DNA from: Devosia sp. XK-2
GTDB lineage: Bacteria > Pseudomonadota > Alphaproteobacteria > Rhizobiales > Devosiaceae
Length of the DNA: 64,000 nt
NCBI RefSeq assembly: GCF_037113415.1
Contig: NZ_CP146608.1
Span: 2,500,501-2,564,500 of the forward strand
Direction of reading: 5' to 3'
The notes beneath the pieces are model-generated. The model was not told the origin of the DNA. It ran no database searches and was given only the letters and a program-made list of their open reading frames with translations. The position numbers were made by a program, and so were the translations under genes. Shown one piece after another: positions 1-64,000 of this stretch; within the stretch, counting starts at the first letter, position 1, and each line of letters starts with the position of its first letter.

Positions 1-1
1 G

Positions 2-301
2 GAATTCGTCACCCACCATGTGCTGGGCGATTTTGCCAAGGCCGACAAGGCCTGGCTCGACCCGCTGCTCGACGAAATTGCCCGCCAGGCGCCGTTACTG
101 CTCAAAGGCGATGATTCTGGCTTCATGAACAAGCTGGCGCTTGCTGTGAAGGGCGACGAGCCCGCCAAGGACGACAAGCCGGCACCCAAGGCGCAGAGCC
201 ATATCCGCCAGGCGCGCCCGTCCAGGCCGCAGGCCGAACTGCCCAAGACCGGCCCCATGGCCGATATGCTGGGCAAGCTGTTCGGCAAAAAGGGCGACTA
301 G
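2..301 (+). CDS. C-terminal end of an unidentified protein (partial)
   Basis: The reading frame is open to the left edge, so the gene starts outside the window; an internal GTG at 20 is not a convincing start. The visible part ends with a Lys/Pro/Ala-rich low-complexity linker (about codons 50-80) and a short amphipathic tail ending GKLFGKKGD. I do not recognise the family. The flexible linker plus a basic tail is common at the C-terminus of peripheral or nucleic-acid-associated proteins, but nothing here fixes a role. It is followed by a long gene-poor, repeat-bearing stretch. Confidence 0.55.
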   Translation, partial: EFVTHHVLGDFAKADKAWLDPLLDEIARQAPLLLKGDDSGFMNKLALAVKGDEPAKDDKPAPKAQSHIRQARPSRPQAELPKTGPMADMLGKLFGKKGD

Positions 302-803
302 CGCCTTAGACCACGCCGGCAACTCCAGTCGCGCCACCGGCGCGCCTGGCCCTGCGGGAATCTCGAAGTTTCAAAGAGCGTTCCGCGATGCTGAGCGCAT
401 GCCGAAAGATCGCACGACGCCCGGCGCCTGCGATTGCACGGTGAAAAGCGGCTTTCGCCTCGGTTAAATTAAAGAAGAGGCGAAAGCCGCTTCCCACGAA
501 CAGGATTTCTGACGCATGCATCGAGCGGCCCCCTTGCGGGTTGCTCATCCCATCCACGAGCGGCGCAGACCTTTGGCCCGGATGCCGAAACATCCATCGC
601 CGCCTGTCGCCGTTCGCTTCAGTTGAGCGACCGGTGGTCAGCATACACGCCTCCGCCCGATCGACACCGTGCGGCCTGCCTCCTCACCCGGCACTTCGTC
701 GGTACCGCGTGTTGTCGGTGAGAACGGGGAGAGTATGCGGGAGGATGGAGCGGCGGGGATTACTTTGTGAATTGCCTGTCGTCTCAATGCGTTGAGAGGC
801 CGA

Positions 804-951
804 CACCCCCACCCTGCTCGATTCAACGGACTTAGCTGACGCTAAGTCCTATCTCGCTTCTCTCCCCACAAGGGGGAGGGAGGCGCAGGACTGCAGCGCT
901 CGTGTTCATCGTCTCCCTCCCCCTTGTGGGGAGGGACCAAGGGTGGGGGTG
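804..951. repeat. Nested palindromic intergenic element
   Basis: Two perfect inverted repeats lie one inside the other: outer 12-base arms at 804-815 and 940-951 (CACCCCCACCCT and its complement), and inner 21-base arms at 862-882 and 913-933 around a 30-base spacer. The arms are C-rich on one side and G-rich on the other. Similar C/G-run palindromes are common between genes in Rhizobiales chromosomes. The element has no coding capacity. Confidence 0.75.
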
Positions 952-1031
952 GGGCGGCAGGAGCCGACCCCATGGGGGACATTCTGGCCATCGGAGGAGT
1001 TTGCTGGAACTTGCCGCTGCAACAGGTCTCT

Positions 1032-1194
1032 CCCCACCCACCGCGCGTCACGCTCGGCCTTGAGCCGAGGGTTCTTCACTTGACGATGTCGCCCGGGACC
1101 ACGTCTTTGGGGATTGTGTCGTTCCATAACGGCCCGGTAACAATCCCAAAGTACAGAGCCCTCGGCTCAAGGCCGAGGGTGACGGTCGGTGGGG
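1032..1194. repeat. Inverted-repeat element with CTCGGC...GCCGAG cores
   Basis: Imperfect arms at about 1032-1074 and 1156-1194 face each other. Each has a core of the form CCTCGG-CTCAAGG-CCGAGG that is itself nearly palindromic, so each arm can fold alone or with its partner. A related sequence occurs at 61179-61266, next to the cytochrome bc1 operon, which suggests a dispersed family. Confidence 0.65.
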
Positions 1195-1279
1195 CATGCC
1201 GACAAAGAGGCAAATCGGGACGTCAGCTATCGACCCCATTTCGGTCGTTTGAGGTCAAGTCACGGCTTGCCAAAACCGG

Positions 1280-1753
1280 TCATTCTTTTGCCTGGCGGGA
1301 CAGGTCAATTCCAGCAATTAGGCGGCACTCAAAGTGCCTCGGTTCCGGCGATAGCAGCTTGGAGTTGACTGATGATCTAGCCCATTTGACCTGATGCGAG
1401 CAGGCCTGGGCCGAGAGGCTTGCGGCTTTGACAGCATACGCTGCCGCCCCAAGTGCATGTGCGCCCATGTGGCAGACAGCCGAGGCTTGTCCGGCGGCTC
1501 TGGCTGCTGCGGCAGCGGCAGGAGACGTCGCATTACGAGCGGCGCTGCCATCCCCAAACCGACGGCGTATTTCTGCAGCAGTGTCCAGTTCTCCGCGAGC
1601 AAACGCCCTCGTTCGAGCAATGGCGTCACGGGGTCGGTCATCATTGGGGCATTCTGCTTCAAACAACGGCAGACCGCGCTCGGCGCACGCTGCTGCCCAC
1701 TCAGCGACCAAGCGCCGGTCGGCTTCGCTCAGCGTCTGTATCGAAAGCGTCAT
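1280..1753 (-). CDS. Imm-5-like putative immunity protein
   Basis: A 157-residue protein. Its N-terminus (LSEADRRLVAEWAAACAERG, then LFEAECPNDDRPRDAI and ARTRAFARGE) matches what I recall of the Imm-5-like family, which is often annotated as putative immunity protein or wrongly as exonuclease SbcC. The Ala-rich middle with CHMGAHALGAAAYAVKAA also fits. The last 40 residues look atypical for the family and could reflect divergence. Start: ATG at 1753 with GGAGG five bases upstream. No toxin gene is visible nearby. Family membership is from memory of the pattern; the role is unproven. Confidence 0.6.
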   Translation of the reverse strand: MTLSIQTLSEADRRLVAEWAAACAERGLPLFEAECPNDDRPRDAIARTRAFARGELDTAAEIRRRFGDGSAARNATSPAAAAAARAAGQASAVCHMGAHALGAAAYAVKAASLSAQACSHQVKWARSSVNSKLLSPEPRHFECRLIAGIDLSRQAKE

Positions 1754-1917
1754 TTGCCTCCATCCTGTGGTGCATTAGTTGAGACTGACGTATTGGGGCA
1801 GCTTCATTCTCGAGCATCCAAGGACAGGCCAGGTAATCGCAAATGGCTGTGATCTGACCGCCTTGGACGCTAATGCGAATAGGGTAGACAGGCCGCCAGT
1901 TATCGGTGCGCCAGTGT

Positions 1918-2484
1918 TCAGTCGCCCTTTAACTTTAGCGCTTGCTCTTGGCGTGCCTTTGCCGCGGCAAAGTCCTCCGTTGCGCCGTCAATGCGCAGCC
2001 GTCCCCAGGGACTCCAGTCGTGATCTGCTATCAGCGCAAGGTAGCGAGTACGCAGATCGAAACTGCTGTTCCAGCCTCGGCCATGTCCATCCCGTTCCTC
2101 GCGGCTAATGAACGGCGTTTGCCTGAACTCCATCCGCGTGGTGCCGTCAGGTTGCTCGAGAAGGTCCATGGTCACCACTGTCTCGAAGCCGTCGCTCTCG
2201 TTGGTGTAGGTGAAATTCAAGCGGCCTGGTTTATCGACCTCTCTGAATTCCCCAAAGATCACGTGGGCATGCCCCGGGTCAGCGGTCATGGTGCGTCGCC
2301 AACTGCCGCCGGCACGAAAATCCTGCTCGCACTGACTTAGCGCGCAGCCCTCCGGACCATGCCAGCGCACCAGGTGTTCGGGTTCGCTCCATAACCTCCA
2401 GACAAGCTCTCGCGGCGCAGCGAACACCCTGTTGATGTCGAGCACGAGCGCATGTTGCTCGTTTGTGGCGTTAGTGTTTGGCAT
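1918..2484 (-). CDS. SRPBCC / AHSA1-domain protein
   Basis: A 188-residue protein of the START-like SRPBCC superfamily, AHSA1 branch. It shows the usual N-terminal pattern (DINRVFAAPRELVWRLWSEP, EHLVRWHGPEGC) and the later FTYTNESDGFETVVTMDLLE strand pair. These proteins form a hydrophobic cavity and are often encoded just after an ArsR regulator. Here the ATG at 2484 overlaps the end of the broken arsR frame, so the two were probably translationally coupled. A longer open frame reaches 2643, but those extra residues are an out-of-frame reading of arsR, so I reject that start. Ligand and reaction are unknown. Confidence 0.8.
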   Translation of the reverse strand: MPNTNATNEQHALVLDINRVFAAPRELVWRLWSEPEHLVRWHGPEGCALSQCEQDFRAGGSWRRTMTADPGHAHVIFGEFREVDKPGRLNFTYTNESDGFETVVTMDLLEQPDGTTRMEFRQTPFISREERDGHGRGWNSSFDLRTRYLALIADHDWSPWGRLRIDGATEDFAAAKARQEQALKLKGD

Positions 2485-2776
2485 CTGACTCTCCGTTCCT
2501 AAGCTTGGCCAAATACGCATCCATGCGTTCGAAATCCTCCTGCCATTACCGCTCCAGCCAATTCGTGATCTCGGCCAAGGGCGTCGGGTTGAGTTGCATC
2601 GGTCGCCATGATGCGTTCCAAGTCCGATCGACGAGGTTGGCACGCTTCACCACCTTGAGGAGTCGCGAGATAGCCGGCATTGAGACGTCAAATGGTTTGG
2701 AAAGTTTCCCACCTGATGCCTCCCCCTTGCTCAAACGCTGAAAGATGGCCCGTCGGGTTGTGCTTGAGACCGCTTC
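2471..2776 (-). pseudogene. ArsR-family regulator, disrupted by in-frame stops
   Basis: The minus strand encodes a recognisable winged-helix ArsR repressor: TTRRAIFQRLSKGEAS, then PFDVSMPAISRLLKVVKRA, then LNPTPLAEITNWLER. A TAA at 2546-2548 follows, and the same frame continues with WQEDFERMDAYLAKLRNGES to a normal stop at 2471. Homologues usually have Tyr where the TAA stands. Upstream, a TGA at 2777-2779 cuts the frame before the expected first 20 or so residues, and no good start codon remains. The N-terminal part also overlaps the end of the DUF1579 gene. I read it as a decayed regulator of the AHSA1 gene. A sequencing error at the TAA is possible, but it would not explain the missing N-terminus. 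Confidence 0.75.
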
Positions 2777-3204
2777 TCAAGCACCACCCGAACGAAGGGC
2801 CTCCACTGATGATTTGCCAGTTGTTGCCATTCCCCACGTAGAGTGGTGCCGTCTTCGGTGAATTGCCCAGCGAACCGCTGAACCTCGCCAGTAATCAAGT
2901 AGTCGATGCCATCGATCGTTGAGGCGAAATCGTTTGTGCAGCCGTCGGCATCATAGCTGCGGCTAAAGAATTCGCCCGACGCCTGTTCAACGCCAAAGAT
3001 TTCTGTCGCTCGCACACGCTGGTCACCCATCATGGCGTCGACCTCGTGCACCAGAAAGTGGCCGTTTGGCATCCACCTATATGTGTCGACTGCAAGCGAA
3101 GTAGCCCCTTCGGCGCCATCGACGCCAATCAGGGTGATCGTTGTGTCCCAAACCCCGGCAAGGATGTTCAGGCGTCGGTGGTTCTCGGAATGAAAATCAG
3201 TCAC
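2731..3204 (-). CDS. DUF1579-like protein
   Basis: A 157-residue soluble protein that starts at GTG 3204 with GGGAG upstream. The order NHRRLNILAGVWDTTI, then DTYRWMPNGHFLVHEVDA, then a GEFFSRSYDADG strand resembles the DUF1579 / lipocalin-like beta-barrel proteins often found next to AHSA1 and DGPF-family genes. No enzyme is known for the family. Its 3' end overlaps the remnant of the arsR frame, so a deletion may have joined the two. It is probably transcribed with the AHSA1 gene. Confidence 0.6.
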   Translation of the reverse strand: MTDFHSENHRRLNILAGVWDTTITLIGVDGAEGATSLAVDTYRWMPNGHFLVHEVDAMMGDQRVRATEIFGVEQASGEFFSRSYDADGCTNDFASTIDGIDYLITGEVQRFAGQFTEDGTTLRGEWQQLANHQWRPFVRVVLEKRSQAQPDGPSFSV

Positions 3205-3735
3205 GAAACTCTCCCACTAACTCGGTTGGCAAGACCATTACGCTTCGCTGGCGCCTCCGGCGGCCCCAACCCTTGCGATGGCGTTGATTTGTGCCTTCGA
3301 TACGGGCGTCAACTCCAGGAATAAGCCGCGCATCGGCCTCCTCCGGCGGCGTGAAGTAGTCGAATGGACCTGCAGAGAATCGACAGCAAAGGAATCTTTT
3401 TCGGGCGCCGTCGAAACTACCGGTCCCGGTACGGCTACTTCCGAACGCTGTCACAAGCCGCTTATCCAGGAGCAGTCATATGGTCGAAGTGCTACCGTCA
3501 GGCCTCGCAGGCCAAACCAGAACGTGTGCCCTGCAAGAGCCCTGTTTACCTCAGCTTAATACGGGTGACGGACTGCGCCCCTCCGCTGGAACGGTGGTTC
3601 AGATCTTAGCATCGTCGGTGCCTGTCGCTAGGGCTGACGCCTGCTCGGTCGGACAACTCTGTGCGTCAGAAGCGGGCGGTACCGTTGAACCATTGCCCCC
3701 CGCCAAGTCGCGCCCAGTCCAAGGAGCGCGATGGC
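3205..3735. other. Intergenic stretch, no supported gene
   Basis: Several short open frames on both strands (for example minus 3197-3454 and plus 3480-3743) lack ribosome-binding sites and recognisable motifs, and have composition typical of shadow frames. It separates the minus-strand DUF1579 gene from the plus-strand SnoaL-like gene, so promoters for both probably lie here. No clear inverted repeat or terminator was seen. Confidence 0.5.
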
Positions 3736-4164
3736 ATGGCTGATTCTGCAATCATGTCGGTCATCAGGGCGCAAGAGGGCGCAACCTGCCGCGGAGACGT
3801 TCAGGCAATCGTCGAACCAATGAGTGATGAAATCGTACTTTTCGATCTGCCGCCCCCACTCGTCCATCGCGGAGTGCAGGCCCGCGACATTGAAGAGATC
3901 AAGCGTTGGCTGGCCACGTGGACTAACGGGGTTTGTGTTCGTCTTGAGGAGTCGCAGATTCTCACTGAGGGTGACTTAGCTGTGGTGTTCGGGCTCTCGC
4001 GAATGACCGGCACCAAGCTTGACGGCACAACCGTGGATTCTTGGAGCCGAAGAACGGTCGTGCTCGCGCGTAGCGCCGGTGCGTGGAAAATCGTCCACGA
4101 GCACTCGAGCTTTCCAATGGCGATGGATGGTAGCGGGCGTGCCGTAACGGATCTCACGCCGTAG
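3736..4164 (+). CDS. SnoaL / DUF4440-like (NTF2-fold) protein
   Basis: A 142-residue protein with the NTF2-like pattern: an N-terminal helix (IMSVIRAQEGATCRGDVQAI), a loop with DEIVLFDLPPPLVHRG, a helix IEEIKRWLATW, and C-terminal strands ending RRTVVLARSAGAWKIVHEHS. The last motif (a Trp-Lys-Ile-Val-His-Glu-His strand) is typical of SnoaL/DUF4440 proteins. I choose ATG 3736 because AAGGAG lies at 3721-3726; upstream codons in the same frame have no such support. Substrate unknown; many relatives have no proven activity. Confidence 0.7.
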   Translation: MADSAIMSVIRAQEGATCRGDVQAIVEPMSDEIVLFDLPPPLVHRGVQARDIEEIKRWLATWTNGVCVRLEESQILTEGDLAVVFGLSRMTGTKLDGTTVDSWSRRTVVLARSAGAWKIVHEHSSFPMAMDGSGRAVTDLTP

Positions 4165-4245
4165 TTCTGTGGTCTCACCATCTCAGTATCTGACTCTCAC
4201 CCCGTTCATTGGGATGCATGAATCGTGTCCTAGAGGAGACGCACC

Positions 4246-4464
4246 ATGTTCGACGCCGTCGTTAGGTGGTTCTACTACTGGTATATGTGCATCGTCACAC
4301 GCCGCGCGTTATCCCGGCTTGATGATAGAATGCTTGCCGATCTTGGCGTCGAGCGTAGTCGCATCGACGAATTCGCCCGCATCTGCACGCAAGTCGCCGC
4401 GAAGGAGTTGGCGGCCCATCAATTGACCCAGAAAGCTAGAACGAAACTAGAAAGGAGCAAATGA
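4246..4464 (+). CDS. DUF1127 protein
   Basis: A 72-residue basic small protein. The middle (RRALSRLDDRMLADLGVERSR) is the DUF1127 signature, Leu-x-x-Leu-Asp-Asp-x-x-Leu-x-Asp-(Leu/Ile)-Gly. DUF1127 proteins are abundant in alphaproteobacteria; some act in RNA turnover or in phosphate and C1 physiology. A GAGGAG ribosome-binding site precedes ATG 4246. Its stop codon overlaps the start of the YciI-like gene (ATGATG/TGA), so the pair is translationally coupled. The N-terminal aromatic run (VVRWFYYWYMCIV) could be membrane-seeking. Confidence 0.8.
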   Translation: MFDAVVRWFYYWYMCIVTRRALSRLDDRMLADLGVERSRIDEFARICTQVAAKELAAHQLTQKARTKLERSK

Positions 4465-4787
4465 TGCCCAAGTTCTTGACCATCGGCTATGGAGATCGAG
4501 TTGGCTATGATCGAACCCCAAAGGCAATCCGCGATGCCGCGCACGAGCATGACGCCAAGCTAGTCGCTGGTGGTGCCGTTATGGGGGTTGCCGGCGCACC
4601 GGTGCAGGTCCGAAATCCGGAGGCGTCGGGTGTAGAGACAAGCCTAGGCCGGTTCACGTCCTCTGATCTCCCTGTTGCAGGTTTTGCCGTTATCGAGGCA
4701 GCCTCAATCGAGGAAGCGATCAAAAAAGTCTCCGATGTCCCATGCGCTGTGGCGTATGGAGTTGTCGAAGTCTGGCCTATGGACTGA
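4461..4787 (+). CDS. YciI-like protein
   Basis: A 108-residue ferredoxin-like-fold protein of the YciI/YCII-related type. It starts with the usual beta strand (KFLTIGYGD), has a central region with GGAVMGVAGAPVQVRNPE, and ends with a helix-strand unit (AGFAVIEAASIEEAIKKVSD, then GVVEVWPMD) seen in YCII proteins. Length fits the family. An AAAGGAG site precedes the ATGATG start, which overlaps the DUF1127 stop. Molecular role unknown. Confidence 0.7.
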   Translation: MMPKFLTIGYGDRVGYDRTPKAIRDAAHEHDAKLVAGGAVMGVAGAPVQVRNPEASGVETSLGRFTSSDLPVAGFAVIEAASIEEAIKKVSDVPCAVAYGVVEVWPMD

Positions 4788-5346
4788 TGCATTGCAGTCG
4801 CCGTCGACTGATTGGCGAAGGAAACTTTTACGAAGTTCCCAAAGGTGTCGAACATAGCTCCATAGCAGCCCATTGGTGCCAGTCGCCGCGGGGACTCATA
4901 GGCCATGCGCTGTGGGTGCTACTCGTTCTGCCCCAATGTTAGCCAGAGCAGTACGCCAGCTACACTACGCCTTCCGGACAGGGCCGAAAACGTCATGCTG
5001 AGTGGATCACGATCCAACACATTCTCCGTAAGATAATACTCACTTCCGGAAGGAAGGTATTCCGCACGCAAATCGCGTGTCAACGTTAACGTCCTTCTTC
5101 GCTTTAACTCAACGTCCGGTCATTGAGGTGTGAATTGACCAGGCTCAGTAGGGCGATAAACGAGCCGTCAAATAGACCGATTGTATGGGCCAAGAGTTTG
5201 CTTTGTCGCAGACAAGATCGTTCAACGCGATTGGGCCGATCCCATGCTTCATTGTCCAGTCGTTGTGCTCAACCGGCAAACGAGCAGATGATGCCGTGAT
5301 CGGCTATCAAGCATTGGAACTGCGCGCTCGTAAAACCTTCTGTCGA
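4788..5346. other. Intergenic stretch, possible VOC remnant
   Basis: No intact gene was found. On the minus strand around 4800-4906 the reading CYGAMFDTFGNFVKVSFANQ resembles the C-terminal strand of a VOC/PhnB-like protein, but it is short and lacks the rest of the domain, so it may be a gene remnant or chance. The remainder, including a purine-rich patch near 5045-5060, shows nothing I can name. It separates convergent plus- and minus-strand genes. Confidence 0.4.
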
Positions 5347-6591
5347 TCAGGCGCTAATCTCGTTGAGCCTGCGTTGCAGCAATCTTCTCTCTGGTTCTTG
5401 TTGGCAGCGTTCCAGAGCGCGAACAAAAGCTCGGCGGGCATCTTCTCTTCGCCCAGCTGCCAAATAGAATTCAGCTGCTACTGAATGAGCCGGACCATAC
5501 TCGTCCAATTCGCCATCATGCATAACGTTTTCAAGCTCGGATAAGCCGGCGTCGATACCCTGCGCCTTGAAGATCGCCACCGAGCGGTTCAACCGAACCA
5601 CCGGAGAAGGCTCAGTCTGAAGCATGAGATCATATAGTCCAACGATTTCATGCCAATTGGTGGCTTCCGTACTCTCGGCTCTCGCATGTACCGCTGCGAT
5701 CGCTCCCTGGATCGTGTACGCACCGACTTCTCCCATTTCGAAGGCTCGTTCGATCAGTACATGACCCTCATCGATGAGCTCGCGGTCCCACGTACTTCTG
5801 TCCTGACCGGCCAGCAATACGATGTCTCCTGCCTTGTCTTGGCGTGACTGACGGCGAGATTCGTGTAGCAACATCATACCAAGCAGCCCCAACACATCTG
5901 CATCCGGGAGCATCTCCAAAAGCAAACGACCCAGCCGAATGGCCTGCGCGCAGAGATCGCTGCGGATATGAGCGAGGCCTGCATGTGCGGAATATCCTTC
6001 ATTGAACAGCAGGTAAATCACGCGGAGGACTGCATCCAGGCGCGCCGGCAGTTCTTCACGTGACGGCACTTCGTAAGGAAGTCCGGCCTGTTTAAGGCGA
6101 GCCTTGGCGCGCACGATACGTTGGGCAATTGTCGGCGTGCTTGTCAGGAATGCGCGACCAATCTCCTCAGTAGTCAGCCCACACACTTCTCGCAAAGTGA
6201 GTGCTATCTGCGCTTCCTTTGGCAGAAGCGGATGACAACACACAAAGATCATTCGCAGCTGGTCGTCTGCAAGGATAAGCTCTTCGTGCGGCATAACTTC
6301 TGTCTCCGGGTATAGCCTGAGAGTGATGTCATGGTGCGCGGCAGCAAAGCGCGCCTTGCGCCGCATCCGGTCGATGCTGCTGAACCGTCCCACGGATACC
6401 AGCCATGCCACGGGGTTTTGCGGCATTCCTTCGGCAGGCCAGCGCCGCGCTGCGGCCAGGAAAGCATCATGCAGCGCCTCCTCAGCCAGATCAAAGTCAC
6501 GCAATAACCGAACAAGTGTCGCGAGCACAGATCGAGAGTGGTTTCTCCATGCCGCGTCGACGGCGGCCATCTCACTCAAACCGCCATGCAT
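5347..6591 (-). CDS. ECF42-type RNA polymerase sigma factor with C-terminal extension
   Basis: A 414-residue protein. It has a sigma-70 region 2 (RDFDLAEEALHDAFLAAARR, PVAWLVSVGRF, IDRMRR) and region 4 HTH (LTLREVCGLTTEEIGRAFLT, then IAQRIVRAKARLK), followed by a long helical C-terminal domain (DUF6596, with the LFNEGYSA motif and TPR-like helices) typical of ECF42 factors. These factors lack a classical anti-sigma factor and are encoded with a DGPF/YCII protein, exactly as here. The ATG at 6591 overlaps the upstream stop (TAATG), which fits family length; the open frame extends to 6777 but overlaps the neighbour. Confidence 0.88.
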   Translation of the reverse strand: MHGGLSEMAAVDAAWRNHSRSVLATLVRLLRDFDLAEEALHDAFLAAARRWPAEGMPQNPVAWLVSVGRFSSIDRMRRKARFAAAHHDITLRLYPETEVMPHEELILADDQLRMIFVCCHPLLPKEAQIALTLREVCGLTTEEIGRAFLTSTPTIAQRIVRAKARLKQAGLPYEVPSREELPARLDAVLRVIYLLFNEGYSAHAGLAHIRSDLCAQAIRLGRLLLEMLPDADVLGLLGMMLLHESRRQSRQDKAGDIVLLAGQDRSTWDRELIDEGHVLIERAFEMGEVGAYTIQGAIAAVHARAESTEATNWHEIVGLYDLMLQTEPSPVVRLNRSVAIFKAQGIDAGLSELENVMHDGELDEYGPAHSVAAEFYLAAGRREDARRAFVRALERCQQEPERRLLQRRLNEISA

Positions 6592-6953
6592 TAGAGGTCT
6601 TGCCGTATCAATATGTCGAGCGGACGAACCTCCACGGACCCGACCGTTGCGAGCGGCATATGTGAAGCTAGTTGAATGGCCTCGTTCAGGTCTCGCGCTT
6701 CTACGATAAAGAAACCGCTGAGGTACTCCTTCGTCTCCATGAAAGGGCCGTCCGTTGTCGAGACGGTTCCATTCCATTTGCGAACCGTAATTGCTTCGGA
6801 CGGGCTTTTAAGGGGCTCGGACACTATGTAGTGCCCGCTCCGCGTCAGCTCCTCATCGTAGTCCAGCATTGCATTGCCGAAGCCAGAGCGCTGGCTCTCG
6901 GTCATGCCCGCGAACTTTGAGTCATCGAGATAAATTAGAAACATGTATCGCAC
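6591..6953 (-). CDS. DGPF/YCII-domain protein paired with the ECF sigma factor
   Basis: A 120-residue protein with the family hallmark TDGPFMETKEYLSGFFIVEA and N-terminal RYMFLIYLDD strand. DGPF-domain proteins regularly sit upstream of ECF42 sigma genes, and are thought to be their targets or partners. The one-base stop/start overlap indicates co-translation with the sigma factor. An imperfect inverted repeat at 6997-7035 lies in the promoter region. No enzymatic activity is established for the family. Confidence 0.85.
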   Translation of the reverse strand: MRYMFLIYLDDSKFAGMTESQRSGFGNAMLDYDEELTRSGHYIVSEPLKSPSEAITVRKWNGTVSTTDGPFMETKEYLSGFFIVEARDLNEAIQLASHMPLATVGSVEVRPLDILIRQDL

Positions 6954-6996
6954 GACATCACTCCTCTACTGATGAGGTAGACGATTGACGGCCGAC

Positions 6997-7035
6997 TATT
7001 TCGACAAAGCCGAATTTTCCGAAGCTCTGTCGAAT
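6997..7035 (-). promoter_or_regulatory. Imperfect inverted repeat upstream of the DGPF-sigma operon
   Basis: The half-sites TATTTCGACAAAGC and GCTCTGTCGAATA are complementary apart from one inserted T and one mismatch, around a short AT-rich centre. The position, just upstream of the minus-strand operon, suits an operator or a transcript-end hairpin. Which protein would bind is not known. Confidence 0.35.
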
Positions 7036-7097
7036 ACGGTCATCGCCAAACGGCAATGTCGTGCCGCCAACGACTGGCGGATCGCGAGACTCAACAA

Positions 7098-7337
7098 ATG
7101 ACAGACATTCTCTTGGCGGTCGCGGCCGCTCACTCGGAGTACAAGGCGCGCGAACGTGGCCAAGGCGCCGCCAAGCTCGGTCGAAGCGATACGATCCGCC
7201 TCATACTTGGTCTCGTGGTCCTTAGCATTGTCTACGGCGGGCTATCACTTGCCAACCGCTCGTCTCAATCTGATTTAGCTGAGAAGCAAAGGTTCCAACA
7301 TGTTGAACCTGCTCATGCGAATTGGAGTAATCGGTAG
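7098..7337 (+). CDS. Possible small single-span membrane protein
   Basis: The frame encodes about 79 residues from ATG 7098 with one clear hydrophobic segment (IRLILGLVVLSIVYGGLSLA, about residues 36-55) preceded by basic residues, as in an inner-membrane anchor. An earlier ATG at 7056 in frame is possible. No strong ribosome-binding site and no homologue that I recognise, so it may be spurious. It lies alone between the sigma operon and the reductase gene. Confidence 0.3.
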   Translation: MTDILLAVAAAHSEYKARERGQGAAKLGRSDTIRLILGLVVLSIVYGGLSLANRSSQSDLAEKQRFQHVEPAHANWSNR

Positions 7338-7559
7338 TGCCCTTCCGCGCTATCGAAGGCACAGTCGCACGGCCCGTTTGATGATGCCCCCCAACATCAG
7401 GGCGTGCCTTCGTTCCTACCAAGGCTATGAACAGATGAGGTGCAGCCCAACCAGTGCGTCTATTCGTGCCTGAGTGGACGGGGCCCTCGCAGATGGGGGT
7501 AGCGGAAATGGCCCGAGCTGTTCGGGACTGTGTTTGATTCAAAGCAGGAGGTAATGTCG

Positions 7560-8144
7560 ATGGCCAAACTTGTCGTCAGTATTCTGAGTTCCCTCGACAA
7601 CTACTGCGCCGGCCCTGGTGGTAGACTGGATAACCTGCCAATGGGCCCGGCGTTTGAAGCCCACAACCTCGACCTCATGCGCAACGCGGGAACGCTGCTG
7701 TTCGGTGCTGTCACATTTCCTATGTTCGAGGCCTATTGGCCAAATGTCGATCGCAGTCCGTCTGGTGAACCGATAAAACGCGAGATCGCAGATCGCGTCG
7801 ACGCGTCACAGAAAGTCGTCGTCAGCAACTCCCTGGTCGTGCCACGAAAATCACCCTGGGCGAGCACCGAAGTCGTCCGACGCGAACGCGCGCATGCGCT
7901 AATTGCAGATCTCAAGGCCAAAGCTGGCAGGGACTTGTTGATCTTTGGAAGCCACGTTCTCTTCAATAGCTTGCTTGAACATGGCTTGGTCGACGAATTT
8001 CACCTTCTGGTTGGAAACGTTGTTTTGGGTGAGGGAGTGCGGGTGTTCGAACCGGGGTTGAGCGCTAGGTTCAGGATTTTGGGCCATCGCCAGCTTGCAG
8101 ACTCAGATATTGCGGCCCTGCACTATGACTGCCGCCCCCAATGA
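7560..8144 (+). CDS. Dihydrofolate reductase-like protein (RibD C-terminal fold)
   Basis: A 194-residue protein of the RibD_C/DHFR-like family. Visible features are an N-terminal strand (KLVVSILSSLDNYCAGPGG), the LLFGAVTFPMFEAYWP segment typical of this group, the KVVVSNSL strand, and C-terminal GRDLLIFGSHVLFNSLLEHG with a VDEFHLLV strand. The family binds NAD(P)H, but most members with this architecture have no known substrate. ATG 7560 is chosen because AGGAGG lies eight bases upstream; ATG 7554 and GTG 7530 are alternatives. It stands alone. Confidence 0.82.
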   Translation: MAKLVVSILSSLDNYCAGPGGRLDNLPMGPAFEAHNLDLMRNAGTLLFGAVTFPMFEAYWPNVDRSPSGEPIKREIADRVDASQKVVVSNSLVVPRKSPWASTEVVRRERAHALIADLKAKAGRDLLIFGSHVLFNSLLEHGLVDEFHLLVGNVVLGEGVRVFEPGLSARFRILGHRQLADSDIAALHYDCRPQ

Positions 8145-8240
8145 GAAATTGGTCAACCTAGAACTGTGCCGCACAACACCTAGTGTCGCCCGGCTGCTGA
8201 CAGCGAGCGACCGCTTTCGGGAACTCCTTATGGCAGGCTG

Positions 8241-8267
8241 AATGGCCGGAATGGGGCGCATTGCGGA
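8241..8267. repeat. Dispersed intergenic repeat, copy near 8.2 kb
   Basis: Contains GGCCGGAATGGGGCGC, the best conserved core of a degenerate sequence also found at 20274-20293, 29540-29560 and 41061-41090. It lies between convergent gene ends. Confidence 0.55.
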
Positions 8268-8303
8268 TGGCCGCATCCTGCAACCGCCCTTGGACCTGCA
8301 GGG

Positions 8304-9044
8304 TTACTGTGCGCTCAGACCGGTGATCATCGAAACGATCTCGTTCTTGTCGGTGTCAGCTGTCTTGCGGATGCCGATCTGCTTCCCGCGTCGCAGCACG
8401 CAGATCCTGTCCGATAAACGGAACACCTGATCTAGGCTATGGCTGATGATCAGTACCCCGATATTGCGCGCCTTAAGCCCGGCCACGATCTTTTCGACCT
8501 TGGCCGTTTCCGCGACGCCCAGCGCTGCGGTGGGTTCATCGAGCAGGATCAGCTTCTTGGCCCAGCGCGTGGCGCGGGCAATAGCAATGCCCTGCCTTTG
8601 CCCACCCGACAGGTCGCGGATAGTGGCGTGCGGTGAGGGAATGCGCACATCCAGCTCATCCACCAGGCGCTGGGTCTCCGCGATCATTGTCTTGCGATCA
8701 AGCTGTCCGAACGGTCCCTTAGTCACTTCACGCCCGAGGAACAGGTTCATATAGACCGATTGCTGATCGGCCAGCGCCAGGTCCTGATAGACGACCTCGA
8801 TGCCATGCTCCCGGGCCTTGGTAGCGCTGGACATGGAGATACACTCTCCTTCGATGATGATATTGCCCGAGGTTGGGGCATGGACGCCGGAGATGATCTT
8901 GATCAACGTGGATTTACCCGCGCCATTGTCACCAACCAGGGCGACGATCTCGCCCGGCGCGATGGTGAGGCTGAAATCCTCGATGGCGACGACGCCGCCA
9001 AAGCTCTTGCGGATGTTGTTGAGGGCCAGAACGGGCTGGATCAT
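8304..9044 (-). CDS. ABC transporter ATP-binding protein (ribose/sugar type)
   Basis: A 246-residue single-domain ATPase. Walker A is GDNGAGKST, the signature is LSGGQRQGIAIAR, Walker B is LILLDEPTAAL and the switch His is in IISHSLDQ. Sugar importers of the RbsA class usually have two fused ATPase domains; this is the shorter single-domain form seen in many alphaproteobacterial sugar operons. Start at ATG 9044 with AGGAG upstream. It is the last gene of the minus-strand operon, only 11 bases after the YhfX-like gene, and should power the permease at 10266-11258. Confidence 0.9.
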   Translation of the reverse strand: MIQPVLALNNIRKSFGGVVAIEDFSLTIAPGEIVALVGDNGAGKSTLIKIISGVHAPTSGNIIIEGECISMSSATKAREHGIEVVYQDLALADQQSVYMNLFLGREVTKGPFGQLDRKTMIAETQRLVDELDVRIPSPHATIRDLSGGQRQGIAIARATRWAKKLILLDEPTAALGVAETAKVEKIVAGLKARNIGVLIISHSLDQVFRLSDRICVLRRGKQIGIRKTADTDKNEIVSMITGLSAQ

Positions 9045-9055
9045 TGCGGGCACTC

Positions 9056-10255
9056 CTAGACCGGCCAGGCCGCGGTGCGGCCAAAGCTGTCTTCGATGGT
9101 TTCCACCCTGGGCTTGCCGGTGGAAATGCCGGACACGCCCACGACATAGGCGCGGGTTACAAAGGCCTGGCCACGGAAGCCGAACACCGCCGTGTCGCCG
9201 GGACGCGGGGCAGCGGGGCCGTCGGCGTCGATCATGGCGTAGTAGTCGATGGCCGAGGGCGGCGGGATTTCCACCTCGCGCAAACTGCTGGAGGCCGTGG
9301 TGGGCTCGCGCGAGACCAGGGCCTTGACCGGATAATCGGGGAAAATCGGGTCGATATAGAAGCCACCGCCGAGGCAATAGGCCTTGCCACCGGAGAGATG
9401 CGACACCTCGGTGAGATAGAGCACGGCGGGCAGTTCGGGCAGGTCTTCCATGACATGGAGGGCCGTCGTGCCATGGAGGCCATTGCCGGGCTCGCATTGG
9501 GTAGCGCCGGCTTCGGCGAGGCCCTGCAGCAGCACCGACGAAGTGGTACCCGGGGCGTTGATTTCGACATTGCGACGGCCGGCTCTGTGGAGGGCTTCGG
9601 CAGCGCGGGACAGGGTCGCCAGGTTCGGTGTCGGTTTCACCTTGCGGGTTTCGTGGTCAAAGAGTAGCGCCGGAAAGGTGGTGATGCCTGCAAAGCGGCC
9701 GCCTTCGACCCGGTCGAGGCCATCGGCCACGGCGACGACGTCGGTGGCTTCAAAGCCGCCTTCGTGGCCGCGATAGAAGGTGTCGCCCTCGGCCTTGATA
9801 CGGGCGAGAAGGTTTTGCCTGTAACCAGCTTTATGGGCCGCCTGCCCCGCTTCATGGGCCTTTTCGGCGTTGAAGACGGACCAGTAATCCGGGCGGAAGG
9901 TCGCCGCAGCGGCGTCGGCTTCGGCGCGGGCCACCTGCTGGAGGTGCCCCAGATGGCCCACCGGCATGCCAGCATTGTGGGTGGCGCGGGCGCAAGCCAT
10001 GTCGACGGCGACAGATTTTTCGATGCCGCCACGCTGGACAGCCTGGCAGAAACTAGACGCGCGGCCGACCTGCTTGGTCATGGCAAAAATCTTGAGGCCA
10101 TTTCTGTCGGCCTCGGCCTTGAGGATGCGGGCGTTGGCTTCCACAGCGTCGAGATCGAGCACATAAGCATTGGCCGGGATCTGGCCGGCCTGGTGCAGGG
10201 CCATGGATGCTTCGATGAAGGCCGGGTTGCGGCGGCGGAGAACGTCGAGAAACAT
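9056..10255 (-). CDS. YhfX-like PLP-dependent enzyme (alanine racemase fold)
   Basis: A 399-residue fold-type III PLP protein. The N-terminal barrel has YVLDLDAVEANA and then FAMTKQVGR, where Lys61 is the expected PLP lysine; the C-terminal beta domain includes DTAVFGFRGQAFVTRA. Overall layout resembles E. coli YhfX rather than Alr: NEAPG-like and CLGGGFYID segments are characteristic. The substrate of YhfX-type enzymes is unsettled. Start ATG 10255, 10 bases after the permease. Its place between permease and ATPase means that it is co-produced with the transporter and probably acts on the imported compound, perhaps an amino acid derivative. Confidence 0.75.
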   Translation of the reverse strand: MFLDVLRRRNPAFIEASMALHQAGQIPANAYVLDLDAVEANARILKAEADRNGLKIFAMTKQVGRASSFCQAVQRGGIEKSVAVDMACARATHNAGMPVGHLGHLQQVARAEADAAAATFRPDYWSVFNAEKAHEAGQAAHKAGYRQNLLARIKAEGDTFYRGHEGGFEATDVVAVADGLDRVEGGRFAGITTFPALLFDHETRKVKPTPNLATLSRAAEALHRAGRRNVEINAPGTTSSVLLQGLAEAGATQCEPGNGLHGTTALHVMEDLPELPAVLYLTEVSHLSGGKAYCLGGGFYIDPIFPDYPVKALVSREPTTASSSLREVEIPPPSAIDYYAMIDADGPAAPRPGDTAVFGFRGQAFVTRAYVVGVSGISTGKPRVETIEDSFGRTAAWPV

Positions 10256-10265
10256 TTTGGCTTTC

Positions 10266-11258
10266 CTAGCGAGAGGTTTCGCGCAGCGAGACGGCAACGG
10301 CGACCAGGATGATGAGACCGCGCACGATCATCTGGTCGGAAACGGAGAGGCCCATGAGGATGAGCCCATTGTTGAGCATGCCCATCATCAGGGAGCCGAC
10401 CAAGGCGCCGATAATGGAGCCCTTGCCGCCATTGAGCAGCGTGCCGCCGACGATGACCGCGGCGATGACCGTCATCAGGTCGGTTTCGCCCAGGGTGTAT
10501 TTGGCGGCTTGGAGACGGCCGGAATAGAGGAGCCCCGCAAGGCCCGCCATGGCGCCGCTGATGAGAAAGACCGAGAGGCGGACACGCCGCACCTTGATAC
10601 CGGTGACCATGGCCGCCCGCGCATTGTCACCCGTCGCCAGCACATGCGCGCCATACTTGGTTTGCCGGAAGATGAAGTGGCCGATGGCAACCGCCGCAAT
10701 GGTCCAGATGACCAGCGATGGAATGCCGAACAGATTGCCCGAACCGAACAGGCTCGTGAACACCGGGTCGGTGACCGGTATCGAGCGCAATTGCGTCAGC
10801 GAACGAGCGACACCGGCAAACAGGCCCATGGTGGCCAGTGTGACGAGGAACGAGGGCAGCCGCAGATAGGCGACCAGCGCCCCATTGACCAGCCCGACGA
10901 GCAGCCCCATGCCGAGCCCGGCGCCGAGCCCGGCGAGCAGCGCCGCCTGCGGAAATGCCGCCATGGCAATCGCCCCGCCAAGCGCTGAAACTGCAACAGT
11001 GGAGCCGATCGAAAGGTCGATCTCGCCGGCCGACAGGGCGAACACCAGCCCGATCGCCATGATCGTCACCGGCGCGGTCTGCAGGATGATGTTGACCAGG
11101 TTCCGCTGGGTGAGGAAGCCACTGTCGCGCAGCACTACCGCGAAGAACAGGAAAATGGCGAGGAAGCCGACATAGACGACATAGTGCTGCAGATTGGCGC
11201 CGGCGAGGCGGTTGAGCAGCGACGGTGTCGAGCGAGTGGCGGTCTGGGGCGCGGTCAT
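10266..11258 (-). CDS. ABC transporter permease (RbsC/branched sugar type)
   Basis: A 330-residue, about 9-10-span inner-membrane protein of the BPD_transp_2 family. It shows the conserved FALSAGEIDLSIGSTVAV segment near the second third of the first half, and later DLMTVIAAVIVGGTLLNGGKGS, both typical of RbsC-like permeases. It would form the channel for the solute-binding protein encoded 59 bases upstream. No odd features. Confidence 0.9.
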   Translation of the reverse strand: MTAPQTATRSTPSLLNRLAGANLQHYVVYVGFLAIFLFFAVVLRDSGFLTQRNLVNIILQTAPVTIMAIGLVFALSAGEIDLSIGSTVAVSALGGAIAMAAFPQAALLAGLGAGLGMGLLVGLVNGALVAYLRLPSFLVTLATMGLFAGVARSLTQLRSIPVTDPVFTSLFGSGNLFGIPSLVIWTIAAVAIGHFIFRQTKYGAHVLATGDNARAAMVTGIKVRRVRLSVFLISGAMAGLAGLLYSGRLQAAKYTLGETDLMTVIAAVIVGGTLLNGGKGSIIGALVGSLMMGMLNNGLILMGLSVSDQMIVRGLIILVAVAVSLRETSR

Positions 11259-11317
11259 GGCTGCCTCATCGGAGAAGGGGTTGAGGCGGGAGCACGATTG
11301 CCCCCGCCCCGGGAGGA

Positions 11318-12376
11318 TTACTGTGCGGCCAGGACCGAGGCCGGGGCATCGCGGTGCAGCGACTGCTGCCAGCCTTCGGCAACATTGCCGGCGGTGACGG
11401 TCAAAGCCGGCGCGACGACGAAGGCCGGCGATTCTTCGCCAAGCAGGGCCTTGAGGCCAACGGCAGCCATGGCGCGGCCCAATTCATAAGCCTCGTCGGC
11501 GACGATGCCAGCGACATTGCCGCCCTTGACCATGTCGAGCGCGATCGGCTCGGAGAGGTCGAGGGTGACGATCTTGGTCGTGGTATTGCCAGCGCTGCGC
11601 AGGGCGGCCAGTACACCATCGGCCGGCTCGGCCCAGGTGACATAGATGCCGTCGAGTTCAGGGTTCTGCAGCAGCATGGCGCTGGCCAGTTCCTCGGCGC
11701 GGGCTGGATCGGAGATGCCCTGTTCGGCAACGATCTTGATGCCTGTGTGGTCGTTCTCGATCGTGGTCTTGAACGCCTGGTCGCGCTGGTTGGTCACGTA
11801 GTAGCTGGCGTCGTGGAAGATATAGCCCACTTCACCCTCGCCACCGATGGCTTCGGCCAGAACGTCGGCAGCCTGCTTGCCCATCTGGAACAGGTCGTCC
11901 GTGACGATGGCGGCATAGTCGGTGCCATGGACATAGTCGGCCGGCAGGTTGGAGAGGAAAACCAGTTCCACACCCGTCGCGGTCGCTTCCTTGAAGGCCG
12001 CGGCGGAGGTCACCGGATCGAGCGGCAGCGACAGGATGACGTTGGGACCTGCCGAGAGGGCGGTTTCAATATCCGAGCGCTGCTTGGCGGCGTCGAAACC
12101 GGCATCGGTGGTGACGACGACTTCAACACCGGCGCGGGCGAATTCGTCATTGGCGCCAGCCGAGACGGCGTTGATGAAATCGGACGAGGTGTGCCAGAGC
12201 AGCGCGGCCTTGTAGCCCTTGCCGGTCAGGGCGGCGATATTGTCGTCGCTGAGGACAACGTCGGACGAGGGCGTGGCGCTTTCGCCATTGGGGCCCACGG
12301 TCTGGGCAATGGCGGCGATAGGGTTGAGCAGCGTAGCGGCCAGGAGGGCCGCTGCGAGCTTGGTCGTGGTCTTCAT
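11318..12376 (-). CDS. Periplasmic solute-binding protein, sugar-type (Peripla_BP_4)
   Basis: A 352-residue exported protein. The signal peptide MKTTTKLAAALLAATLLNPI ends with a likely cleavage after AIAQ. The mature part has the two-lobe pattern of class I sugar binding proteins (AALLWHTSSDFINAVSAGAN; the GPNVILSLPLDP hinge; DGIYVTWAEPADGVLAAL; KIVTLDLS). Binding of a sugar or polyol is suggested by the family, but the operon also encodes an M20 deacylase and a PLP enzyme, which point to an amino-containing ligand. First transporter gene of the operon. Confidence 0.88.
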   Translation of the reverse strand: MKTTTKLAAALLAATLLNPIAAIAQTVGPNGESATPSSDVVLSDDNIAALTGKGYKAALLWHTSSDFINAVSAGANDEFARAGVEVVVTTDAGFDAAKQRSDIETALSAGPNVILSLPLDPVTSAAAFKEATATGVELVFLSNLPADYVHGTDYAAIVTDDLFQMGKQAADVLAEAIGGEGEVGYIFHDASYYVTNQRDQAFKTTIENDHTGIKIVAEQGISDPARAEELASAMLLQNPELDGIYVTWAEPADGVLAALRSAGNTTTKIVTLDLSEPIALDMVKGGNVAGIVADEAYELGRAMAAVGLKALLGEESPAFVVAPALTVTAGNVAEGWQQSLHRDAPASVLAAQ

Positions 12377-12403
12377 GTTCAGTCTCCCTTGAACGAATTT
12401 TCC

Positions 12404-13663
12404 CTAGTTGTTGTCTTCCATGCCGCAGAAGCGGGCGATGAAACTGGCAAAGGCGACGACGCCGGCGAGGTATTCCTCGACGCTGACGCGTTCCTCGAAA
12501 GTGTGGCAGTTGCGGATGTCGCCGGGCGCGCAATAGACCGCCGGGATGCCGAGGCCGTTGACGAAGAACGGACTCTCCGACCAGAACGGCGCCCCCTCGA
12601 TGCCCCCTCGCCCTTCCATGGCCTGGCCCACACTATCCTGCAGCAGAGCCAGCGCAGGATGGGTCAGGTCGATCTCGGCGGCGGTGCCGCCCAAGGCATG
12701 ATCGCGTCCCGCCGGATAGGCGATGTCGACCGTGATCTCCGGATCGGTAACGGCGCCCCGGATGACGAAATCAAGCTCGGCGGCGGCGGCGTCGAGGCTT
12801 TCGCCCGGTAGGAGCTTGCGGATGAGCGAGAGAGTGCAGCGTTCGGGGACGGCGATGAATCCACCACCCTGAAGCGTGGTGATGAGCAGGAAACCTCGGC
12901 CGACCAGGGGATGCTCCGCCCGGGTCGAGATGGCGTCGGAATGAGCCCAGAGGGCGGTCATCACCGCATGGCTGGCCTTGAGCGCGTCGCGCCCCAGTTC
13001 GGGTACGCCGAAATAGGCGGATTTGCCTGTGATGGTGATGTCGGCAATGAAAAAGCCGATTTGTGCGGGATAAACGGCAAGCTGGGTGGGCTCGGTATAG
13101 ACGACGAAATCGGGACGCGGCAGTTCGCCCGAGGCAATCCGCGCCACATGGGCCTTCACGCCCGCCGAGACACCGCTGCCCGGCTCGCCACTTTCCTCGT
13201 CGCCAACAAAGGCGAAATCGACGTCGCCCTTGAGTTTGATCCCGGCCCGATCAAGCAGGCTCAGGGCGGCGAGACTGGAGCAGATGCCGGCTTTCAAGTC
13301 GCCCGCGCCGCGGCCCCAGATTTCGCCATCAATGATCGGCGCGCCGAAGGGATTCTCCCTGACGTCGCCGGCCCAATGCTGTTCCCAACCTTCGACATGC
13401 ACCGTGTCGGTATGGCCGATGAAAAGCAGCCGCTTGCCTGCGCCCATGCCGGAACGCTTGCCGCGGATATTGGGACGGCCGAGTTCGAACTCCCTCACGT
13501 CGATGTCTTCAAGCCCGCGCGACTGCATCTGGCCCTGCAGATAGTCGACCATGCTGGCTTCGTTACCGGTAACGCTGTTGCGACCAATGGCGCCGCGCAG
13601 CAGGTCGATGGCGTCGTCGCGGTCCATGGCTGAGAGGAGGCGGTTGTGCAGGTTCTGGCTCAT
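12404..13663 (-). CDS. M20 family deacylase (ArgE/DapE type)
   Basis: A 419-residue zinc-dependent amidohydrolase. Metal and catalytic motifs are present: FIGHTDTVHV (His, Asp), GRGAGDLKAG (bridging Asp), and VGDEESGEPGSG (general-base Glu plus metal Glu); the last metal His is in NCHTFEERVSVEEY. The internal dimerisation domain lies between. The family removes acyl groups from N-acyl amino acids and related compounds. It starts inside the end of the ROK gene (4-base overlap) and precedes the binding protein by 27 bases, so it belongs to the uptake operon and probably acts on the imported molecule. Exact substrate is not deducible. Confidence 0.88.
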   Translation of the reverse strand: MSQNLHNRLLSAMDRDDAIDLLRGAIGRNSVTGNEASMVDYLQGQMQSRGLEDIDVREFELGRPNIRGKRSGMGAGKRLLFIGHTDTVHVEGWEQHWAGDVRENPFGAPIIDGEIWGRGAGDLKAGICSSLAALSLLDRAGIKLKGDVDFAFVGDEESGEPGSGVSAGVKAHVARIASGELPRPDFVVYTEPTQLAVYPAQIGFFIADITITGKSAYFGVPELGRDALKASHAVMTALWAHSDAISTRAEHPLVGRGFLLITTLQGGGFIAVPERCTLSLIRKLLPGESLDAAAAELDFVIRGAVTDPEITVDIAYPAGRDHALGGTAAEIDLTHPALALLQDSVGQAMEGRGGIEGAPFWSESPFFVNGLGIPAVYCAPGDIRNCHTFEERVSVEEYLAGVVAFASFIARFCGMEDNN

Positions 13664-14874
13664 CGAAGCAGCTCCCGCATGGAGACTGCATTGGCGGGCG
13701 GCAGGGAAATGCGCGATTCCGGCGTGTCGGCACCGAAGAGCGTATTGTGCAGGTGGCCGAGGCCAATGGCAGCTGCGCCGACGAGAGCCGCGTGATTGCC
13801 CAAGACACTGGCCTCAATCTCGACCGGATAGGGGAAACAGAGCGGCAGGACCTGCCGCACTTTTTCAACCAGTTCGGGCCGCGAGCCAATCGAGCCGCCG
13901 AGGATGACTTTTTGCGGGTTGGCGATAGCGGCGATGGCGCCGATGCCCCGGGCCAGCAGACGGGCGGTCTCGTCGAGTACAGCCACGGCAGCCGACTCGC
14001 CTGCATTGGCCTTGTCGAAGATTGCCGGAACAGTTGCGTCGTGCCCAGCCGCGTCGCGATAGCGCTGCAGGATGCCATGGGACGCCGTCACGCGCTCAAA
14101 GGCACCTGCCCGTAGCGATTCTGGCTCAAATGGGTCGGCACCGAAGGGCAAGAAGCCCAGTTCGCCGGCCGCATTGGTGGCGCCACGCACCAGTTGGCCA
14201 TTGAGCATCAACCCACTGCCGACGCCGGTTCCCAGGGCGATAAAGGCGAGATTGTCGATGCCCTGCCCCGCACCCAACCAGCTTTCGCCCAGCACGGCCA
14301 AGTTAACGTCATTCTCGATCATGGCCTCGAAGCCGAGTGCGGCTTGGAGCGCGGTGGCCACGTCCATCTGGTCGAAACCAGCAATGTTGGGTGCCAGCAG
14401 CACCCGACCCGTTTCGGGCTGCGGCGCACCGGGGGCACCAATAACGGCAATGCGCAGTTTCGAGCGCGGCACGCCGCCCTTGTCGGCGGCGGCCCAGCAC
14501 AGGGCCGCGATCTGCTCGCAGACGGCCCTGCCGCCATCGGGATGGGTCGGCTCGGCAACCTCGGACAGGACGTGACTGGACAGGTCGCAGATGGCGACCC
14601 GCACCTTTGTGCCCCCCAAATCGACAGCGGCGATATAGGCGGCCGAGGGGACCAGTTCGTAGGTGACAGCAGTGCGGCCGACATGACCGCTGGTGCGCCC
14701 GGTTTCCTGCACCCAGCCCTCGTCTTCGAGCTGGCGCATGATCTCGGAGATAGTCTGCTTGGAGAGTCCTGTCTGCTTGGCCAGCGAGGCTCGTGAGACC
14801 GAACCGCCCTGCACAATCGCCTCCATAACGGAGCGAAGGGAAAACTGCCGCGAAATTCGAATGGCCTGGCTCAC
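13660..14874 (-). CDS. ROK-family transcriptional repressor
   Basis: A 404-residue NagC/Mlc/XylR-type regulator: N-terminal winged helix (VSRASLAKQTGLSKQTISEI) followed by a sugar-kinase-like ROK domain with AAVDLGGTKVRVAI, ENDVNLAVLGE and the ALGTGVGSGL loop. The usual Cys-rich zinc motif (CxCGxxGCxE) is absent; around it the sequence reads AAGELGFLPFGADPFEP, so zinc binding is doubtful. First gene of the minus-strand operon. A perfect 11-base inverted repeat at 14887-14913 sits just upstream and is probably its own operator. Confidence 0.9.
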   Translation of the reverse strand: MSQAIRISRQFSLRSVMEAIVQGGSVSRASLAKQTGLSKQTISEIMRQLEDEGWVQETGRTSGHVGRTAVTYELVPSAAYIAAVDLGGTKVRVAICDLSSHVLSEVAEPTHPDGGRAVCEQIAALCWAAADKGGVPRSKLRIAVIGAPGAPQPETGRVLLAPNIAGFDQMDVATALQAALGFEAMIENDVNLAVLGESWLGAGQGIDNLAFIALGTGVGSGLMLNGQLVRGATNAAGELGFLPFGADPFEPESLRAGAFERVTASHGILQRYRDAAGHDATVPAIFDKANAGESAAVAVLDETARLLARGIGAIAAIANPQKVILGGSIGSRPELVEKVRQVLPLCFPYPVEIEASVLGNHAALVGAAAIGLGHLHNTLFGADTPESRISLPPANAVSMRELLR

Positions 14875-14886
14875 ATCGACGCCTTA

Positions 14887-14913
14887 ATTAGTTCGGTGAC
14901 TGACCGAACTAAT
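14887..14913 (-). promoter_or_regulatory. Operator for the ROK-regulated operon
   Basis: Perfect inverted repeat: ATTAGTTCGGT, a 5-base spacer, then ACCGAACTAAT, centred about 26 bases upstream of the ROK start codon. AT-rich outer ends with a central GG/CC are typical of Mlc/NagC-type sites. Binding by the adjacent ROK protein is inferred from position. Confidence 0.7.
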
Positions 14914-15301
14914 CATGACGCATTGGATTGAGTCAAGTGACCCATCAACGGCGAGCTCGCGCCAGACATTCGGATGGGAAGTTATCTCAGCGCGGCGAGG
15001 TCCCTGAGAATGGTGTCTGACCATTCCTGCAGAGCACTTCGAAAAAGGGGAGGTTATGGATGGTCGGCTCGTTGGCCCGAAATTGTCCTGCGTTTTCAAT
15101 CAGCTCTGCACTGAAGATTTACTCCATCGTCTTCCGGGCTCTCATGGCTCAGGTGACGGAGCGCACCGTAGAAGTCCCGTTCGGGGACAGACAACGGCAA
15201 CCCTCGAGTAAAGAAGGACGGCAACTTTCGGGACGTCTTTAGCTCTAACCGGATGACCGTTTTCGGGCGCTAAGCTGCCAGACCAAAACAATTATGCTCT
15301 C
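14914..15301. other. Intergenic stretch between two minus-strand operons
   Basis: No gene supported; the short frames lack ribosome-binding sites. The right part lies downstream of the iron-transport operon, the left part should contain the promoter of the ROK operon. I could not identify a convincing terminator. Confidence 0.45.
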
Positions 15302-16096
15302 TCAAGCGGCGCGAGTATCCGAGAGCTCCGCTTGACCCTCGCCTTTGGCAACGCTGTCGACGATAATCTGCAACTGGCCTTGCGAGCAGCGCTCGATGCG
15401 CGCATCAATCCGATAGACGTCGCGGAGTAGCTGGCGGGTGATGACGTCGCCGGTTGCACCCACGCCCCTCAGTCCACCGCGCTCGATGACCAGGACTTTA
15501 TCGGCAAAACGCATGGCTTGGTTCAGGTCATGGATGGCGATGAACACGATCATTCTGCGCTCGCGCGCCACCTGCTGCATGAAATCGAGCACTTCCATCT
15601 GCCGGTGCAGGTCCAGCGCACTGGTGGGCTCGTCCATCAGCAATATGTCCGGTTCGCGCACCAGCGTCTGCGCTATGCCCACGAGCTGACGCTGTCCGCC
15701 GCTCAACTCGCCGAGGTTGCGGAAGGCAATATCGGTGATATCGATGGCACTCATCACGCCATCGATCAGCGCCAGGTCCTCGTCGCTGACCTTCCAGCCA
15801 GACCCCTGCTTACGAGCGAGCAGGATGGATTCGTAGACCGTGAGGACAGCGTTGGCCGAGGTGTCCTGCGGCATATAGCTGATAGCGCGCTTACCCTTTT
15901 CTGAGCCTTCAACCCGCACCATTCCGGGGCCTTGCAACAGGCCGGCCATACGCTTGAACAGGGTGGACTTTCCTGCAGCGTTGGGACCGATGACTGCGAT
16001 AATCTCGCCGGACGAGAAGGTCGGTGTGGTGATGCCCGACACGGTCAACCGCCGCCCGTAATAGGCACCAATGTCCTCAAGCGCGATAGTTACCAT
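15302..16096 (-). CDS. Iron/siderophore-type ABC transporter ATP-binding protein
   Basis: A 264-residue FecE/FhuC-like ATPase: Walker A GPNAAGKST, signature LSGGQRQLVGIAQTL, Walker B ILLMDEPTSALD, and switch His in IAIHDLNQAM. The open frame runs upstream to 17095, but that part is the permease gene in another frame; ATG 16096 is the real start and overlaps the permease end by 7 bases. It completes an importer with the permease and binding protein upstream. Ligand could be ferric siderophore, haem or a corrinoid. Confidence 0.9.
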   Translation of the reverse strand: MVTIALEDIGAYYGRRLTVSGITTPTFSSGEIIAVIGPNAAGKSTLFKRMAGLLQGPGMVRVEGSEKGKRAISYMPQDTSANAVLTVYESILLARKQGSGWKVSDEDLALIDGVMSAIDITDIAFRNLGELSGGQRQLVGIAQTLVREPDILLMDEPTSALDLHRQMEVLDFMQQVARERRMIVFIAIHDLNQAMRFADKVLVIERGGLRGVGATGDVITRQLLRDVYRIDARIERCSQGQLQIIVDSVAKGEGQAELSDTRAA

Positions 16097-17157
16097 GACC
16101 GCCTCACATTGGAGAGAATGAGCGAGAAGAAGAAGGGCACGCCGACCAGTGCCGTTATGATGCCGATGGGAAATACCACGCCCGGCAGAATGGATTTCGA
16201 GACCACCGAAGTGGTCGACAACAGCAATGCTCCCGCCAGGATCGAGGTGGGCAGGAAGAAGCGCTGATCCTCGCCCACCAGCATACGCGCGATATGGGGG
16301 CCGACCAGCCCGACAAAACCGATCGTGCCGACGAAACTGACCGGAACGGCCGCTAACAGCGCGACGATCAGCATGGTTTCGAGCCGGATGCGGCGCACGT
16401 TCACACCGAAGCTGGCGGCCTTGTCTTCGCCCAGTCTGATGGCTGTAAGCGCCCAGGCATGGCGCGCGAACAACGGCAGGGTAAGGACCAGAATAGCCGT
16501 GGTTATCCAGATCTTTTCCCATGTCGCCTTGGTCAGGCTGCCCATGGTCCAAAATACCACGCTCTGTAGAGCCTGTTCGGAAGCGACATATTGCAGGAAG
16601 GCCAGCAGCGCATTGAAGGTGAAGACCAGCGCAATGCCCAATAGCACGACAGTCTGCACGGTTACGCCGCGCGCCTGCGAGATAAAGTGGATGATGAGGG
16701 TGGCGACCAGCGCCATAACGAAGGCATTGACCGGCACCATGAAATTGGTGGCGAGTGGGATGATCGACACGCCCAGCACGATGGCAATTGCCGCGCCGAA
16801 GCTGGCGGCCGCGGAAATACCGAGGGTGAAGGGGCTGGCAAGTGGATTGGCCAGGATTGTCTGCATCTGGGCGCCGGCGAGCGAGAGCGCAGCACCAGTG
16901 ATAATGGCCATCAGCGCTATGGGCATGCGGATATCCCAGACCACGACGCGGATCTTGTCGGACACGCTGCCGGGCGAAACGATGGCGGATGCGACATCGG
17001 TCAGCGCGTAGCGAGCGGGACCCCAGGCGATATCGACGGTGAAGCTCAGTGCCAAAGTAATGGCGAAGCCGACAATGATAAGAATGCGCCGCCATGCAAG
17101 GGCGCGGTAAAGACCGCGTCCTTCATGGGCAACTGGATCGGCGGTTGCCGTAGCCAT
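16090..17157 (-). CDS. FecCD-family permease
   Basis: About 355 residues with roughly ten membrane spans. Family motifs: IRMPIALMAIITGAALSLAG near the N-terminal third, the NPLASPFTLGISAAASFGAA segment, and SFVGTIGFVGLVGPHIARML near the C-terminal third. These are diagnostic for BtuC/FhuB/FecCD permeases. ATG 17157 lies two bases after the binding-protein stop; ATG 17184 is possible but would overlap it. Member of the iron-type ABC operon. Confidence 0.92.
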   Translation of the reverse strand: MATATADPVAHEGRGLYRALAWRRILIIVGFAITLALSFTVDIAWGPARYALTDVASAIVSPGSVSDKIRVVVWDIRMPIALMAIITGAALSLAGAQMQTILANPLASPFTLGISAAASFGAAIAIVLGVSIIPLATNFMVPVNAFVMALVATLIIHFISQARGVTVQTVVLLGIALVFTFNALLAFLQYVASEQALQSVVFWTMGSLTKATWEKIWITTAILVLTLPLFARHAWALTAIRLGEDKAASFGVNVRRIRLETMLIVALLAAVPVSFVGTIGFVGLVGPHIARMLVGEDQRFFLPTSILAGALLLSTTSVVSKSILPGVVFPIGIITALVGVPFFFSLILSNVRRSW

Positions 17158-17159
17158 GA

Positions 17160-18305
17160 CTATTCCTCGTTCAGCGCCAGCCAATAGCCGGGCTGGTAGG
17201 GAACGGGCAGGAAGCGCTCGTGGAATTCACGGAAAGTGGCATCGGGGTCCAGATTGGCAAACAGATCGGGATGGAACCACTTGGCCATCTGCTGGATGGG
17301 TGCGAACTGATACGGGCTGGCATAGAACTGGTGCCAGATGGCGTAGACCTTGCCACTCTGGACGGCCTGGGCGTCGGTAAAGGCGGGCTGTTCCATGAGG
17401 GCAGCGAGGGCGACACGACTGGCATCGGCCGTGGCAGCGGCGTTAGGCCCGACATTGACGTAGGACGGGCCATCAGCGCTGGTCGATGGCGAATTGGTCC
17501 AGTCCGACCCGGTCACCACGATGATTTGGGGATTGGAGGCAATCACCTGTTCGGGGTTGATCGTGCCAGTATAGCCAGGCAGGAATTCCGCACCCAGGTT
17601 GATGCCGCCAGCCATTTCGACCATCTTGCCGTAATTGTCGGTGCCGAAGCTGCCGCAGCAATCGCCCAGACCTGCCGCCCGATACATGAAGACGACCGGC
17701 TTTTCCGGATTGGCCTGGGCCAGCACATCGGTGACGCGGGCGGTCTGTTCATCCCAGAAGGCGATGATTTCCTCGGCGCGCTCGCTCTTGTCGAAGAGCT
17801 GGCCGAGCACGCGCAGACTGGGCTTGGTATTGTCGATGATGTGCTCGCGGAAATCGACATAGACAAGCTGCACGCCGACTTGGCTGAGCATTTCCTCGAG
17901 CTTGACCTCATCCGCGGCCTTCTTGGAGCCGATAGTGAGAAGCATGACATCGGGCGCCAGGTCCACCACCGTTTCAGCCTGCAGCGTTCCGTCGGTGAGA
18001 TTGCCCAGGAAGGGGATATCGGCGGCCTCGGGGAAGGCCGCCAGGTAGTTGTTGAAGCCGGTCAGGTCCGTGGTGTTGAGGTCATTGCGCCAGGCGACGA
18101 CATGGGCAAACGGGTTTTCCGTCTCGATGGCCGCCAGGGCGTAGACCAGCCGGCCTTCGCCCAGAACGACCCGCTCTACCGGACCATCGAAAGCGACTTC
18201 ACGTCCTGCCACATCGGTGACTGTGAAGGGATCGGCAAGGCTCGTGACAGGCAAAAAGAGGACGGTCCCGGCCAAGGCGGCCAGGGCAGTGTTGCGAATG
18301 GACAT
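17160..18305 (-). CDS. Iron/siderophore-type periplasmic binding protein
   Basis: A 381-residue exported protein of the class III (BtuF/FhuD-like) family. Signal peptide from ATG 18305 (MSIRNTALAALAGTVLFLPV, cleavage near SLA-DP). The PF01497 domain starts with VTDVAGREVAFDGPVERVVL and contains LAPDVMLLTIGSKKA and GDCCGSFGTDNYGKMVEMAG. The Cys-Cys pair is notable. The open frame reaches 18365, but the upstream residues lack signal-peptide character. First gene of the operon, divergent from a methyltransferase. Confidence 0.88.
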   Translation of the reverse strand: MSIRNTALAALAGTVLFLPVTSLADPFTVTDVAGREVAFDGPVERVVLGEGRLVYALAAIETENPFAHVVAWRNDLNTTDLTGFNNYLAAFPEAADIPFLGNLTDGTLQAETVVDLAPDVMLLTIGSKKAADEVKLEEMLSQVGVQLVYVDFREHIIDNTKPSLRVLGQLFDKSERAEEIIAFWDEQTARVTDVLAQANPEKPVVFMYRAAGLGDCCGSFGTDNYGKMVEMAGGINLGAEFLPGYTGTINPEQVIASNPQIIVVTGSDWTNSPSTSADGPSYVNVGPNAAATADASRVALAALMEQPAFTDAQAVQSGKVYAIWHQFYASPYQFAPIQQMAKWFHPDLFANLDPDATFREFHERFLPVPYQPGYWLALNEE

Positions 18306-18401
18306 TGCCACACACTCCGGTGTTGAAAGACACCCCGGCCTATGAAATATGACAAACAGAATCAAGAATTATCTTTTAGAGCGATTCCAGTATGTTGGGG
18401 T

Positions 18402-19229
18402 ATGTCCATGAATGAGCTAAGCAATTATTCCATCCGCGATGAAATCCGCGAATTCTGGTCCGAGCGCGCCGCAACCTTCGACCAGAGCGTGGGCCACGAA
18501 GTGTTCAGCGAGGCCGAGCGGAAGGCTTGGCATCGTCTCGTTCGCAAGCATCTCGGCGAGGGCAATGGACGACCCCTGCTGGACCTAGCATGTGGTACAG
18601 CGGTGATTTCCCACCTGATGAACGACATGGGGTTCAAGGTGACGGGCATCGACTGGTCCGAGGCCATGCTGAAACAAGCCCGCGCCAAGGCGGCAAAGCG
18701 CGGCACCGATATCCGCTTTATCATGCGGGACGCCGAAAATACCGGCGAACCCGATGCCAGCTATGAGGCCATTACCAACCGCCACCTGGTCTGGACATTG
18801 GTTGACGTGCCTGCCTGCTTTGCCGAATGGTATCGGCTGCTCAAGCCTGGCGGTAGGCTGCTGATCATTGACGGCAATATGGGTAGGCAAAGCTGGGTAT
18901 CGCGGCTACATAATTCCATCAATCGCCTACTCGGCCGGCCCGGCCCAAAAGGCCATATGGGTCCGGTCATGGCAGAGCGGCATCGCCGCATAAGGGAGCG
19001 CGTCTATTTCAGTGATGGCATGCCTGCTGAAGCGGTTGTTACACTGCTGAAAGCCGCAGGCTTCGCGGACATCGTCATCGACCGCAAGATGGGCGATATC
19101 CACTGGGCGCAGGCGCGGAGAATGCCTTTCTGGCGGGCCGCGGAGCGGCTCGCATCAGAGCGCTTCGCGATTTGCGCAACCAAACCGCAGGAGAACGGCG
19201 GCTTTCCAGAACGCATCGTATGCGCTTGA
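18402..19229 (+). CDS. Class I SAM-dependent methyltransferase
   Basis: About 275 residues. SAM-binding motif I is PLLDLACGTAVISHLM, motif II region TGIDWSEAMLKQAR, and the later DAENTGEPDASYEAITNRHL and LLKPGGRLLIIDGNMG motifs match type 11/25 small-molecule methyltransferases. Substrate unknown. It is transcribed away from the iron-type ABC operon from a shared AT-rich region (18306-18401). Such pairings suggest that it modifies a metallophore, tetrapyrrole or other imported ligand, but that is only inference. ATG 18408 is an alternative start. Confidence 0.82.
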   Translation: MSMNELSNYSIRDEIREFWSERAATFDQSVGHEVFSEAERKAWHRLVRKHLGEGNGRPLLDLACGTAVISHLMNDMGFKVTGIDWSEAMLKQARAKAAKRGTDIRFIMRDAENTGEPDASYEAITNRHLVWTLVDVPACFAEWYRLLKPGGRLLIIDGNMGRQSWVSRLHNSINRLLGRPGPKGHMGPVMAERHRRIRERVYFSDGMPAEAVVTLLKAAGFADIVIDRKMGDIHWAQARRMPFWRAAERLASERFAICATKPQENGGFPERIVCA

Positions 19230-19381
19230 ACAGCAGAAAAGGGGCGCATTTCTGCCTGGCGGAACGCGACCCCGTTTCGGCCTTGCAGACTGGTGTACGC
19301 GAAGCTTGGAAGGGGACACCGTGATCTAGTTCATCTTGCAATGCAGCATATCGGCTGTCGCGCCTTCCGGTCAGGGAAGGG

Positions 19382-20140
19382 TCAATGAAGCGGCGTTACG
19401 ACACCGCGAAAGATCTCCGCTACCGCGCTCGAGAACGATAGCCATTCGGCATCAGATGGCGGTGGGTTTTCGCCAGCCAGCAAGAATACGATACGGTAGT
19501 AAGTTGTCGGCGTTAGGGCCCGGGAATGCGAGCATTCGTAGTTGCCGCTTTTGGGCCGCTTCTCGCAGAGAACCGCGACTGGGCCATCGGCCAATTGCCC
19601 CTCCCAGTATGCCCTCCCGTCTTTGCGTACAGTCATGGCACCATCCTGGCTCACCGGCGCAGCCAAGGGTCGTTCCGGTCTTGGACGATCCAAGTGCGTT
19701 CCGATCTCGCGCGCCGGTGCTTTTTCCCTGACGTTGAATAGAAGTCCTTTTTCAAGCAGGGGAACCTGGCAGAGGGAAACCAGACTGGTTGGTAGCTGAG
19801 GATTTGACGCGCAGTTCAAGAAGTAGGTGAAGGCTAAAGCTTGGAGCACGTCGCCCCCAGAAATGGCTCGCCAAGCGGCATTGGCTTTTTCTGGCGACAT
19901 TGGTTCCAATGCCGGAAGTCCGGGTTCTCCAAAATAGAAAGTTTCGCCCAAGGTCGGATCGAGTGCACCAGGCAACGTGCCAATCCCATGCACGGTCAAT
20001 GCAGGGGTCGGGGTCAGCACAAACCTTTCGTAGCCAACCTGTATTTGGATGTCATCATACCCAGTCGATTGGGCCGAGGTGGTTATCGTACCGATGGCTG
20101 AAATGCACAGCAGCATGAGCACTGATAGAACTTTCCGCAT
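19382..20140 (-). CDS. Exported protein of unknown function
   Basis: A 252-residue protein with a clear Sec signal peptide (MRKVLSVLMLLCISAIGTIT, cleavage near TSAQS). The mature region has no motif I recognise; it contains several Cys (residues about 110-125 and 190-205), which could form disulfides in the periplasm. Composition is less GC-skewed than its neighbours. ATG 20146 is an alternative start two codons upstream. It lies alone between the methyltransferase and the recombinase-like gene. Confidence 0.5.
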   Translation of the reverse strand: MRKVLSVLMLLCISAIGTITTSAQSTGYDDIQIQVGYERFVLTPTPALTVHGIGTLPGALDPTLGETFYFGEPGLPALEPMSPEKANAAWRAISGGDVLQALAFTYFLNCASNPQLPTSLVSLCQVPLLEKGLLFNVREKAPAREIGTHLDRPRPERPLAAPVSQDGAMTVRKDGRAYWEGQLADGPVAVLCEKRPKSGNYECSHSRALTPTTYYRIVFLLAGENPPPSDAEWLSFSSAVAEIFRGVVTPLH

Positions 20141-20273
20141 TTCCACCTACCGTCACCAGTGTCCGCTTTCGCGCCATCTTGCCCCAAAGGCGTCCTTCCG
20201 CAAACCACCCCCAAGTGGCCTATACGTGCGCGACCGGCGATGTCCGGTTTTGGGAATTCTGGACTGCACGTCG

Positions 20274-20293
20274 AATGGCCGGAATGGGGCGCA
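20274..20293. repeat. Dispersed intergenic repeat, copy near 20.3 kb
   Basis: Contains GGCCGGAATGGGGCGCA like the copy at 8241-8267. The preceding 110 bases (CCGCTTTC...TTGCCCC...CTTCCGCAAACC, GATGTCCGGTTT) look like a longer version of the same element. Confidence 0.55.
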
Positions 20294-20432
20294 TCTGCGA
20301 TGGTCTGGATGTGCTCATTGGAAAAGACGCGATCATGGATTTTCTGACCGTCCTGTTGCCGAGTTCGAACTGAGGATCGTGGACCGGCGGTGTTCTCCTG
20401 CGCGGCCTCACCTGAGGTGGGGCCGCTGATCG

Positions 20433-21071
20433 TCAGACTTCGGTGTGTTCCGCCAGTTCCAGTGCGTCTTCGACATCGACGCCCAGATGCCGAACCGTGT
20501 TCTCGATCTTGGTATGGCCAAGAAGGATCTGCACGGCGCGGAGATTGCCGGTGGCCTTGTAGATAAGCGAGGCCTTGGTGCGCCGGAGCGAGTGCGTGCC
20601 GTACTCCTCCTTGCGCAGACCTATGGCAGTCACCCATTCATCGACTAGTCGGGCATATTGCCTGGTGCTCAGGTGGTCGTTTGGATCAGCTCGGCTGGGA
20701 AAGGCGAAATCCTCTACCGAGCCCCCTCGCCTCTCGAGCCATGCCAACAAACTTGTTCTGGCATCGCTCGTGATCTCAAACTGCACCGGTCGGCCTGTCT
20801 TCTGTTGAATGACCATCGCCCGGGCGCGGATGTCATGACCGGACACCAGTGTGCCGATCTTGAGTTTGACCAAATCGCAACCGCGCAACTTGCTGTCGAT
20901 GGCCAGATCAAATAGCGCCCGGTCGCGCATTCGCCCCTCCCGATCCAGAAAGAACCGGATTGCCCAGATCTGACGCACCCTGAGTGCCCGCTTGGCTCCG
21001 ACTTGCCGACCGGCGTTCCACGCCGGCCGACCTCTGGCGGCGGGGTCATATTGTGAGATACCCATTTTCAT
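20433..21071 (-). CDS. Tyrosine-recombinase-like protein without the catalytic Tyr
   Basis: A 212-residue phage-integrase-fold protein. Catalytic-domain landmarks are visible: the first Arg in SKLRGCDLVKLKIG, the His-x-x-Arg box in THSLRRTKASLIYK, and the second His in ILLGHTKIENTV. The nucleophile position, nine residues after that His, reads His instead of Tyr (TVRHLGVDV), so strand cleavage is unlikely. The N-terminal core-binding domain is short. Start ATG 21071 is preceded by AAGGAG; the frame extends to 21269 without support. No attachment sites or other mobile genes are visible nearby. Confidence 0.8.
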   Translation of the reverse strand: MKMGISQYDPAARGRPAWNAGRQVGAKRALRVRQIWAIRFFLDREGRMRDRALFDLAIDSKLRGCDLVKLKIGTLVSGHDIRARAMVIQQKTGRPVQFEITSDARTSLLAWLERRGGSVEDFAFPSRADPNDHLSTRQYARLVDEWVTAIGLRKEEYGTHSLRRTKASLIYKATGNLRAVQILLGHTKIENTVRHLGVDVEDALELAEHTEV

Positions 21072-21284
21072 TCTCCTTTGGCCAACATCGGCCAATCGGA
21101 GAACGATTAAGGCGAACAGTTCGTCAGCCGGCGCCATGCAGCCTCGGGAGAACTTCCCCCTGCCGCACAATTCTCCTCGGTAGCGCCTCCAGCGGGGCCG
21201 GTTGCGGACGGAGCGGTATTGGCTCAATTGGCACCATACCGGACTACGCCAGTGCTCTTGTTGGCCCATATCTGCTGCCTGGAT

Positions 21285-21722
21285 TCAGCCAGCTAAAGGC
21301 AGTAGCCGAATAAGCGCCTTTACCGCGACTTCGTAGCCATGGGCCCCAAGGCCTGCGATCACTGCGTCGGCGCGCATCGAGACATAGGAGCGATGATAGA
21401 TCGGCTCTCTCTTGTGAATATTAGAGATATGCAGTTCGATCACAGGGCCCTCCACCATCTTCAAGGCATCAAGCAGAGCCAGTGAGGTGAAGGTAAAGGC
21501 TGCGGGATTGATCACAATTCCGGCGCCCTCATCGATTGCCTCATGAACCAAACCGATGAGTTTTTCTTCGCTGTTGGTCTGGTGAAATACAACCCCTTGC
21601 TCGCCGGCTGCAGCCCTGCACATGGCCTCTACCTCGGTCAGTGTCGTCGTACCGTAAATGTGCGGCTCGCGCTTTCCCAAGCGATTAAGATTGGGGCCAT
21701 TGAGAACGTAGATAGGCTTCAT
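21285..21722 (-). CDS. aroQ: Type II 3-dehydroquinate dehydratase
   Basis: A 145-residue enzyme that interconverts 3-dehydroquinate and 3-dehydroshikimate. Hallmarks: [19 protein letters not shown] (with the catalytic Tyr in the flexible loop), the [10 protein letters not shown] segment with the binding Asn, and the [11 protein letters not shown] motif containing the catalytic His and the Ser-Asn anion pocket. It is the last gene after the TRAP transporter on the minus strand, 15 bases downstream of dctM. In this setting it is more likely a catabolic enzyme for quinate than the biosynthetic copy. Confidence 0.93.
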
Positions 21723-21737
21723 TTCATATCCTTGGGA

Positions 21738-23042
21738 CTAACCCTGGTAGCCAAACAGACGCGGCAACCACAGCACCGTGTCGGGCACAAAGGTGAACAG
21801 CATCAGCGCGGCAAGCAGCACAGCCAGGAACGGCAGCGTGTCGCTCACAATGTCCTTGAGCTTTGCGCCAGAGACCGTCTGCATCACGAAAAGCAGCATG
21901 CCATAGGGGGGCGTGATCAGGCCGATCATCACATTGACAACCACGACGACGCCGAAATGTACCAGGTCAATGCCAAGAGCTGCAGCCGAGGGCACTAGAA
22001 CAGGGACAATGATCAGGATGATCGCTGTTCCTTCGAGTACGCAGCCGAGCAGCAGCAGAACCACATTGACGAAGATCAGGAACATCACCGCGTCGAGATT
22101 CCACTCCGTAAGCACAGCGCTGAGCGAGGCCGGAATGTTTTCGACAGTGACCACGTAATTGAGCACCAATGCGCCAGCGATCAGCATACCGATCGACACG
22201 GTGGTTTTTGAGCTCACCACCAGCGACGAATAAAAGTTCTTCCAGCTGATCGAGCGATAAAGCACGATCGAGACGATGAGCGCATAGGCTGCGGCGACGG
22301 CAGCGGCTTCGGTTGGGGTAGTTATGCCGCTATAAATACAGAATAGCAGCACTACAGGCATCATCAGGGCCGGCAGAGACTGCCAGGTAATTTTGGGCAG
22401 CTGCCGCAGCGGCACCGGCGCTTCCACCGGGAAGTTGTGCTTCTTGGCCTTGTAGAAAATGATCAAGGCCAGGGAGAGACCCATGATCACACCGGGAATT
22501 ATCCCGCCCATGAACAGGTAGCCGATCGAGGCATCTGAAACGAGGGCATAGAGCACCATGGGGATGGATGGCGGAATGATCGGCCCGATCACTGCCGACG
22601 AGGCTGTGAGCGCCGCCGCGAAGGAATTGGGATATTTTCCGTCGCGCGTCATCAGCGAGTGGACCATTTTGCCGGTCCCCGCCGCGTCTGCAATGGCCGA
22701 GCCCGACATACCCGCGAAAACGATTGACTGCAGCACATTGACCAGCGCCAGGCCGCCACGGAAGCGACCAACCACGGCATTGCACCAGACCAGGAGCTTG
22801 TCTGAAAGCGAGCCGATATTCATGAACTCGGCCGCCAGGATGAACAGCGGTACGGCCAGGATGATGTAGTTGGCGTACATGCGGTTGAGGAATTGCTCAG
22901 CCACGATCCCCATGTCGAGGCCGTTGAGGAGAAGATAGAGGATCGAACCGCCGATCATCGACAGGCCAATCGGCAGCCCCAAAACGGCCAGCACCAGAAT
23001 TGCGGCGATACAGAGAAAGAAGGGGTCGGTGAGCAGTTCCAT
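21738..23042 (-). CDS. TRAP transporter large permease (DctM)
   Basis: A 434-residue, roughly 12-span membrane protein of the DctM family. Typical segments are present: VFAGMSGSAIADAAGTGKM, FAAALTASSAVIGPIIPPSIPM, and MIGLITPPYGMLLFVMQ. It uses a sodium or proton gradient to move a carboxylated ligand delivered by DctP. Start codon overlaps the DctQ stop (ATG/TAA junction at 23042). Context suggests shikimate or quinate as the ligand. Confidence 0.93.
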   Translation of the reverse strand: MELLTDPFFLCIAAILVLAVLGLPIGLSMIGGSILYLLLNGLDMGIVAEQFLNRMYANYIILAVPLFILAAEFMNIGSLSDKLLVWCNAVVGRFRGGLALVNVLQSIVFAGMSGSAIADAAGTGKMVHSLMTRDGKYPNSFAAALTASSAVIGPIIPPSIPMVLYALVSDASIGYLFMGGIIPGVIMGLSLALIIFYKAKKHNFPVEAPVPLRQLPKITWQSLPALMMPVVLLFCIYSGITTPTEAAAVAAAYALIVSIVLYRSISWKNFYSSLVVSSKTTVSIGMLIAGALVLNYVVTVENIPASLSAVLTEWNLDAVMFLIFVNVVLLLLGCVLEGTAIILIIVPVLVPSAAALGIDLVHFGVVVVVNVMIGLITPPYGMLLFVMQTVSGAKLKDIVSDTLPFLAVLLAALMLFTFVPDTVLWLPRLFGYQG

Positions 23043-23536
23043 TATTTGGCCTCTTCCTGCTCTTCACGTCCCCAAACCGCCACGCCAGCACGCCAGATAT
23101 ACCGGATGACGGTCACAACGGCGAAGACGATGAAGATAGAATAGACGTAGTCGTAGCGGATCTTGAGATAGGCGGTCTTTTCGACCTTCATGAACAGGAT
23201 GTAGTCGACAATGGCAGGCAGGGCCGTGGCCAAAAGGGCAACGATGGCCAGAGCGGTGATCACGGTCATCGCCCGGCGTGCCTTGGTGCTCATCGCTGAA
23301 TAGACAACATCGAGCCGGACGTCGTCGCGGTCTCGCAACACAAAGGCTGCGCCAAACAGGACAATCCACACCCAAAGGATGGCGCTCGTTTCATGCGCCC
23401 AACCCGTCGGCAATTGCAGCACATAGCGAAACACGATCTGGATGATGAAGGCGAAGAACATCAAGCCCAGCATCAGCGCCAGAATGTTTTCAGCTCTTTT
23501 GGACAACCAGCGTCCAAACTGGATCAGACCGGCCAT
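23042..23536 (-). CDS. TRAP transporter small permease (DctQ)
   Basis: A 164-residue protein with four hydrophobic spans and the DctQ pattern (PTGWAHETSAILWVWIVLFGAA, DRDDVRLDVVY). It pairs with DctM. I choose ATG 23536, which has GGGAGG immediately upstream; ATG 23560 is eight codons earlier. A hairpin with a T tract between DctP and this gene probably lowers its expression relative to the binding protein. Confidence 0.9.
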   Translation of the reverse strand: MAGLIQFGRWLSKRAENILALMLGLMFFAFIIQIVFRYVLQLPTGWAHETSAILWVWIVLFGAAFVLRDRDDVRLDVVYSAMSTKARRAMTVITALAIVALLATALPAIVDYILFMKVEKTAYLKIRYDYVYSIFIVFAVVTVIRYIWRAGVAVWGREEQEEAK

Positions 23537-23599
23537 GTCGTCCTCCCCGTCGATAGCCATGGGGGCACGCTATCGTCGTCGTCTCTGTCTGGGAAATGC

Positions 23600-23630
23600 A
23601 AAAACGGGTGTCGCTCGATGGCGACACCCG
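23600..23630 (-). terminator. Intra-operon terminator/attenuator between dctP and dctQ
   Basis: Perfect 10-bp stem: CGGGTGTCGC (23605-23614) pairs with GCGACACCCG (23621-23630), loop of 6 bases, then five T residues on the minus strand (A run at 23600-23604). It follows the dctP stop by about 10 bases. Confidence 0.85.
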
Positions 23631-23639
23631 GACGCGTTG

Positions 23640-24620
23640 TTACAGCGCGTTGATGGCGTCGAGTGCGCCTTCGGGCCAATCCTTGGCCAGATCGGATTCG
23701 AGATACTTCTGCTGCGCATAGGTGCGGAAGGCATCCTGATCGGGCTCATAGATGTCCAGGCCGACGCTCTTGAAGCGCTCAACCAGCTCAGCCTCACGCT
23801 TCAGGTGCTCTTCCTGGCTGAAGTCGATAGCAACCGTTGCAGCGGCCTGGAAGGCCTCCTGCTGTTCTGGGGTCATGGCGTCCCATGCAGAGTTGCTGAT
23901 GACCAGAAGGTCGAAACCAACCAGGTGCGAAGTCAGGACGATCTGGTCCATCACTTCGTAGAACTTCATGTTCTCGACGTTCGGCAGTGGATTGTCCTGG
24001 CCGTCGATAGCACCGGTCTGCAGGCCGGTATAAACCTCGGCATAGGCCATCGGCGTCGGATTTGCACCCAGCGACGTGCCCAGGAACTGCCACGCATCAC
24101 CACCTGGCATGCGCAGCTTGATACCGGCCATGTCCGCCGGAGTGGCGATCTTCTTGTCGCCGCGCAAGCCAACCTGACGGGCGCCGAAATAGGTCGGTCC
24201 AAGAATCTTGATGCCAAGCTGGTCAGATGCCATCTGCTTGAACTCTGCGCCGACTTCGCTGTCGAAGAAAGAGCGCAGGTGCGCGGCATCACGGAACAGA
24301 TAGGCCGACGTTAGCAGCGACCAGGCAGGAATCTGGTTGGAAATATCCTGAGGAGCAATATTGCCCAATTCCAGGTTGCCACGTTGCAACGCAACTAGCT
24401 CGGTACCCTGGGCAAACAGAGTTGCCCCGAAATAGGGTTCAACAGTGGCAAAGTCAGCAACCTGCGATGAGAGCAGGTTGATCATTTCAGCGCGAATGTC
24501 CTGTTCCGAAAACACTGCCGAAAAGCGCAGCGTCGGATTGTCCTGCGCCAGCGCCGGGAAAGCAGCTGCCAGAAGCAAGCCGCCAACCATGAGGGCGCGC
24601 CGTGAAAGCGAAATAGTCAT
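23640..24620 (-). CDS. TRAP transporter solute-binding protein (DctP)
   Basis: A 326-residue exported protein. The N-terminal signal MTISLSRRALMVGGLLLAAA has an RR pair close to the start, so Tat export is conceivable; cleavage follows ALAQ. The conserved Arg in KLRMPGGDAW that binds the ligand carboxylate and the YTGLQTGAIDGQDNPL motif are both present. GGGAGGAAG precedes ATG 24620. Operator-like sequence at 24777-24796 lies in its promoter region. Ligand inferred from neighbours: shikimate, quinate or 3-dehydroshikimate. Confidence 0.9.
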   Translation of the reverse strand: MTISLSRRALMVGGLLLAAAFPALAQDNPTLRFSAVFSEQDIRAEMINLLSSQVADFATVEPYFGATLFAQGTELVALQRGNLELGNIAPQDISNQIPAWSLLTSAYLFRDAAHLRSFFDSEVGAEFKQMASDQLGIKILGPTYFGARQVGLRGDKKIATPADMAGIKLRMPGGDAWQFLGTSLGANPTPMAYAEVYTGLQTGAIDGQDNPLPNVENMKFYEVMDQIVLTSHLVGFDLLVISNSAWDAMTPEQQEAFQAAATVAIDFSQEEHLKREAELVERFKSVGLDIYEPDQDAFRTYAQQKYLESDLAKDWPEGALDAINAL

Positions 24621-24776
24621 CAATCTTCCTCCCTGGAATGTCTCACATTCCACTTTTGTTACCTTTCAGAGCCAAGACCAGTTCTGGTCCGGCAAGATGC
24701 CGTTGCGGGTCTTCACTCCCACCGAACGGTTACGCTCCGACACCGAAAACCTCCCGTCATCGGGCTGAATGCACTT

Positions 24777-24796
24777 TGTACGAAATGGTTCGTTCA
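24777..24796. promoter_or_regulatory. Shared operator, copy 1 (dctP / GntR promoter region)
   Basis: TGTACGAAATGGTTCGTTCA. It is nearly identical to the sequences at 26573-26592 and 27399-27418, with an ACGAAx-TG-GTTCGT inverted repeat. It lies between the divergent TRAP operon and the GntR gene. Confidence 0.75.
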
Positions 24797-24894
24797 TGTC
24801 AATGGCGAGAATTTCGCTCTGAAAGCCAGCTTTCAATTTCTCACTTGAACTGATAAATGTCAGGCAAAATGTATTTCGTCAGATAAAATTGATT

Positions 24895-25566
24895 ATGTCC
24901 AGATACGATCTCTCCCCATCTGTCGGTGAAGCCACTTATCAACGCCTGCGTCGGGACATAATAGCCTGCCGCCTCCGACCTGGAGACAAGCTGCGACTGG
25001 AGGGGCTTCGCGAACGCTACGATGCGGGCGTCAGCACGCTACGAGAGATTTTGAGCCGACTGGCGAGCGAATCCCTCGTGGTCGCAGAGGGGCAGAAGGG
25101 ATTCGCGGTTGCGCCCGTCACGCGGCAGGACCTGCGCGAAATCGCCGACCTCAGACTATTACTCGAAAGCCACGCCCTAGCCCTTTCCCTGGCGGCGGGC
25201 GACCTGGAGTGGGAGGGCCGCGTCGTCGCGGCTCATCACATATTGGCGGCTACCGAGAAAAAGTTGCTAGCGGGACAGGAACGCCAGACCGTCAACTGGG
25301 TGCGATACGACTTCGCCTTCCACAACGCCCTTATCTCGGCATGCGGGTCACGGGTGCTCCTTGACCTGCACGCCGCCACATTCGATCGATTTTTACGCTA
25401 CCACATGTGGGCAGCCAGCTTCCGCGGGTCCGGCGTGGTCGATGATCACAAGGTGCTATTTGAAATGGCGATCGCCCGCGATGTTGATGGCGCGCTGACA
25501 ATGCTGGCCAGCCACGTCAATAGCGGTGTGGAGCACGTGCTATCGACGGGCAAGTTGGACAATTAG
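24895..25566 (+). CDS. GntR-family (FCD) transcriptional regulator
   Basis: A 223-residue regulator. The N-terminal winged helix reads TYQRLRRDIIACRLRPGDKL, RERYDAGVSTLREILSRLAS, and the C-terminal all-helical FCD domain has the metal-binding type residues in IADLRLLLESHAL, YDFAFHNALIS and SGVVDDHKVLFEM. FCD regulators normally bind carboxylic acids. It is divergent from the TRAP operon, with which it shares the 24621-24894 region, and converges on the AroE-like gene, overlapping its stop by 4 bases. Confidence 0.88.
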   Translation: MSRYDLSPSVGEATYQRLRRDIIACRLRPGDKLRLEGLRERYDAGVSTLREILSRLASESLVVAEGQKGFAVAPVTRQDLREIADLRLLLESHALALSLAAGDLEWEGRVVAAHHILAATEKKLLAGQERQTVNWVRYDFAFHNALISACGSRVLLDLHAATFDRFLRYHMWAASFRGSGVVDDHKVLFEMAIARDVDGALTMLASHVNSGVEHVLSTGKLDN

Positions 25567-26528
25567 GCATGTGCCGCAAACGTCTTGCCCATTGCCGCGC
25601 TGTCCGGATCAATATCGGTGAAAAGACGGAAGGCGCGAGCCGCTTGGTAGATGGCCATACCACCGCCGGGTAGTGTGCGGCATCCGAGCCTTGACGCCTG
25701 GCGGATCAGTTCCGTTTCCCGAGGAAAGTATATGATGTCGGCCAACCATTGATGCCGGCCAAGCATTGTCGGATCGAAGGGCATGCCCGGCAGCTTCTCC
25801 ATGCCAACCGGAGTGGCATTGACCACCCCGGCAGCGTGGCCAATCACCTCCCCCAATCGGTCGGGCGTCAGAGCCTGGGTGCGGGCATTGCTGGTTCGTG
25901 CGATATGGGTGGCCAGACTTTGTGCTCGCGCAGCGTCGGCATCAACGATGTCGAGTGACGTAGCACCGAGTTGGACCAAAGCATGAGCAATGGCCGCGCC
26001 CGCGCCCCCTGCCCCGACCTGCAAGACATGATCCATCTGCACAGCGCCGAGGCCGATTCGGACGCTTTGGGCAAAGCCCCAGCTATCGGTGTTGTGCCCC
26101 ATGCAGCCGCCATGTCTCAACACGACCGTATTCACGGCGCCAATCAGATCTGCTTCCGGTGACAAATCATCAAGCAGGGGCAAAATAGCCTGTTTGAAGG
26201 GATAGGTGATGTTCAGCCCTGAATATCCTCGCTCCCTGACTGCGACAAGCATGGCCTCAAGGTCGTCGTCTTCGAGGCCAAGGCGGTCGAAGTCGATCAG
26301 GTCATAGCGGTAGTGGAGACCGTGCCGTCCCCCTTCAGCCTCGTGCATGGCCGGTGTGAGCGACGAGCCAATGCCCCGCCCAAATAAGCCGACCCTCACG
26401 CCGTTGCCTTGTGTACCATCATAACCGGAGCGCGCTGCATCAACGATCGCGAAGGCGTTTCGAACGCGCTCACCTTGTGTAGTCACTGAGAAGCTCCCTG
26501 GCGGAAAGCTCTCCGCCCTTGTTTTCAT
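25563..26528 (-). CDS. aroE: Shikimate/quinate dehydrogenase (AroE/YdiB family)
   Basis: A 321-residue NAD(P)-dependent enzyme. Substrate-binding motif SLTPAMHE, catalytic Lys in GLNITYPFKQ, catalytic Asp in GHNTDSWGF, the Rossmann loop QVGAGGAGAA, and the C-terminal LPGGGMAIYQAARAF are all present. The loop sequence after the Rossmann beta-2 strand (DIVDAD) suggests NAD preference, as in catabolic quinate/shikimate dehydrogenases. Length is longer than AroE because of about 40 extra N-terminal residues; a later start is possible. The operator at 26573-26592 precedes it. It would oxidise shikimate or quinate to the 3-dehydro compound. Confidence 0.87.
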   Translation of the reverse strand: MKTRAESFPPGSFSVTTQGERVRNAFAIVDAARSGYDGTQGNGVRVGLFGRGIGSSLTPAMHEAEGGRHGLHYRYDLIDFDRLGLEDDDLEAMLVAVRERGYSGLNITYPFKQAILPLLDDLSPEADLIGAVNTVVLRHGGCMGHNTDSWGFAQSVRIGLGAVQMDHVLQVGAGGAGAAIAHALVQLGATSLDIVDADAARAQSLATHIARTSNARTQALTPDRLGEVIGHAAGVVNATPVGMEKLPGMPFDPTMLGRHQWLADIIYFPRETELIRQASRLGCRTLPGGGMAIYQAARAFRLFTDIDPDSAAMGKTFAAHA

Positions 26529-26572
26529 ACACCCCTCGCCATTAGAAGAACGTCAGGGCATTTTCTCCACAA

Positions 26573-26592
26573 TGTACGAACTGGTTAGTTCG
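26573..26592. promoter_or_regulatory. Shared operator, copy 2 (AroE-like / TetR promoter region)
   Basis: TGTACGAACTGGTTAGTTCG, matching copies 1 and 3 at most positions, in the gap between the divergent dehydrogenase and TetR genes. This position suggests autoregulation by the TetR protein. Confidence 0.75.
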
Positions 26593-26629
26593 GTCAATTC
26601 GGAGAGTATTGGAAAGGCATTTTTTCCCG

Positions 26630-27316
26630 ATGGCGGAAATGGGGTCGGATGTAAAAAAGGCAGGGCGCAAGACACCTGTGCGCCAGCAAGACCCGGAGGG
26701 AACACGGGCCAACATTATCGAAGTGGCCAGCCAGGAATTTGCCCTCAACGGCCTTTCAGGCGCCCGGATCGACGAAATTGCCGCCAAGACGCGCTCCTCC
26801 AAGCGGATGATCTACTACTATTTCGGCGACAAGGAAGGGCTTTACCTCAGCGCATTGGAAGCTGCTTATGCCACGGTGCGGGAAGGTGAGGCTGAACTTG
26901 ATATTGCCGGACTTCCACCCGTCGAAGGGATGCGGCGCCTGGTGGAATTTACTTTCGACCATCATCACCAGCATGAGAACTTCATTCGCATGGTGATGAT
27001 CGAAAACATCCACCATGGACAATATCTGGAACGGTCGGGGGTCGTCCGGGAACTAAATGTCACCGCGATCGCCCGGATCAAGGAGCTCTATGAGCGCGGC
27101 GTTAGCGAGGGACAATTTCGTCCGGGGCTAGACCCGCTCGAAATCCATTGGCAGATCAGCGCTCTTTGCTTCTTCAACGTCTCAAATCGGGCCACATTCT
27201 CCCAACTGTTCGCACGCGACTTCGGCAGTTCAGAGATGCAGAAAAAGCTCAAGCAGAATACCAGCGAAATGGTCCTGCGCTATCTGGCACGCGAAGCTGC
27301 ACCCAACAGGCTCTGA
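26630..27316 (+). CDS. TetR-family regulator of the shikimate island
   Basis: About 228 residues. The N-terminal HTH is typical (IIEVASQEFALNGLSGARID, then KTRSSKRMIYYYFGDKEGLY), and the C-terminal helical ligand domain contains a His-rich patch (FDHHHQHENFIRMVMIENIHHG). It lies between the dehydrogenase gene (divergent) and the dehydratase gene (same strand, after 112 bases), with the same operator in front of itself, the dehydrogenase, the dehydratase and the TRAP genes. I infer that it is the local repressor. ATG 26639 is an alternative start; the frame opens earlier at a TTG. Confidence 0.87.
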   Translation: MAEMGSDVKKAGRKTPVRQQDPEGTRANIIEVASQEFALNGLSGARIDEIAAKTRSSKRMIYYYFGDKEGLYLSALEAAYATVREGEAELDIAGLPPVEGMRRLVEFTFDHHHQHENFIRMVMIENIHHGQYLERSGVVRELNVTAIARIKELYERGVSEGQFRPGLDPLEIHWQISALCFFNVSNRATFSQLFARDFGSSEMQKKLKQNTSEMVLRYLAREAAPNRL

Positions 27317-27398
27317 GCTCCATCAGGAAGGGGAGCGAAGACCTGTCAGCGTCACTTAGCAGATGTCTCGTTGACCATATTCTGTCACATCGGTACAT

Positions 27399-27418
27399 TG
27401 TACGAACTGGTTCGTTCA
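27399..27418. promoter_or_regulatory. Shared operator, copy 3 (dehydratase promoter)
   Basis: TGTACGAACTGGTTCGTTCA, containing a perfect ACGAAC-TG-GTTCGT inverted repeat. It ends 10 bases before the start codon of the dehydratase gene, so a bound repressor would block transcription or initiation. Confidence 0.8.
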
Positions 27419-27428
27419 GGATTGTATC

Positions 27429-29315
27429 ATGAAGACGTCTATCGCCACGGTTTCCATCAGCGGAGACCTTCGTGAGAAGTTGGAAGCCATTGCCGCGGCA
27501 GGCTTTGACGGAGTGGAAATTTTCGAGAACGACTTTCTCGCATTTGACCGCAGTCCGGGCGAAGTGCGGCGCATGGCCTTGGACCTTGGCCTGGAAATCA
27601 CCCTCTTCCAGCCGTTCCGCGACTTCGAGGGCCTACCAGAGGTACAGCGAGCCCAAGCCTTCGCGCGGGCAGAGCGGAAGTTCGACCTTATGGAAGAGCT
27701 TGGCGCGCCGCTCATGCTGGTCTGTTCCAACGTGGCGCCGGCAGCGCTCGGCGGTATTGATCGCGCGGCGGCCGATTTCCACGAACTGGGGGAGCGGGCA
27801 GGCAAACGTGGCCTGAAGATTGGTTACGAAGCTCTCGCCTGGGGGCGGCATATCAACGACCACCGGGACGCTTGGGAAATCGTGCGCAGGGCCGATCATC
27901 CCAATGTTGGCGTCATTCTCGACAGCTTTCACAGCTTGTCGCGCCGCATCGACTCCGATTCAATCCGCGCGATCCCAGGCGACAAGATCTTCATTGTGCA
28001 ACTGGCCGACGCGCCAGCGCTGGACATGGACCTGCTCTATTGGAGCCGTCATTTCCGCAACATGCCGGGAGAGGGCGATCTCCCTGTCGTTGACTTTGCC
28101 CGCGCTGTAGTCGCCACTGGCTATGACGGCCCATTCTCGCTGGAAATCTTCAACGACCAGTTCCGTTCAGGCTCACCGCGCACCATTGCCCAGGACGGAC
28201 ATCGATCGCTCGTCTTCCTGATGGACGAGGTGAGGACAGCCGAGCCCGAGCTTTCCCATTCTTTGCCGATACTGCCGCCGCGAAGAGCGGTGAAAGGTGT
28301 CTCCTTTATCGAGTTCACCGCCGATGAAGCCGAAGCGGAAACCCTTCGAACCATGCTCCGCCAGTTGGGATTTGCGTTTGCCGGTCGCCACAAGACCAAG
28401 AATGTCGAGCGCTTCACCCAGGGCGACATCAACATTGTCGTAAATACCGATCGCGAAGGTCTGGCCCACGCTGCTTACGTGACACACGGCACCTCTGCAT
28501 ACGCGATGGGTCTTTTGGTCGATGATGCCCAAGCAGCGCTGGATCGCGCCAAAGCGCTGGGAGCCCAGCCCTTTCAACAGGGGGTGGCGCCAGGAGAACT
28601 GACGATCCCCGCAGTGCGTGGCGTCGGTGGCGGTGTCATTTATTTCCTCGATGACCACTCCGACCTCGCAAAGGTCTGGGAGATTGAGTTTGAGCCGCTC
28701 CCTCCCCAAACTGATGGCGCCGGGCTCACCGGTTTCGATCATGTCGCACAAACGATGAACTATGAGGAGATGCTGACCTGGATTCTCTTTTACCGTTCGA
28801 TTTTCAGAGTGGACAAGGGAGCAATGGTTGATGTTATCGACCCATCGGGCTTGGTGCGAAGCCAGGTTATCTCCAATGAGACCGGCGCTTTGCGCCTGAC
28901 CCTGAACGGCGCGGAAAGCCACCGGACACTGGCGGGTCGGTTCATCGCTGAAACCTTCGGGTCAAGCGTTCAACACATTGCCTTTGCGTCCAACGACATC
29001 TTCTCCACCGCCGCGAAGCTCAAGGACAACGGGCTAACCACGTTGGAAATCTCGCCAAACTACTATGCCGACCTGGAGGCGCGGCTTGGCCTCGGGGCTG
29101 AGAGAATAGCCAAGCTGAAAAACGCCAATCTGCTCTATGACCGAGACGAAAAGGGCGAGTATTTTCAACTCTACTCAGCCAATGTCGGCGATGGCTTCTT
29201 TTTTGAAATCGTCCAGAGAAAAGGAGCCTATGCAGGCTTTGGGGCAATCAACGCGCCGTTCCGCATCGCTGCACAGAAACGTGCTTCTCGTCCTGCCAGC
29301 GTTCCAAAGAGGTGA
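27429..29315 (+). CDS. quiC: 3-Dehydroshikimate dehydratase fused to an HPPD-like domain
   Basis: A 628-residue two-domain protein. Residues 1-270 form a xylose-isomerase-like barrel with metal ligands expected in GYEALAWGRH (Glu), VILDSFHSL (Asp), IVQLADAPALD (Gln) and FSLEIFNDQF (Glu), as in QsuB/QuiC 3-dehydroshikimate dehydratases that make protocatechuate. Residues 290-610 form tandem VOC modules like 4-hydroxyphenylpyruvate dioxygenase (SFIEFTADEAEAE, GLTGFDHVAQTM, SSVQHIAFASNDI, EYFQLYSAN). In known fusions the HPPD-like part has no established dioxygenase product. Operator copy 3 is next to the start. Key enzyme of the island. Confidence 0.9.
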   Translation: MKTSIATVSISGDLREKLEAIAAAGFDGVEIFENDFLAFDRSPGEVRRMALDLGLEITLFQPFRDFEGLPEVQRAQAFARAERKFDLMEELGAPLMLVCSNVAPAALGGIDRAAADFHELGERAGKRGLKIGYEALAWGRHINDHRDAWEIVRRADHPNVGVILDSFHSLSRRIDSDSIRAIPGDKIFIVQLADAPALDMDLLYWSRHFRNMPGEGDLPVVDFARAVVATGYDGPFSLEIFNDQFRSGSPRTIAQDGHRSLVFLMDEVRTAEPELSHSLPILPPRRAVKGVSFIEFTADEAEAETLRTMLRQLGFAFAGRHKTKNVERFTQGDINIVVNTDREGLAHAAYVTHGTSAYAMGLLVDDAQAALDRAKALGAQPFQQGVAPGELTIPAVRGVGGGVIYFLDDHSDLAKVWEIEFEPLPPQTDGAGLTGFDHVAQTMNYEEMLTWILFYRSIFRVDKGAMVDVIDPSGLVRSQVISNETGALRLTLNGAESHRTLAGRFIAETFGSSVQHIAFASNDIFSTAAKLKDNGLTTLEISPNYYADLEARLGLGAERIAKLKNANLLYDRDEKGEYFQLYSANVGDGFFFEIVQRKGAYAGFGAINAPFRIAAQKRASRPASVPKR

Positions 29316-29666
29316 GGCATAGAAGGCGGTCCTCAATGCAACCGGATGACGTCAGTCGAAGTCTCTTCTGTAGCCCGGCCGCTTGTGTCAAGCTTCCGTA
29401 CAGGGCTTGTTGCAACAGGGGGCACAAAGTGCCGGAACTTGCCCTTCAATGACTTTCCTTGGCTTGCTGCCTGTCACGCCCCTACGTCAGGGCCGCGTCA
29501 AGTCATAAGGCAGGTTTCGGGAAGTCGCGGAGGCTTGTCGAACGGCCGGAACGGGGCGCCCTGCTGCCATTGGGGCAAGGGTTCATTACCCTGCCTGTTC
29601 TTCTCTCAGTCGATTGACCTGGAGGCCGATGAGCCAGAACAACGCAGGGGGCAAAAGCCCCCTGTT
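29316..29666. other. Intergenic stretch with dispersed repeat and terminator
   Basis: No gene. It contains a copy of the GGCCGGAACGGGGCGC type repeat (29540-29560) and a strong hairpin (29645-29664) between the converging dehydratase and SnoaL-like genes. Confidence 0.6.
29540..29560. repeat. Dispersed intergenic repeat, copy near 29.5 kb
   Basis: GAACGGCCGGAACGGGGCGCC, two substitutions away from the 8.2-kb and 20.3-kb copies in the core. Confidence 0.5.
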
Positions 29667-29667
29667 T
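29645..29667. terminator. Hairpin terminator between convergent genes
   Basis: Perfect 8-bp stem CAGGGGGC (29645-29652), AAAA loop, GCCCCCTG (29657-29664). On the plus strand it is followed by TTTCATTCT; on the minus strand it follows the stop codon of the SnoaL-like gene within a few bases. It probably serves both directions weakly. Confidence 0.6.
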
Positions 29668-30125
29668 CATTCTGTGGCCATAACGGTGTCACCGAAGGGG
29701 TGATCGATCACCATTTTCCAGCTGCCGTCCGGCTGCCGCTGCAGAACGGCAACCGACAGAGCCCGCATGGTGCCATTGTCCGGGCTGGGGGCTTCCCAGG
29801 CCATCAGGTGCAGGCCTATGTCCCCGGCCAGCACCACCTCATGCGCCCCATAGGTGAAGTTGACCCCCGACGCCACGAATTCAGCGAACATGGCACGCAA
29901 GGGTTGGTCGCCGCTGACTACCTGGCCGGGCGCCGCCACGACGCTTGCGGGCAGCGCATAGGTGGACATGACAGTGTCGATATCGCCGCGCGCGAACGCG
30001 TCGGTCATGGTCTGAATAGTCTGCAGAACTGCAGTTTTGTCGGACATAGCCGTGGTTTCCTGGGCATGAGTGAGGGCAGGTGTCATCGCTGCGGCCAGCG
30101 CGGCCGCCATTAGTATCGGGCGCAT
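29667..30125 (-). CDS. Exported SnoaL/DUF4440-like protein
   Basis: A 152-residue protein with a signal peptide (MRPILMAAALAAAMTPALTH, cleavage near HAQE) and an NTF2-like domain: LQTIQTMTDAFARGDIDTVM, SGVNFTYGAHEVVLAGDIGL, and the terminal GSWKMVIDHPFGD strand. Start ATG 30125 has AAGGAGGGG upstream; an earlier ATG at 30170 is less likely. Divergent from a WYL-type regulator, which may control it. Role unknown. Confidence 0.8.
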   Translation of the reverse strand: MRPILMAAALAAAMTPALTHAQETTAMSDKTAVLQTIQTMTDAFARGDIDTVMSTYALPASVVAAPGQVVSGDQPLRAMFAEFVASGVNFTYGAHEVVLAGDIGLHLMAWEAPSPDNGTMRALSVAVLQRQPDGSWKMVIDHPFGDTVMATE

Positions 30126-30193
30126 CGGCCCCTCCTTTTTTGTTGACGCCCATGTCATAGTCTTGCTCACTGACAGAAACCGGCAGGGTATCC

Positions 30194-30874
30194 ATGCGTC
30201 TCTATCGGCTCTTCGATCTGCTTGACCGCCTGCGCACTCGCCGCGTGCCGGTCAGCGCGGAAACGCCGGCTGTCGAGATGGATGTTTCCTTGCGAACCAT
30301 CTATCGCGACCTGGCAGATCTACAGGCTCTCGGCGCCCCCATTCGTGGCGAGGGTGGTGTCGGCTATGTCATGGATCACGGCTATTTCATGCCGTCTCTG
30401 CACCTGAGTCCGGACGAAATCGAAGCTCTGGCCTTTGGGGCCCGTCTGGCCGCGGCACGTGGTGGTGATGGCCTGGCGGAGGCCGCCAGCTCGGCTGTGG
30501 CGAAGCTGGCCTCTGCTGTTGGCGCAGAGGACCGGGCAGCCCTGCTCGATACCCCCATGGAGGTTGGGCCGAGCGCGCAAATGCCACATACCGGCCTCGA
30601 CAGCCTGCGCCGCGTCATCCGCGAGAGGAAAGTATTGCGTATCCGCTATCGAGACTTGTCCGGTCGCGGAAGTGAGCGCCTGGCGCGTCCTCTCGGGCTT
30701 ACGTTGTTTTATGCTGTGTGGTTGCTGACCATCTGGTGTGAGCGCTCAAGCGGCTTCCGGCATTTCCGTGTCGATCGGATCGAAAGCATTGAAGAAACAG
30801 GCAAGACCTTTCGCCATGAGCGGGGCAAGCGCTTTGCCGATTGCCTGGCGCTGGAACAGGGCAAGCGAGTCTAA
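30194..30874 (+). CDS. YafY-type HTH/WYL regulator
   Basis: A 226-residue regulator: N-terminal DeoR-like HTH (LFDLLDRLRTRRVPVSAETP, then VSLRTIYRDLADLQALGAPI) and C-terminal WYL domain (VIRERKVLRIRYRD, ARPLGLTLFYAVWLLTIWCE, RHFRVDRIES). WYL domains sense small ligands or nucleic acids. Here the characteristic W-Y-L triplet appears as A-V-W-L-L, as in several YafY proteins. Divergent from the exported SnoaL-like gene with about 70 bases between them. Confidence 0.87.
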   Translation: MRLYRLFDLLDRLRTRRVPVSAETPAVEMDVSLRTIYRDLADLQALGAPIRGEGGVGYVMDHGYFMPSLHLSPDEIEALAFGARLAAARGGDGLAEAASSAVAKLASAVGAEDRAALLDTPMEVGPSAQMPHTGLDSLRRVIRERKVLRIRYRDLSGRGSERLARPLGLTLFYAVWLLTIWCERSSGFRHFRVDRIESIEETGKTFRHERGKRFADCLALEQGKRV

Positions 30875-31332
30875 GTCAGTCGGAGCCAGATAAACGTCAA
30901 GACTCTGTCAGCGACCCATTGGGGATGACAGCTTGCGAGGAGCCGTACTAGCCGCTTTAACAGCAGAAATGGGGTGCCTACTCGACCGGCCGAAAAATGG
31001 AAACCCCTGCCCTTCCCGCTGGGTCCGCCGGTGACGAATGCAGGCTGGCCGCTTTTGGGCACCGGCCTTGAGATAGCGGCCATGCAACAGCCAAGGCATC
31101 CACTGACCTCGCTTGTTCAGCTGGGTTTGCCCGCCGCCCGAAACCTGCCGTTCGAAATGAACCCGTGTTTCGGCTCGAACGGGGTCGTTAGCGGCCTGGC
31201 GCTTTTCTCGCGGGGGGGGGGGGGGCAAACCAAGGCCGCCGGTGGCAAACAGCTGCACCACATCCGACGTAGACAGCGACATAGATTCACTGATAAAGAT
31301 TTTCGCCACAGAATTGGTGTTTGTGGAGAAAA
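30875..31332. other. Intergenic stretch with a G14 tract and repeat remnants
   Basis: No supported gene. It holds a run of 14 G residues (31212-31225) and several degenerate pieces resembling the dispersed intergenic repeat (CAGCAGAAATGGGGTGCC near 30961; TCGAACGGGGTCGTTAGC near 31178). Short frames across the G run encode Pro or Gly runs and look spurious. The GNAT promoter must lie at the right end. Confidence 0.55.
31212..31225 (+). repeat. Homopolymer run of 14 G
   Basis: An uninterrupted G14 tract about 107 bases upstream of the GNAT start codon. No other G run of this length was noticed in the window. Confidence 0.8.
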
Positions 31333-32487
31333 ATGTCACAGGAGCTATCTAGTGAGTCAGGCGTTACTCGTGCCGAAGAAGGCGACCGGTCTTCCATCGC
31401 CGACGCGTATCACCAAGCCTTCGGGTTCGCCGCGCAACGAAGCGATAGCTACATCCGACAGGTGGGATTGGAGAATTTCAGGGTCCTGCGGGTGGGCGGC
31501 GAGTTCGCTGCCGTGATGGCCGCAATCGAAACGGCGCATTGGATTGGCGGCAAGCCAGTTCGAGCGGTCAACATCGCCCACGTGGCCGTCAATCCCGCTT
31601 GGCGTGGATCGGGGGTGGCGGGTCGATTTCTCGACATGGTGTGTTCGGAAGCTGTCTCTAGCGGTAGCGCCCTCGCCACACTTTTCGCGTCCACGCGTCC
31701 TGTATACCGGCGCTCCGGCTTCTCCTTGGCAGGCGTAGAGTTGATCTACGAGGCCGAGACTTCGGCCATGCCTCGCGTGCGAGGCACAGGCTTTCGGCGG
31801 TTGCCTGAGACAGAAGCCATGGAGGCGATGAAGATACTCCATCGCGAACAGAGCGTGGAAGAGGCGGGTGTGCTGCTGCGCGGGCAAGCCCATTGGGCCA
31901 GTCTCCTAACAGGGAATCCATCGGTTTATTCGAGCACCTCCTCGGCAGCGCCGGGCTACGTCGTGATAGACACGTCGGACCCGGATTGTTTGGTGGTCAG
32001 GGACTGGGTCGCTCGCAACGGAGATGCCGCAGCCCACATTCTAACTCTGCTCGGCACCTTCTCCTCCGTGTATCCGCGAGTTCGATGGCACGGTTCACCG
32101 CACGATGCGCTCGTGTTCGCAATGCCCGACAAGGGGTGGAAGCTCGTGCATCAGGAAGAGTGGTTGGCCCGTGTCCTCGACCCGGATCTGGCGTTACAGC
32201 AACGCGGCTATCGATCAGACGGCGAGCTTGGTCTGGAACTAACGACCGGTGAGGGGATCACCGAACTCCTCCTGACCATCCGCGATGGCAAAGGATTCTG
32301 CGCGCCCCCCGCCGACGATCGGCCGAAGATCCGCGTGTCCCTTAGCAACTTCGGAACCCTGTTGACGGGTCATCGGTCTGCAGGATTTCTGGCCCGTGCC
32401 GGCGTATTGACGGGCGGGCCGGCAGCGATACGGATGTGCGACACCTTGTTTGCCGGACCGGCCCCATGGGTTGGCGAGCACTTCTGA
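31333..32487 (+). CDS. Eis-like GNAT acetyltransferase
   Basis: A 384-residue protein with the Eis architecture: an N-terminal GNAT domain (VRAVNIAHVAVNPAWRGSGV with the acetyl-CoA loop, ATLFASTRPVYRRSGF), a second GNAT-like domain, and a C-terminal SCP2-like domain. Relatives acetylate amines of aminoglycosides, peptides or other compounds. Start taken at ATG 31333 with GTGGAG upstream; a GTG at 31321 is also in frame. It lies 11 bases before the RpiR gene and may be cotranscribed with the amino-sugar operon, though the functions are not obviously linked. Confidence 0.8.
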   Translation: MSQELSSESGVTRAEEGDRSSIADAYHQAFGFAAQRSDSYIRQVGLENFRVLRVGGEFAAVMAAIETAHWIGGKPVRAVNIAHVAVNPAWRGSGVAGRFLDMVCSEAVSSGSALATLFASTRPVYRRSGFSLAGVELIYEAETSAMPRVRGTGFRRLPETEAMEAMKILHREQSVEEAGVLLRGQAHWASLLTGNPSVYSSTSSAAPGYVVIDTSDPDCLVVRDWVARNGDAAAHILTLLGTFSSVYPRVRWHGSPHDALVFAMPDKGWKLVHQEEWLARVLDPDLALQQRGYRSDGELGLELTTGEGITELLLTIRDGKGFCAPPADDRPKIRVSLSNFGTLLTGHRSAGFLARAGVLTGGPAAIRMCDTLFAGPAPWVGEHF

Positions 32488-32498
32488 CCAATGGAGCC

Positions 32499-33329
32499 AT
32501 GATGCAAAGCGCCTTGATAGCCAACATTCGTTCGGCGGCACCCAATATGACACCGGCCCTTTCGCGGGTCGCCGACCATGTCCTCGCCAATCCGCAGTCG
32601 GTGCTCTACCGGAGCATTACCGAGCTGGCAGAAGACTCAAGTTCATCGGAAGCAAGCGTTATGCGCTTCTGTCGCGAGCTGGGTTTCTCCGGGTTTCAGA
32701 AGTTTAAGTTGTTGCTGGCGCAGGACCTGGCGACGCAGGGGCAGGCAAACACACCGGTGACTGGCGCAGATTCCGTCCAGTCGTTGATCGAGACCGCTAA
32801 GCTTGCACTGGACGAGACCGAGCGGCTCCTCGATCGAACGATTCTGACGACAGTAGCCGGCGAGTTGCTTGCCGCGTCGCAGATCGAGATTTTCGGCGTA
32901 GCAGCGTCCGCCATCACCGCCCAGTATCTGGAGTACAAATTGACTCGCCTAGGACTGAGGGCGCGCGCGGTAGCGGACGCTCATCTGGCGACAATGATCG
33001 CGGCCACCTCTGGACCATCTACCGTGCAGATCCTGGTGTCCAGTTCCGGTTCGACGATCGACACGGTGCGCGTGGCGGAGCTGGCGCACAGCAGAGGTGC
33101 TCGAACCATTATCATCACCAATCGATCCAAAAGCCCTCTGGCAGCCATCAGCGACCATGTGCTGCTGGCTTCGTGGCCCGAGACGCCGCTGACGGGGGGC
33201 GCATTCCCCTCCAAGATCAGCCAGTTGTTGATCGTGGACGCGCTCGTTGCCCACATTACGGACGCTGACCCTGATCGCGTCGACACCATCATGGATACAG
33301 CGAGCAGTGTCAGTGACCGAAACTTCTGA
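32499..33329 (+). CDS. RpiR/MurR-family regulator
   Basis: A 276-residue regulator: N-terminal HTH_6 domain (MTPALSRVADHVLANPQSVL, SSSSEASVMRFCRELGFSGF) and a SIS phosphosugar-binding domain (IEIFGVAASAITAQYLEYKL, ILVSSSGSTIDTVRVAELAH, TIIITNRSKSPLAAISDHVL). Such proteins usually sense amino-sugar phosphates; GlcN-6-P or ManNAc-6-P would fit the enzymes downstream. Its 3' end overlaps the ROK kinase gene. First dedicated gene of the amino-sugar operon. ATG 32502 is an equally possible start. Confidence 0.88.
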   Translation: MMQSALIANIRSAAPNMTPALSRVADHVLANPQSVLYRSITELAEDSSSSEASVMRFCRELGFSGFQKFKLLLAQDLATQGQANTPVTGADSVQSLIETAKLALDETERLLDRTILTTVAGELLAASQIEIFGVAASAITAQYLEYKLTRLGLRARAVADAHLATMIAATSGPSTVQILVSSSGSTIDTVRVAELAHSRGARTIIITNRSKSPLAAISDHVLLASWPETPLTGGAFPSKISQLLIVDALVAHITDADPDRVDTIMDTASSVSDRNF

Positions 33330-34209
33330 ACATCCGGTGCTTGCGATCGACATCGGTGGCACCAAGGTCGCGCTGGCCATCGTCGTCAGTGGCCAAGTAA
33401 CGCACAGAGTTCAGATTGCGACACCCAGGTCTGGACGTGGGACGGACATTGTCGAGGCGATCGCTGGACAGGCCACACTTCTGCCGCGGACTACCGCAGC
33501 TGGCGTTGCCACGACCGGCATCGTTGACCATGGACATCTGACGGCACTCAACCCCGCCACCTTGCCCATCGAAGATCGTTTTCCGTTGGTCGAGGCATTA
33601 GGGCAACGCCTGTCCCGACCCATTCTGGCAATCAACGATGCGCAGGCTGCTGCTTGGGCGGAGTACTGCATCGGCGCGGGCCAGGGCGCAGCCCGGATGA
33701 TTTTCGTTACCGTGTCGACCGGCATTGGCGCAGGGCTCGTTCTTGATGGTCGATTGCAATCGGGGGCCAGGGGTCTGGCGGGTCATGTCGGCCACATGGT
33801 GAGCGATGCCGCAGGGCCCACATGCGGGTGCGGTCGGCGTGGCTGTGTTGAACGGGTCGCCTCTGGAAGTGCCGTCGGGATGCTGGCAACCGAGATGTTA
33901 GGAAGACCCGTCGCCGCCCCCGAAGTTTTCGCAGCAGCTGAGGCTGGCGACGAGCGATGCGCCAACTTGCTCGACCGGGCGTCAGCAGCCCTGGCCAACA
34001 CGCTTTGCGATTTGGTGGCAAGCCTGGACCTTGATCGAATTGTACTAGGCGGGGGCGTTGGGCTGGCCGAAGGATTTCTACAGCGCGTGAAAATGTCGAT
34101 GGAGACGCTGCCGGCGGTTTATCGGCGGCCGATCGTGAAAGCGGGGACGGGTGCGGACGCCGGCCTGCTCGGGGTGGCCGCACTGGTCAATGGCGGAAAT
34201 TTTCATTGA
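33307..34209 (+). CDS. ROK-family sugar kinase, probable N-acetylmannosamine kinase
   Basis: A 300-residue kinase without an HTH. ROK motifs: AIDIGGTKVALAI (phosphate loop), INDAQAAAWAEY (catalytic Asp region), VSTGIGAGLVLDG, and the zinc motif GHVGHM...CGCGRRGCVERVAS. Adjacent NanE makes ManNAc kinase (NanK-like) the most likely role; GlcNAc or glucose kinase are alternatives. The start is uncertain: GTG 33307 or GTG 33313, both inside the end of the RpiR gene, imply translational coupling; no strong ribosome-binding site is visible. Confidence 0.82.
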   Translation: MSVTETSEHPVLAIDIGGTKVALAIVVSGQVTHRVQIATPRSGRGTDIVEAIAGQATLLPRTTAAGVATTGIVDHGHLTALNPATLPIEDRFPLVEALGQRLSRPILAINDAQAAAWAEYCIGAGQGAARMIFVTVSTGIGAGLVLDGRLQSGARGLAGHVGHMVSDAAGPTCGCGRRGCVERVASGSAVGMLATEMLGRPVAAPEVFAAAEAGDERCANLLDRASAALANTLCDLVASLDLDRIVLGGGVGLAEGFLQRVKMSMETLPAVYRRPIVKAGTGADAGLLGVAALVNGGNFH

Positions 34210-34274
34210 AGTTTTGATATTGACGAAAATAGTCATCTAGCTTAGCAATGGGCCTCATAGGTTCAGGAGCTCGG

Positions 34275-34985
34275 ATGACTATCTCCGCAAAAACACTGTT
34301 GGACGGACTGCGCGGCCAGCTCGTCGTGTCCTGTCAGGCAGCTGCCGGCAGCCCGATGGCGCCGGTTGCTCATATCGCGGCGCTGGCGCAATCTGCGGTC
34401 ATTGGCGGTGCCAGGGCCGTTCGCATTGAAGGCATCGCCAACGTCCAGACCGTTCGCGCCGCCGTCGACGTTCCGATCATCGGGATCGTGAAAGCGCAGC
34501 ATCCGGGCTTCGAGGCTTTCATCACGACGACAGTCGACGAAGTCGACGCTCTGGTCGACGCCGGTGCCGATGTCATTGCCTTCGACGCCACCGATCGGGC
34601 TAGGCCCGTGCCAGTCGCCGAACTGGTAGCGGCCATCCTTCGTCGCGATCGTGTTGTTATGGCGGACATCAGCACCATCGCCGAGGCGCGCCTTGCTATC
34701 GAGGCAGGGGCTCATGTCGCCGGCACGACACTTGCCGGTTACACCGAACACTCCTCTGTGCTCGCCGGCCCTGACTTTCCGCTGATGACCGAACTGGCAG
34801 CGGCGCGATTGCCGTTCGTTGCCGAGGGCCGCATCTGGGACCCCGCCGAGGCCGCGCGGGCCATTGCCATTGGCGCCCAGTTCGTTGTCGTCGGCTCGGC
34901 GATTACGCGTCCCGACGACATCACCCGCCGCTATGCCGCCGCTGTAGCCGCAGCGGCCCAGCCTCGACTTGGAGAAACCGCATGA
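34275..34985 (+). CDS. nanE: N-acetylmannosamine-6-phosphate 2-epimerase
   Basis: A 236-residue TIM-barrel enzyme that converts ManNAc-6-P into GlcNAc-6-P. Motifs: LVVSCQAAAGSPM at the N-terminus, IIGIVKAQHPGF with the catalytic Lys, ADVIAFDATDRARP, VMADISTIAEA and the phosphate-binding FVVVGSAITRP. Start ATG 34275 has AGGAG upstream; the 65-base gap after the kinase contains TTGACG and AT-rich sequence that could be an internal promoter. The stop overlaps the next start (ATGA). Confidence 0.9.
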   Translation: MTISAKTLLDGLRGQLVVSCQAAAGSPMAPVAHIAALAQSAVIGGARAVRIEGIANVQTVRAAVDVPIIGIVKAQHPGFEAFITTTVDEVDALVDAGADVIAFDATDRARPVPVAELVAAILRRDRVVMADISTIAEARLAIEAGAHVAGTTLAGYTEHSSVLAGPDFPLMTELAAARLPFVAEGRIWDPAEAARAIAIGAQFVVVGSAITRPDDITRRYAAAVAAAAQPRLGETA

Positions 34986-35995
34986 CCACTCAATTTCGCG
35001 TCGCCGTCATCGGTGCTGGCTTCATGGGATCGATGCATGCCTCGATTTTTTCGCGCGAACCACGCGCCAAGATGGTGGCTATCGTCGACTACAATATCGA
35101 ACTGGCCTGTTCGGTCGCGGCTCGGTTGGGCAATGAAGTGAAGGCCTATGCCAGCCATGAGGAGTTGCTGGCGGCAGAGGAGCTCGACCTTGTCAGCATC
35201 TGTACGCCGGATCATCTCCACCTCAAGCCGGCACTCGATATCGCTGCCAAGGGCATCAATCTCTTCGTCGAAAAGCCGATCGCCTCCACCATCGAGGACG
35301 GGCAGAAAATCGTCGATGCCTGCAAGGCTGCCGGCGTCAAATTAGGTGTTGGCTACCTGCTGCGGTTCGACCCGCGCTACTTCAAGGCGCGCGAGCTAAT
35401 GCAGACCGGCAAGATTGGCACACCGATCCATATCTATGCCCGTCGCAACAGCGCTCGGACGGAAGGCCCCAAGCGCTACGGCGGTACCTTGCCGCTGGCA
35501 CTGCATGTTACCGTACATGATGTAGACCTCGTGCTGTGGATGCTCGAGGGGCAGACACCAGTGTCTGTCTATGCCCAGCAGACGGACATCCTGCTCGGCA
35601 AGACCGGCACGCAGGACACCATCGCCGCCATGGTCCGCTTCTCGGGCGGGACGCTCGTGACCTTCGAGAGTGCCTGGTCACTGCCGGCCGGGGCTCGACA
35701 TATGATCGATGCCCGTATGGAGCTGATCGGCACTGAGGGGTCGTTCGAGGTCCAGTGCGGCGACAGCGGCCTCTACTTCGCCGACAACCAGACATCGCGC
35801 GAAATCGACACCCAGCACTGGCCGAGCTTCGGCGACGTGGTCGGGGGCGATCTGCGCCAGCAATTGAGCAGCGTGCTCGAATGGCTCGATGGCAGGCCTT
35901 CTCAGGTCGCCACGGGCGAGGAAGCACTGCGCTCTTTGGAATTGACGCGAGCCATGATCCGTTCCGCCGAGAGTGGATTAGTGGAACGGCTCTAG
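34982..35995 (+). CDS. Gfo/Idh/MocA-family oxidoreductase
   Basis: A 337-residue NAD(P)-dependent sugar oxidoreductase. N-terminal Rossmann loop VIGAGFMGSMHASIF, the catalytic pair Glu-Lys-Pro in FVEKPIAST, and C-terminal LHVTVHDVDLVLWML, with the His-Asp dyad typical of the family. Substrate cannot be named; neighbours suggest an amino sugar. In E. coli a family member (YjhC) acts on a sialic acid derivative, but no sialate lyase is present here. Translationally coupled to nanE. Confidence 0.86.
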   Translation: MTTQFRVAVIGAGFMGSMHASIFSREPRAKMVAIVDYNIELACSVAARLGNEVKAYASHEELLAAEELDLVSICTPDHLHLKPALDIAAKGINLFVEKPIASTIEDGQKIVDACKAAGVKLGVGYLLRFDPRYFKARELMQTGKIGTPIHIYARRNSARTEGPKRYGGTLPLALHVTVHDVDLVLWMLEGQTPVSVYAQQTDILLGKTGTQDTIAAMVRFSGGTLVTFESAWSLPAGARHMIDARMELIGTEGSFEVQCGDSGLYFADNQTSREIDTQHWPSFGDVVGGDLRQQLSSVLEWLDGRPSQVATGEEALRSLELTRAMIRSAESGLVERL

Positions 35996-36057
35996 CGTCG
36001 ATCGCATGGCCCCGCGCAGCGGTGCCGAACAGGGAACGGAACGAAGGGAATGAGAAG

Positions 36058-37350
36058 ATGAAGAGACGCAATCTGATCGCCTTGACGGCAGCTTTGGCTG
36101 CTACGGCCGCTTTACCGGCCTTTGCTCAAGATGCCAACAAACCATATGCCGGCACGCGCCTAGCCGTGTTGATGGAAGGTCATCCGACCACCGACGGCAT
36201 CCAAGCGCTGTTGCCAGAGTTCACCGAGCTCACGGGCATCGAAGTCGAGCTGGAGGTGGTTCCGGAATCCGACATCACCGCCAAGATGCTGCTTGAGTTT
36301 TCCTCGGGCTCGGGCCGCTACGATGTGGTGCAAAACAACATCATCTTCGTCCCCGGCTTCGTCGAAGCTGGCTACATCGAGCCGCTTGATCAGCTCGAAG
36401 TAGAGAACCCGAACTTCATCGATCGTGCTGACTTCGTGCCGGGCTACCTCAACACGAACATCCTCGACGGCAAGCTTTATGGCCTGCCGGTCTACGGCGA
36501 GAGCACGTTCCTGATGTATCGCAAGGACCTGTTCGAGGAATACGGCATCGCCGTTCCGGAAAGCTTCGACGACATCGAGGCGGCAGCCAAGACGATCGAG
36601 GAAAGGTCGAACGGCGAGATCACCGGCATCACCATGCGCGGTGCCCAGGGCATTCAGAGCGTCTATGTGTGGGCCGGCTACCTCTGGGGCTTCGGCGGTG
36701 AATTCATCAATGGCGAAGGCGGATCGGCACTGGCGACACCGGAAGCAGCTGCTTCCCTTGAGGCCTTTGCCCGTGTGCTCAACGAATAAGGCCCGGTTGG
36801 CGTGGCAAATTTCGGCTGGGAAGAAAACCGCGTCCTGTTCCAGCAAGGCAAGGCCGGCATGACACTGGATGCGACCGTCAACGGCGCGTTCAATGAAGAC
36901 CCAGCCATTTCGTCGGTCGTCGGAAAGGTTGGCTACGTGCCCGTGCCGGTACAGACGGATGCGGCCAAAGGCGGATCCTCGTCGCTAGCTGTGCACAGCC
37001 TGTATGTCTCGTCGGCTTCGGCCAACAAGGAAGCTGCCTGGCTTTTCGCCTCGTGGGCTACCGCGAAGGAACAACAGATCAAGTCTCTCGAGATCGCACC
37101 TAATTCTGGTGTGACCTCGTTGCGGGCACTGTCGTCCGAGGCGTTCAACTCTCGTTACGGTGCCTTCAAGGACGCGATGATCGCCTCGATCAACCAGGGC
37201 AACCCGCAATACTTGCCGACGGTAGCCGCGGCCAACGAGATCATCAACAATGCCGGCATCGCCGTGTCCAAGGTCCTGGCCGGCACTGCCAGCGCCAGCG
37301 ACGCCTTGGCCGAAGCGGATGCCGCTAACGCGGCAGCGCTCTCGCGCTGA
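36058..37350 (+). pseudogene. ABC sugar-binding protein gene interrupted by TAA
   Basis: Reading one frame through, the gene encodes 430 residues of a MalE-type binding protein: signal peptide MKRRNLIALTAALAATAALP (cleavage near AFAQ), TGIEVELEVVPESDI, LDGKLYGLPVYGESTFLMYR, then, after the stop, FGWEENRVLFQQGKAGMTLD and KEAAWLFASWATAKEQ. Codon 244 (36787-36789) is TAA, where relatives have Tyr before Gly-Pro. Both halves are otherwise clean, in the same frame and without decay. The product would be truncated just past its middle and likely inactive unless the stop is read through or is a sequencing error. The rest of the operon is intact. Confidence 0.8.
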
Positions 37351-37358
37351 GTGCCGGC

Positions 37359-37400
37359 GGCCCCGTCACGTTCATTCTCCCGCGTGACGGGGTCCCTTTT
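37359..37400 (+). terminator. Attenuator-like hairpin between binding protein and permeases
   Basis: CCCCGTCACG (37361-37370) pairs with CGTGACGGGG (37383-37392), extended by flanking G-C pairs, loop 12 bases, followed by TCCCTTTT. The position after the binding-protein gene fits partial termination that keeps the binding protein in excess over the membrane parts. Confidence 0.7.
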
Positions 37401-37412
37401 GAAGGATTTGCC

Positions 37413-38279
37413 ATGACCAACGACGCAACGACCCTTTTCTATCGCCCGGTCATGGTCCTCATGGGAGCCGTCTCCGTCGTGGTTACGGTCTATGTGCTGT
37501 GGTTAACGATGCAGAACATCTCGCTGCTACGCCCGGGACAACAGCAATTCGTAGGGTTAGAAAACTACATCCGGCTGCTATTTGATATGCGTGGGCTATC
37601 GGCCCTGTGCCGCACCGTGATGTTCACCATAGCCGCCACGGGTGTCGAGCTGGTGCTCGGACTGGGCATCGCCCTCCTGCTTGATCGGGAATTTCTCGGA
37701 AAGCGCGTCGTCCGCGCCCTGATCCTGGTGCCGATCGTGATGACCCCCGTTGTGGTCGGTCTCACCTGGCGCTTCATGTTCGATCCCTCCAGCGGTATGG
37801 CCAATTATCTCCTGTCTGTCGTCGGGTTCGGTGCCGTCGACTGGCTAGGCAGTCCCAACGTCGCGATCTTCTCGCTACTCATTGCCGATATCTGGCAGTG
37901 GACCCCGTTTGTCGTGTTGCTGACCATGGCTTCGCTGGAATCGCTGCCCGGGGATCCCCAGAATGCCGCCCGTGTTGATGGCGCCCACGAATGGCAGGTG
38001 CTCTGGCACATTACCCTGCCGATGATGCAGCGGGCGCTGCTGGTCGTGGGCGTGATCCGCGCGATCGACAGTATCAAAGCGTTCGACCTCTTCTACATCA
38101 TGACCCGCGGTGGGCCGGCGCTCTCCACCGAGACGCTGAACCTTTATGGCTACATCGTTGCCTTCACCAACTTCGACATCTCCTATGCACTGACCATCGC
38201 CATGGTGCTGACCATTTTGACCAACGTCGCACTACTTGCAGTCTATGGCCTGGCTTTCCGCCCTAAAAAGAGTGGATGA
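37413..38279 (+). CDS. ABC sugar permease (MalF type)
   Basis: A 288-residue, six-span inner-membrane protein. The cytoplasmic EAA loop reads NAARVDGAHEWQVLWHITLP, which docks the ATPase. The periplasmic loop after span 1 (LLRPGQQQFVGLENYIRLLF) is typical of carbohydrate uptake family 1 permeases. Its stop overlaps the start of the second permease (ATGA). Confidence 0.92.
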   Translation: MTNDATTLFYRPVMVLMGAVSVVVTVYVLWLTMQNISLLRPGQQQFVGLENYIRLLFDMRGLSALCRTVMFTIAATGVELVLGLGIALLLDREFLGKRVVRALILVPIVMTPVVVGLTWRFMFDPSSGMANYLLSVVGFGAVDWLGSPNVAIFSLLIADIWQWTPFVVLLTMASLESLPGDPQNAARVDGAHEWQVLWHITLPMMQRALLVVGVIRAIDSIKAFDLFYIMTRGGPALSTETLNLYGYIVAFTNFDISYALTIAMVLTILTNVALLAVYGLAFRPKKSG

Positions 38280-39094
38280 AACCCATGCGCAAGCTCGCCT
38301 TCTACATTCTCATCGCAGTGCTAGTCGTCGTTGTGCTGTTCCCGCTCTACTGGGTCGTCGTCACCTCAATCAAATCCAGCCGCGACGCCTTTGCCATCCC
38401 TCCGGTCTGGCTTTTCGAGGCGACCTGGGAAAATTACGGTCGTGTGCTGAACAACGGGGTCTTCCTCCGGGCATTCGTCAACAGCGTCCTTGTCTCGTTT
38501 ACCGCCAGCATCATCGCCGTGGCTATCGGGGCGCTCGCTGCCTACGGGCTCGTGCAGCAGGGTGAAGAGGTCAAGCAAAGCAACGAAAAATTCGTGCTGA
38601 GCATGCGCATCGCGCCACCGATCATCTTCGTCATTCCGACCTACTTCCTGGCCTCGCAACTCAAGCTGTTGAACAATCATTGGCTGCTGATAGGCGTCTA
38701 TGCCTTTATCAACATTCCCTTCGCCATCTCCATGCTGCTGACCTTCTTTGAGGACATCCCGCGCGAACTGCGCGATGCGGCCAAGGTCGATGGTGCCCGC
38801 GAGTTCACGATCTTCCGGGAAGTGTTCTTGCCAGTGGCCAAGGGCGGCATCATCGCTACGCTGATCATGTGCGTGCTGTTCACTTGGAACGAGTTTCTCA
38901 TCGCACTGGTGCTGACCGGTCGGGACACGCAGACCTTGCCCGTCAGCATCACCTCTTTCCTCACCTTCCAGGGCGTCCAGTGGGGTCCACTCACCGCCGC
39001 CGCAACGCTGGTTATGCTGCCCATGCTGGTGCTTGGCATGCTGGTTCAAGGCCAGATCGTCCGCGGCATGTCGCTCGGCAGCATCAAAGGATAG
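38276..39094 (+). CDS. ABC sugar permease (MalG type)
   Basis: A 272-residue, six-span permease with the EAA motif ELRDAAKVDGAREFTIFREV and the usual C-terminal RGMSLGSIKG ending. Partner of the preceding permease. The N-terminal SIKSSRDAFAIPPVWLFEAT segment is characteristic of this family. Coupled by a 4-base overlap and followed by the ATPase gene after 5 bases. Confidence 0.92.
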   Translation: MKPMRKLAFYILIAVLVVVVLFPLYWVVVTSIKSSRDAFAIPPVWLFEATWENYGRVLNNGVFLRAFVNSVLVSFTASIIAVAIGALAAYGLVQQGEEVKQSNEKFVLSMRIAPPIIFVIPTYFLASQLKLLNNHWLLIGVYAFINIPFAISMLLTFFEDIPRELRDAAKVDGAREFTIFREVFLPVAKGGIIATLIMCVLFTWNEFLIALVLTGRDTQTLPVSITSFLTFQGVQWGPLTAAATLVMLPMLVLGMLVQGQIVRGMSLGSIKG

Positions 39095-39099
39095 ATTCC

Positions 39100-40179
39100 A
39101 TGCCAAAGCTTTCGCTCCAGCTCACGAACATTACCAAGTCCTACGGGGCAACGCCGGTTCTAAAAGGCATCAGCGTAGAAGCGGAGGAAGGGGCCTTCGT
39201 CGTCCTGCTCGGTCCATCAGGGTGTGGTAAGTCGACATTGCTGCATGCCATAGCCGGCCTCCATCCGATCGATGGCGGTGACATCATTATCCAGGGACGC
39301 TCGGTCGCCGACGTGCCAACACGCGACCGGGATGTGGCGATGGTCTTCCAGTCCTACGCGCTCTATCCGAACATGACCGTTGCGCAGAATATCGGCTTCC
39401 CCCTCCGGATGCGGAAAATGCCCGCGGACCAGATCGCAGCGAACGTCGCGGAGGTGGCTCGCCTGTTGCAGATCGAGCCGCTGCTGCAGCGCCGCCCACG
39501 CGAACTCTCGGGCGGCCAGCGTCAACGCGTCGCCATCGGGCGCGCACTAGTGCGCGACCCCAAAGTCTTCCTGTTCGACGAGCCACTCAGCAATCTTGAC
39601 GCGACCCTTCGCGTCGAAACCCGATCCGAGATCAAGCGCCTGCACGCGCAGCTAGGCAAGACCATGATCTACGTGACCCACGACCAGATCGAAGCGATGA
39701 CGCTCGCGACCAAGATCGTGGTGATGAACAAGGGCGACATCCAGCAGATCGGAACGCCGCATGATGTCTATCATCGCCCTGCCAACTTATTCGTGGCCCG
39801 TTTCGTCGGGTCTCCGACCATGCAGATGTTCTCGGGAAGCCTGGTCAGCGACCAGGCCGGCGAGCTAGTTTTCGATGACGGCAACGGATGGGCCGTCCCG
39901 GTCCCTGGCGCCGATCGCTCGGCCATTGGTAAATCGGTCCTGCTTGGCTTGCGTCCCGAACACATCGCGCTGGCCGCTCCCGGCACGGGAGAGAAAGCGA
40001 TCGTCGAGGCGGTCGAACCGACTGGTCCTGAGGACAATGTCGTGCTCACGATCCGAGGTCAGAGAGCGTTCGCTCGTTTCGCCACGGCCAGCGTGCAGAC
40101 GGGGACCACGGTCGGGGTGATTTTGGACATTGCCAAAGCTTCGCTCTTTGCGGCCGATAGCGGCCTGCGTTTGAACTAG
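39100..40179 (+). CDS. ABC sugar transporter ATP-binding protein (MalK/UgpC type)
   Basis: A 359-residue ATPase: Walker A GPSGCGKST, signature LSGGQRQRVAIGRAL, Walker B VFLFDEPLSNLD, switch His in YVTHDQIEAMT. The C-terminal TOBE/OB-fold regulatory domain (about residues 240-355; LGLRPEHIALA) is present. Some such ATPases serve several importers. Completes the amino-sugar importer. Confidence 0.93.
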   Translation: MPKLSLQLTNITKSYGATPVLKGISVEAEEGAFVVLLGPSGCGKSTLLHAIAGLHPIDGGDIIIQGRSVADVPTRDRDVAMVFQSYALYPNMTVAQNIGFPLRMRKMPADQIAANVAEVARLLQIEPLLQRRPRELSGGQRQRVAIGRALVRDPKVFLFDEPLSNLDATLRVETRSEIKRLHAQLGKTMIYVTHDQIEAMTLATKIVVMNKGDIQQIGTPHDVYHRPANLFVARFVGSPTMQMFSGSLVSDQAGELVFDDGNGWAVPVPGADRSAIGKSVLLGLRPEHIALAAPGTGEKAIVEAVEPTGPEDNVVLTIRGQRAFARFATASVQTGTTVGVILDIAKASLFAADSGLRLN

Positions 40180-40188
40180 GTACGCAAC

Positions 40189-40911
40189 ATGGAAGTCGTA
40201 GTCCTGCCCACGGCGGATGCCGCGGTCGCTTATGCGCATGGCCTGATTGTCGAGCACCTCAAGGCAAAACCATCGACTGTCCTCGGCCTTCCCACCGGCG
40301 CTACGCCCCTGGGGGTGTACGTTCGACTGGTAGAGAGCTATCGGTCTGGCGCGGTCAGCTGGCGTTCGGTGACAACGTTCAATCTCGATGAGTACTGGGG
40401 CCTCGGCGAGTACCACCTGACGTCCTACGCCGCGTACATGCGGCGAGTGCTTTTCGATCACGTCGACTGCCCGCTTCGCCAACGGCACATCCCGAACGGT
40501 TGCGCCACCGATGCGGTGGCAGAAGCCCGAGGTTATGAAGCGTCGATCGATCAGGCAGGGGGCATAGACATGCTGTTGCTCGGGCTTGGTCGCAACGCGC
40601 ATATCGGTTTCAACGAACCGGGTTCGCCCTTCACCTCACGGACCCGCCTGGTCGATCTCGCGCCATTGACGCTTGCTGCCAACAAACTTCATTTTGCCTC
40701 GGGAGAAGAACCGCCCGGCCAGGCGATCTCCATGGGAATTGCTACGATCCTTCAGTCCCGGAGGATTGTCGTACTCGCCACGGGTGCGGCCAAGGCAGAG
40801 GCCGTTCGGAGGTCGATTCGCGAAGAGCCGAACGTGGAGGTGCCAGGATCGGCACTACAATTCGCGCAGGACGTCACTTTTGTCGTCGATGAGGCGGCCG
40901 CCGGAGCTTGA
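40189..40911 (+). CDS. nagB: Glucosamine-6-phosphate deaminase
   Basis: A 240-residue enzyme that converts GlcN-6-P to fructose-6-P and ammonia. Motifs: LGLPTGATPLGVYVRL (phosphate loop), FNLDEYWGL (catalytic Asp), LLGLGRNAHIGFNEPGSPF (catalytic His loop), and VLATGAAKAEAVRRSI. Last gene of the operon, 9 bases after the ATPase. No NagA deacetylase is encoded in the window, so the GlcNAc-6-P made by NanE must be deacetylated elsewhere, or the imported sugar is not N-acetylated. Confidence 0.92.
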   Translation: MEVVVLPTADAAVAYAHGLIVEHLKAKPSTVLGLPTGATPLGVYVRLVESYRSGAVSWRSVTTFNLDEYWGLGEYHLTSYAAYMRRVLFDHVDCPLRQRHIPNGCATDAVAEARGYEASIDQAGGIDMLLLGLGRNAHIGFNEPGSPFTSRTRLVDLAPLTLAANKLHFASGEEPPGQAISMGIATILQSRRIVVLATGAAKAEAVRRSIREEPNVEVPGSALQFAQDVTFVVDEAAAGA

Positions 40912-41060
40912 TCGACGGACGTATGGGGAGTTCTTCACGGATCGGAGCCAGTGGTAGCTCTTATGGTCCGCAAACAAGGCCTGCCCGTCCTCTTCCACCC
41001 TCAGCTACAGGCGCGGCATGTTTAGCGGACGGACGGCTTTCAAAACCGTGAGGTTGGATG

Positions 41061-41090
41061 GCGAAGGGCGAGAATGGGGCGCGTTGCGGA
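41061..41090. repeat. Dispersed intergenic repeat, copy near 41 kb
   Basis: Contains GCGAGAATGGGGCGCGTTGC, a diverged version of the 8.2-kb repeat, between the converging nagB and AraC-amidase genes. Confidence 0.45.
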
Positions 41091-41147
41091 TCGCGAGGAG
41101 ACCTCACCCTGATGTCTTTCATGACCTGACTCTAACTGACTCTGGCG

Positions 41148-43448
41148 CTAGACGTCCCGCAGACAGGGAAGCGTAGATTTCTGGATGATGGCATGTGCGC
41201 CAAAGTTGCCATCGGCCACTTGGGTAATGCCAAAATCGACAGCAAGTGACATTAATGCGAGAGCCTCGTCCTCGTTGAAGCCGTGTGTGTCGATCAAGAA
41301 GCGTCTGGCTTGGCGGAAGGCGTTCCGCAAAGCCAAGTCGACAGTGGATTTGCGATAGACTTCGGATTGGGCGCTTCGGCCCAGCTCGCGCAGATAATTG
41401 GGGTAGCTGAAGCTCTGGATAACCCAAGTATCGGGCGTTTCGATGAGTGGGCCTTTCAAGCCGCGGAGATGTTTGGGCTCTTGCTTGGCTTTATGCAGGT
41501 GAAACCGAAATTCGCCCGTCAGCGAGCACTCCAGCGCGGTTCCATTTATTTCCCCGTCAGCCTGAGCGAAGTGGCCATCGCCGACGGAAAAGAGGGCTCC
41601 TTCGACCGCAACGGGCAGATAGATGCGGGAGCCTTTGCCGGCCCGCCAATTGTCGATATTGCCGCCAAATGGACCGGGCGGAATTGTGTCGACCAGCTCG
41701 GCTTCGCGGGGCGCCACGCCCATGAAGCCGAAGTGCATTCGCGCCGGAACACGGACGGCATTGAGTGGGCCTTGCCGGTGTTCCACCGTTGTATGGTCTA
41801 CCGGGACGCCGGGATAGTCCATGGTGGCATGGACCACGCCATAAGGGTCCGTCTGTGGCGTCCAGCGATACGAGTAGAGCGGCGCGGCAATATCAGGGTG
41901 GTCGAGATCAATTTCGAAGATCGTAACGGTCTCGTGCTGATCGGCAAGGTCGAGCAGGTCGTTGTAGTGGTAGCCCCACCAGGCAGATGCGTTGGAAGCG
42001 AAGGCCTTGCCGCGATGGGCAGGGTTGCCGCTAGGTCGGGGGCGGATGTCGACGATCTCGACTTCCAGAATGTCTCCTGGCTCAGCGCCGCGGATATAGA
42101 CCGGCCCTGTGCAGATGTGGACGCCAAAGCCTTCGCCTGCCCCCCGGCCAAAAACGGATGCATCAATAGGACCGGCACCGCGCCGCTCGACAGATTTGCC
42201 TTCCGCCGTCCAGGCAAAGACGTTCTCCGCGCCAGGATCACCTGCGACCATACGGTCCCAGTCGTCAGCAGCATGCTGTGTCAGGGTTTCAATGGTGACG
42301 AGGTCGCCTGCATCAACGCGCAGGGCGGGTGGAAGGCTATGACTGAGATAACCCCAATGGACCGTCTGGGCGGTTGCCGGTAGATAATGCCGCTCAAGCG
42401 TGGGTGGATAATCGGGAGCCAAGGCGGCAGTCGCCGGTCCTCCCAGTCGCGGCGGGGCGTCTGGTGGCGCCACGAATTGAGATGGCTTGCCGCGCAGGCC
42501 ATAGGGGTGCGCGTCCGTTCCGCGTAGGCGCCGCATTTCGCTGGGCGTGGCGCCAAAGGCGGCCCCGAAGGCGCGGCTGAAATGGGCTTGGTCGCGGAAC
42601 CCCCAGCGCAATCCAATCGAGGCTATACTATCTCCGTCATGATCGGGATTGAGCAGATCCGTTCGACAGCGCAGCAACCGTTGCTGGCGGACATAGTCGG
42701 AGAAACTCTCTCCCCGTATTTCGAACAGGCGCTGCAGATAGCGGGTTGAAAGACCTTCATCACGGGCAATGCGGCTGGGATGGAGATCGGGGTCACTGAG
42801 GACACGATCAATAGCCGCGACAATACGGCGGAAGTGGCCGGCCTGCACGCTGCTGAGATCGCCTTCCGGTGCCCGGAGTTCGCCCAGCATGGCGCTGGCA
42901 AGAAGCTCGATCAGGGCGATCTCACCGGCGCTCGCATCGGGTTGTTCCAGGCTATCGAGATTGGTGACCAATGATCGCACCAGGGCGCGAGCGGCCTGCC
43001 CGGCGACTGTGCTGCCCAAAATGACTGGATAGTCTACGCGGCGTCGACCGAGCCGGGCCATGAGTGGCGCGGCGGGGAGCAGGATGAACATGGCTTCCCA
43101 ATCGTCGCGCCCATCGAGGCTGAAGCTGTGCCCGGCATCGATCACTACCAGATCCCCACTGGTGAGTTCGCGGGTGCCCGCTTCGGTCTGCAGGCTAAGT
43201 CGACCGCTGCGCGGTTGCAGGACAATTATGCGGCCGTTGGTTGGGACCGCATTGTCCAGCCGCTGCTTTTCGCCCGACAGGCTGGCGAAAATCGCGTCCG
43301 AGTTGGACCGAAACCAGTCAATCACGCCTGAGCCGGTGCTGGCGTCGGACGGCGCCAAAGCGATCTCTGAGAGGCGACTAGCCCATGCGCTCGATCGCTG
43401 ATCGAGCGGAATGTGATCAAAACTCATTGCCTGCCGCACAAGGTGCAT
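41148..43448 (-). CDS. AraC-type regulator fused to an acetamidase/formamidase domain
   Basis: One uninterrupted 766-residue frame. Residues 1-200 form an AraC cupin-like sensor region (RIIVLQPRSGRLSLQTEAGT, SGDLVVIDAGHSFSL). Residues 208-310 are a complete two-HTH AraC domain (IARDEGLSTRYLQRLFEIRG; IASIGLRWGFRDQAHFSRAF). After a Pro-rich linker (320-350), residues 352-766 are a full FmdA/AmdA domain (ATAQTVHWGYLSHSLPP, GVHICTGPVYIRGAEPGDIL, VDFGITQVADGNFGAHAI). The DNA-binding domain is therefore internal, which is unusual, and the enzyme domain may act as a second sensor. ATG 43427 is an alternative start. Divergent from a Tat-exported paralogue of its own C-terminal domain. Confidence 0.88.
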   Translation of the reverse strand: MHLVRQAMSFDHIPLDQRSSAWASRLSEIALAPSDASTGSGVIDWFRSNSDAIFASLSGEKQRLDNAVPTNGRIIVLQPRSGRLSLQTEAGTRELTSGDLVVIDAGHSFSLDGRDDWEAMFILLPAAPLMARLGRRRVDYPVILGSTVAGQAARALVRSLVTNLDSLEQPDASAGEIALIELLASAMLGELRAPEGDLSSVQAGHFRRIVAAIDRVLSDPDLHPSRIARDEGLSTRYLQRLFEIRGESFSDYVRQQRLLRCRTDLLNPDHDGDSIASIGLRWGFRDQAHFSRAFGAAFGATPSEMRRLRGTDAHPYGLRGKPSQFVAPPDAPPRLGGPATAALAPDYPPTLERHYLPATAQTVHWGYLSHSLPPALRVDAGDLVTIETLTQHAADDWDRMVAGDPGAENVFAWTAEGKSVERRGAGPIDASVFGRGAGEGFGVHICTGPVYIRGAEPGDILEVEIVDIRPRPSGNPAHRGKAFASNASAWWGYHYNDLLDLADQHETVTIFEIDLDHPDIAAPLYSYRWTPQTDPYGVVHATMDYPGVPVDHTTVEHRQGPLNAVRVPARMHFGFMGVAPREAELVDTIPPGPFGGNIDNWRAGKGSRIYLPVAVEGALFSVGDGHFAQADGEINGTALECSLTGEFRFHLHKAKQEPKHLRGLKGPLIETPDTWVIQSFSYPNYLRELGRSAQSEVYRKSTVDLALRNAFRQARRFLIDTHGFNEDEALALMSLAVDFGITQVADGNFGAHAIIQKSTLPCLRDV

Positions 43449-43734
43449 GGCCGGTCCTTTCGGTCCGTCAGGCCAACCAACAATGAGAGCTTCCCGGCTC
43501 GAACTGTACCTTATCCATCATTGTTCGGCACCGCTTGTCTCGAGACGTACAATCTCTTGTGTTTTGACCTGCACTGGAACGGTTGAGAGCGAGGTGATTT
43601 CGATTTAAATCATTGATAATAAACAATATATTCAGTTGATTTGGTCGAGTTGGGCATTTGGTGGGCGCTTGTGGAGCCATCGGGTCGTGGTCATCCTTGG
43701 GCACGTAAACACTTATCGGGAGACCAATCGAAAC
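43449..43734. promoter_or_regulatory. Divergent promoter region of the two amidase genes
   Basis: A 286-base gap with an AT-rich half (43600-43650, including GATTTAAATCATTGATAATA) in otherwise GC-rich DNA. Both the AraC-amidase gene and the exported amidase gene start at its ends, so promoters and AraC binding sites should lie here. I could not define individual sites. Confidence 0.55.
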
Positions 43735-45186
43735 ATGTGCAAGGGTGATGATGTTCACTGTCCGCAATTCCAGGAACACTACGAAGCGTTCCGGGGCGAT
43801 CTGAATTCGGAGCGGCGCAATTTTCTGCGCGGGGGGCTGTTCGCTGCCGGCGGAGTCGCGGCGCTTGGCGCCACTGGTGGTCTGTCGCTGGTGACACCCG
43901 CTTTGGCGCAGGCCAGTGCGGCGCGTCAGCCGGGTCAGCCGACCTATCACTATCTGCCTGCCAACGCCGATACTGTGCATTGGGGCTATTTCAGCAAGAC
44001 GCTGACACCGAAAGTCGAAGTGGAGTCTGGCGACTTCGTCACTATTGAAACTCTGACCCACCATGCGGGCGATGATCTGGAGCGTATGGTGCAGGGCGAT
44101 GAGGGCGCTGAAAGCGTCTATCTCTGGACCAAGGACAAGAAGGGCGTTGAGCGCCGCGGCGCCGGTTCAACCGATCCATCGGTCTATACCAAAGGGTCGG
44201 GTGAGGGGCAGGGCGTTCACATCATGACCGGCCCTGTCTATGTGCGGGGCGCCGAGCCAGGCGATGTGCTGGAAGTGCGCATTGTCGATTGCAAACCCAG
44301 GCCCTCTGCCAATCCAGAATTTGCCGGAAAAGCCTATGGCTCAAACGCCGCCGCCAATTGGGGCTTCCACTACAACGACATGCTGGGTGGCCAAAAGCGT
44401 GAGGTGATCACCATTTATGAGGTGGACACGAGCGGCGCCAAGAACTGGGCCGAGGCCGTCTATAGCTTCCCATGGGTTCCGCAGACCGACCCCTATGGCA
44501 TTGTCCACCAGACCATCGACTATCCCGGCGTGCCGGTTGACCACAGCCTGACGACGCGGAATTTCGACGTGCTCAAGGGTGTTCGTATGCCGATCCGTCC
44601 CCATTTCGGCACGCTTGGTCTGGCCCCCAAGGAGGCCGACTATGTCGATACCGTTCCACCCAGCTATACGGGTGGGAATATCGACAACTGGCGCATCGGC
44701 AACGGCGCAACCATGTACTACCCGGTGTCGGTGGAAGGGGCACTTCTGTCCGTCGGCGACCCGCATGCCAGCCAGGGCGACAGTGAATTGTGTGGTACGG
44801 CCATTGAGTGCTCTCTTACCGGCACGTTCCAGCTAATCCTGCACAAGAAGGCCGACCTCGGCGGGACGCCGCTCGAAGAGCTTAACTATCCGATGCTGGA
44901 AACCCAGACGGAGTGGCTGGTCCACGGCTTCTCATTCGCCAATTATCTCGATGAGCTCGGGCCCACGGCGCAAAGCGATATCTACGGCAAGTCGTCGGTC
45001 GATCTTGCCCTTCGCGACGCCTTCCGCAAGATGCGCCATTTTCTGATGACCACCAAGGATCTAACGGAAGATGAGGCGATCTCGCTGATGTCCATCGGCG
45101 TGGACTTCGGCATAACGCAGGTGGTGGACGGCAACTGGGGTGTCCATGCCATCGTCAAGAAGGACCTGTTCTCGGGTCGCTACTAG
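43735..45186 (+). CDS. Tat-exported acetamidase/formamidase-family enzyme
   Basis: A 483-residue protein. The N-terminus carries a twin-arginine signal: SERRNFLRGG (Arg27-Arg28), then a hydrophobic Gly/Ala-rich stretch and a likely cleavage at ALAQA. The mature protein is a complete FmdA/AmdA domain (NADTVHWGYFSKTLTPKVEV, GVHIMTGPVYVRGAEPGDVL, VDFGITQVVDGNWGVHAIVK). The family hydrolyses formamide, acetamide or related amides. Tat export implies folding, perhaps with metal, before export to the periplasm. The frame opens upstream to 43636, but only ATG 43735 gives a sensible signal peptide. It closely resembles the C-terminal half of the divergent AraC fusion. Confidence 0.88.
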   Translation: MCKGDDVHCPQFQEHYEAFRGDLNSERRNFLRGGLFAAGGVAALGATGGLSLVTPALAQASAARQPGQPTYHYLPANADTVHWGYFSKTLTPKVEVESGDFVTIETLTHHAGDDLERMVQGDEGAESVYLWTKDKKGVERRGAGSTDPSVYTKGSGEGQGVHIMTGPVYVRGAEPGDVLEVRIVDCKPRPSANPEFAGKAYGSNAAANWGFHYNDMLGGQKREVITIYEVDTSGAKNWAEAVYSFPWVPQTDPYGIVHQTIDYPGVPVDHSLTTRNFDVLKGVRMPIRPHFGTLGLAPKEADYVDTVPPSYTGGNIDNWRIGNGATMYYPVSVEGALLSVGDPHASQGDSELCGTAIECSLTGTFQLILHKKADLGGTPLEELNYPMLETQTEWLVHGFSFANYLDELGPTAQSDIYGKSSVDLALRDAFRKMRHFLMTTKDLTEDEAISLMSIGVDFGITQVVDGNWGVHAIVKKDLFSGRY

Positions 45187-45194
45187 CCACTCAA

Positions 45195-45234
45195 CAGGCG
45201 CCAGTACCGCACCGAGACGCGATATTGGCGCCTG
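45195..45234 (+). terminator. Stem-loop downstream of the exported amidase gene
   Basis: Perfect 9-base inverted repeat CAGGCGCCA (45195-45203) and TGGCGCCTG (45226-45234), loop 22 bases, 8 bases after the stop codon. There is no T tract, so it may be a transcript-stabilising or factor-dependent end rather than an intrinsic terminator. Confidence 0.45.
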
Positions 45235-45455
45235 CCTAAACGCATTCAACCGTCGGGCGAACGCGCGAAAGCGAGCCTATGACACCTAACTGCCGTCCGC
45301 TTCTGGCTTGCGGCCGCTATCCGGGCAATGTCCGATTTGGGGCGCGTCGCTGCCAGACTGCTGCCGCCCCCATTGCGGTCGTCCCGCGGCTCAGGACGGC
45401 TTCTTGAAAGCTGCCGTCCCCAATCGCCGACGTCTCAACGCAGATCGTGCGACGT

Positions 45456-46175
45456 CTAGCGGGATAAGTCACGAACCGGGCGAACGTGATCCTCGAACGG
45501 CACGTGTCGCCGCTGAAAAGTGGCGCCTTCGTCGACCGCCGGTCTGCTGATCCGATCCATTCGAAAATGACGGAAATCTTCGCGCGCAGGGTCCCAGGCC
45601 ACCAGATACCAGAGCGGTGGCAGGATCAGCATGGCGTGCGGTTCAACAACACGATTGGTTACGGCCCCTCTTGCGTCACGGTACTGGAAGCCCAGGTACT
45701 GCCGCTGGAGAAAAGCTGTCTCGAATGCGGGCAGCAGTGCGGGATCCATCGCCGCCAAATCCGATATGTCCACCAGCGGTGAAAGCCGTCCGACATAGAG
45801 GCAGTCCAGAAACCGGCGCAGGTCGCGTACCTTGTCCGGCGGCAGGGCCCTCTCGATCTTGGCAAGCCCCGCATCCGCGAGCCCCGCAAAGGGCAAATTC
45901 CCGGCGGCCCGCATTGATGCAACGCTGATGAGCAGCGCAAAGACCTCGGCGACCGAGAGCCGCGCCGTGGTCTGAACCGATTGCGGATCAAGTTGCACCC
46001 CGCCGCCGCGCCCCGGTTCGGAGTGAATGACAAAACCCTCATCGCGCAGCGCGCTGATGTCACGCAACACCGTGCGCCTGGACGCGCCAACCTCCCCCGC
46101 CAGGTCCGCGACTGTCGAAGTGCCGTTGCGGCGAAGGCTGCGCACGATGGCGTCTTGTCGGAGGCGAGCTGTCAT
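45456..46175 (-). CDS. YafY-type HTH/WYL regulator
   Basis: A 239-residue regulator: DeoR-like HTH (STVADLAGEVGASRRTVLRD) and a WYL domain (GFQYRDARGAVTNRVVEPHA, PLWYLVAWDPAREDFRHFRM, with the canonical W-Y-L triplet). Divergent from an epoxide-hydrolase-like gene; a near-perfect inverted repeat at 46194-46218 in the shared promoter region is its likely operator. Confidence 0.87.
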   Translation of the reverse strand: MTARLRQDAIVRSLRRNGTSTVADLAGEVGASRRTVLRDISALRDEGFVIHSEPGRGGGVQLDPQSVQTTARLSVAEVFALLISVASMRAAGNLPFAGLADAGLAKIERALPPDKVRDLRRFLDCLYVGRLSPLVDISDLAAMDPALLPAFETAFLQRQYLGFQYRDARGAVTNRVVEPHAMLILPPLWYLVAWDPAREDFRHFRMDRISRPAVDEGATFQRRHVPFEDHVRPVRDLSR

Positions 46176-46193
46176 TCGGCAACGCTGTCATTC

Positions 46194-46218
46194 AATGGTG
46201 TCAAAGTTTGGCACCATT
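46194..46218. promoter_or_regulatory. Operator between WYL regulator and hydrolase genes
   Basis: AATGGTGTC and GGCACCATT flank a 7-base centre; 8 of 9 positions pair. It sits midway between the two divergent start codons (46175 and 46263). Confidence 0.55.
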
Positions 46219-46262
46219 CGCCTTTAGGCAACCGCTGCACATGTTAGCAAGGCGAATTATCA

Positions 46263-47207
46263 ATGCTCAATACCGTCGACTTTCCCAAGCCCACCCTTAT
46301 CGCTGTCAATGGTGTAGAACTCGAGGTCTTCGAGGCAGGCAGAGAAAACAAAGGAAAGCCCATTGTGCTTTGTCACGGTTGGCCCGAGCATGCCTATTCT
46401 TGGCGCCATCAGGTACCCGCCCTTGTCGCTGCGGGCTACCACGTCATCGTTCCAAACCAGCGGGGCTATGGCAACTCGTCCCGCCCGGACGATGTGTCGG
46501 AGTATGATATTGAACACCTGACGGACGATCTCGTCGCACTTCTCGATCACTACGGATACCAGGATGCGACCTTTGTCGGCCATGACTGGGGCGCGGCGGT
46601 TGTCTGGGGGTTGACCCTGTTGCATCCCAGCCGGGTCAACAAAGTGATCAATCTGAGCCTGCCTTATCAGGAGCGAGGCGAAATGCCGTGGATCGAGTTC
46701 CTGGAGCTGATCCTGGGCAGCGACTACTACTTCGTTCACTTCAATCGGCAACCTGGCGTGGCGGACGCCGTACTGGACGAGAATGCGTTCCGCTTTCTTC
46801 GCAACCTTTACCGCAAGAACGTGCCCCTCCACGCGCCCGAGCCGGGCATGGTCATGATCAACCTAGCTAGAGCGGAAACGCCGCTCGGTGAGCCTGTGAT
46901 GAGCGATAGCGACTTGGCCGTTTACGTCTCGGCCTTTGAAAGATCCGGGTTCACAGGGGGCATCAACTGGTACCGCAACCTGGACCGCAACTGGCACCTA
47001 CTGGAGGACGTGGACCCCATCATCCATCAGCCTACGCTCATGATCTATGGCGACCGGGATGTGATTCCGAAATCTGAAAAACTGGCGGATTTCGTGCCCA
47101 ATGTGGACGTGGTCAGCCTCGATTGCGGCCATTGGATCCAGGAAGAAAAGCCGGAGGAAACCAACCTGGCAATCATTGACTGGCTGGCACGGAAGAGCGC
47201 CACCTGA
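46263..47207 (+). CDS. Alpha/beta hydrolase, epoxide-hydrolase-like
   Basis: A 314-residue alpha/beta hydrolase. Oxyanion motif HGWPEHAYSWRHQV, nucleophile elbow FVGHDWGAAVVWGL (Asp nucleophile, as in epoxide hydrolases and dehalogenases), acid Asp in MIYGDRDVIPK, and catalytic His in LDCGHWIQEEKPE. Cap-domain Tyr residues (SDYYFVHFNR; GINWYRNLDR) match the epoxide-opening Tyr pair, favouring epoxide hydrolase over dehalogenase. Divergent from the WYL regulator that probably controls it. Physiological substrate unknown. Confidence 0.87.
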   Translation: MLNTVDFPKPTLIAVNGVELEVFEAGRENKGKPIVLCHGWPEHAYSWRHQVPALVAAGYHVIVPNQRGYGNSSRPDDVSEYDIEHLTDDLVALLDHYGYQDATFVGHDWGAAVVWGLTLLHPSRVNKVINLSLPYQERGEMPWIEFLELILGSDYYFVHFNRQPGVADAVLDENAFRFLRNLYRKNVPLHAPEPGMVMINLARAETPLGEPVMSDSDLAVYVSAFERSGFTGGINWYRNLDRNWHLLEDVDPIIHQPTLMIYGDRDVIPKSEKLADFVPNVDVVSLDCGHWIQEEKPEETNLAIIDWLARKSAT

Positions 47208-47227
47208 TCCCTGGACCTATTCAAGAC

Positions 47228-47259
47228 CACTCCACCCCCAGCGGGCCGGGGGTGGAGTG
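47228..47259 (+). terminator. Strong hairpin after the hydrolase gene
   Basis: Perfect 12-bp stem CACTCCACCCCC (47228-47239) and GGGGGTGGAGTG (47248-47259), loop 8 bases, 21 bases after the stop. No T tract follows. Confidence 0.5.
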
Positions 47260-47422
47260 ACCTGCCGAAGGCTATGAACGATGACAGGGGAGATAAGCCA
47301 CACAACGCGCAACCGCTTTCATCCCTAAAAGCTTGAAACCAGTCTGTCCCCTTCCCACCCCACTGCTGCCAATCAAGTGCCCCCTCGATCTCACCCAAGG
47401 TGACGGCGTCGGGCGACCCTCT

Positions 47423-48115
47423 TCAGCCGACCAGCCAGCGAAATACGCGCTTCAGAAACGCCTGACCGTCTGTGTGGATCAGGGGGCCATGGGCCATGAT
47501 GACTTGCTTTGTGGGCCAGGCGAGAACCTGCGCGAGGGCGGCTCGGGCGGCGGGCCTGTTTGTGAAGGCGGCCTGGAACTTTCTTGGTACTTCCGGTTGT
47601 TCGGCCGTCATCAGGTCCAGACGGGCAACGAGTGCGCGCCAGCCTGTGAACCATCCGGGCGGCAATTGCTGAATGAGATCGGTGAAAATCGTCGTGCCGC
47701 TATCGCGATGAAACAACACCACCTCGCTGATGATCCGGTTGCCCCAGATGATCGCGTGGTCGATCTCCCCTGCCCATGCCGCGATCTGGGCATCGCCAAA
47801 ATCGGTGTCGAACCTGATGTCCTGGCGCGTCTCGCGAAGGCCGGGTGGCGCATAGACCTTTGCGTCGGGATAGGAGCGCTGCCATTCCCCCAGAAATGTG
47901 TGGTGGAGGGAATTGGGCGGGACCAGATGGCGCACCGTCCCCAAATTCTCGATGCTGGTGCGCAGGTCGTCAGTGAGCGCTGTGGGCGACCACAGGACCA
48001 GATCGCCACCGACCAGACGGATGACTGCCATGCGTGTGGGATAGCGAAATCCGGCCGCTGCCGTGACCACAGGCCCGTCCACCGTCCAGATATTGGGTCC
48101 AAATTCCTTCAGCAA
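47423..48115 (-). CDS. DUF4336 protein (metallo-beta-lactamase-like fold)
   Basis: About 230 residues of the DUF4336 family: KEFGPNIWTVDGPVVTA, RMAVIRLVGGDLVLWSPTAL, the VRHLVPPNSLHHTFLGEW segment in place of the usual HxHxDH metal motif, and VIMAHGPLIHTDGQAFLKRV near the end. The fold resembles metallo-beta-lactamases, but metal ligands are only partly conserved. I prefer TTG 48115 as start because GGAGGG lies six bases upstream; the frame continues to 48175, across the operator. Divergent from a TetR gene that probably represses it. Confidence 0.78.
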   Translation of the reverse strand: MLKEFGPNIWTVDGPVVTAAAGFRYPTRMAVIRLVGGDLVLWSPTALTDDLRTSIENLGTVRHLVPPNSLHHTFLGEWQRSYPDAKVYAPPGLRETRQDIRFDTDFGDAQIAAWAGEIDHAIIWGNRIISEVVLFHRDSGTTIFTDLIQQLPPGWFTGWRALVARLDLMTAEQPEVPRKFQAAFTNRPAARAALAQVLAWPTKQVIMAHGPLIHTDGQAFLKRVFRWLVG

Positions 48116-48132
48116 CGCACGCCCTCCACTAT

Positions 48133-48150
48133 ATTTACACGCGTGTAAAT
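48133..48150. promoter_or_regulatory. TetR operator between DUF4336 and TetR genes
   Basis: Perfect 18-base palindrome ATTTACACGCGTGTAAAT. A looser second copy (TATACAACAATGTAAA, about 48152-48167) lies beside it, next to the TetR start. Perfect symmetry and position between divergent genes strongly suggest an autoregulatory site. Confidence 0.75.
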
Positions 48151-48168
48151 TTATACAACAATGTAAAA

Positions 48169-48762
48169 ATGACAATGCCCAAGCGAACCGACAGATCCCG
48201 CGCGCTCATTCTCCAGGCGGCCGATGCGGCATTTCGGGAATTTGGATTTGCCGAAAGCACAATGGAGGACATCGCGAACCGCGCAGGCCTGACCCGCAAG
48301 ACGGTCTACAACCTGTTCGCCTCCAAGGAGGACATTGCCCTCCAGCTCATCGCTCTCGTGGAAGCCAATGACGCGCCCTATCGCAACCGTATGGACGCCG
48401 GAGAGGACGCGCTGGCTCTGCTCGAAGATGTTTTTCTCGACAGCGCGCAATGGTGTCTAGCCAATGCGGCCCTGGCCAGACTGGCCCTCGCACCCGCCGA
48501 ACGGCCAACGCTTGAACCGCCTGCCGACCGGCCATCCTTTCAGCGGCTGATCAGGGATATTCTGCTGCTTGGCCAGAAACAGGGTCGCATCCGTATGGAT
48601 GATGACGCCAATTTCATGGCTTTGGTGCTGCTTGGAATTTACGGGCAAGCGATGCTGACGGTGCTCGCGGGACGGCCGTTCAACCACGCCGAGATCAAAC
48701 ATACCGTTCGTATCGTTATCGAGGGCATTGGCCGGCGACCCGCGCCGTCTGCATCGGCCTGA
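48169..48762 (+). CDS. TetR-family regulator
   Basis: A 197-residue regulator with HTH motifs ILQAADAAFREFGFAESTME and NRAGLTRKTVYNLFASKEDI, and a helical C-terminal domain with a TetR_C_7/AefR-like tail (FMALVLLGIYGQAMLTVLAG). Starts at ATG 48169 or ATG 48175; divergent from DUF4336, with an 18-base palindrome between. Likely controls itself and the DUF4336 gene. Confidence 0.87.
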   Translation: MTMPKRTDRSRALILQAADAAFREFGFAESTMEDIANRAGLTRKTVYNLFASKEDIALQLIALVEANDAPYRNRMDAGEDALALLEDVFLDSAQWCLANAALARLALAPAERPTLEPPADRPSFQRLIRDILLLGQKQGRIRMDDDANFMALVLLGIYGQAMLTVLAGRPFNHAEIKHTVRIVIEGIGRRPAPSASA

Positions 48763-48797
48763 CGCGCTGGCGCCATGAGCGCCGACGACAAAGAAAA

Positions 48798-48822
48798 AAC
48801 CACCCGGGCAAGCCGGGTGGTT
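48798..48822 (-). terminator. Terminator of the GH4 glycosidase gene
   Basis: AACCACCCGG (48798-48807) pairs with CCGGGTGGTT (48813-48822), loop 5 bases. On the minus strand it is followed by a run of T with one C (TTTTTTCTTT). It lies 32 bases after the glycosidase stop and can also act on the converging TetR transcript. Confidence 0.85.
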
Positions 48823-48853
48823 CAAGTTTACCTCACAGGGATTTCGTCGCGTG

Positions 48854-50221
48854 TCAGGCCACCTGGGCCTTGCGCGGGCCACGGGCCCATTCGGGCAGCC
48901 ACTGGCCATGAGCTTCAATCAGGTCGTCAACGACGTTCCAGATCTGGTCCAGATCGAGTTCGGCGGCGGTATGCGGATCCATCATGGCGGCGTGGTAGAT
49001 ATGCTCGCGCTTTTCTTCCATCAGCGCCCGCACGGTCAGCTCCTGCACATTGATATTGGTGCGGATCAACGCGGTCAGTTGCGGCGGCAATTCGCCGATA
49101 TAGGTCGGCTGCAGGCCGTTGTCGTCGACCAGGCACGGCACTTCGACGGCGGCATTGTTCGGCAGCGAGGTGATGACACCATTATTGCGCAGATTGCCGT
49201 AGATCACCGAAGGTTCGCCCGTCCACACCGAATTGACGATGGAGGAGGCATATTCCTTGGACTGCTTGACCTCGATTCGGTCAGCTTTCTTGTAGTCCTC
49301 GGAGGTCTTCTTCCAGTTCGAGATCTGCTCGACACAGCGCTTGGGATATTCATCGAGCGGAATGCCGAATTTTTCGATCAGGTCTTCGCGCCCTTCCTTG
49401 ATGAAATAGGGCGTGTATTCGGCAAAGTGCTCCGAGCTTTCGGTGACGAAATAGCCGAGACGCGTCATCATCTCATAGCGCACCTTATTGGGGCAGCGCG
49501 GGTTCCAGCCGGCCTTGGGGGCGCGGCCTTCGGCATAGGCGCGGTGCAGCGCAGGATAGAGGTCCTTATAGGTACCGTCCGGCTGGCGATGCTCGAATTT
49601 GAGATAGAACGCCATGTGGTTGATGCCGGCGGAACGATAGCGGATTTCCTCATAGGGAATGTCGAGATCGTGCGCCAATTCCATGGCCGTGCCCTGCACC
49701 GAGTGGCAGAGGCCCACCTGCTTGATCAACGGATATTTTTCCGCAATCGCCCAGGTATTGATGGCCATCGGGTTCACATATTGCAGCATGACCGCGTCGG
49801 GCGCGACCTGCATCATGTCCTCGCAGATGCTCCACAGATGCGGCACGGTGCGGATGCCGCGCATAATGCCGCCAACGCCCAGCGTATCGGCGATGGTCTG
49901 GCGGAGATTGTACTTTTTGGGCACCTCGAAATCGACCACCGTGGACGGCTCATAGCCACCGATCTGGAAGCAGACCACTACGAAATTGGTGCCGTCCAGC
50001 GCTTCGCGCTGGTTGGAATAGGTGCTGACGGTCGCCGGAACGCCCAGCGTCTTGACCAGCTTGCCGGCAATGATCGCGCTTTCTTCCAGGCGCGTGGGAT
50101 TGATGTCCATCAGGCGGATTTCCGCGCCAGCCAAAGCCGGACGTTGCAGAATGTCGCCGACAATGTTCTTCATGAACACGGACGAGCCGGCACCGATGAA
50201 GGTGATCTTGGGATTTGCCAT
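48854..50221 (-). CDS. melA: GH4 alpha-galactosidase
   Basis: A 455-residue NAD- and metal-dependent glycosidase of family GH4. N-terminal NAD loop KITFIGAGSSVFMKNIVGD; metal-binding Cys in GLCHSVQGTAMEL (CHSV is the alpha-galactosidase/alpha-galacturonidase type, versus CDxP in glucosidases); His in SAGINHMAFYLKF; and DTLGVGGIMRGIRTVP, all consistent with MelA. GH4 enzymes act through oxidation at C3 and elimination. The AraC gene upstream on the same strand probably activates it. No sugar transporter is adjacent. Confidence 0.9.
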   Translation of the reverse strand: MANPKITFIGAGSSVFMKNIVGDILQRPALAGAEIRLMDINPTRLEESAIIAGKLVKTLGVPATVSTYSNQREALDGTNFVVVCFQIGGYEPSTVVDFEVPKKYNLRQTIADTLGVGGIMRGIRTVPHLWSICEDMMQVAPDAVMLQYVNPMAINTWAIAEKYPLIKQVGLCHSVQGTAMELAHDLDIPYEEIRYRSAGINHMAFYLKFEHRQPDGTYKDLYPALHRAYAEGRAPKAGWNPRCPNKVRYEMMTRLGYFVTESSEHFAEYTPYFIKEGREDLIEKFGIPLDEYPKRCVEQISNWKKTSEDYKKADRIEVKQSKEYASSIVNSVWTGEPSVIYGNLRNNGVITSLPNNAAVEVPCLVDDNGLQPTYIGELPPQLTALIRTNINVQELTVRALMEEKREHIYHAAMMDPHTAAELDLDQIWNVVDDLIEAHGQWLPEWARGPRKAQVA

Positions 50222-50339
50222 TGGGGATGCTCCGTAGTGGGCCGGGACCGGCCTGCGGCTCCTCCTGCCGCGTTGATCCCAATGCTATCGTTCATTGCCG
50301 ATGATGCAATCCGGGATAGAATGCCTTTATTCCGGCTTT

Positions 50340-51182
50340 CTAAGAATTCCACTCGACGACACTGCGAGACTGCCCGCCGCGGCGCCGGAAGGCCTGCGGA
50401 CTGAACCCTGTCGCGCGGCTAAACCGTCGCGAAAAGTAGAATGGGCTGTCAAAACCCACTTCCGCAGCAATCTGCTTGATCGGAAAACCGGTGCGCTGCA
50501 AAAGGTCGCTGGCCCGCCGCAGCCGTACCCCTTCAAGATAAGCCTGCACGCTTTGCCCCGTTTCGGCGCGGAACAGGTGCGACAGTCGAGATGGCGACAG
50601 GCCCGCCTCCCGGCTGACATCCGCGATGCCCACACGCTCGGACAGATGCGCTTCCATGAACGCCATGGCCCGTTGCACGCGGCCGTCCAGATCGATCTTT
50701 TCAGTCGGATTATGCATATCGCATTGCAGCAGCAGCGCTTCCAGCGCATTCATCGCCAATGCGTCGGCGCGTCGCTGGCCACTGCCTAGCAGGTTGTGCA
50801 CATGCAGGAATTGCGCGATCAGGGTGCCCTGCTCTCCCTCCGGTCGCAGCACCCTCAACCCTCCATCCAGTCGTGGCCAGCGCAGCCAGTCGTGCCAGTC
50901 CGGGCGCGGCTGGAAATGCGCCCATACCAGTTCCCACCGCGCAGCATCGTCGGCAACGCCATAGTCATGCGGCGTTCCCGGCGGCAGCAACACCCAATCC
51001 CCAACCTCGGCGCGATAAAAGCCGTCAGCATGCCCGAACCGGCCGCCGCCGGACAAGGTCAGAACAAGAAGCCAGTCCCCGACACCTTTTGGCCGATAGG
51101 CTCGATAGCCCGCGGCCTCGTCAAAATGTCCTGTCAACAGGCGCAGGACGTCGTCATGCGGGGTTTCGCCAGTCGAGCTCAT
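50340..51182 (-). CDS. AraC-family transcriptional regulator
   Basis: About 280 residues: an N-terminal cupin-like sensor (YRPKGVGDWLLVLTLSGGGR, RAEVGDWVLLPPGTPHDYGV) and a C-terminal double HTH (GIADVSREAGLSPSRLSHLF; IKQIAAEVGFDSPFYFSRRF). Sugar-sensing AraC proteins of this layout control alpha-galactosidase or other glycosidase genes. The melA-like gene follows on the same strand after 118 bases. Start is uncertain (ATG 51182, 51197 or 51218). Divergent from the PhyH gene. Confidence 0.85.
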   Translation of the reverse strand: MSSTGETPHDDVLRLLTGHFDEAAGYRAYRPKGVGDWLLVLTLSGGGRFGHADGFYRAEVGDWVLLPPGTPHDYGVADDAARWELVWAHFQPRPDWHDWLRWPRLDGGLRVLRPEGEQGTLIAQFLHVHNLLGSGQRRADALAMNALEALLLQCDMHNPTEKIDLDGRVQRAMAFMEAHLSERVGIADVSREAGLSPSRLSHLFRAETGQSVQAYLEGVRLRRASDLLQRTGFPIKQIAAEVGFDSPFYFSRRFSRATGFSPQAFRRRGGQSRSVVEWNS

Positions 51183-51265
51183 AGCAGAATAATACATGTC
51201 TTCAGCAGACCAGGCCATGGCCCTGCTGCGCCTGACCGTTATGTTGGTGCATAGGAGGATTGCCC

Positions 51266-52081
51266 ATGACCCTTTCGAGTGAACAAAGTGCTGCCTATGC
51301 ACGGGACGGTTTCCTGGCCCTGCGCGGCTTGATCGGCCCTGACGAAATTGCGCTTATCCGCGACACCTTCATGGCGCAGGCCAGTGATGGCCCGGTCCCG
51401 GGGCTTTCCGACATGCGCAGCGGCAATCCGACGGGCAACGACCCGCTGGCGCGCTATCCACGCATGATGCACCCGCACAAGCATGACGATAAGCCGGTCG
51501 GCCCGCTCGCGCGCCGCTACATGCTCGACGCCCGCCTCGAGCCAATTCTGACCGAGCTTTTCGGCGAAGCCCCCTATGCCTGCCAGTCCATGTTCTATTT
51601 CAAGCCACCCGGCGCCCGTGGACAGGATCTGCATCAGGACAATTTCTATCTGCGCGTGAAGCCGGGCACTTGCATGGCTGCCTGGATCGCGGTCGACGAT
51701 GCCGACGAAGGCAATGGTGGCATGATGTGCGTGCCCCGGACCAATGGCCTCGACATTGCCTGTCCCGAACCATCCGATCCGGCGCTGTTCTTCACCTCTG
51801 ACCATGTCGAGCCGCCAGCTGGCCTCGAGCCACAGATGATGAACCTCAAGGCCGGCGATGTGCTGTTTTTCAATGGCAGCGTCATCCACGGCTCAACGCC
51901 CAATACCAGTGCAGACCGTTTCCGCCGTTCACTGATCTTCCACTATGTGCCGGCCAGCACCGTCGAAATCAGCCACTGGTATGAGGCGATCAGCTTTGCC
52001 GGGGAAACCCGGGACATTGCCGTCAACATGGATGGCGGCCCCTGCGGCACCGCCCAGCCAATCCCGACCGGCCCACACTGA
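51266..52081 (+). CDS. Phytanoyl-CoA dioxygenase (PhyH) family protein
   Basis: A 271-residue non-haem Fe(II)/2-oxoglutarate oxygenase. Iron ligands are seen in DLHQDNFYLRV (His-x-Asp) and NGSVIHGSTPNTSADRFRRS (distal His, and the Arg that binds 2-oxoglutarate). Length fits. Members hydroxylate diverse small molecules, so the substrate is open. AGGAGG lies seven bases before ATG 51266. Divergent from the AraC gene; it may belong to the same regulon as melA, as PhyH genes frequently accompany glycoside catabolic operons. Confidence 0.85.
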   Translation: MTLSSEQSAAYARDGFLALRGLIGPDEIALIRDTFMAQASDGPVPGLSDMRSGNPTGNDPLARYPRMMHPHKHDDKPVGPLARRYMLDARLEPILTELFGEAPYACQSMFYFKPPGARGQDLHQDNFYLRVKPGTCMAAWIAVDDADEGNGGMMCVPRTNGLDIACPEPSDPALFFTSDHVEPPAGLEPQMMNLKAGDVLFFNGSVIHGSTPNTSADRFRRSLIFHYVPASTVEISHWYEAISFAGETRDIAVNMDGGPCGTAQPIPTGPH

Positions 52082-52164
52082 CCGCCTGCGGATTTTCACG
52101 CATAGACGGAATAGGCCGCTCGTAACCGCATCGGATCAGGCTGGCATGGCAATCGGAGCATGCC

Positions 52165-52509
52165 ATGCGGGACAGATATTATCGCTTGCAGGACGCGGCA
52201 GACCTGCCACCGCAGGCCGTTATGGTGCGCATCCGGCAGGGTGACAGTGCCCTGCTCGCCTCCATCCCGGGCGATGCCGAGGAGGTCGAAAGTGCGCCGG
52301 ACCTGGCGCTGTTCCGCGCCGCCCTGTTGCGTCTGCAACAGAACCTTGCGGCAGTCTTTATTCTACTGGACGACCCCGCGCACTGGCATGCTGATTGGGG
52401 TGATCTCGTCGACTATCGCGTCACCCGGAAAAACGGAAAGCCGGCGCTGCGTTTCGCGCAGCTACCGGCGTCCCCTCAACGCAATAATCCCGAACCGGTC
52501 AGACGTTGA
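52165..52509 (+). CDS. Hypothetical protein of 114 residues
   Basis: A soluble, acidic-to-neutral small protein without recognisable motif (MRDRYYRLQDAADLPPQAVM, a strand/helix pattern, and a basic tail). Codon use resembles the neighbours, and CGGAG lies upstream of ATG 52165, so I consider it real. Its end overlaps the end of the convergent ychF gene by 11 bases. Function unknown. Confidence 0.5.
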   Translation: MRDRYYRLQDAADLPPQAVMVRIRQGDSALLASIPGDAEEVESAPDLALFRAALLRLQQNLAAVFILLDDPAHWHADWGDLVDYRVTRKNGKPALRFAQLPASPQRNNPEPVRR

Positions 52510-53596
52510 ACTTGAACAGCATCACGTCGCCATCCTTGACGACATAGTCCTTGCCTTCGTCGCGGGCCTTGCCCGCTTCCTTGGCCGGCACTTCGCCGCC
52601 CAGTGTCACGAAGTCCTCGTAGCCGATGGTCTGGGCGCGGATGAAGCCGCGCTCAAAATCGGTATGGATGACGCCTGCCGCCTGCGGAGCCTTGTCGCCG
52701 CGATGGATGGTCCAGGCGCGGGTCTCCTTGGGGCCAACAGTGAAATAGGTCTGCAGGTTCAAAAGGTCATAGGCCTCGCGGATCAGGCGATTAAGGCCGG
52801 GCTGGTCGAGGCCCAGGGAGTCCAGGTATTCGGCCTGTTCCTCATCAGGAAGCTGCGCGAGCTGGCTCTCGATCTCAGCCGAGATGATGACCACGCCGGC
52901 ATGATTGGCCGCGGCATAGTCCTCGACTTTTTTCGAATGCTCATTGCCCGTTGCCGCCGATGCCTCATCGACATTGCAGACGTAGAGCACCGGCTTGCTG
53001 GTCAGGAGCTGCAGTTCGTTGAAGGCCTTTTCTTCTTCCGGGTCCCTCTTGACGAAGCGGGCCGACTTGCCTTCGCGCAGGACCGCCAGGGCCCGGTCGA
53101 CCAGCTCCAGCACCTGCTTGGCCTCCTTGTCATTACCCTTGGCCTTTTTCTCAAGGTTCGGGCGGCGCTTTTCGAGGCTTTCAAGGTCCGCCAGCATCAG
53201 CTCGGTCTCGACCACTTCGGCATCGGCCAGCGGATCGACCTTGTTGGCGACGTGGATGACATTGCTGTCTTCAAAGCAACGCAGCACATAGGCGATGGCA
53301 TCGGTCTCGCGGATATTGGCGAGGAATTGATTGCCCAGCCCTTCGCCTTGCGAGGCACCCTTCACCAGACCGGCAATATCCACAAAGCTCATGCGCGCCG
53401 GCAGGATATTGATGGACTTGCCAATGGCCGCCAGTTTCTCCAGCCGCGGATCGGGCACCGACACCTCGCCCACATTGGGCTCGATGGTGCAGAAGGGGAA
53501 ATTGGCTGCCTGCGCAGCGGCGGTGCGGGTCAATGCATTGAAAAGCGTCGACTTGCCGACATTCGGCAGGCCGACAATGCCCATCTTGAAGCCCAT
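52499..53596 (-). CDS. ychF: Redox-regulated ribosome-binding ATPase YchF
   Basis: A 365-residue P-loop protein of the Obg/TRAFAC class. G1 GLPNVGKST, switch regions with [21 protein letters not shown], the altered G4 motif NVDE (in place of NKxD, which makes the protein ATP- rather than GTP-specific), and the C-terminal TGS domain ending DVMLFKFNV. It binds the ribosome and participates in stress and translation control. ATG 53596 gives the usual N-terminus [12 protein letters not shown]; the frame extends further without support. Confidence 0.96.
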
Positions 53597-53791
53597 GACT
53601 GTCTCCGGGAAATCTTTGCGCTCCAATTGGGCGGGATCGCCGCCGATGTCAATGTTTTGGCGCCCGCCTGTCTCCACCACATCATCGCCCCGATGCCGCC
53701 TCAATTTCTTAACAGGGCCTTAACCATTGAGGAACAGCCTAACTCCGTTGGTTTGGGAATGAAGGAGAGGACAGCAAAGAAAGGGATCGAA

Positions 53792-54016
53792 ATGCGTCAG
53801 CTTGAACCGAACGCCGCTGCCGCCGAGTCACTGGTTGGTTTGCCTGTCGCCGAGGTCGAGAAGAGCCTTATCCTGGCGACATTGCGGCTGACCGACGGCA
53901 ACCGTACGCGCGCCGCTCATCTCCTGGGAATATCGATCAGGACGATGCGAAACAAAATCAGGGAATATGCCGAAGACGGCGAAATCATTCCCGCAAGCAT
54001 ATCTCATCATGATTGA
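53792..54016 (+). CDS. Small Fis-type HTH protein
   Basis: A 74-residue protein consisting almost only of a Fis-type helix-turn-helix: VAEVEKSLILATLRLTDGNR followed by TRAAHLLGISIRTMRNKIRE. It looks like the DNA-binding end of an NtrC-type enhancer-binding protein without the AAA+ and receiver domains. Start ATG 53792 has AAAGGGA upstream; ATG 53759 in the same frame is possible. It would bind DNA as a dimer but cannot activate sigma-54 by itself. Followed by a small hairpin at 54031-54044. Confidence 0.75.
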   Translation: MRQLEPNAAAAESLVGLPVAEVEKSLILATLRLTDGNRTRAAHLLGISIRTMRNKIREYAEDGEIIPASISHHD

Positions 54017-54030
54017 ACTAGAAGCTCGCT

Positions 54031-54044
54031 AGCCCTTGCGGGCT
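54031..54044 (+). terminator. Possible terminator after the Fis-type gene
   Basis: AGCCC-TTGC-GGGCT stem-loop, then CCTCGTTCTT. The stem has only five pairs, extended by weak outer pairing, so termination would be modest. Confidence 0.35.
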
Positions 54045-54141
54045 CCTCGTTCTTAGCACCACTCCCTCAACGCCCACCACCGCCACCCTTGCCCCGAGCC
54101 GCGCGACATGCGAAAAGCACGTTGACGTATAGGGCAAGCAA

Positions 54142-54621
54142 ATGACCAATTCTGTCACCGCCGATCGGCGTCATTTCGAGGACCTCGCTATTGGCGAAGT
54201 CATCAACCTGGGATCGACCCGCGTCAGCAAAGAGATGATCATCACCTTTGCCCGCGAATTCGATCCCCTGCCGTTTCACATCGACGAAAAGGCTGCCAGG
54301 GCCAGCCTGCTCGGCGGCCTGGCCTCGAGCGGTTGGCAAACAGGTGCCTTGAGCCTCAGAATGCTGGTCGACAGCTTCCTCTCCAAAATCGCCTCCTGCG
54401 GCGGGCTGGGGTTCCGCGACCTGAAATGGAAAACGCCGGTCATGGTCGGCGATACCATTGGCGGCACCGTCACCATTGCCGAGCTGCGTCGCTCGGCCAG
54501 CCACCCGCAATGGGGCGTTGTCACGCTCGATTTCGACATCCGCAATCAGAAGCGGAAGTCGGTCATGACCATGCGGCTGGCCAATCTGGTCGAATGCCGC
54601 AATCCGGAGGGCCTGGCATGA
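54142..54621 (+). CDS. MaoC-family dehydratase (first of two)
   Basis: A 159-residue hot-dog-fold protein. The (R)-hydratase dyad region is visible: REFDPLPFHIDEKAARASLL (Asp...His) and GLASSGWQTGALSLRM. The LKWKTPVMVGDTIGGTVTI strand set is typical of MaoC domains. Such pairs hydrate enoyl-CoA derivatives. Its stop overlaps the next gene's start (ATGA), and the two proteins may form one heterodimeric hydratase. Confidence 0.85.
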   Translation: MTNSVTADRRHFEDLAIGEVINLGSTRVSKEMIITFAREFDPLPFHIDEKAARASLLGGLASSGWQTGALSLRMLVDSFLSKIASCGGLGFRDLKWKTPVMVGDTIGGTVTIAELRRSASHPQWGVVTLDFDIRNQKRKSVMTMRLANLVECRNPEGLA

Positions 54622-55175
54622 CCCGCTGGTTTGAGGACATCAGCGTGAACGAGCCCTTCCCCCTGGGCGATCACACCTTTACGGCCGAGGAAATCATCCG
54701 CTTTGGCGTGGCTTATGATCCGCAATATTTCCATACCGATCCGGACCTCGCCAAACACAGCCATTTCGGTGGGCTGATCGCCTCGGGCTGGCATACGGTC
54801 AGCGTGGGACACCGCAAAATGGTCGACGCGCTTTACGCTGAGGAGGAGCGCCTGCGTGGCCTCGGTGAGGAACCCGGCGTCTCGGGTCCCTCTCCCGGCG
54901 TCAACGCCATGGATTTCAAGGCACCGGTGCGCCCCGGCGACACAGTAACCTATACGCTGACTATCACGGACAAGCGTCCCTCCAATTCCATTCCCGGTTG
55001 GGGCCTGTTGTTCAACCAGATCACGGCGAGAAACCAGCATGGCGAACTGGTCTATGAGGCGCATCTGGTTGGATTTTCCAAGCTGCGCGACTATGTCATG
55101 CCCCTCAGACTGCGCCTTCTGCTCGCTCTGACAAAAGTGCCCGTTCTCGGAAAGCTGATCAGGCGCGGCTCTTGA
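54618..55175 (+). CDS. MaoC-family dehydratase (second of two)
   Basis: A 185-residue MaoC-like protein, paralogous to the preceding one: FGVAYDPQYFHTDPDLAKHS carries the Asp/His catalytic dyad, GGLIASGWHTVSVGHRKM the conserved Gly-rich helix, and FKAPVRPGDTVTYTLTITD the last strands. It has a longer C-terminal tail (VMPLRLRLLLALTKVPVLGK) that is hydrophobic and basic, perhaps contacting membranes or acyl carriers. Coupled to the first gene. Confidence 0.85.
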   Translation: MTRWFEDISVNEPFPLGDHTFTAEEIIRFGVAYDPQYFHTDPDLAKHSHFGGLIASGWHTVSVGHRKMVDALYAEEERLRGLGEEPGVSGPSPGVNAMDFKAPVRPGDTVTYTLTITDKRPSNSIPGWGLLFNQITARNQHGELVYEAHLVGFSKLRDYVMPLRLRLLLALTKVPVLGKLIRRGS

Positions 55176-55206
55176 TCGTCTCGCGGCGCGTCGGCATGCT
55201 CTGGCC

Positions 55207-55551
55207 ATGCGCCGATTCGCCCTTTGCCTCGCCCTCATCGCCTTGTCCGCCGCCCCGGCCTTCGCCCAGGCCTATCAGGGCAATTGGAGCTGCCGGGACG
55301 CCACCACCAATCGCGCCGGCATCCTGACCATTTATGGCCAGGTCTATGGCTGGGCCTCGCGTGTCGCCAATGACCCCAATTCCGGCACCGGCACCCTGAC
55401 CCCCTATCAGGACGGGGTCGGCTTCAACGATGGCAATCTGCGCGCCAATGCGGCCATCCAGGCCGGACGCCTGATCGACGATGTCAATTATGGCTCGGCC
55501 CTGCAGCTCGAAACGGCGGACGCTATCGTCATGCTGTGCAATCCGCGCTGA
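55207..55551 (+). CDS. Small exported protein of unknown function
   Basis: A 114-residue protein with a Sec signal peptide (MRRFALCLALIALSAAPAFA, cleavage before QAYQG). The mature part has two Cys (in WSCRD and MLCNP), likely a disulfide, and a beta-rich pattern (AGILTIYGQVYGWASRV). No family recognised. It lies 31 bases after the MaoC pair and 228 bases before terC. Confidence 0.6.
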   Translation: MRRFALCLALIALSAAPAFAQAYQGNWSCRDATTNRAGILTIYGQVYGWASRVANDPNSGTGTLTPYQDGVGFNDGNLRANAAIQAGRLIDDVNYGSALQLETADAIVMLCNPR

Positions 55552-55779
55552 CACGCCCCATCGGCCGACCGACCAACACCGTCCCATCCCTCGTCGTGCC
55601 CCGACCCTCGGGGCAGTGACAAATATGTGAGACCGCCGCTACCCCTTCTCCAAAAGCAGGGGTTGAACCTTTTGCCCATTTGCCGCATTTAAGACGCGTA
55701 ACGCCGGGCCCCTCTGGTCATGGACCCTCCATGGCGATGTCGGAGTTACTCCACCTAGTCACATGGAGAAGGTCCGGCG
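55552..55779 (+). promoter_or_regulatory. Structured leader region of terC
   Basis: Holds three possible hairpins: TGCCCCGA/TCGGGGCA (55597-55604 with 55608-55615), ACCCCT/AGGGGT near 55640-55665, and a long one (55722-55775) that includes the terC ribosome-binding site. I looked for the conserved parts of the yybP-ykoY manganese riboswitch, which often precedes such genes, and did not find them. Confidence 0.55.
55722..55775 (+). promoter_or_regulatory. Hairpin that sequesters the terC Shine-Dalgarno sequence
   Basis: GGACCCTCCATG (55722-55733) pairs with CATGGAG-AA-GGTCC (55762-55775): 12 pairs with a 2-base bulge. The loop has its own small hairpin (GGAG 55742-55745 with CTCC 55749-55752). 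The 3' arm contains GGAGAAGG (55765-55772), the ribosome-binding site of terC (ATG 55780). The pairing is directly visible; the regulatory role is inferred. Confidence 0.65.
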
Positions 55780-56799
55780 ATGGAATCGCTTATTGCCGCC
55801 CTTTCGGGCGATTTTCTCGGTACACCAACCTATTTCTGGATCGCGTTCATCGCGATCGTCATTGGCCTGCTTGTTTTCGACCTCGGCATCCTGCACCGCG
55901 ATGAGCACGAGATCGAAGCCAAGGAGAGCCTGATGCTCTACGGCTTTTACGTCCTGATTGCCCTGGCCTTCGGCGCCTGGGTCTGGGTCAGCCGCGGCGC
56001 GCAATCCGGCCTGGAATTCTATACCGGCTATCTGATCGAACAGTCCCTGGCCATGGACAATATGTTCGTCATCGCCACCATATTCGGCTTTCTTGGCATT
56101 CCCCGGCTTTACCAGCACCGCGTGCTGTTCTGGGGCATTCTGGGCGTCATCCTGTTCCGCGCCATTCTCATTGGTGTCGGCGCCGCCCTGGTCCACCAGT
56201 TCGAAGCAATTCTGTTCCTGTTCGGCGCTTTCCTGGTCTTTACCGGCATCCGCATGTTCTCCCATTCCGACGAAGAGCCGGATATGGAGAACAACAAAAT
56301 CCTCAAATTCCTGCGCCGCCATTTCCGCATTACCAGCGAGCTGCGCGGACGCCATTTCGCGGTCAAGGAACCCGATCCCAAAACCGGCAAGATCGTCACC
56401 TGGCTCACGCCGCTGGCCGTGGCGCTCATCATGGTCGAAATCGTCGACCTGATCTTTGCCGTGGACTCGGTGCCGGCCGTCTTCGCCGTCACGCAGGACA
56501 CCTTCATCGTCTATACGTCCAATATCTTCGCCATTCTTGGCCTGCGCGCGCTCTACTTCGCCCTGGCAGCGGCGATGAACCGCTTCCGCTACCTGCAGAT
56601 CTCCCTCGCCATCATCCTGGTGCTGATCGGCATCAAGATCTTCCTCGTGCCCCTGGGCATCAAGATCGACACCATGCTCTCGCTCGGCGCCACCATCGCG
56701 ATCCTGGCCGGAGGCATTCTCTACTCGCTGTGGAAGACGCGCAACGAGCCCGATATCAGCGCCGAGGACGAACCGGAAACCGGCCAACTGAAGCCGTAA
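55780..56799 (+). CDS. TerC/Alx-family integral membrane protein
   Basis: A 339-residue protein with about nine membrane spans. The TerC signature is present: EQSLAMDNMFVIATIF in the first half and VEIVDLIFAVDSVPAVFAVT in the second, each with conserved acidic residues in the membrane that are thought to bind a metal ion, probably manganese, for export. It has a cytoplasmic, charged linker (residues 165-205) and an acidic C-terminal tail. Expression is probably modulated by the hairpin in its leader. Terminator at 56809-56833. Confidence 0.92.
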   Translation: MESLIAALSGDFLGTPTYFWIAFIAIVIGLLVFDLGILHRDEHEIEAKESLMLYGFYVLIALAFGAWVWVSRGAQSGLEFYTGYLIEQSLAMDNMFVIATIFGFLGIPRLYQHRVLFWGILGVILFRAILIGVGAALVHQFEAILFLFGAFLVFTGIRMFSHSDEEPDMENNKILKFLRRHFRITSELRGRHFAVKEPDPKTGKIVTWLTPLAVALIMVEIVDLIFAVDSVPAVFAVTQDTFIVYTSNIFAILGLRALYFALAAAMNRFRYLQISLAIILVLIGIKIFLVPLGIKIDTMLSLGATIAILAGGILYSLWKTRNEPDISAEDEPETGQLKP

Positions 56800-56808
56800 C
56801 TCCCACAG

Positions 56809-56840
56809 AAGGCCGGCGGTTGACGCCGGCCTTTCTCCTT
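56809..56840 (+). terminator. Intrinsic terminator of terC
   Basis: AAGGCCGGCG (56809-56818), loop GTTGA, CGCCGGCCTT (56824-56833), followed by TCTCCTT. Perfect 10-bp stem, 10 bases after the stop codon. Confidence 0.85.
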
Positions 56841-57337
56841 GATTATGGTGCGGCCACCAATTCGGAGGTTTCGCACCCAAATGATCTGAGAACTCGTCCT
56901 GGACGTCTGCCCCACACCCGTTCCGCGCCTGGCGCGTGACCGGATTGTGCTGGTTGCGAAGTTCGACGAGATCGACAGATTGGTGCCCTGACGGCCCGTT
57001 TCCGGCCCTCCACCTTTCCCGCATCCACGGCGTCCTATCCAAAACCGCTTCACCGCGCGGCTTGCCGTGCATCGTTTTGCTTTCAGCCAGCCCGCGCAGT
57101 GCCTGCCGGGCGGGAAAGGACATCTCATGCCTAAAAATCAATTCCAGCGCCCCCTGCCGGTCCGACACACCCAAAATGTGCCGCGCCACGGCGCCCCCAT
57201 TCCGCAGCGCAAGCCGGAGGTCAGGCGCAGCCAGCCTATAAGGGAGCCCGCGCCACTCCCCGCGCTTGACGACCTGCTGAAACGCGGGCCGCGCACCTGA
57301 CCGAACCCGCCGATCCCGGTTCCCCACCGGGGTCGGC
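56841..57337. other. Intergenic stretch with one possible small gene
   Basis: Apart from the short frame at 57127-57300, I see no supported gene. A long minus-strand frame crosses this region but is antisense to terC and lacks family motifs. Confidence 0.45.
57127..57300 (+). CDS. Possible small basic protein
   Basis: A 57-residue frame from ATG 57127 with AAAGGA six bases upstream. The product is rich in Pro, Arg and Gln (MPKNQFQRPLPVRHTQNVPR), without hydrophobic core, so it would be disordered. It converges on the TetR gene. The main support is the ribosome-binding site; it may be spurious. Confidence 0.35.
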   Translation: MPKNQFQRPLPVRHTQNVPRHGAPIPQRKPEVRRSQPIREPAPLPALDDLLKRGPRT

Positions 57338-57934
57338 TCACTCAGGATCGCGCAACAGCCCCTCGACTAGCCGGCGATAGGCGGCCGTCGCACGAGCGGA
57401 TATGGCCTGCGGGTCCTCGGCATTGGCGATCCAGGTCGCCGCATAGCAGGATGCCCCGGTCAGCATGCGGGCCGTCGCTTCCAGGTCGACATCCCGGATG
57501 ACACCATCCTCGGCCAGTTCTGCCAGGCACTCCGTCATCGCGGTCACGCAGCCATTGGTCGTTGGCCAGCCCGCGGGATCGCCGAGCACCGCCGGGCCAT
57601 CCCGCAGCACGATACGGCGGATTTCCGGCTCGAGGGCCATTTCGATATAGCCGATGCCCTCTTCGATGAAACTCTCCCAGGGCGTCGCCATTCTGGCCGC
57701 GCGTGCCTTGAGCCGCACCGTCATTTCCCCATCGATCTGGGCCACGACCGCCTCGAATAGGCCGCGCTTGTCCCCGAAATGGTGATAGAGCGCGCCGCGC
57801 GTCAGGCCCACCTTGGCCGTAAAATCGTCCATGGATGCATCGGCATAGCCGATCTCGCCAAAGGCCTTGCGCCCGGCCGCCAGCAGTTTTGCGCGCGTTT
57901 CGGCGATCATTTCGCCCCTGGTTCTGCCTGCCAT
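57338..57934 (-). CDS. TetR-family regulator of the MFS gene
   Basis: A 198-residue regulator: HTH in RAKLLAAGRKAFGEIGYADA and TAKVGLTRGALYHHFGDKRG, plus a C-terminal domain of the TetR_C_33-like type (ILRDGPAVLGDPAGW). Divergent from an MFS transporter. Four ATACG-type palindromic sites in the 124-base gap are its likely targets, controlling both genes. Confidence 0.88.
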   Translation of the reverse strand: MAGRTRGEMIAETRAKLLAAGRKAFGEIGYADASMDDFTAKVGLTRGALYHHFGDKRGLFEAVVAQIDGEMTVRLKARAARMATPWESFIEEGIGYIEMALEPEIRRIVLRDGPAVLGDPAGWPTTNGCVTAMTECLAELAEDGVIRDVDLEATARMLTGASCYAATWIANAEDPQAISARATAAYRRLVEGLLRDPE

Positions 57935-57948
57935 TCAGTCCTCAAATT

Positions 57949-58015
57949 TATACGCCGCGTATGCCAATTGACATACGCCTCGTATGAACATACGTATTCA
58001 CATACGCCGCGTATA
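57949..58015. promoter_or_regulatory. Array of four TetR-type operators
   Basis: Sites: TATACGCCGCGTATG (57949-57963), CATACGCCTCGTATG (57972-57986), ATACGTAT (57990-57997) and CATACGCCGCGTATA (58001-58015). Sites 1 and 4 share a palindromic ATACG-CCG-CGTAT core. Site spacing is roughly two helical turns. Confidence 0.8.
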
Positions 58016-58058
58016 AATATGCCTAGGCTGCGGCGCATTCAATGTCGAGGATTTTGAC

Positions 58059-59273
58059 ATGCCCAATCCCTATTCGGAAATCTTTCGCGCTCCGGGCGCC
58101 AAGGGCTTCGCCGCTGCCGGTTTTCTGGCCCGCATGCCCATGGCTATGGCGCCTATCGGCATCGTGGCCATGCTGTCGCAAACCTATGGCGAATACTGGC
58201 TTGCCGGCGCGGTTTCAGCCACCTATGCCCTGACCAATGCCTTATTGGCCCCGCAAATCTCCCGCCTGGTCGATCGGTTCGGCCAAAGCCGCATCCTTTT
58301 GCCCACCACGCTCGTCGCAATCGCCGCTTTTGCGCTGCTCATCCTGGCCGTCCATCAACGCTGGCCCGTCTGGACCCTCTATGCCACGGCGCTCGCCGCC
58401 GCGCTGATGCCCAGTTTCCCGGCCATGATTCGAGCCCGCTGGAGCGAATTGTTCCGCAACCGGCCTGAACTAAACACCGCTTTCGCCTTTGAATCGGCGG
58501 CCGACGAACTGGTCTATATCGCCGGCGCTTCGCTCTCAGTCGGTCTCAGCGTCATGTTCTTTCCAGAGGCCGGAATGCTGGCCAGCACGGCAGCCCTGGC
58601 CATTGGGGGCTTCGCCTTCATCGCGCAACGCGGCACGGAGCCCACCCCTTCCGCGGTCAGCGAGGTTGGCACCGGCTCGGCCATCCATCAGCGTCCGGTG
58701 CAGATCGTCACCCTGGCTCTGATCCTGATCGGCGTCATCTTCTCCACTGCCGAAGTCAGCGCCGTGGCCATTACGGAAGCTCTGGGTGAACCCGGCGCTG
58801 CAAGCCTGGTGATCGGCGTCTATGCCGCCGGCTCCTTTGTGGTCGGCCTTGTCATGGGGGCGCTGAGCATTCGCATGCCCATGCAGCGCCAATTGGCCAT
58901 TGCCGTCGGCACCATCGCCCTGACCACCATCCCCCTGCTATTCGTCAACACCGTTCCCTTGCTGGCCCTGGCCGTCTTTGTCAGCGGCATTGCCATTTCG
59001 CCCACCTTCATCACCGCCTTCGGCCTGATTGAGCGGCGCGTTCCCGCGGCCCTGCTGACCGAAGGCATCACCTGGGTCATGACCGGCATTGGCATTGGCA
59101 TGGCGCTCGGCGCCTTCCTGGCCGGTTGGGTGGTAGACACATTCGGTGCCCATAACGGTTTCTGGGTTTCCGTCATTGCCGGTTTCCTTTCCCTGGCCAT
59201 CGTGCTGGCCGGCCAGGCTCAATTGGCCAATGCCAGGACCAGCGGTCATCATTCGCCGCAGCCAGCCGAGTAG
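58059..59273 (+). CDS. MFS transporter
   Basis: A 404-residue, 12-span major-facilitator protein. Visible features: a first-half RLVDRFGQSRILLPTT loop (motif A-like), the central cytoplasmic loop around residues 190-215, and the second-half repeat (IGVYAAGSFVVGLVMGALSI). Its pairing with a TetR regulator suggests an efflux pump for a toxic small molecule; the direction and substrate are inferred only. Confidence 0.88.
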   Translation: MPNPYSEIFRAPGAKGFAAAGFLARMPMAMAPIGIVAMLSQTYGEYWLAGAVSATYALTNALLAPQISRLVDRFGQSRILLPTTLVAIAAFALLILAVHQRWPVWTLYATALAAALMPSFPAMIRARWSELFRNRPELNTAFAFESAADELVYIAGASLSVGLSVMFFPEAGMLASTAALAIGGFAFIAQRGTEPTPSAVSEVGTGSAIHQRPVQIVTLALILIGVIFSTAEVSAVAITEALGEPGAASLVIGVYAAGSFVVGLVMGALSIRMPMQRQLAIAVGTIALTTIPLLFVNTVPLLALAVFVSGIAISPTFITAFGLIERRVPAALLTEGITWVMTGIGIGMALGAFLAGWVVDTFGAHNGFWVSVIAGFLSLAIVLAGQAQLANARTSGHHSPQPAE

Positions 59274-59389
59274 CAGCAGGCGATCACAAATCGTCGCGAC
59301 GGCCCCCGCAAGCCAGCGCGGGCCCGTTGCACCAGTCTTGCCGCAATTGGCCGTTAACCAAATGTCATCGTGACAAAGGAGACAGGCCA

Positions 59390-59803
59390 ATGGGCGCTAT
59401 CCATGAAATCGTCTTTGATTGTGTCGAACCCGCCGTGCTGGCCCCTTTCTGGGCCGATCTGCTGGAGGGTTACGCCTTGCGCGAAACGGACCCGACAGGC
59501 CAGGCCATGAGCCTTGCGCTCGGCCTCGATCCGGACGTGCCCACGATCCTGATGCTGGATGGCCCCGGCCCTTCCATCTGCTTCCAGAATGTCGAGGGAC
59601 AACGCCCCGACAATAATCGCGTTCATTTCGACGTCGAGGTCAGCGACCGGTCGAGCGAGGTCGAGCGCCTGAAACAGGCCGGTGCGACCGTGGACCGCGT
59701 TTTGCCCACCTATACGGTGATGCGCGATCCCGAGGGCAACCAGTTCTGCCTGGTCGACAAGCGGGAGGAGCAATTGGCCGACGAGGTCGAGCAGGCTGCC
59801 TAG
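59390..59803 (+). CDS. VOC (glyoxalase/bleomycin-resistance fold) protein
   Basis: A 137-residue two-module VOC protein (IHEIVFDCVEPAVLAPFWAD, then RVHFDVEVSDRSSEVERLKQ and VMRDPEGNQFCLVD). Such proteins bind metals and small ligands; this Glyoxalase_6-like branch mostly has no assigned substrate. AAAGGAGA precedes ATG 59390. Followed by the GFA gene after 79 bases. Confidence 0.83.
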   Translation: MGAIHEIVFDCVEPAVLAPFWADLLEGYALRETDPTGQAMSLALGLDPDVPTILMLDGPGPSICFQNVEGQRPDNNRVHFDVEVSDRSSEVERLKQAGATVDRVLPTYTVMRDPEGNQFCLVDKREEQLADEVEQAA

Positions 59804-59882
59804 CCGCCGGCCGCCCGTGCCATGCTGACATGCCCTGTCCGGCTTTTGCGCCAATCTGGCGAAAACCAGATGGAGCACCACC

Positions 59883-60284
59883 ATGGCCCTGACCGCCACC
59901 TGCCATTGCGGCGCCACGCGCATTGCCCTGCCCGAGCATCCCACGCATGCCAAATCCTGCAATTGCAGCTTCTGCGCCCGCACTGCGGCCGTCTGGGCCT
60001 ATTACAGGCCCGGCGAGCTGACCTTCCTCGCCCAGGATAACCAGGCCACCTATTCTGGCGAGAGCGGGCTCAATCGCCACCATTTCTGCGGCACCTGCGG
60101 CATGCAGACCTGGGGCGATTCCCCCGATTGGGCCTCCATGTACAACGCCGATGGCACGCCCAAAAACGGCGACAGTAATGCCATGCCCACCGAGCGCATC
60201 TACGCCGTCAATCTGAACCTGGTCGACGATCTCGACTGGTCACGGATCGCCGTCGAGCGCGTAGACGGCCGCAAGAGCTGGTAA
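59883..60284 (+). CDS. GFA-family zinc-binding protein
   Basis: A 133-residue protein of the glutathione-dependent formaldehyde-activating enzyme (GFA/CENP-V) family. Zinc ligands: CHCGATRI near the N-terminus, SCNCSFCAR, and FCGTCGMQTWG. Most family members, despite the name, have no proven role in formaldehyde metabolism. Converges on apt, with 7 bases between stops. Confidence 0.85.
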   Translation: MALTATCHCGATRIALPEHPTHAKSCNCSFCARTAAVWAYYRPGELTFLAQDNQATYSGESGLNRHHFCGTCGMQTWGDSPDWASMYNADGTPKNGDSNAMPTERIYAVNLNLVDDLDWSRIAVERVDGRKSW

Positions 60285-60291
60285 AAGCGGC

Positions 60292-60825
60292 TCAGTGCCC
60301 GTCAAAGGCCATGAGCGAACGGACCTTGACGCCCTCTGCCTCGAGCTTGGCGGCCCCGCCGATATCGGGCAGATCGATGACGAATGCCGCATCGTCGCAA
60401 ATGGCACCGGTCCGGCGCATCAGGCCGACAGCGGCTATGGCCGTACCACCGGTGGCGATCAGGTCATCGACCAGCAGGACCTTATGCACATTGCTCAGCA
60501 CGTCGGCGTGGATCTCGATCGTGTCCACGCCATATTCGAGCACATAGTTCTGCCCGATCGTGGTGCCCGGCAGCTTGCCGCGCTTGCGCACCGGCACGAA
60601 GCCCACCCCCATGGCAATTGCCACGCCCGCACCGAAGATGAAGCCACGCGCCTCGATCCCGGCGACATGGGTAAAGCCCTGGCCCCGATAGTGTTCGGCA
60701 ATACGCTCGACGCTTTCGCGAAACCCCTCGGGATGCTCGATCAGCGTGGTGATGTCCCGGAACAAAATGCCCTGTTTGGGATAGTCCGGAATCGTGCGGA
60801 CGAGCGACTTCAGGTCGAGCGACAT
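60292..60825 (-). CDS. apt: Adenine phosphoribosyltransferase
   Basis: A 177-residue purine salvage enzyme (adenine plus PRPP gives AMP). Typical sequence: IPDYPKQGILFRDITTLIEH at the N-terminus, AGIEARGFIFGAGVAIAMG, and the PRPP loop VLLVDDLIATGGTAIAA. ATG 60825 gives the normal length; upstream residues do not fit. Stand-alone gene; the small gene at 60854 is upstream on the same strand. Confidence 0.95.
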   Translation of the reverse strand: MSLDLKSLVRTIPDYPKQGILFRDITTLIEHPEGFRESVERIAEHYRGQGFTHVAGIEARGFIFGAGVAIAMGVGFVPVRKRGKLPGTTIGQNYVLEYGVDTIEIHADVLSNVHKVLLVDDLIATGGTAIAAVGLMRRTGAICDDAAFVIDLPDIGGAAKLEAEGVKVRSLMAFDGH

Positions 60826-60853
60826 CGATGGCCTTGTCGGTTGAAATGGAATG

Positions 60854-61048
60854 TCAGGATTTATGCCGGCCCAGGACATGCCGGGCTATGACGCCGGCAT
60901 TATAGGCCACATTGCGCGTGGTACTGATCGCCGTCTCCCGCGCCTTGGGATTGTTGACCACGGCCTGCACGCCCGCACGCACCGCCGGATGGCGGCTCAT
61001 GGCAAGGGCGGTGCTGACCACTGTGACGGCAAGGCGAACGGCGGACAT
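60854..61048 (-). CDS. Small protein of 64 residues, unknown function
   Basis: From ATG 61048 (AAGGAAA upstream) the frame encodes MSAVRLAVTVVSTALAMSRH and ends GVIARHVLGRHKS. It is Ala/Val-rich with a basic C-terminus, perhaps amphipathic and membrane-associated. It lies 28 bases upstream of apt and could be cotranscribed. No family recognised. Confidence 0.45.
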   Translation of the reverse strand: MSAVRLAVTVVSTALAMSRHPAVRAGVQAVVNNPKARETAISTTRNVAYNAGVIARHVLGRHKS

Positions 61049-61178
61049 CGCGGTTTCCTTCAACAATCCCGAATGCGCGCAATATCGCGGCTGGAGCCAT
61101 CGAAGGCAAGGGGCGGAGTGACGCGCTCGGGCGCAATTGATCGTGGTTGACAGGCAAGGCACAACCCGCAACCGCCGT

Positions 61179-61266
61179 GCCGCCCTCGGGCTCGAGGGCC
61201 GCTTTCCATTCACGCCGATAGTGTTGGCGGGAAAAGACTGGCCCTCGGGTCAAGCCCGAGGGCGGC
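61179..61266. repeat. Palindromic element with CCCTCGGGCT cores
   Basis: Arms at about 61179-61200 and 61240-61266 (CCGCCCTCGGGCT...CGAGGGCC and GGCCCTCGGGTCAAGCCCGA) are imperfect complements. Core sequences resemble the element at 1032-1194, which suggests one dispersed family. Confidence 0.6.
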
Positions 61267-61307
61267 GCAATGATGGAATGAAGGCCGTGGAACTCAAAGA
61301 AGAAAGG

Positions 61308-61326
61308 CCCCTCACGGGGCCCTTCG
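61308..61326 (-). terminator. Terminator 3 downstream of the bc1 operon
   Basis: On the minus strand GGGCCCC, loop GTGA, GGGGCCT followed by TTCTTCTTT. It is the most distal of three similar hairpins behind the cytochrome c1 gene and belongs to a diverged partial copy of the tandem repeat. Confidence 0.7.
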
Positions 61327-61434
61327 ACACCTCAGTGCATGCCCTCGGAGCATAGCCGCCGCTCGACCATAGGTCTCGTGGCCTTCTCGCCTAAAACCGT
61401 CCCACTGGGGCGATTTTGCAGCGAAGCGTAGTGA

Positions 61435-61463
61435 AAAGGGACCCCAGAAGGGGCCCCTTGATA
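61435..61463 (-). terminator. Terminator 2 downstream of the bc1 operon
   Basis: On the minus strand GGGGCCCC, loop TTCT, GGGGTCCC (one G-T pair), then TTTTC. Identical in form to the copy one repeat unit nearer to the gene. Confidence 0.8.
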
Positions 61464-61554
61464 TTAACTCAGTGCATGCCCTGCGAGCGTAGCTCTTCGG
61501 GCCTGACCACCTAAAATCGTCCCACTGGGGCGATTTTGCCGCGAAGCGTAGTGA

Positions 61555-61584
61555 AAAAGGGACCCCAGAAGGGGCCCCTTGATA
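61555..61584 (-). terminator. Terminator 1 downstream of the bc1 operon
   Basis: On the minus strand GGGGCCCC, loop TTCT, GGGGTCCC, then five T residues. It is about 95 bases beyond the cytochrome c1 stop codon and is the first strong hairpin a transcript of the operon meets. Confidence 0.85.
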
Positions 61585-61677
61585 TTAACTCAGTGCATGC
61601 CCTGCGAGCGTAGCTCTTCGGGCCTGACCACCTAAAATCGCCCCACTGGGGCGATTTTGCCGCGAAGCGGCCAGTGG

Positions 61678-62529
61678 TCAGTGCTCGATACCCGCCCAGA
61701 GCTTGCGCTTGGTGGCGTACATCAAGCCGGCAAACAGCACCAGGAACAGCAGCACGACAAAGCCGGTCTGCTTGCGGCTTACCAGATGCGGCTCGGCCAT
61801 CCACATCATAAAGGCCGCCACGTCGGTGGAATATTGCTCGACCGTTTCGGGAACGGTCACGCCGTCTTCGCCCGGTTCGTAGGTCACCGAGCCTTCCGCC
61901 AGCGGCGGGGCCATGCCGATGGCCTTGCCCGGGAAGACCTCGTTGTAATACTTGCCCTCGGCCAGATCGAAGCCTTCGGGGGCCTCCTCGTGATAGCCAT
62001 TGAGCAGGGCATGGATATAGTCCGCGCCGCCTTCCTGATAGCCGGTGAAATAGTTGAACACCCAGGTCGGGAACGGATCGGTCACGCCGCGGGCCTTGGC
62101 CAGAACCGAGAAGTCCGGCGGCAGGGCACCGCCATTGGCGTCACGGGCTTCCTGGTCATTGGCGAAGGGCGAAGGCCAGCGGTCGGCCGGAACACCCGGA
62201 CGGACGCCGCCTTCTGCGGTCGGATCGACGACTTCATATTCGGCCGCCAATGCCTTGACCTGCTCCTCGGAAAAGCCCGGACCACCCTCTTCGGCCAGGG
62301 TGCGGAACGAAATCAGCCGGGCGCTGTGGCAGCTCGAGCAGACTTCCCGGAACACCTGGAACCCACGCTGAAGCTGGTGCTCGTCATAGGTGCCGAAAAT
62401 GCCGGCAAAGCTCCAGCCCTGCCGTTCGATATGCGGGGTGGCGTGTGCGTCCTCGGCGGCCTGGGCGGACACGGCCGTCAAACCAGCGACGGCTGCAAAG
62501 GCGGCGATGATGAACTTGGTCTTGAACAT
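61678..62529 (-). CDS. petC: Cytochrome c1 of the bc1 complex
   Basis: A 283-residue exported, membrane-anchored haem protein. Signal peptide MFKTKFIIAAFAAVAGLTAV (cleavage near AQAA); haem motif CSSCH with VFREVCSSCHSARLISFRTL; axial Met in the AIGMAPPLAEGSVTYEPGED region; C-terminal anchor QTGFVVLLFLVLFAGLMYAT followed by KRKLW. Passes electrons from the Rieske protein to a soluble or membrane cytochrome c. ATG 62529 lies 14 bases after the cytochrome b stop; the frame extends to 62931 only as a shadow of cytochrome b. In alphaproteobacteria b and c1 are sometimes fused; here they are separate. Confidence 0.95.
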   Translation of the reverse strand: MFKTKFIIAAFAAVAGLTAVSAQAAEDAHATPHIERQGWSFAGIFGTYDEHQLQRGFQVFREVCSSCHSARLISFRTLAEEGGPGFSEEQVKALAAEYEVVDPTAEGGVRPGVPADRWPSPFANDQEARDANGGALPPDFSVLAKARGVTDPFPTWVFNYFTGYQEGGADYIHALLNGYHEEAPEGFDLAEGKYYNEVFPGKAIGMAPPLAEGSVTYEPGEDGVTVPETVEQYSTDVAAFMMWMAEPHLVSRKQTGFVVLLFLVLFAGLMYATKRKLWAGIEH

Positions 62530-62543
62530 GTCTATCGCCCCGA

Positions 62544-63794
62544 TCACGCGTGTGCCTTGCCGAGAACGCTCTCGGAAATGCTGGTCGGCAGCGGCTTGGG
62601 CGTTTCGATACGCGACAGGACCGGCAGGATGACCAGGAAGTAGAGGAAGTAGTAGCCCGTGCAGATCTTGGCCAGGTACGTATAGGGCGCCTCGGCCGGC
62701 TGCGCACCCAGATAGGTGAGCGTCACGAAGTTGATCACAAACAGCCAGTAGAACCACTTGAACAGCGGGCGGAACGTGCCCGAGCGGACCTTGGAGGTAT
62801 CCAGCCACGGCACGATCAGCAGCATGACCAGCGCGCCGCCCATAGCGATGACGCCACCGAGCTTGGAGTCGATGAACAGCACGTTGAAGTCGATGGCGCG
62901 CAGGATCGTATAGAAGGGCAGCAGATACCATTCGGGCACGATATGGGCCGGCGTCACCTGACTATTGGCCATGATGTAGTTGTCGGGGTGACCCAGAATG
63001 TCGGGCGCAAAGAACACGAACCAGGCGAAGGGGATCATGAAGACCACCATCGCGAACAGGTCCTTCATCGTATAATACGGGTGGAAGGCCACGGTATCGC
63101 GGCTTTCCTTCACCTCGACACCGATCGGGTTGTTATTGCCCGGCACGTGCAGGGCCCAGATGTGCAGCACCACGATGGCGGCGATCACGAAGGGCAGCAG
63201 GTAATGCAGCGAGAAGAAGCGGTTGAGCGTGGGATTGCCCACGGCAAAGCCGCCCAGGACCAGCTGCTTGATATTCTCGCCGACCACCGGAATGGCCGAG
63301 AAGATGTTCGAGATAACCGTAGCGCCCCAGAAGGACATCTGACCCCAGGGCAGGATGTAGCCCATAAAGGCGGTGGCGACCGTCAGGATGAAGATCAGGA
63401 CGCCCAGGATCCAGATGATCTCGCGCGGCGCCTTATAGGAGCCGTAATAGAGACCACGGAACATATGGGTATAGAGCGCCACGAAGAACATCGAAGCACC
63501 CACGGCATGGACGGCCTGAATGATACGGCCGCCATTCACGTCACGGCGGATATGCTCGACCGAGTCAAAGGCCATGGCGATATTGGGCGTGTAATGCATG
63601 GCCAGAATAACGCCGGTGACGATCTGCACGCCAAGGCACAGCACCAGGATGGCCCCGAAGGTCCACCAATAGTTGAGGTTCTTGGGCGTGGGAAAATCCA
63701 TCAGGTGCTCTTTGGAGAACCGGATGATCGGCAGACGGTCGTCGAGCCACTTCTCGACGGCAGTTCCGGGCGTATAGGTAGAATGTTCGGACAT
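62544..63794 (-). CDS. petB: Cytochrome b of the bc1 complex
   Basis: A 416-residue, eight-span protein that carries both b haems and the two quinone sites. Key parts: [20 protein letters not shown], His ligands in [20 protein letters not shown] and [20 protein letters not shown], the Qo-site motif PEWYLLPFY (PEWY), and [18 protein letters not shown]. Start ATG 63794 ([10 protein letters not shown]), 15 bases after the Rieske stop. Middle gene of the operon. Confidence 0.96.
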
Positions 63795-63808
63795 CGGAAA
63801 AGCCCCCA

Positions 63809-64000
63809 CTAACCGATCTGGATCAGCGTATCGCTGACGAATTCATAAGGCGGCACGACCAGATTCTTGGGCGCGGGACCACGACGTATACGACCGGCCG
63901 AGTCATAGTGCGAACCGTGGCAGGGACAGAACCAGCCATCGAAATCGCCCGATTCACCCACCGGGATACACCCCAGATGCGTGCAGTTCGCAATCATCAC
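63809..64000 (-). CDS. petA: Rieske iron-sulfur protein, C-terminal part (partial)
   Basis: The last 63 residues of the Rieske subunit; the gene continues beyond the right edge. Both cluster-binding loops are visible: CTHLGCIP (Cys, His) and CPCHGSHYD (Cys, His, plus the disulfide Cys). The ending [17 protein letters not shown] is typical. It would be the first gene of the Rieske/cytochrome b/cytochrome c1 operon. Confidence 0.96.

What the first reader, a model, noticed from the sequence alone, without database searches (positions are those of the whole stretch)
41148..45186. AraC regulator fused to a whole amidase domain, divergent from a Tat-exported paralogue of that domain
One frame encodes sensor, DNA-binding and complete acetamidase/formamidase domains; the neighbouring gene, transcribed the other way, encodes the same enzyme family with a twin-arginine signal. 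The two amidase domains are similar along their whole length. AraC HTH domains are usually C-terminal, so an internal one followed by a full enzyme domain is unusual. A reasonable model: the fused domain binds or slowly hydrolyses the amide in the cytoplasm and so gates expression of the periplasmic enzyme. This could be a one-component 'enzyme as sensor' circuit.
Basis: partly seen in the sequence, partly recalled or inferred. Interest (0 to 1): 0.78.

Follow-up and report, generated by a model that had tools for sequence, protein, structure and literature searches.

The report
Amidase-tailed AraC regulator with recurring operator
One protein joins a gene switch to a full amide-cutting enzyme domain; its relatives in many bacteria usually sit beside genes for taking up or cutting amides, often with a similar DNA site in front, so it probably senses amides and switches those genes.

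Summary
In detail: 41148-43448(-) encodes AraC sensor, AraC HTH, linker and a complete FmdA domain; 43735-45186(+) encodes a Tat-type FmdA, 58% identical. It is no accident. Among 99 distinct fused loci from alpha-, beta- and gammaproteobacteria, 82 carry an FmdA paralogue and 11 others a TRAP transporter plus gamma-glutamyltransferase; the fused FmdA domains form one clade. Only 29 are divergent from FmdA as here; 51 follow an FmdA in the same direction, mostly without Tat signal. A recurring operator-like site (window 43544-43564) precedes the target genes: with a matrix that left the window out, the best site of the locus lies there in the window, 11 of 11 TRAP/GGT and 26 of 33 alpha operon loci, but only 3 of 7 and 7 of 18 beta/gamma loci; none before 16 FmdA genes lacking a fusion. 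Fused domains changed a His, invariant in 91 unfused ones, to Gln (95 of 99). Best reading: an amide-responsive one-component regulator with a captured amidase as receptor. Control of the neighbour is well supported; FmdA as sensor is inferred. My library searches found no paper on it.

The parts
41148..43448 (-). AraC-FmdA fusion gene, 766 aa (alternative start at 43427)
   Evidence: fold model mean pLDDT 86
42873..43448 (-). N-terminal AraC sensor/dimerisation barrel, aa 1-192
42516..42851 (-). AraC-type double HTH, aa 200-311
42393..42515 (-). linker aa 312-352, mostly disordered in the model
   Evidence: pLDDT under 50 at 311-346; 19.7% mean identity among nonredundant fused proteins
41163..42392 (-). 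C-terminal FmdA domain, aa 353-762
42276..42278 (-). codon of Gln391; His in all 91 unfused relatives compared
43449..43734 (.). divergent promoter region
   Evidence: between the two start codons
43544..43564 (+). operator-like site GACGTACAATCTCTTGTGTTT
   Evidence: best hit of the whole 64 kb with a matrix from which the window site was left out, 15.3 against 13.5 for the next; scores of 16-17 also occur by chance in 2 of 16 control loci of 14 kb
43735..45186 (+). Tat-type FmdA (acetamidase/formamidase family) gene, 483 aa

Best explanation
The 766-aa protein is a cytoplasmic one-component transcription regulator of the AraC family. It binds a recurring site (about 21 bp, GCGCACAA-N4-CTTGtC) in the divergent promoter and controls the neighbouring exported amidase gene, perhaps also its own. 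Its C-terminal FmdA domain, captured once from a stand-alone FmdA subfamily, serves as receptor for the amide (or its product); the variable AraC barrel mainly dimerises. Shown here: domain anatomy, single origin of the fusion, conserved linkage to amide genes, and a site that recurs before those genes in three arrangements. Inferred: that this protein binds that site, that it activates rather than represses, that FmdA is the sensor, and that His-to-Gln lowers turnover. The amide is not identified.
For: Linkage: FmdA paralogue in 82 of 99 loci, immediate neighbour by my gene calls in 75; TRAP + GGT in 11 more. One origin: 45 of 45 fused domains in the tree are one clade, 100/97. Operator: motif ACAA-N4-TTG upstream of the fusion in 19 of 29 divergent loci, from which it was read by eye (shuffles 0.9), and in 10 of 11 TRAP/GGT loci not yet looked at (0.55); matrix from 13 divergent alpha sites, window left out: window 1 of 1, TRAP/GGT 11 of 11, alpha operons 26 of 33, divergent beta/gamma 3 of 7, beta/gamma operons 7 of 18; upstream of 16 FmdA genes without a fusion the best score is 7.1 bits. 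FmdA is the slowest-changing part of the fusion (63.9% mean identity; HTH 50.3, barrel 25.6). Q391 in 95 of 99 fused domains against H in 91 of 91 unfused.
Against: Binding is not demonstrated. Among nonredundant loci the operator test is weaker: alpha operons 3 of 8, beta/gamma operons 1 of 6 (p 0.26); two of the seven beta/gamma operon hits are weak (7.7 and 11.8 bits), and two of the three divergent beta/gamma hits (L106, L197) look like near-copies. Four divergent Burkholderiaceae loci (L161, L165, L168, L196) have no good site in the promoter. Orientation is not constant: the site reads against the operon in 34 of 34 co-directional hits but towards the target in most divergent alpha loci. 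The barrel is predicted well folded and could be the sensor. Strong conservation of FmdA fits an active enzyme too. 4 of 99 fused domains keep His, the probable earliest branch L171 among them (78/68). The distant member 2f4l seems to have Ala there (low-scoring alignment), so this His need not be catalytic.
Confidence: 0.6

Rival explanations
1. Bifunctional protein: the AraC barrel senses a ligand and the FmdA domain is an ordinary active amidase, fused for co-expression. It regulates the same neighbours, but the enzyme does not sense.
For: Polar residues conserved at 98% or more in both sets (E387, H392, D395, H444, D599, D624, H626, D631, E633 and others); FmdA more conserved than the regulator part; 11 TRAP/GGT loci have no FmdA partner in the locus, so the fused copy could be their enzyme.
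Against: 95 of 99 fused domains changed a His that 91 of 91 unfused ones keep; 24 columns conserved at 98% in unfused domains fall below 95% in fused ones; fused domains are less alike than their partners over the same 29 loci (63.5 against 71.4%; lower in 360 of 406 pairs); most loci already have an enzyme beside it.
Confidence: 0.27
2. The fused FmdA domain forms mixed oligomers with the unfused FmdA enzyme, which thereby reports its own state to the regulator.
For: Paralogue adjacent in 75 of 99 loci and 58% identical here.
Against: Here the partner looks exported while the regulator must be cytoplasmic; 11 of 99 loci have TRAP/GGT and no partner in the locus, and one such genome, G150, has no second match at E 1e-60.
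Confidence: 0.08
3. Chance fusion, sequencing error or decaying gene with no special function.
For: Only 1 of 75 genomes of the genus holds it.
Against: Fusions in 19 of 397 genomes of the order and in three classes and more; coding pattern intact.
Confidence: 0.01

Closest known systems
FeaR-type AraC/XylS regulators (NF007243, PF14525)
   Same: Barrel plus HTH match FeaR's profile over 76-307 at 132.5 bits
   Different: Below the FeaR cut-off of 199; the FeaR profile (303 positions) ends after the HTH, here an FmdA domain of about 400 residues follows
3b9t, Tat-type acetamidase/formamidase of Methylobacillus flagellatus
   Different: Stand-alone, named as a twin-arginine signal protein, no DNA-binding part
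Ada (AraC-type HTH followed by a methyltransferase; recalled)
   Same: AraC-type HTH with an enzyme-fold domain C-terminal to it
   Different: Another enzyme and another N-terminal domain; no sequence test made
Rob (MarA-like HTH with C-terminal effector domain)
   Same: Effector-binding domain C-terminal to the AraC HTH (abstract of PMC8279559 in a listing)
   Different: No sensor barrel before the HTH, and the effector domain is not FmdA (recalled)
fmdCABDEF of Methylophilus methylotrophus (passages of PMC10781810)
   Same: Formamidase with amide transporter and a putative regulator, induced by formamide and urea
   Different: No AraC-FmdA fusion in the passages seen ('AraC' occurs 0 times in that text)

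Membership tests
AraC/XylS regulators | double HTH domain of AraC type | tested here: met
   PF12833 72.3 bits, positions 1-79 of 80; folds of MarA, SoxS, AraC
AraC/XylS regulators | binds a site by its target gene | tested here: inconclusive
   recurring site found; binding itself not testable
FmdA_AmdA family PF03069 | profile score over cut-off | tested here: met
   113.1 (fusion) and 109.1 bits (neighbour), cut-off 27
FmdA_AmdA family PF03069 | fold of solved members | tested here: met
FmdA_AmdA family PF03069 | amidase activity | not testable with these tools
   needs an assay; Q391 in place of a His kept in 91 of 91 unfused domains
Canonical formamidase NF045496 | score over 500 | tested here: not met
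   68.0 and 67.1 bits
FeaR NF007243 | score over 199 | tested here: not met
   132.5 bits
Tat substrate (43735-45186) | twin-arginine motif before a hydrophobic stretch | tested here: met
   ERRNFLRGG then hydrophobic run to ALAQA
Tat substrate (43735-45186) | TIGR01409 profile over cut-off 16.7 | tested here: not met
   12.7 bits
Ada-like regulator-enzyme | C-terminal domain catalyses a reaction that changes DNA binding | not testable with these tools
   needs biochemistry

The most novel reading that the evidence does not exclude
A widespread, undescribed class of one-component regulators in which a whole amidase was captured once, turned into an amide receptor with a His-to-Gln change, and kept one operator while its target module was exchanged: exported FmdA, ABC transporter + cytoplasmic FmdA + RidA, or TRAP transporter + gamma-glutamyltransferase.
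Probability: 0.5. Interest if true: 0.75.

Novelty: new variant of a known kind. Interest (0 to 1): 0.62.

Why it matters
It would be a clear case of an enzyme recruited whole as the sensor of genes for its own kind of chemistry, with three natural target modules and one site, so that the step from catalyst to receptor can be placed on a tree and tested by single changes. It gives a handle on the unknown substrates of the Tat-type FmdA subfamily, and possibly an amide biosensor. Public records name such proteins either 'AraC family transcriptional regulator' or 'acetamidase/formamidase family protein', so the double nature is easily missed.

Tried and rejected
Genus survey: only the window's genome has the fusion (1 of 75); read as an accessory module. 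The neighbouring WYL regulator and alpha/beta hydrolase are adjacent in 8 of 8 congener stretches read, without the two amidase genes in those stretches, two of which end about 0.3 kb past the hydrolase at a contig end. GC content of the module does not differ from its flanks (0.598 against 0.600 and 0.597), so composition gives no sign of recent arrival.

First domain tree was spoiled by outgroup rows that were apparently read in wrong frames or lay on very long branches; L001, L007, L008, L013, L014, L015 were dropped. In one search the fused group needed two changes, four of those rows falling inside it.

Regulon in the own genome: pattern CGNACAANNNNTTGNC with up to 1 mismatch gave 362 hits against 239 for the reversed control: too loose to name further targets.

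Motif directly before the fusion in co-directional loci: 0 of 51; also 0 of 6 loci without FmdA and 0 of 2 with FmdA downstream. In co-directional loci the sites lie before the first gene of the operon instead. In 5 Burkholderiaceae loci (L156, L157, L158, L163, L164) strong sites lie before or at the called start of a second operon and near FmdA; they count as misses.

The first matrix holds one poor training site (8.2 bits). One of 50 column-permuted matrices reached 17 of 51 co-directional loci, against 34 for the real one. In control loci without a fusion, scores up to 17.0 occur away from FmdA (L118; L114 16.0).

Link between His391 and lack of a same-subfamily partner: 3 of 26 against 1 of 73, p 0.054, and two of the three are sister lineages: not claimed.

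Literature: ten searches showed no paper on this fusion. Listings were complete for 13 and 14 (0 papers), 31 (2), 35 (5) and 66 (9); capped for (20 of 161; 10 of 5,597; 8 of 982; 25 of 363; 12 of 47). Passages read: PMC10781810, PMC10138600, PMC11573777 (an AraC gene upstream of amiD, an amidase of another family), PMC13296017. The library lacks most subscription journals.

No atomic coordinates came with the fold model, so the place of residues 391 and 611 relative to the active site could not be measured. The second structure job was not used.
Full report

How widespread. Fusions with a match across HTH and FmdA: 1 of 75 genomes of the genus, 19 of 397 of the order, 4 of 385 of the class, 8 of 398 of the phylum, the window's own genome counted in each and the samples overlapping. 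With those and earlier loci I mapped 105; 6 on contigs already held were dropped, leaving 99. Of the 74 kept named loci, 44 are alpha-, 23 beta-, 4 gammaproteobacteria, 1 Hydrogenophilia, 2 unplaced. In plasmids, 10 of 72,556 records hold one place that covers at least 80% of the query.

Neighbours. By my own gene calls: 29 of 99 divergent from an FmdA gene as in the window; 51 co-directional after an FmdA gene; 2 before one; 11 divergent from TRAP genes and gamma-glutamyltransferase (families checked on one locus, the rest by clustering); 6 without, one of them a 3-kb contig. Tat pattern RR.F[LIMV]: 25 of 29 divergent partners, 6 of 51 co-directional ones. The commonest operon is SBP_bac_3, amino-acid ABC permease/ATPase, FmdA, fusion, often RidA (the same order in two annotated records). 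Single loci add nitrile hydratase (L151) or a PF04199 cyclase (L161). The common theme is uptake and hydrolysis of amides or related compounds.

One origin. In a tree of 76 FmdA domains (fused and unfused thinned to under 85% identity, 5 further outgroup rows added), the 45 fused ones are one clade (100/97, in all of 200 bootstrap trees). Mean identity among 42 nonredundant fused proteins: barrel 25.6, HTH 50.3, linker 19.7, FmdA 63.9%. Over the same 29 loci fused FmdA is less alike than the partner FmdA (63.5 against 71.4%).

Active-site letters. 99 fused and 91 unfused domains were compared; 8 of 99 unfused sequences, shorter than 341 residues and mostly from a short subfamily, were dropped. 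Of 93 columns conserved at 98% or more in unfused domains, 55 are so in fused ones too, among them the GGNxD and GDxHxxx[GA]DxE stretches that the distant acetamidase 2ii1 shares; 24 fall below 95% in fused domains. Only two columns are mostly (over 85%) one letter in fused and another in unfused domains: Q391 (95 of 99 fused) against H (91 of 91), and L611 (99 of 99) against Y (86 of 91). At the second, 2ii1 and 2f4l have L (alignments), so that change belongs to the unfused branch; the first looks like a change in the fused line, because unfused domains, the distant L105 FmdA among them, have His. 2f4l seems to have Ala there in a low-scoring alignment, so the His is not universal in PF03069. 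L171, which branches first among the fused with modest support (78/68), still has His. The window's own fused domain also departs from the family at G630A (98% Gly), next to conserved D631. What residue 391 does is not known.

Operator. Reading the divergent promoters side by side showed a repeated ACAA-N4-TTG motif: 19 of 29 of those loci, and 10 of 11 TRAP/GGT loci not used to find it, against 0.9 and 0.55 in dinucleotide shuffles. A first matrix from 22 sites gave 15.5 bits or more in 23 of 29 divergent and 17.3 or more in 11 of 11 TRAP/GGT promoters, both in its training set, and at most 7.1 upstream of 16 FmdA genes without a fusion, though up to 17.0 elsewhere in those control loci. For the co-directional loci, not in training, the best hit of the whole locus fell in the operon-upstream window in 34 of 51 (2.5 expected by length; 50 column-permuted matrices mean 3.6, highest 17). 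A cleaner test with 13 sites from divergent alpha loci, window left out: window 1 of 1; TRAP/GGT 11 of 11 (nonredundant 3 of 3); alpha operons 26 of 33 (3 of 8); divergent beta/gamma 3 of 7; beta/gamma operons 7 of 18 (nonredundant 1 of 6, p 0.26). So the site is strong in alphaproteobacteria, patchy elsewhere, and near-copies inflate the full counts. Its orientation varies: towards the target in most divergent alpha loci, against the operon in 34 of 34 co-directional hits; the core ACAA-N4-TTGt is nearly palindromic. In the window it is 43544-43564, the best of 64 kb with the window site left out (15.3 against 13.5).

Mechanism. I read it as an AraC-type one-component regulator of the adjacent amide module. 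Regulation of the neighbour rests on linkage plus the recurring site; binding is not shown. That FmdA is the sensor is inferred from its conservation, from the His-to-Gln change and from its place beside an enzyme of the same family; the rival of an active second enzyme stays open at about one in four. Activation rather than repression is a guess from AraC habits (recalled).

Novelty. Domains after an AraC HTH are known (Rob, listing; Ada, recalled), so this is a new variant of a known kind. Ten library searches, five of them seen only as capped listings, showed no paper on an AraC-FmdA fusion (numbers under Tried and rejected); the library lacks most subscription journals.

Noticed in passing
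window 43735-43830: Alpha Tat-type FmdA proteins share a long n-region before the twin arginine (MC.GD...CP.F..H), and beta/gamma ones have another Cys/His-bearing stretch there; possibly a metal or chaperone site.
   Followed up: no
L151 4916-5912: Nitrile hydratase alpha and beta (N-terminal part) genes and a branched-chain-type ABC transporter permease upstream of the fusion in Pseudomonas typographi.
   Followed up: partly
L085, L088, L089, L091 and 7 others: Fusion divergent from TRAP transporter genes and gamma-glutamyltransferase with the same operator-like site; substrate unknown.
   Followed up: partly
L156, L157, L158, L163, L164: In Burkholderiaceae a strong site lies before a c19-SBP-ABC operon downstream of the fusion; c19 (302 aa) has no Pfam match at 1e-6.
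   Followed up: no
window 45456-47207: WYL regulator and divergent alpha/beta hydrolase are adjacent in 8 of 8 congener stretches read; the amide genes are an extra beside them here.
   Followed up: yes
window 5418-5438: Second-best site of the leave-window-out matrix scan (13.5 bits), within the span of ORF 5347-6777(-); may be chance.
   Followed up: no
window 47423-48175: DUF4336 protein (55.5 bits) of unknown role near the module.
   Followed up: no
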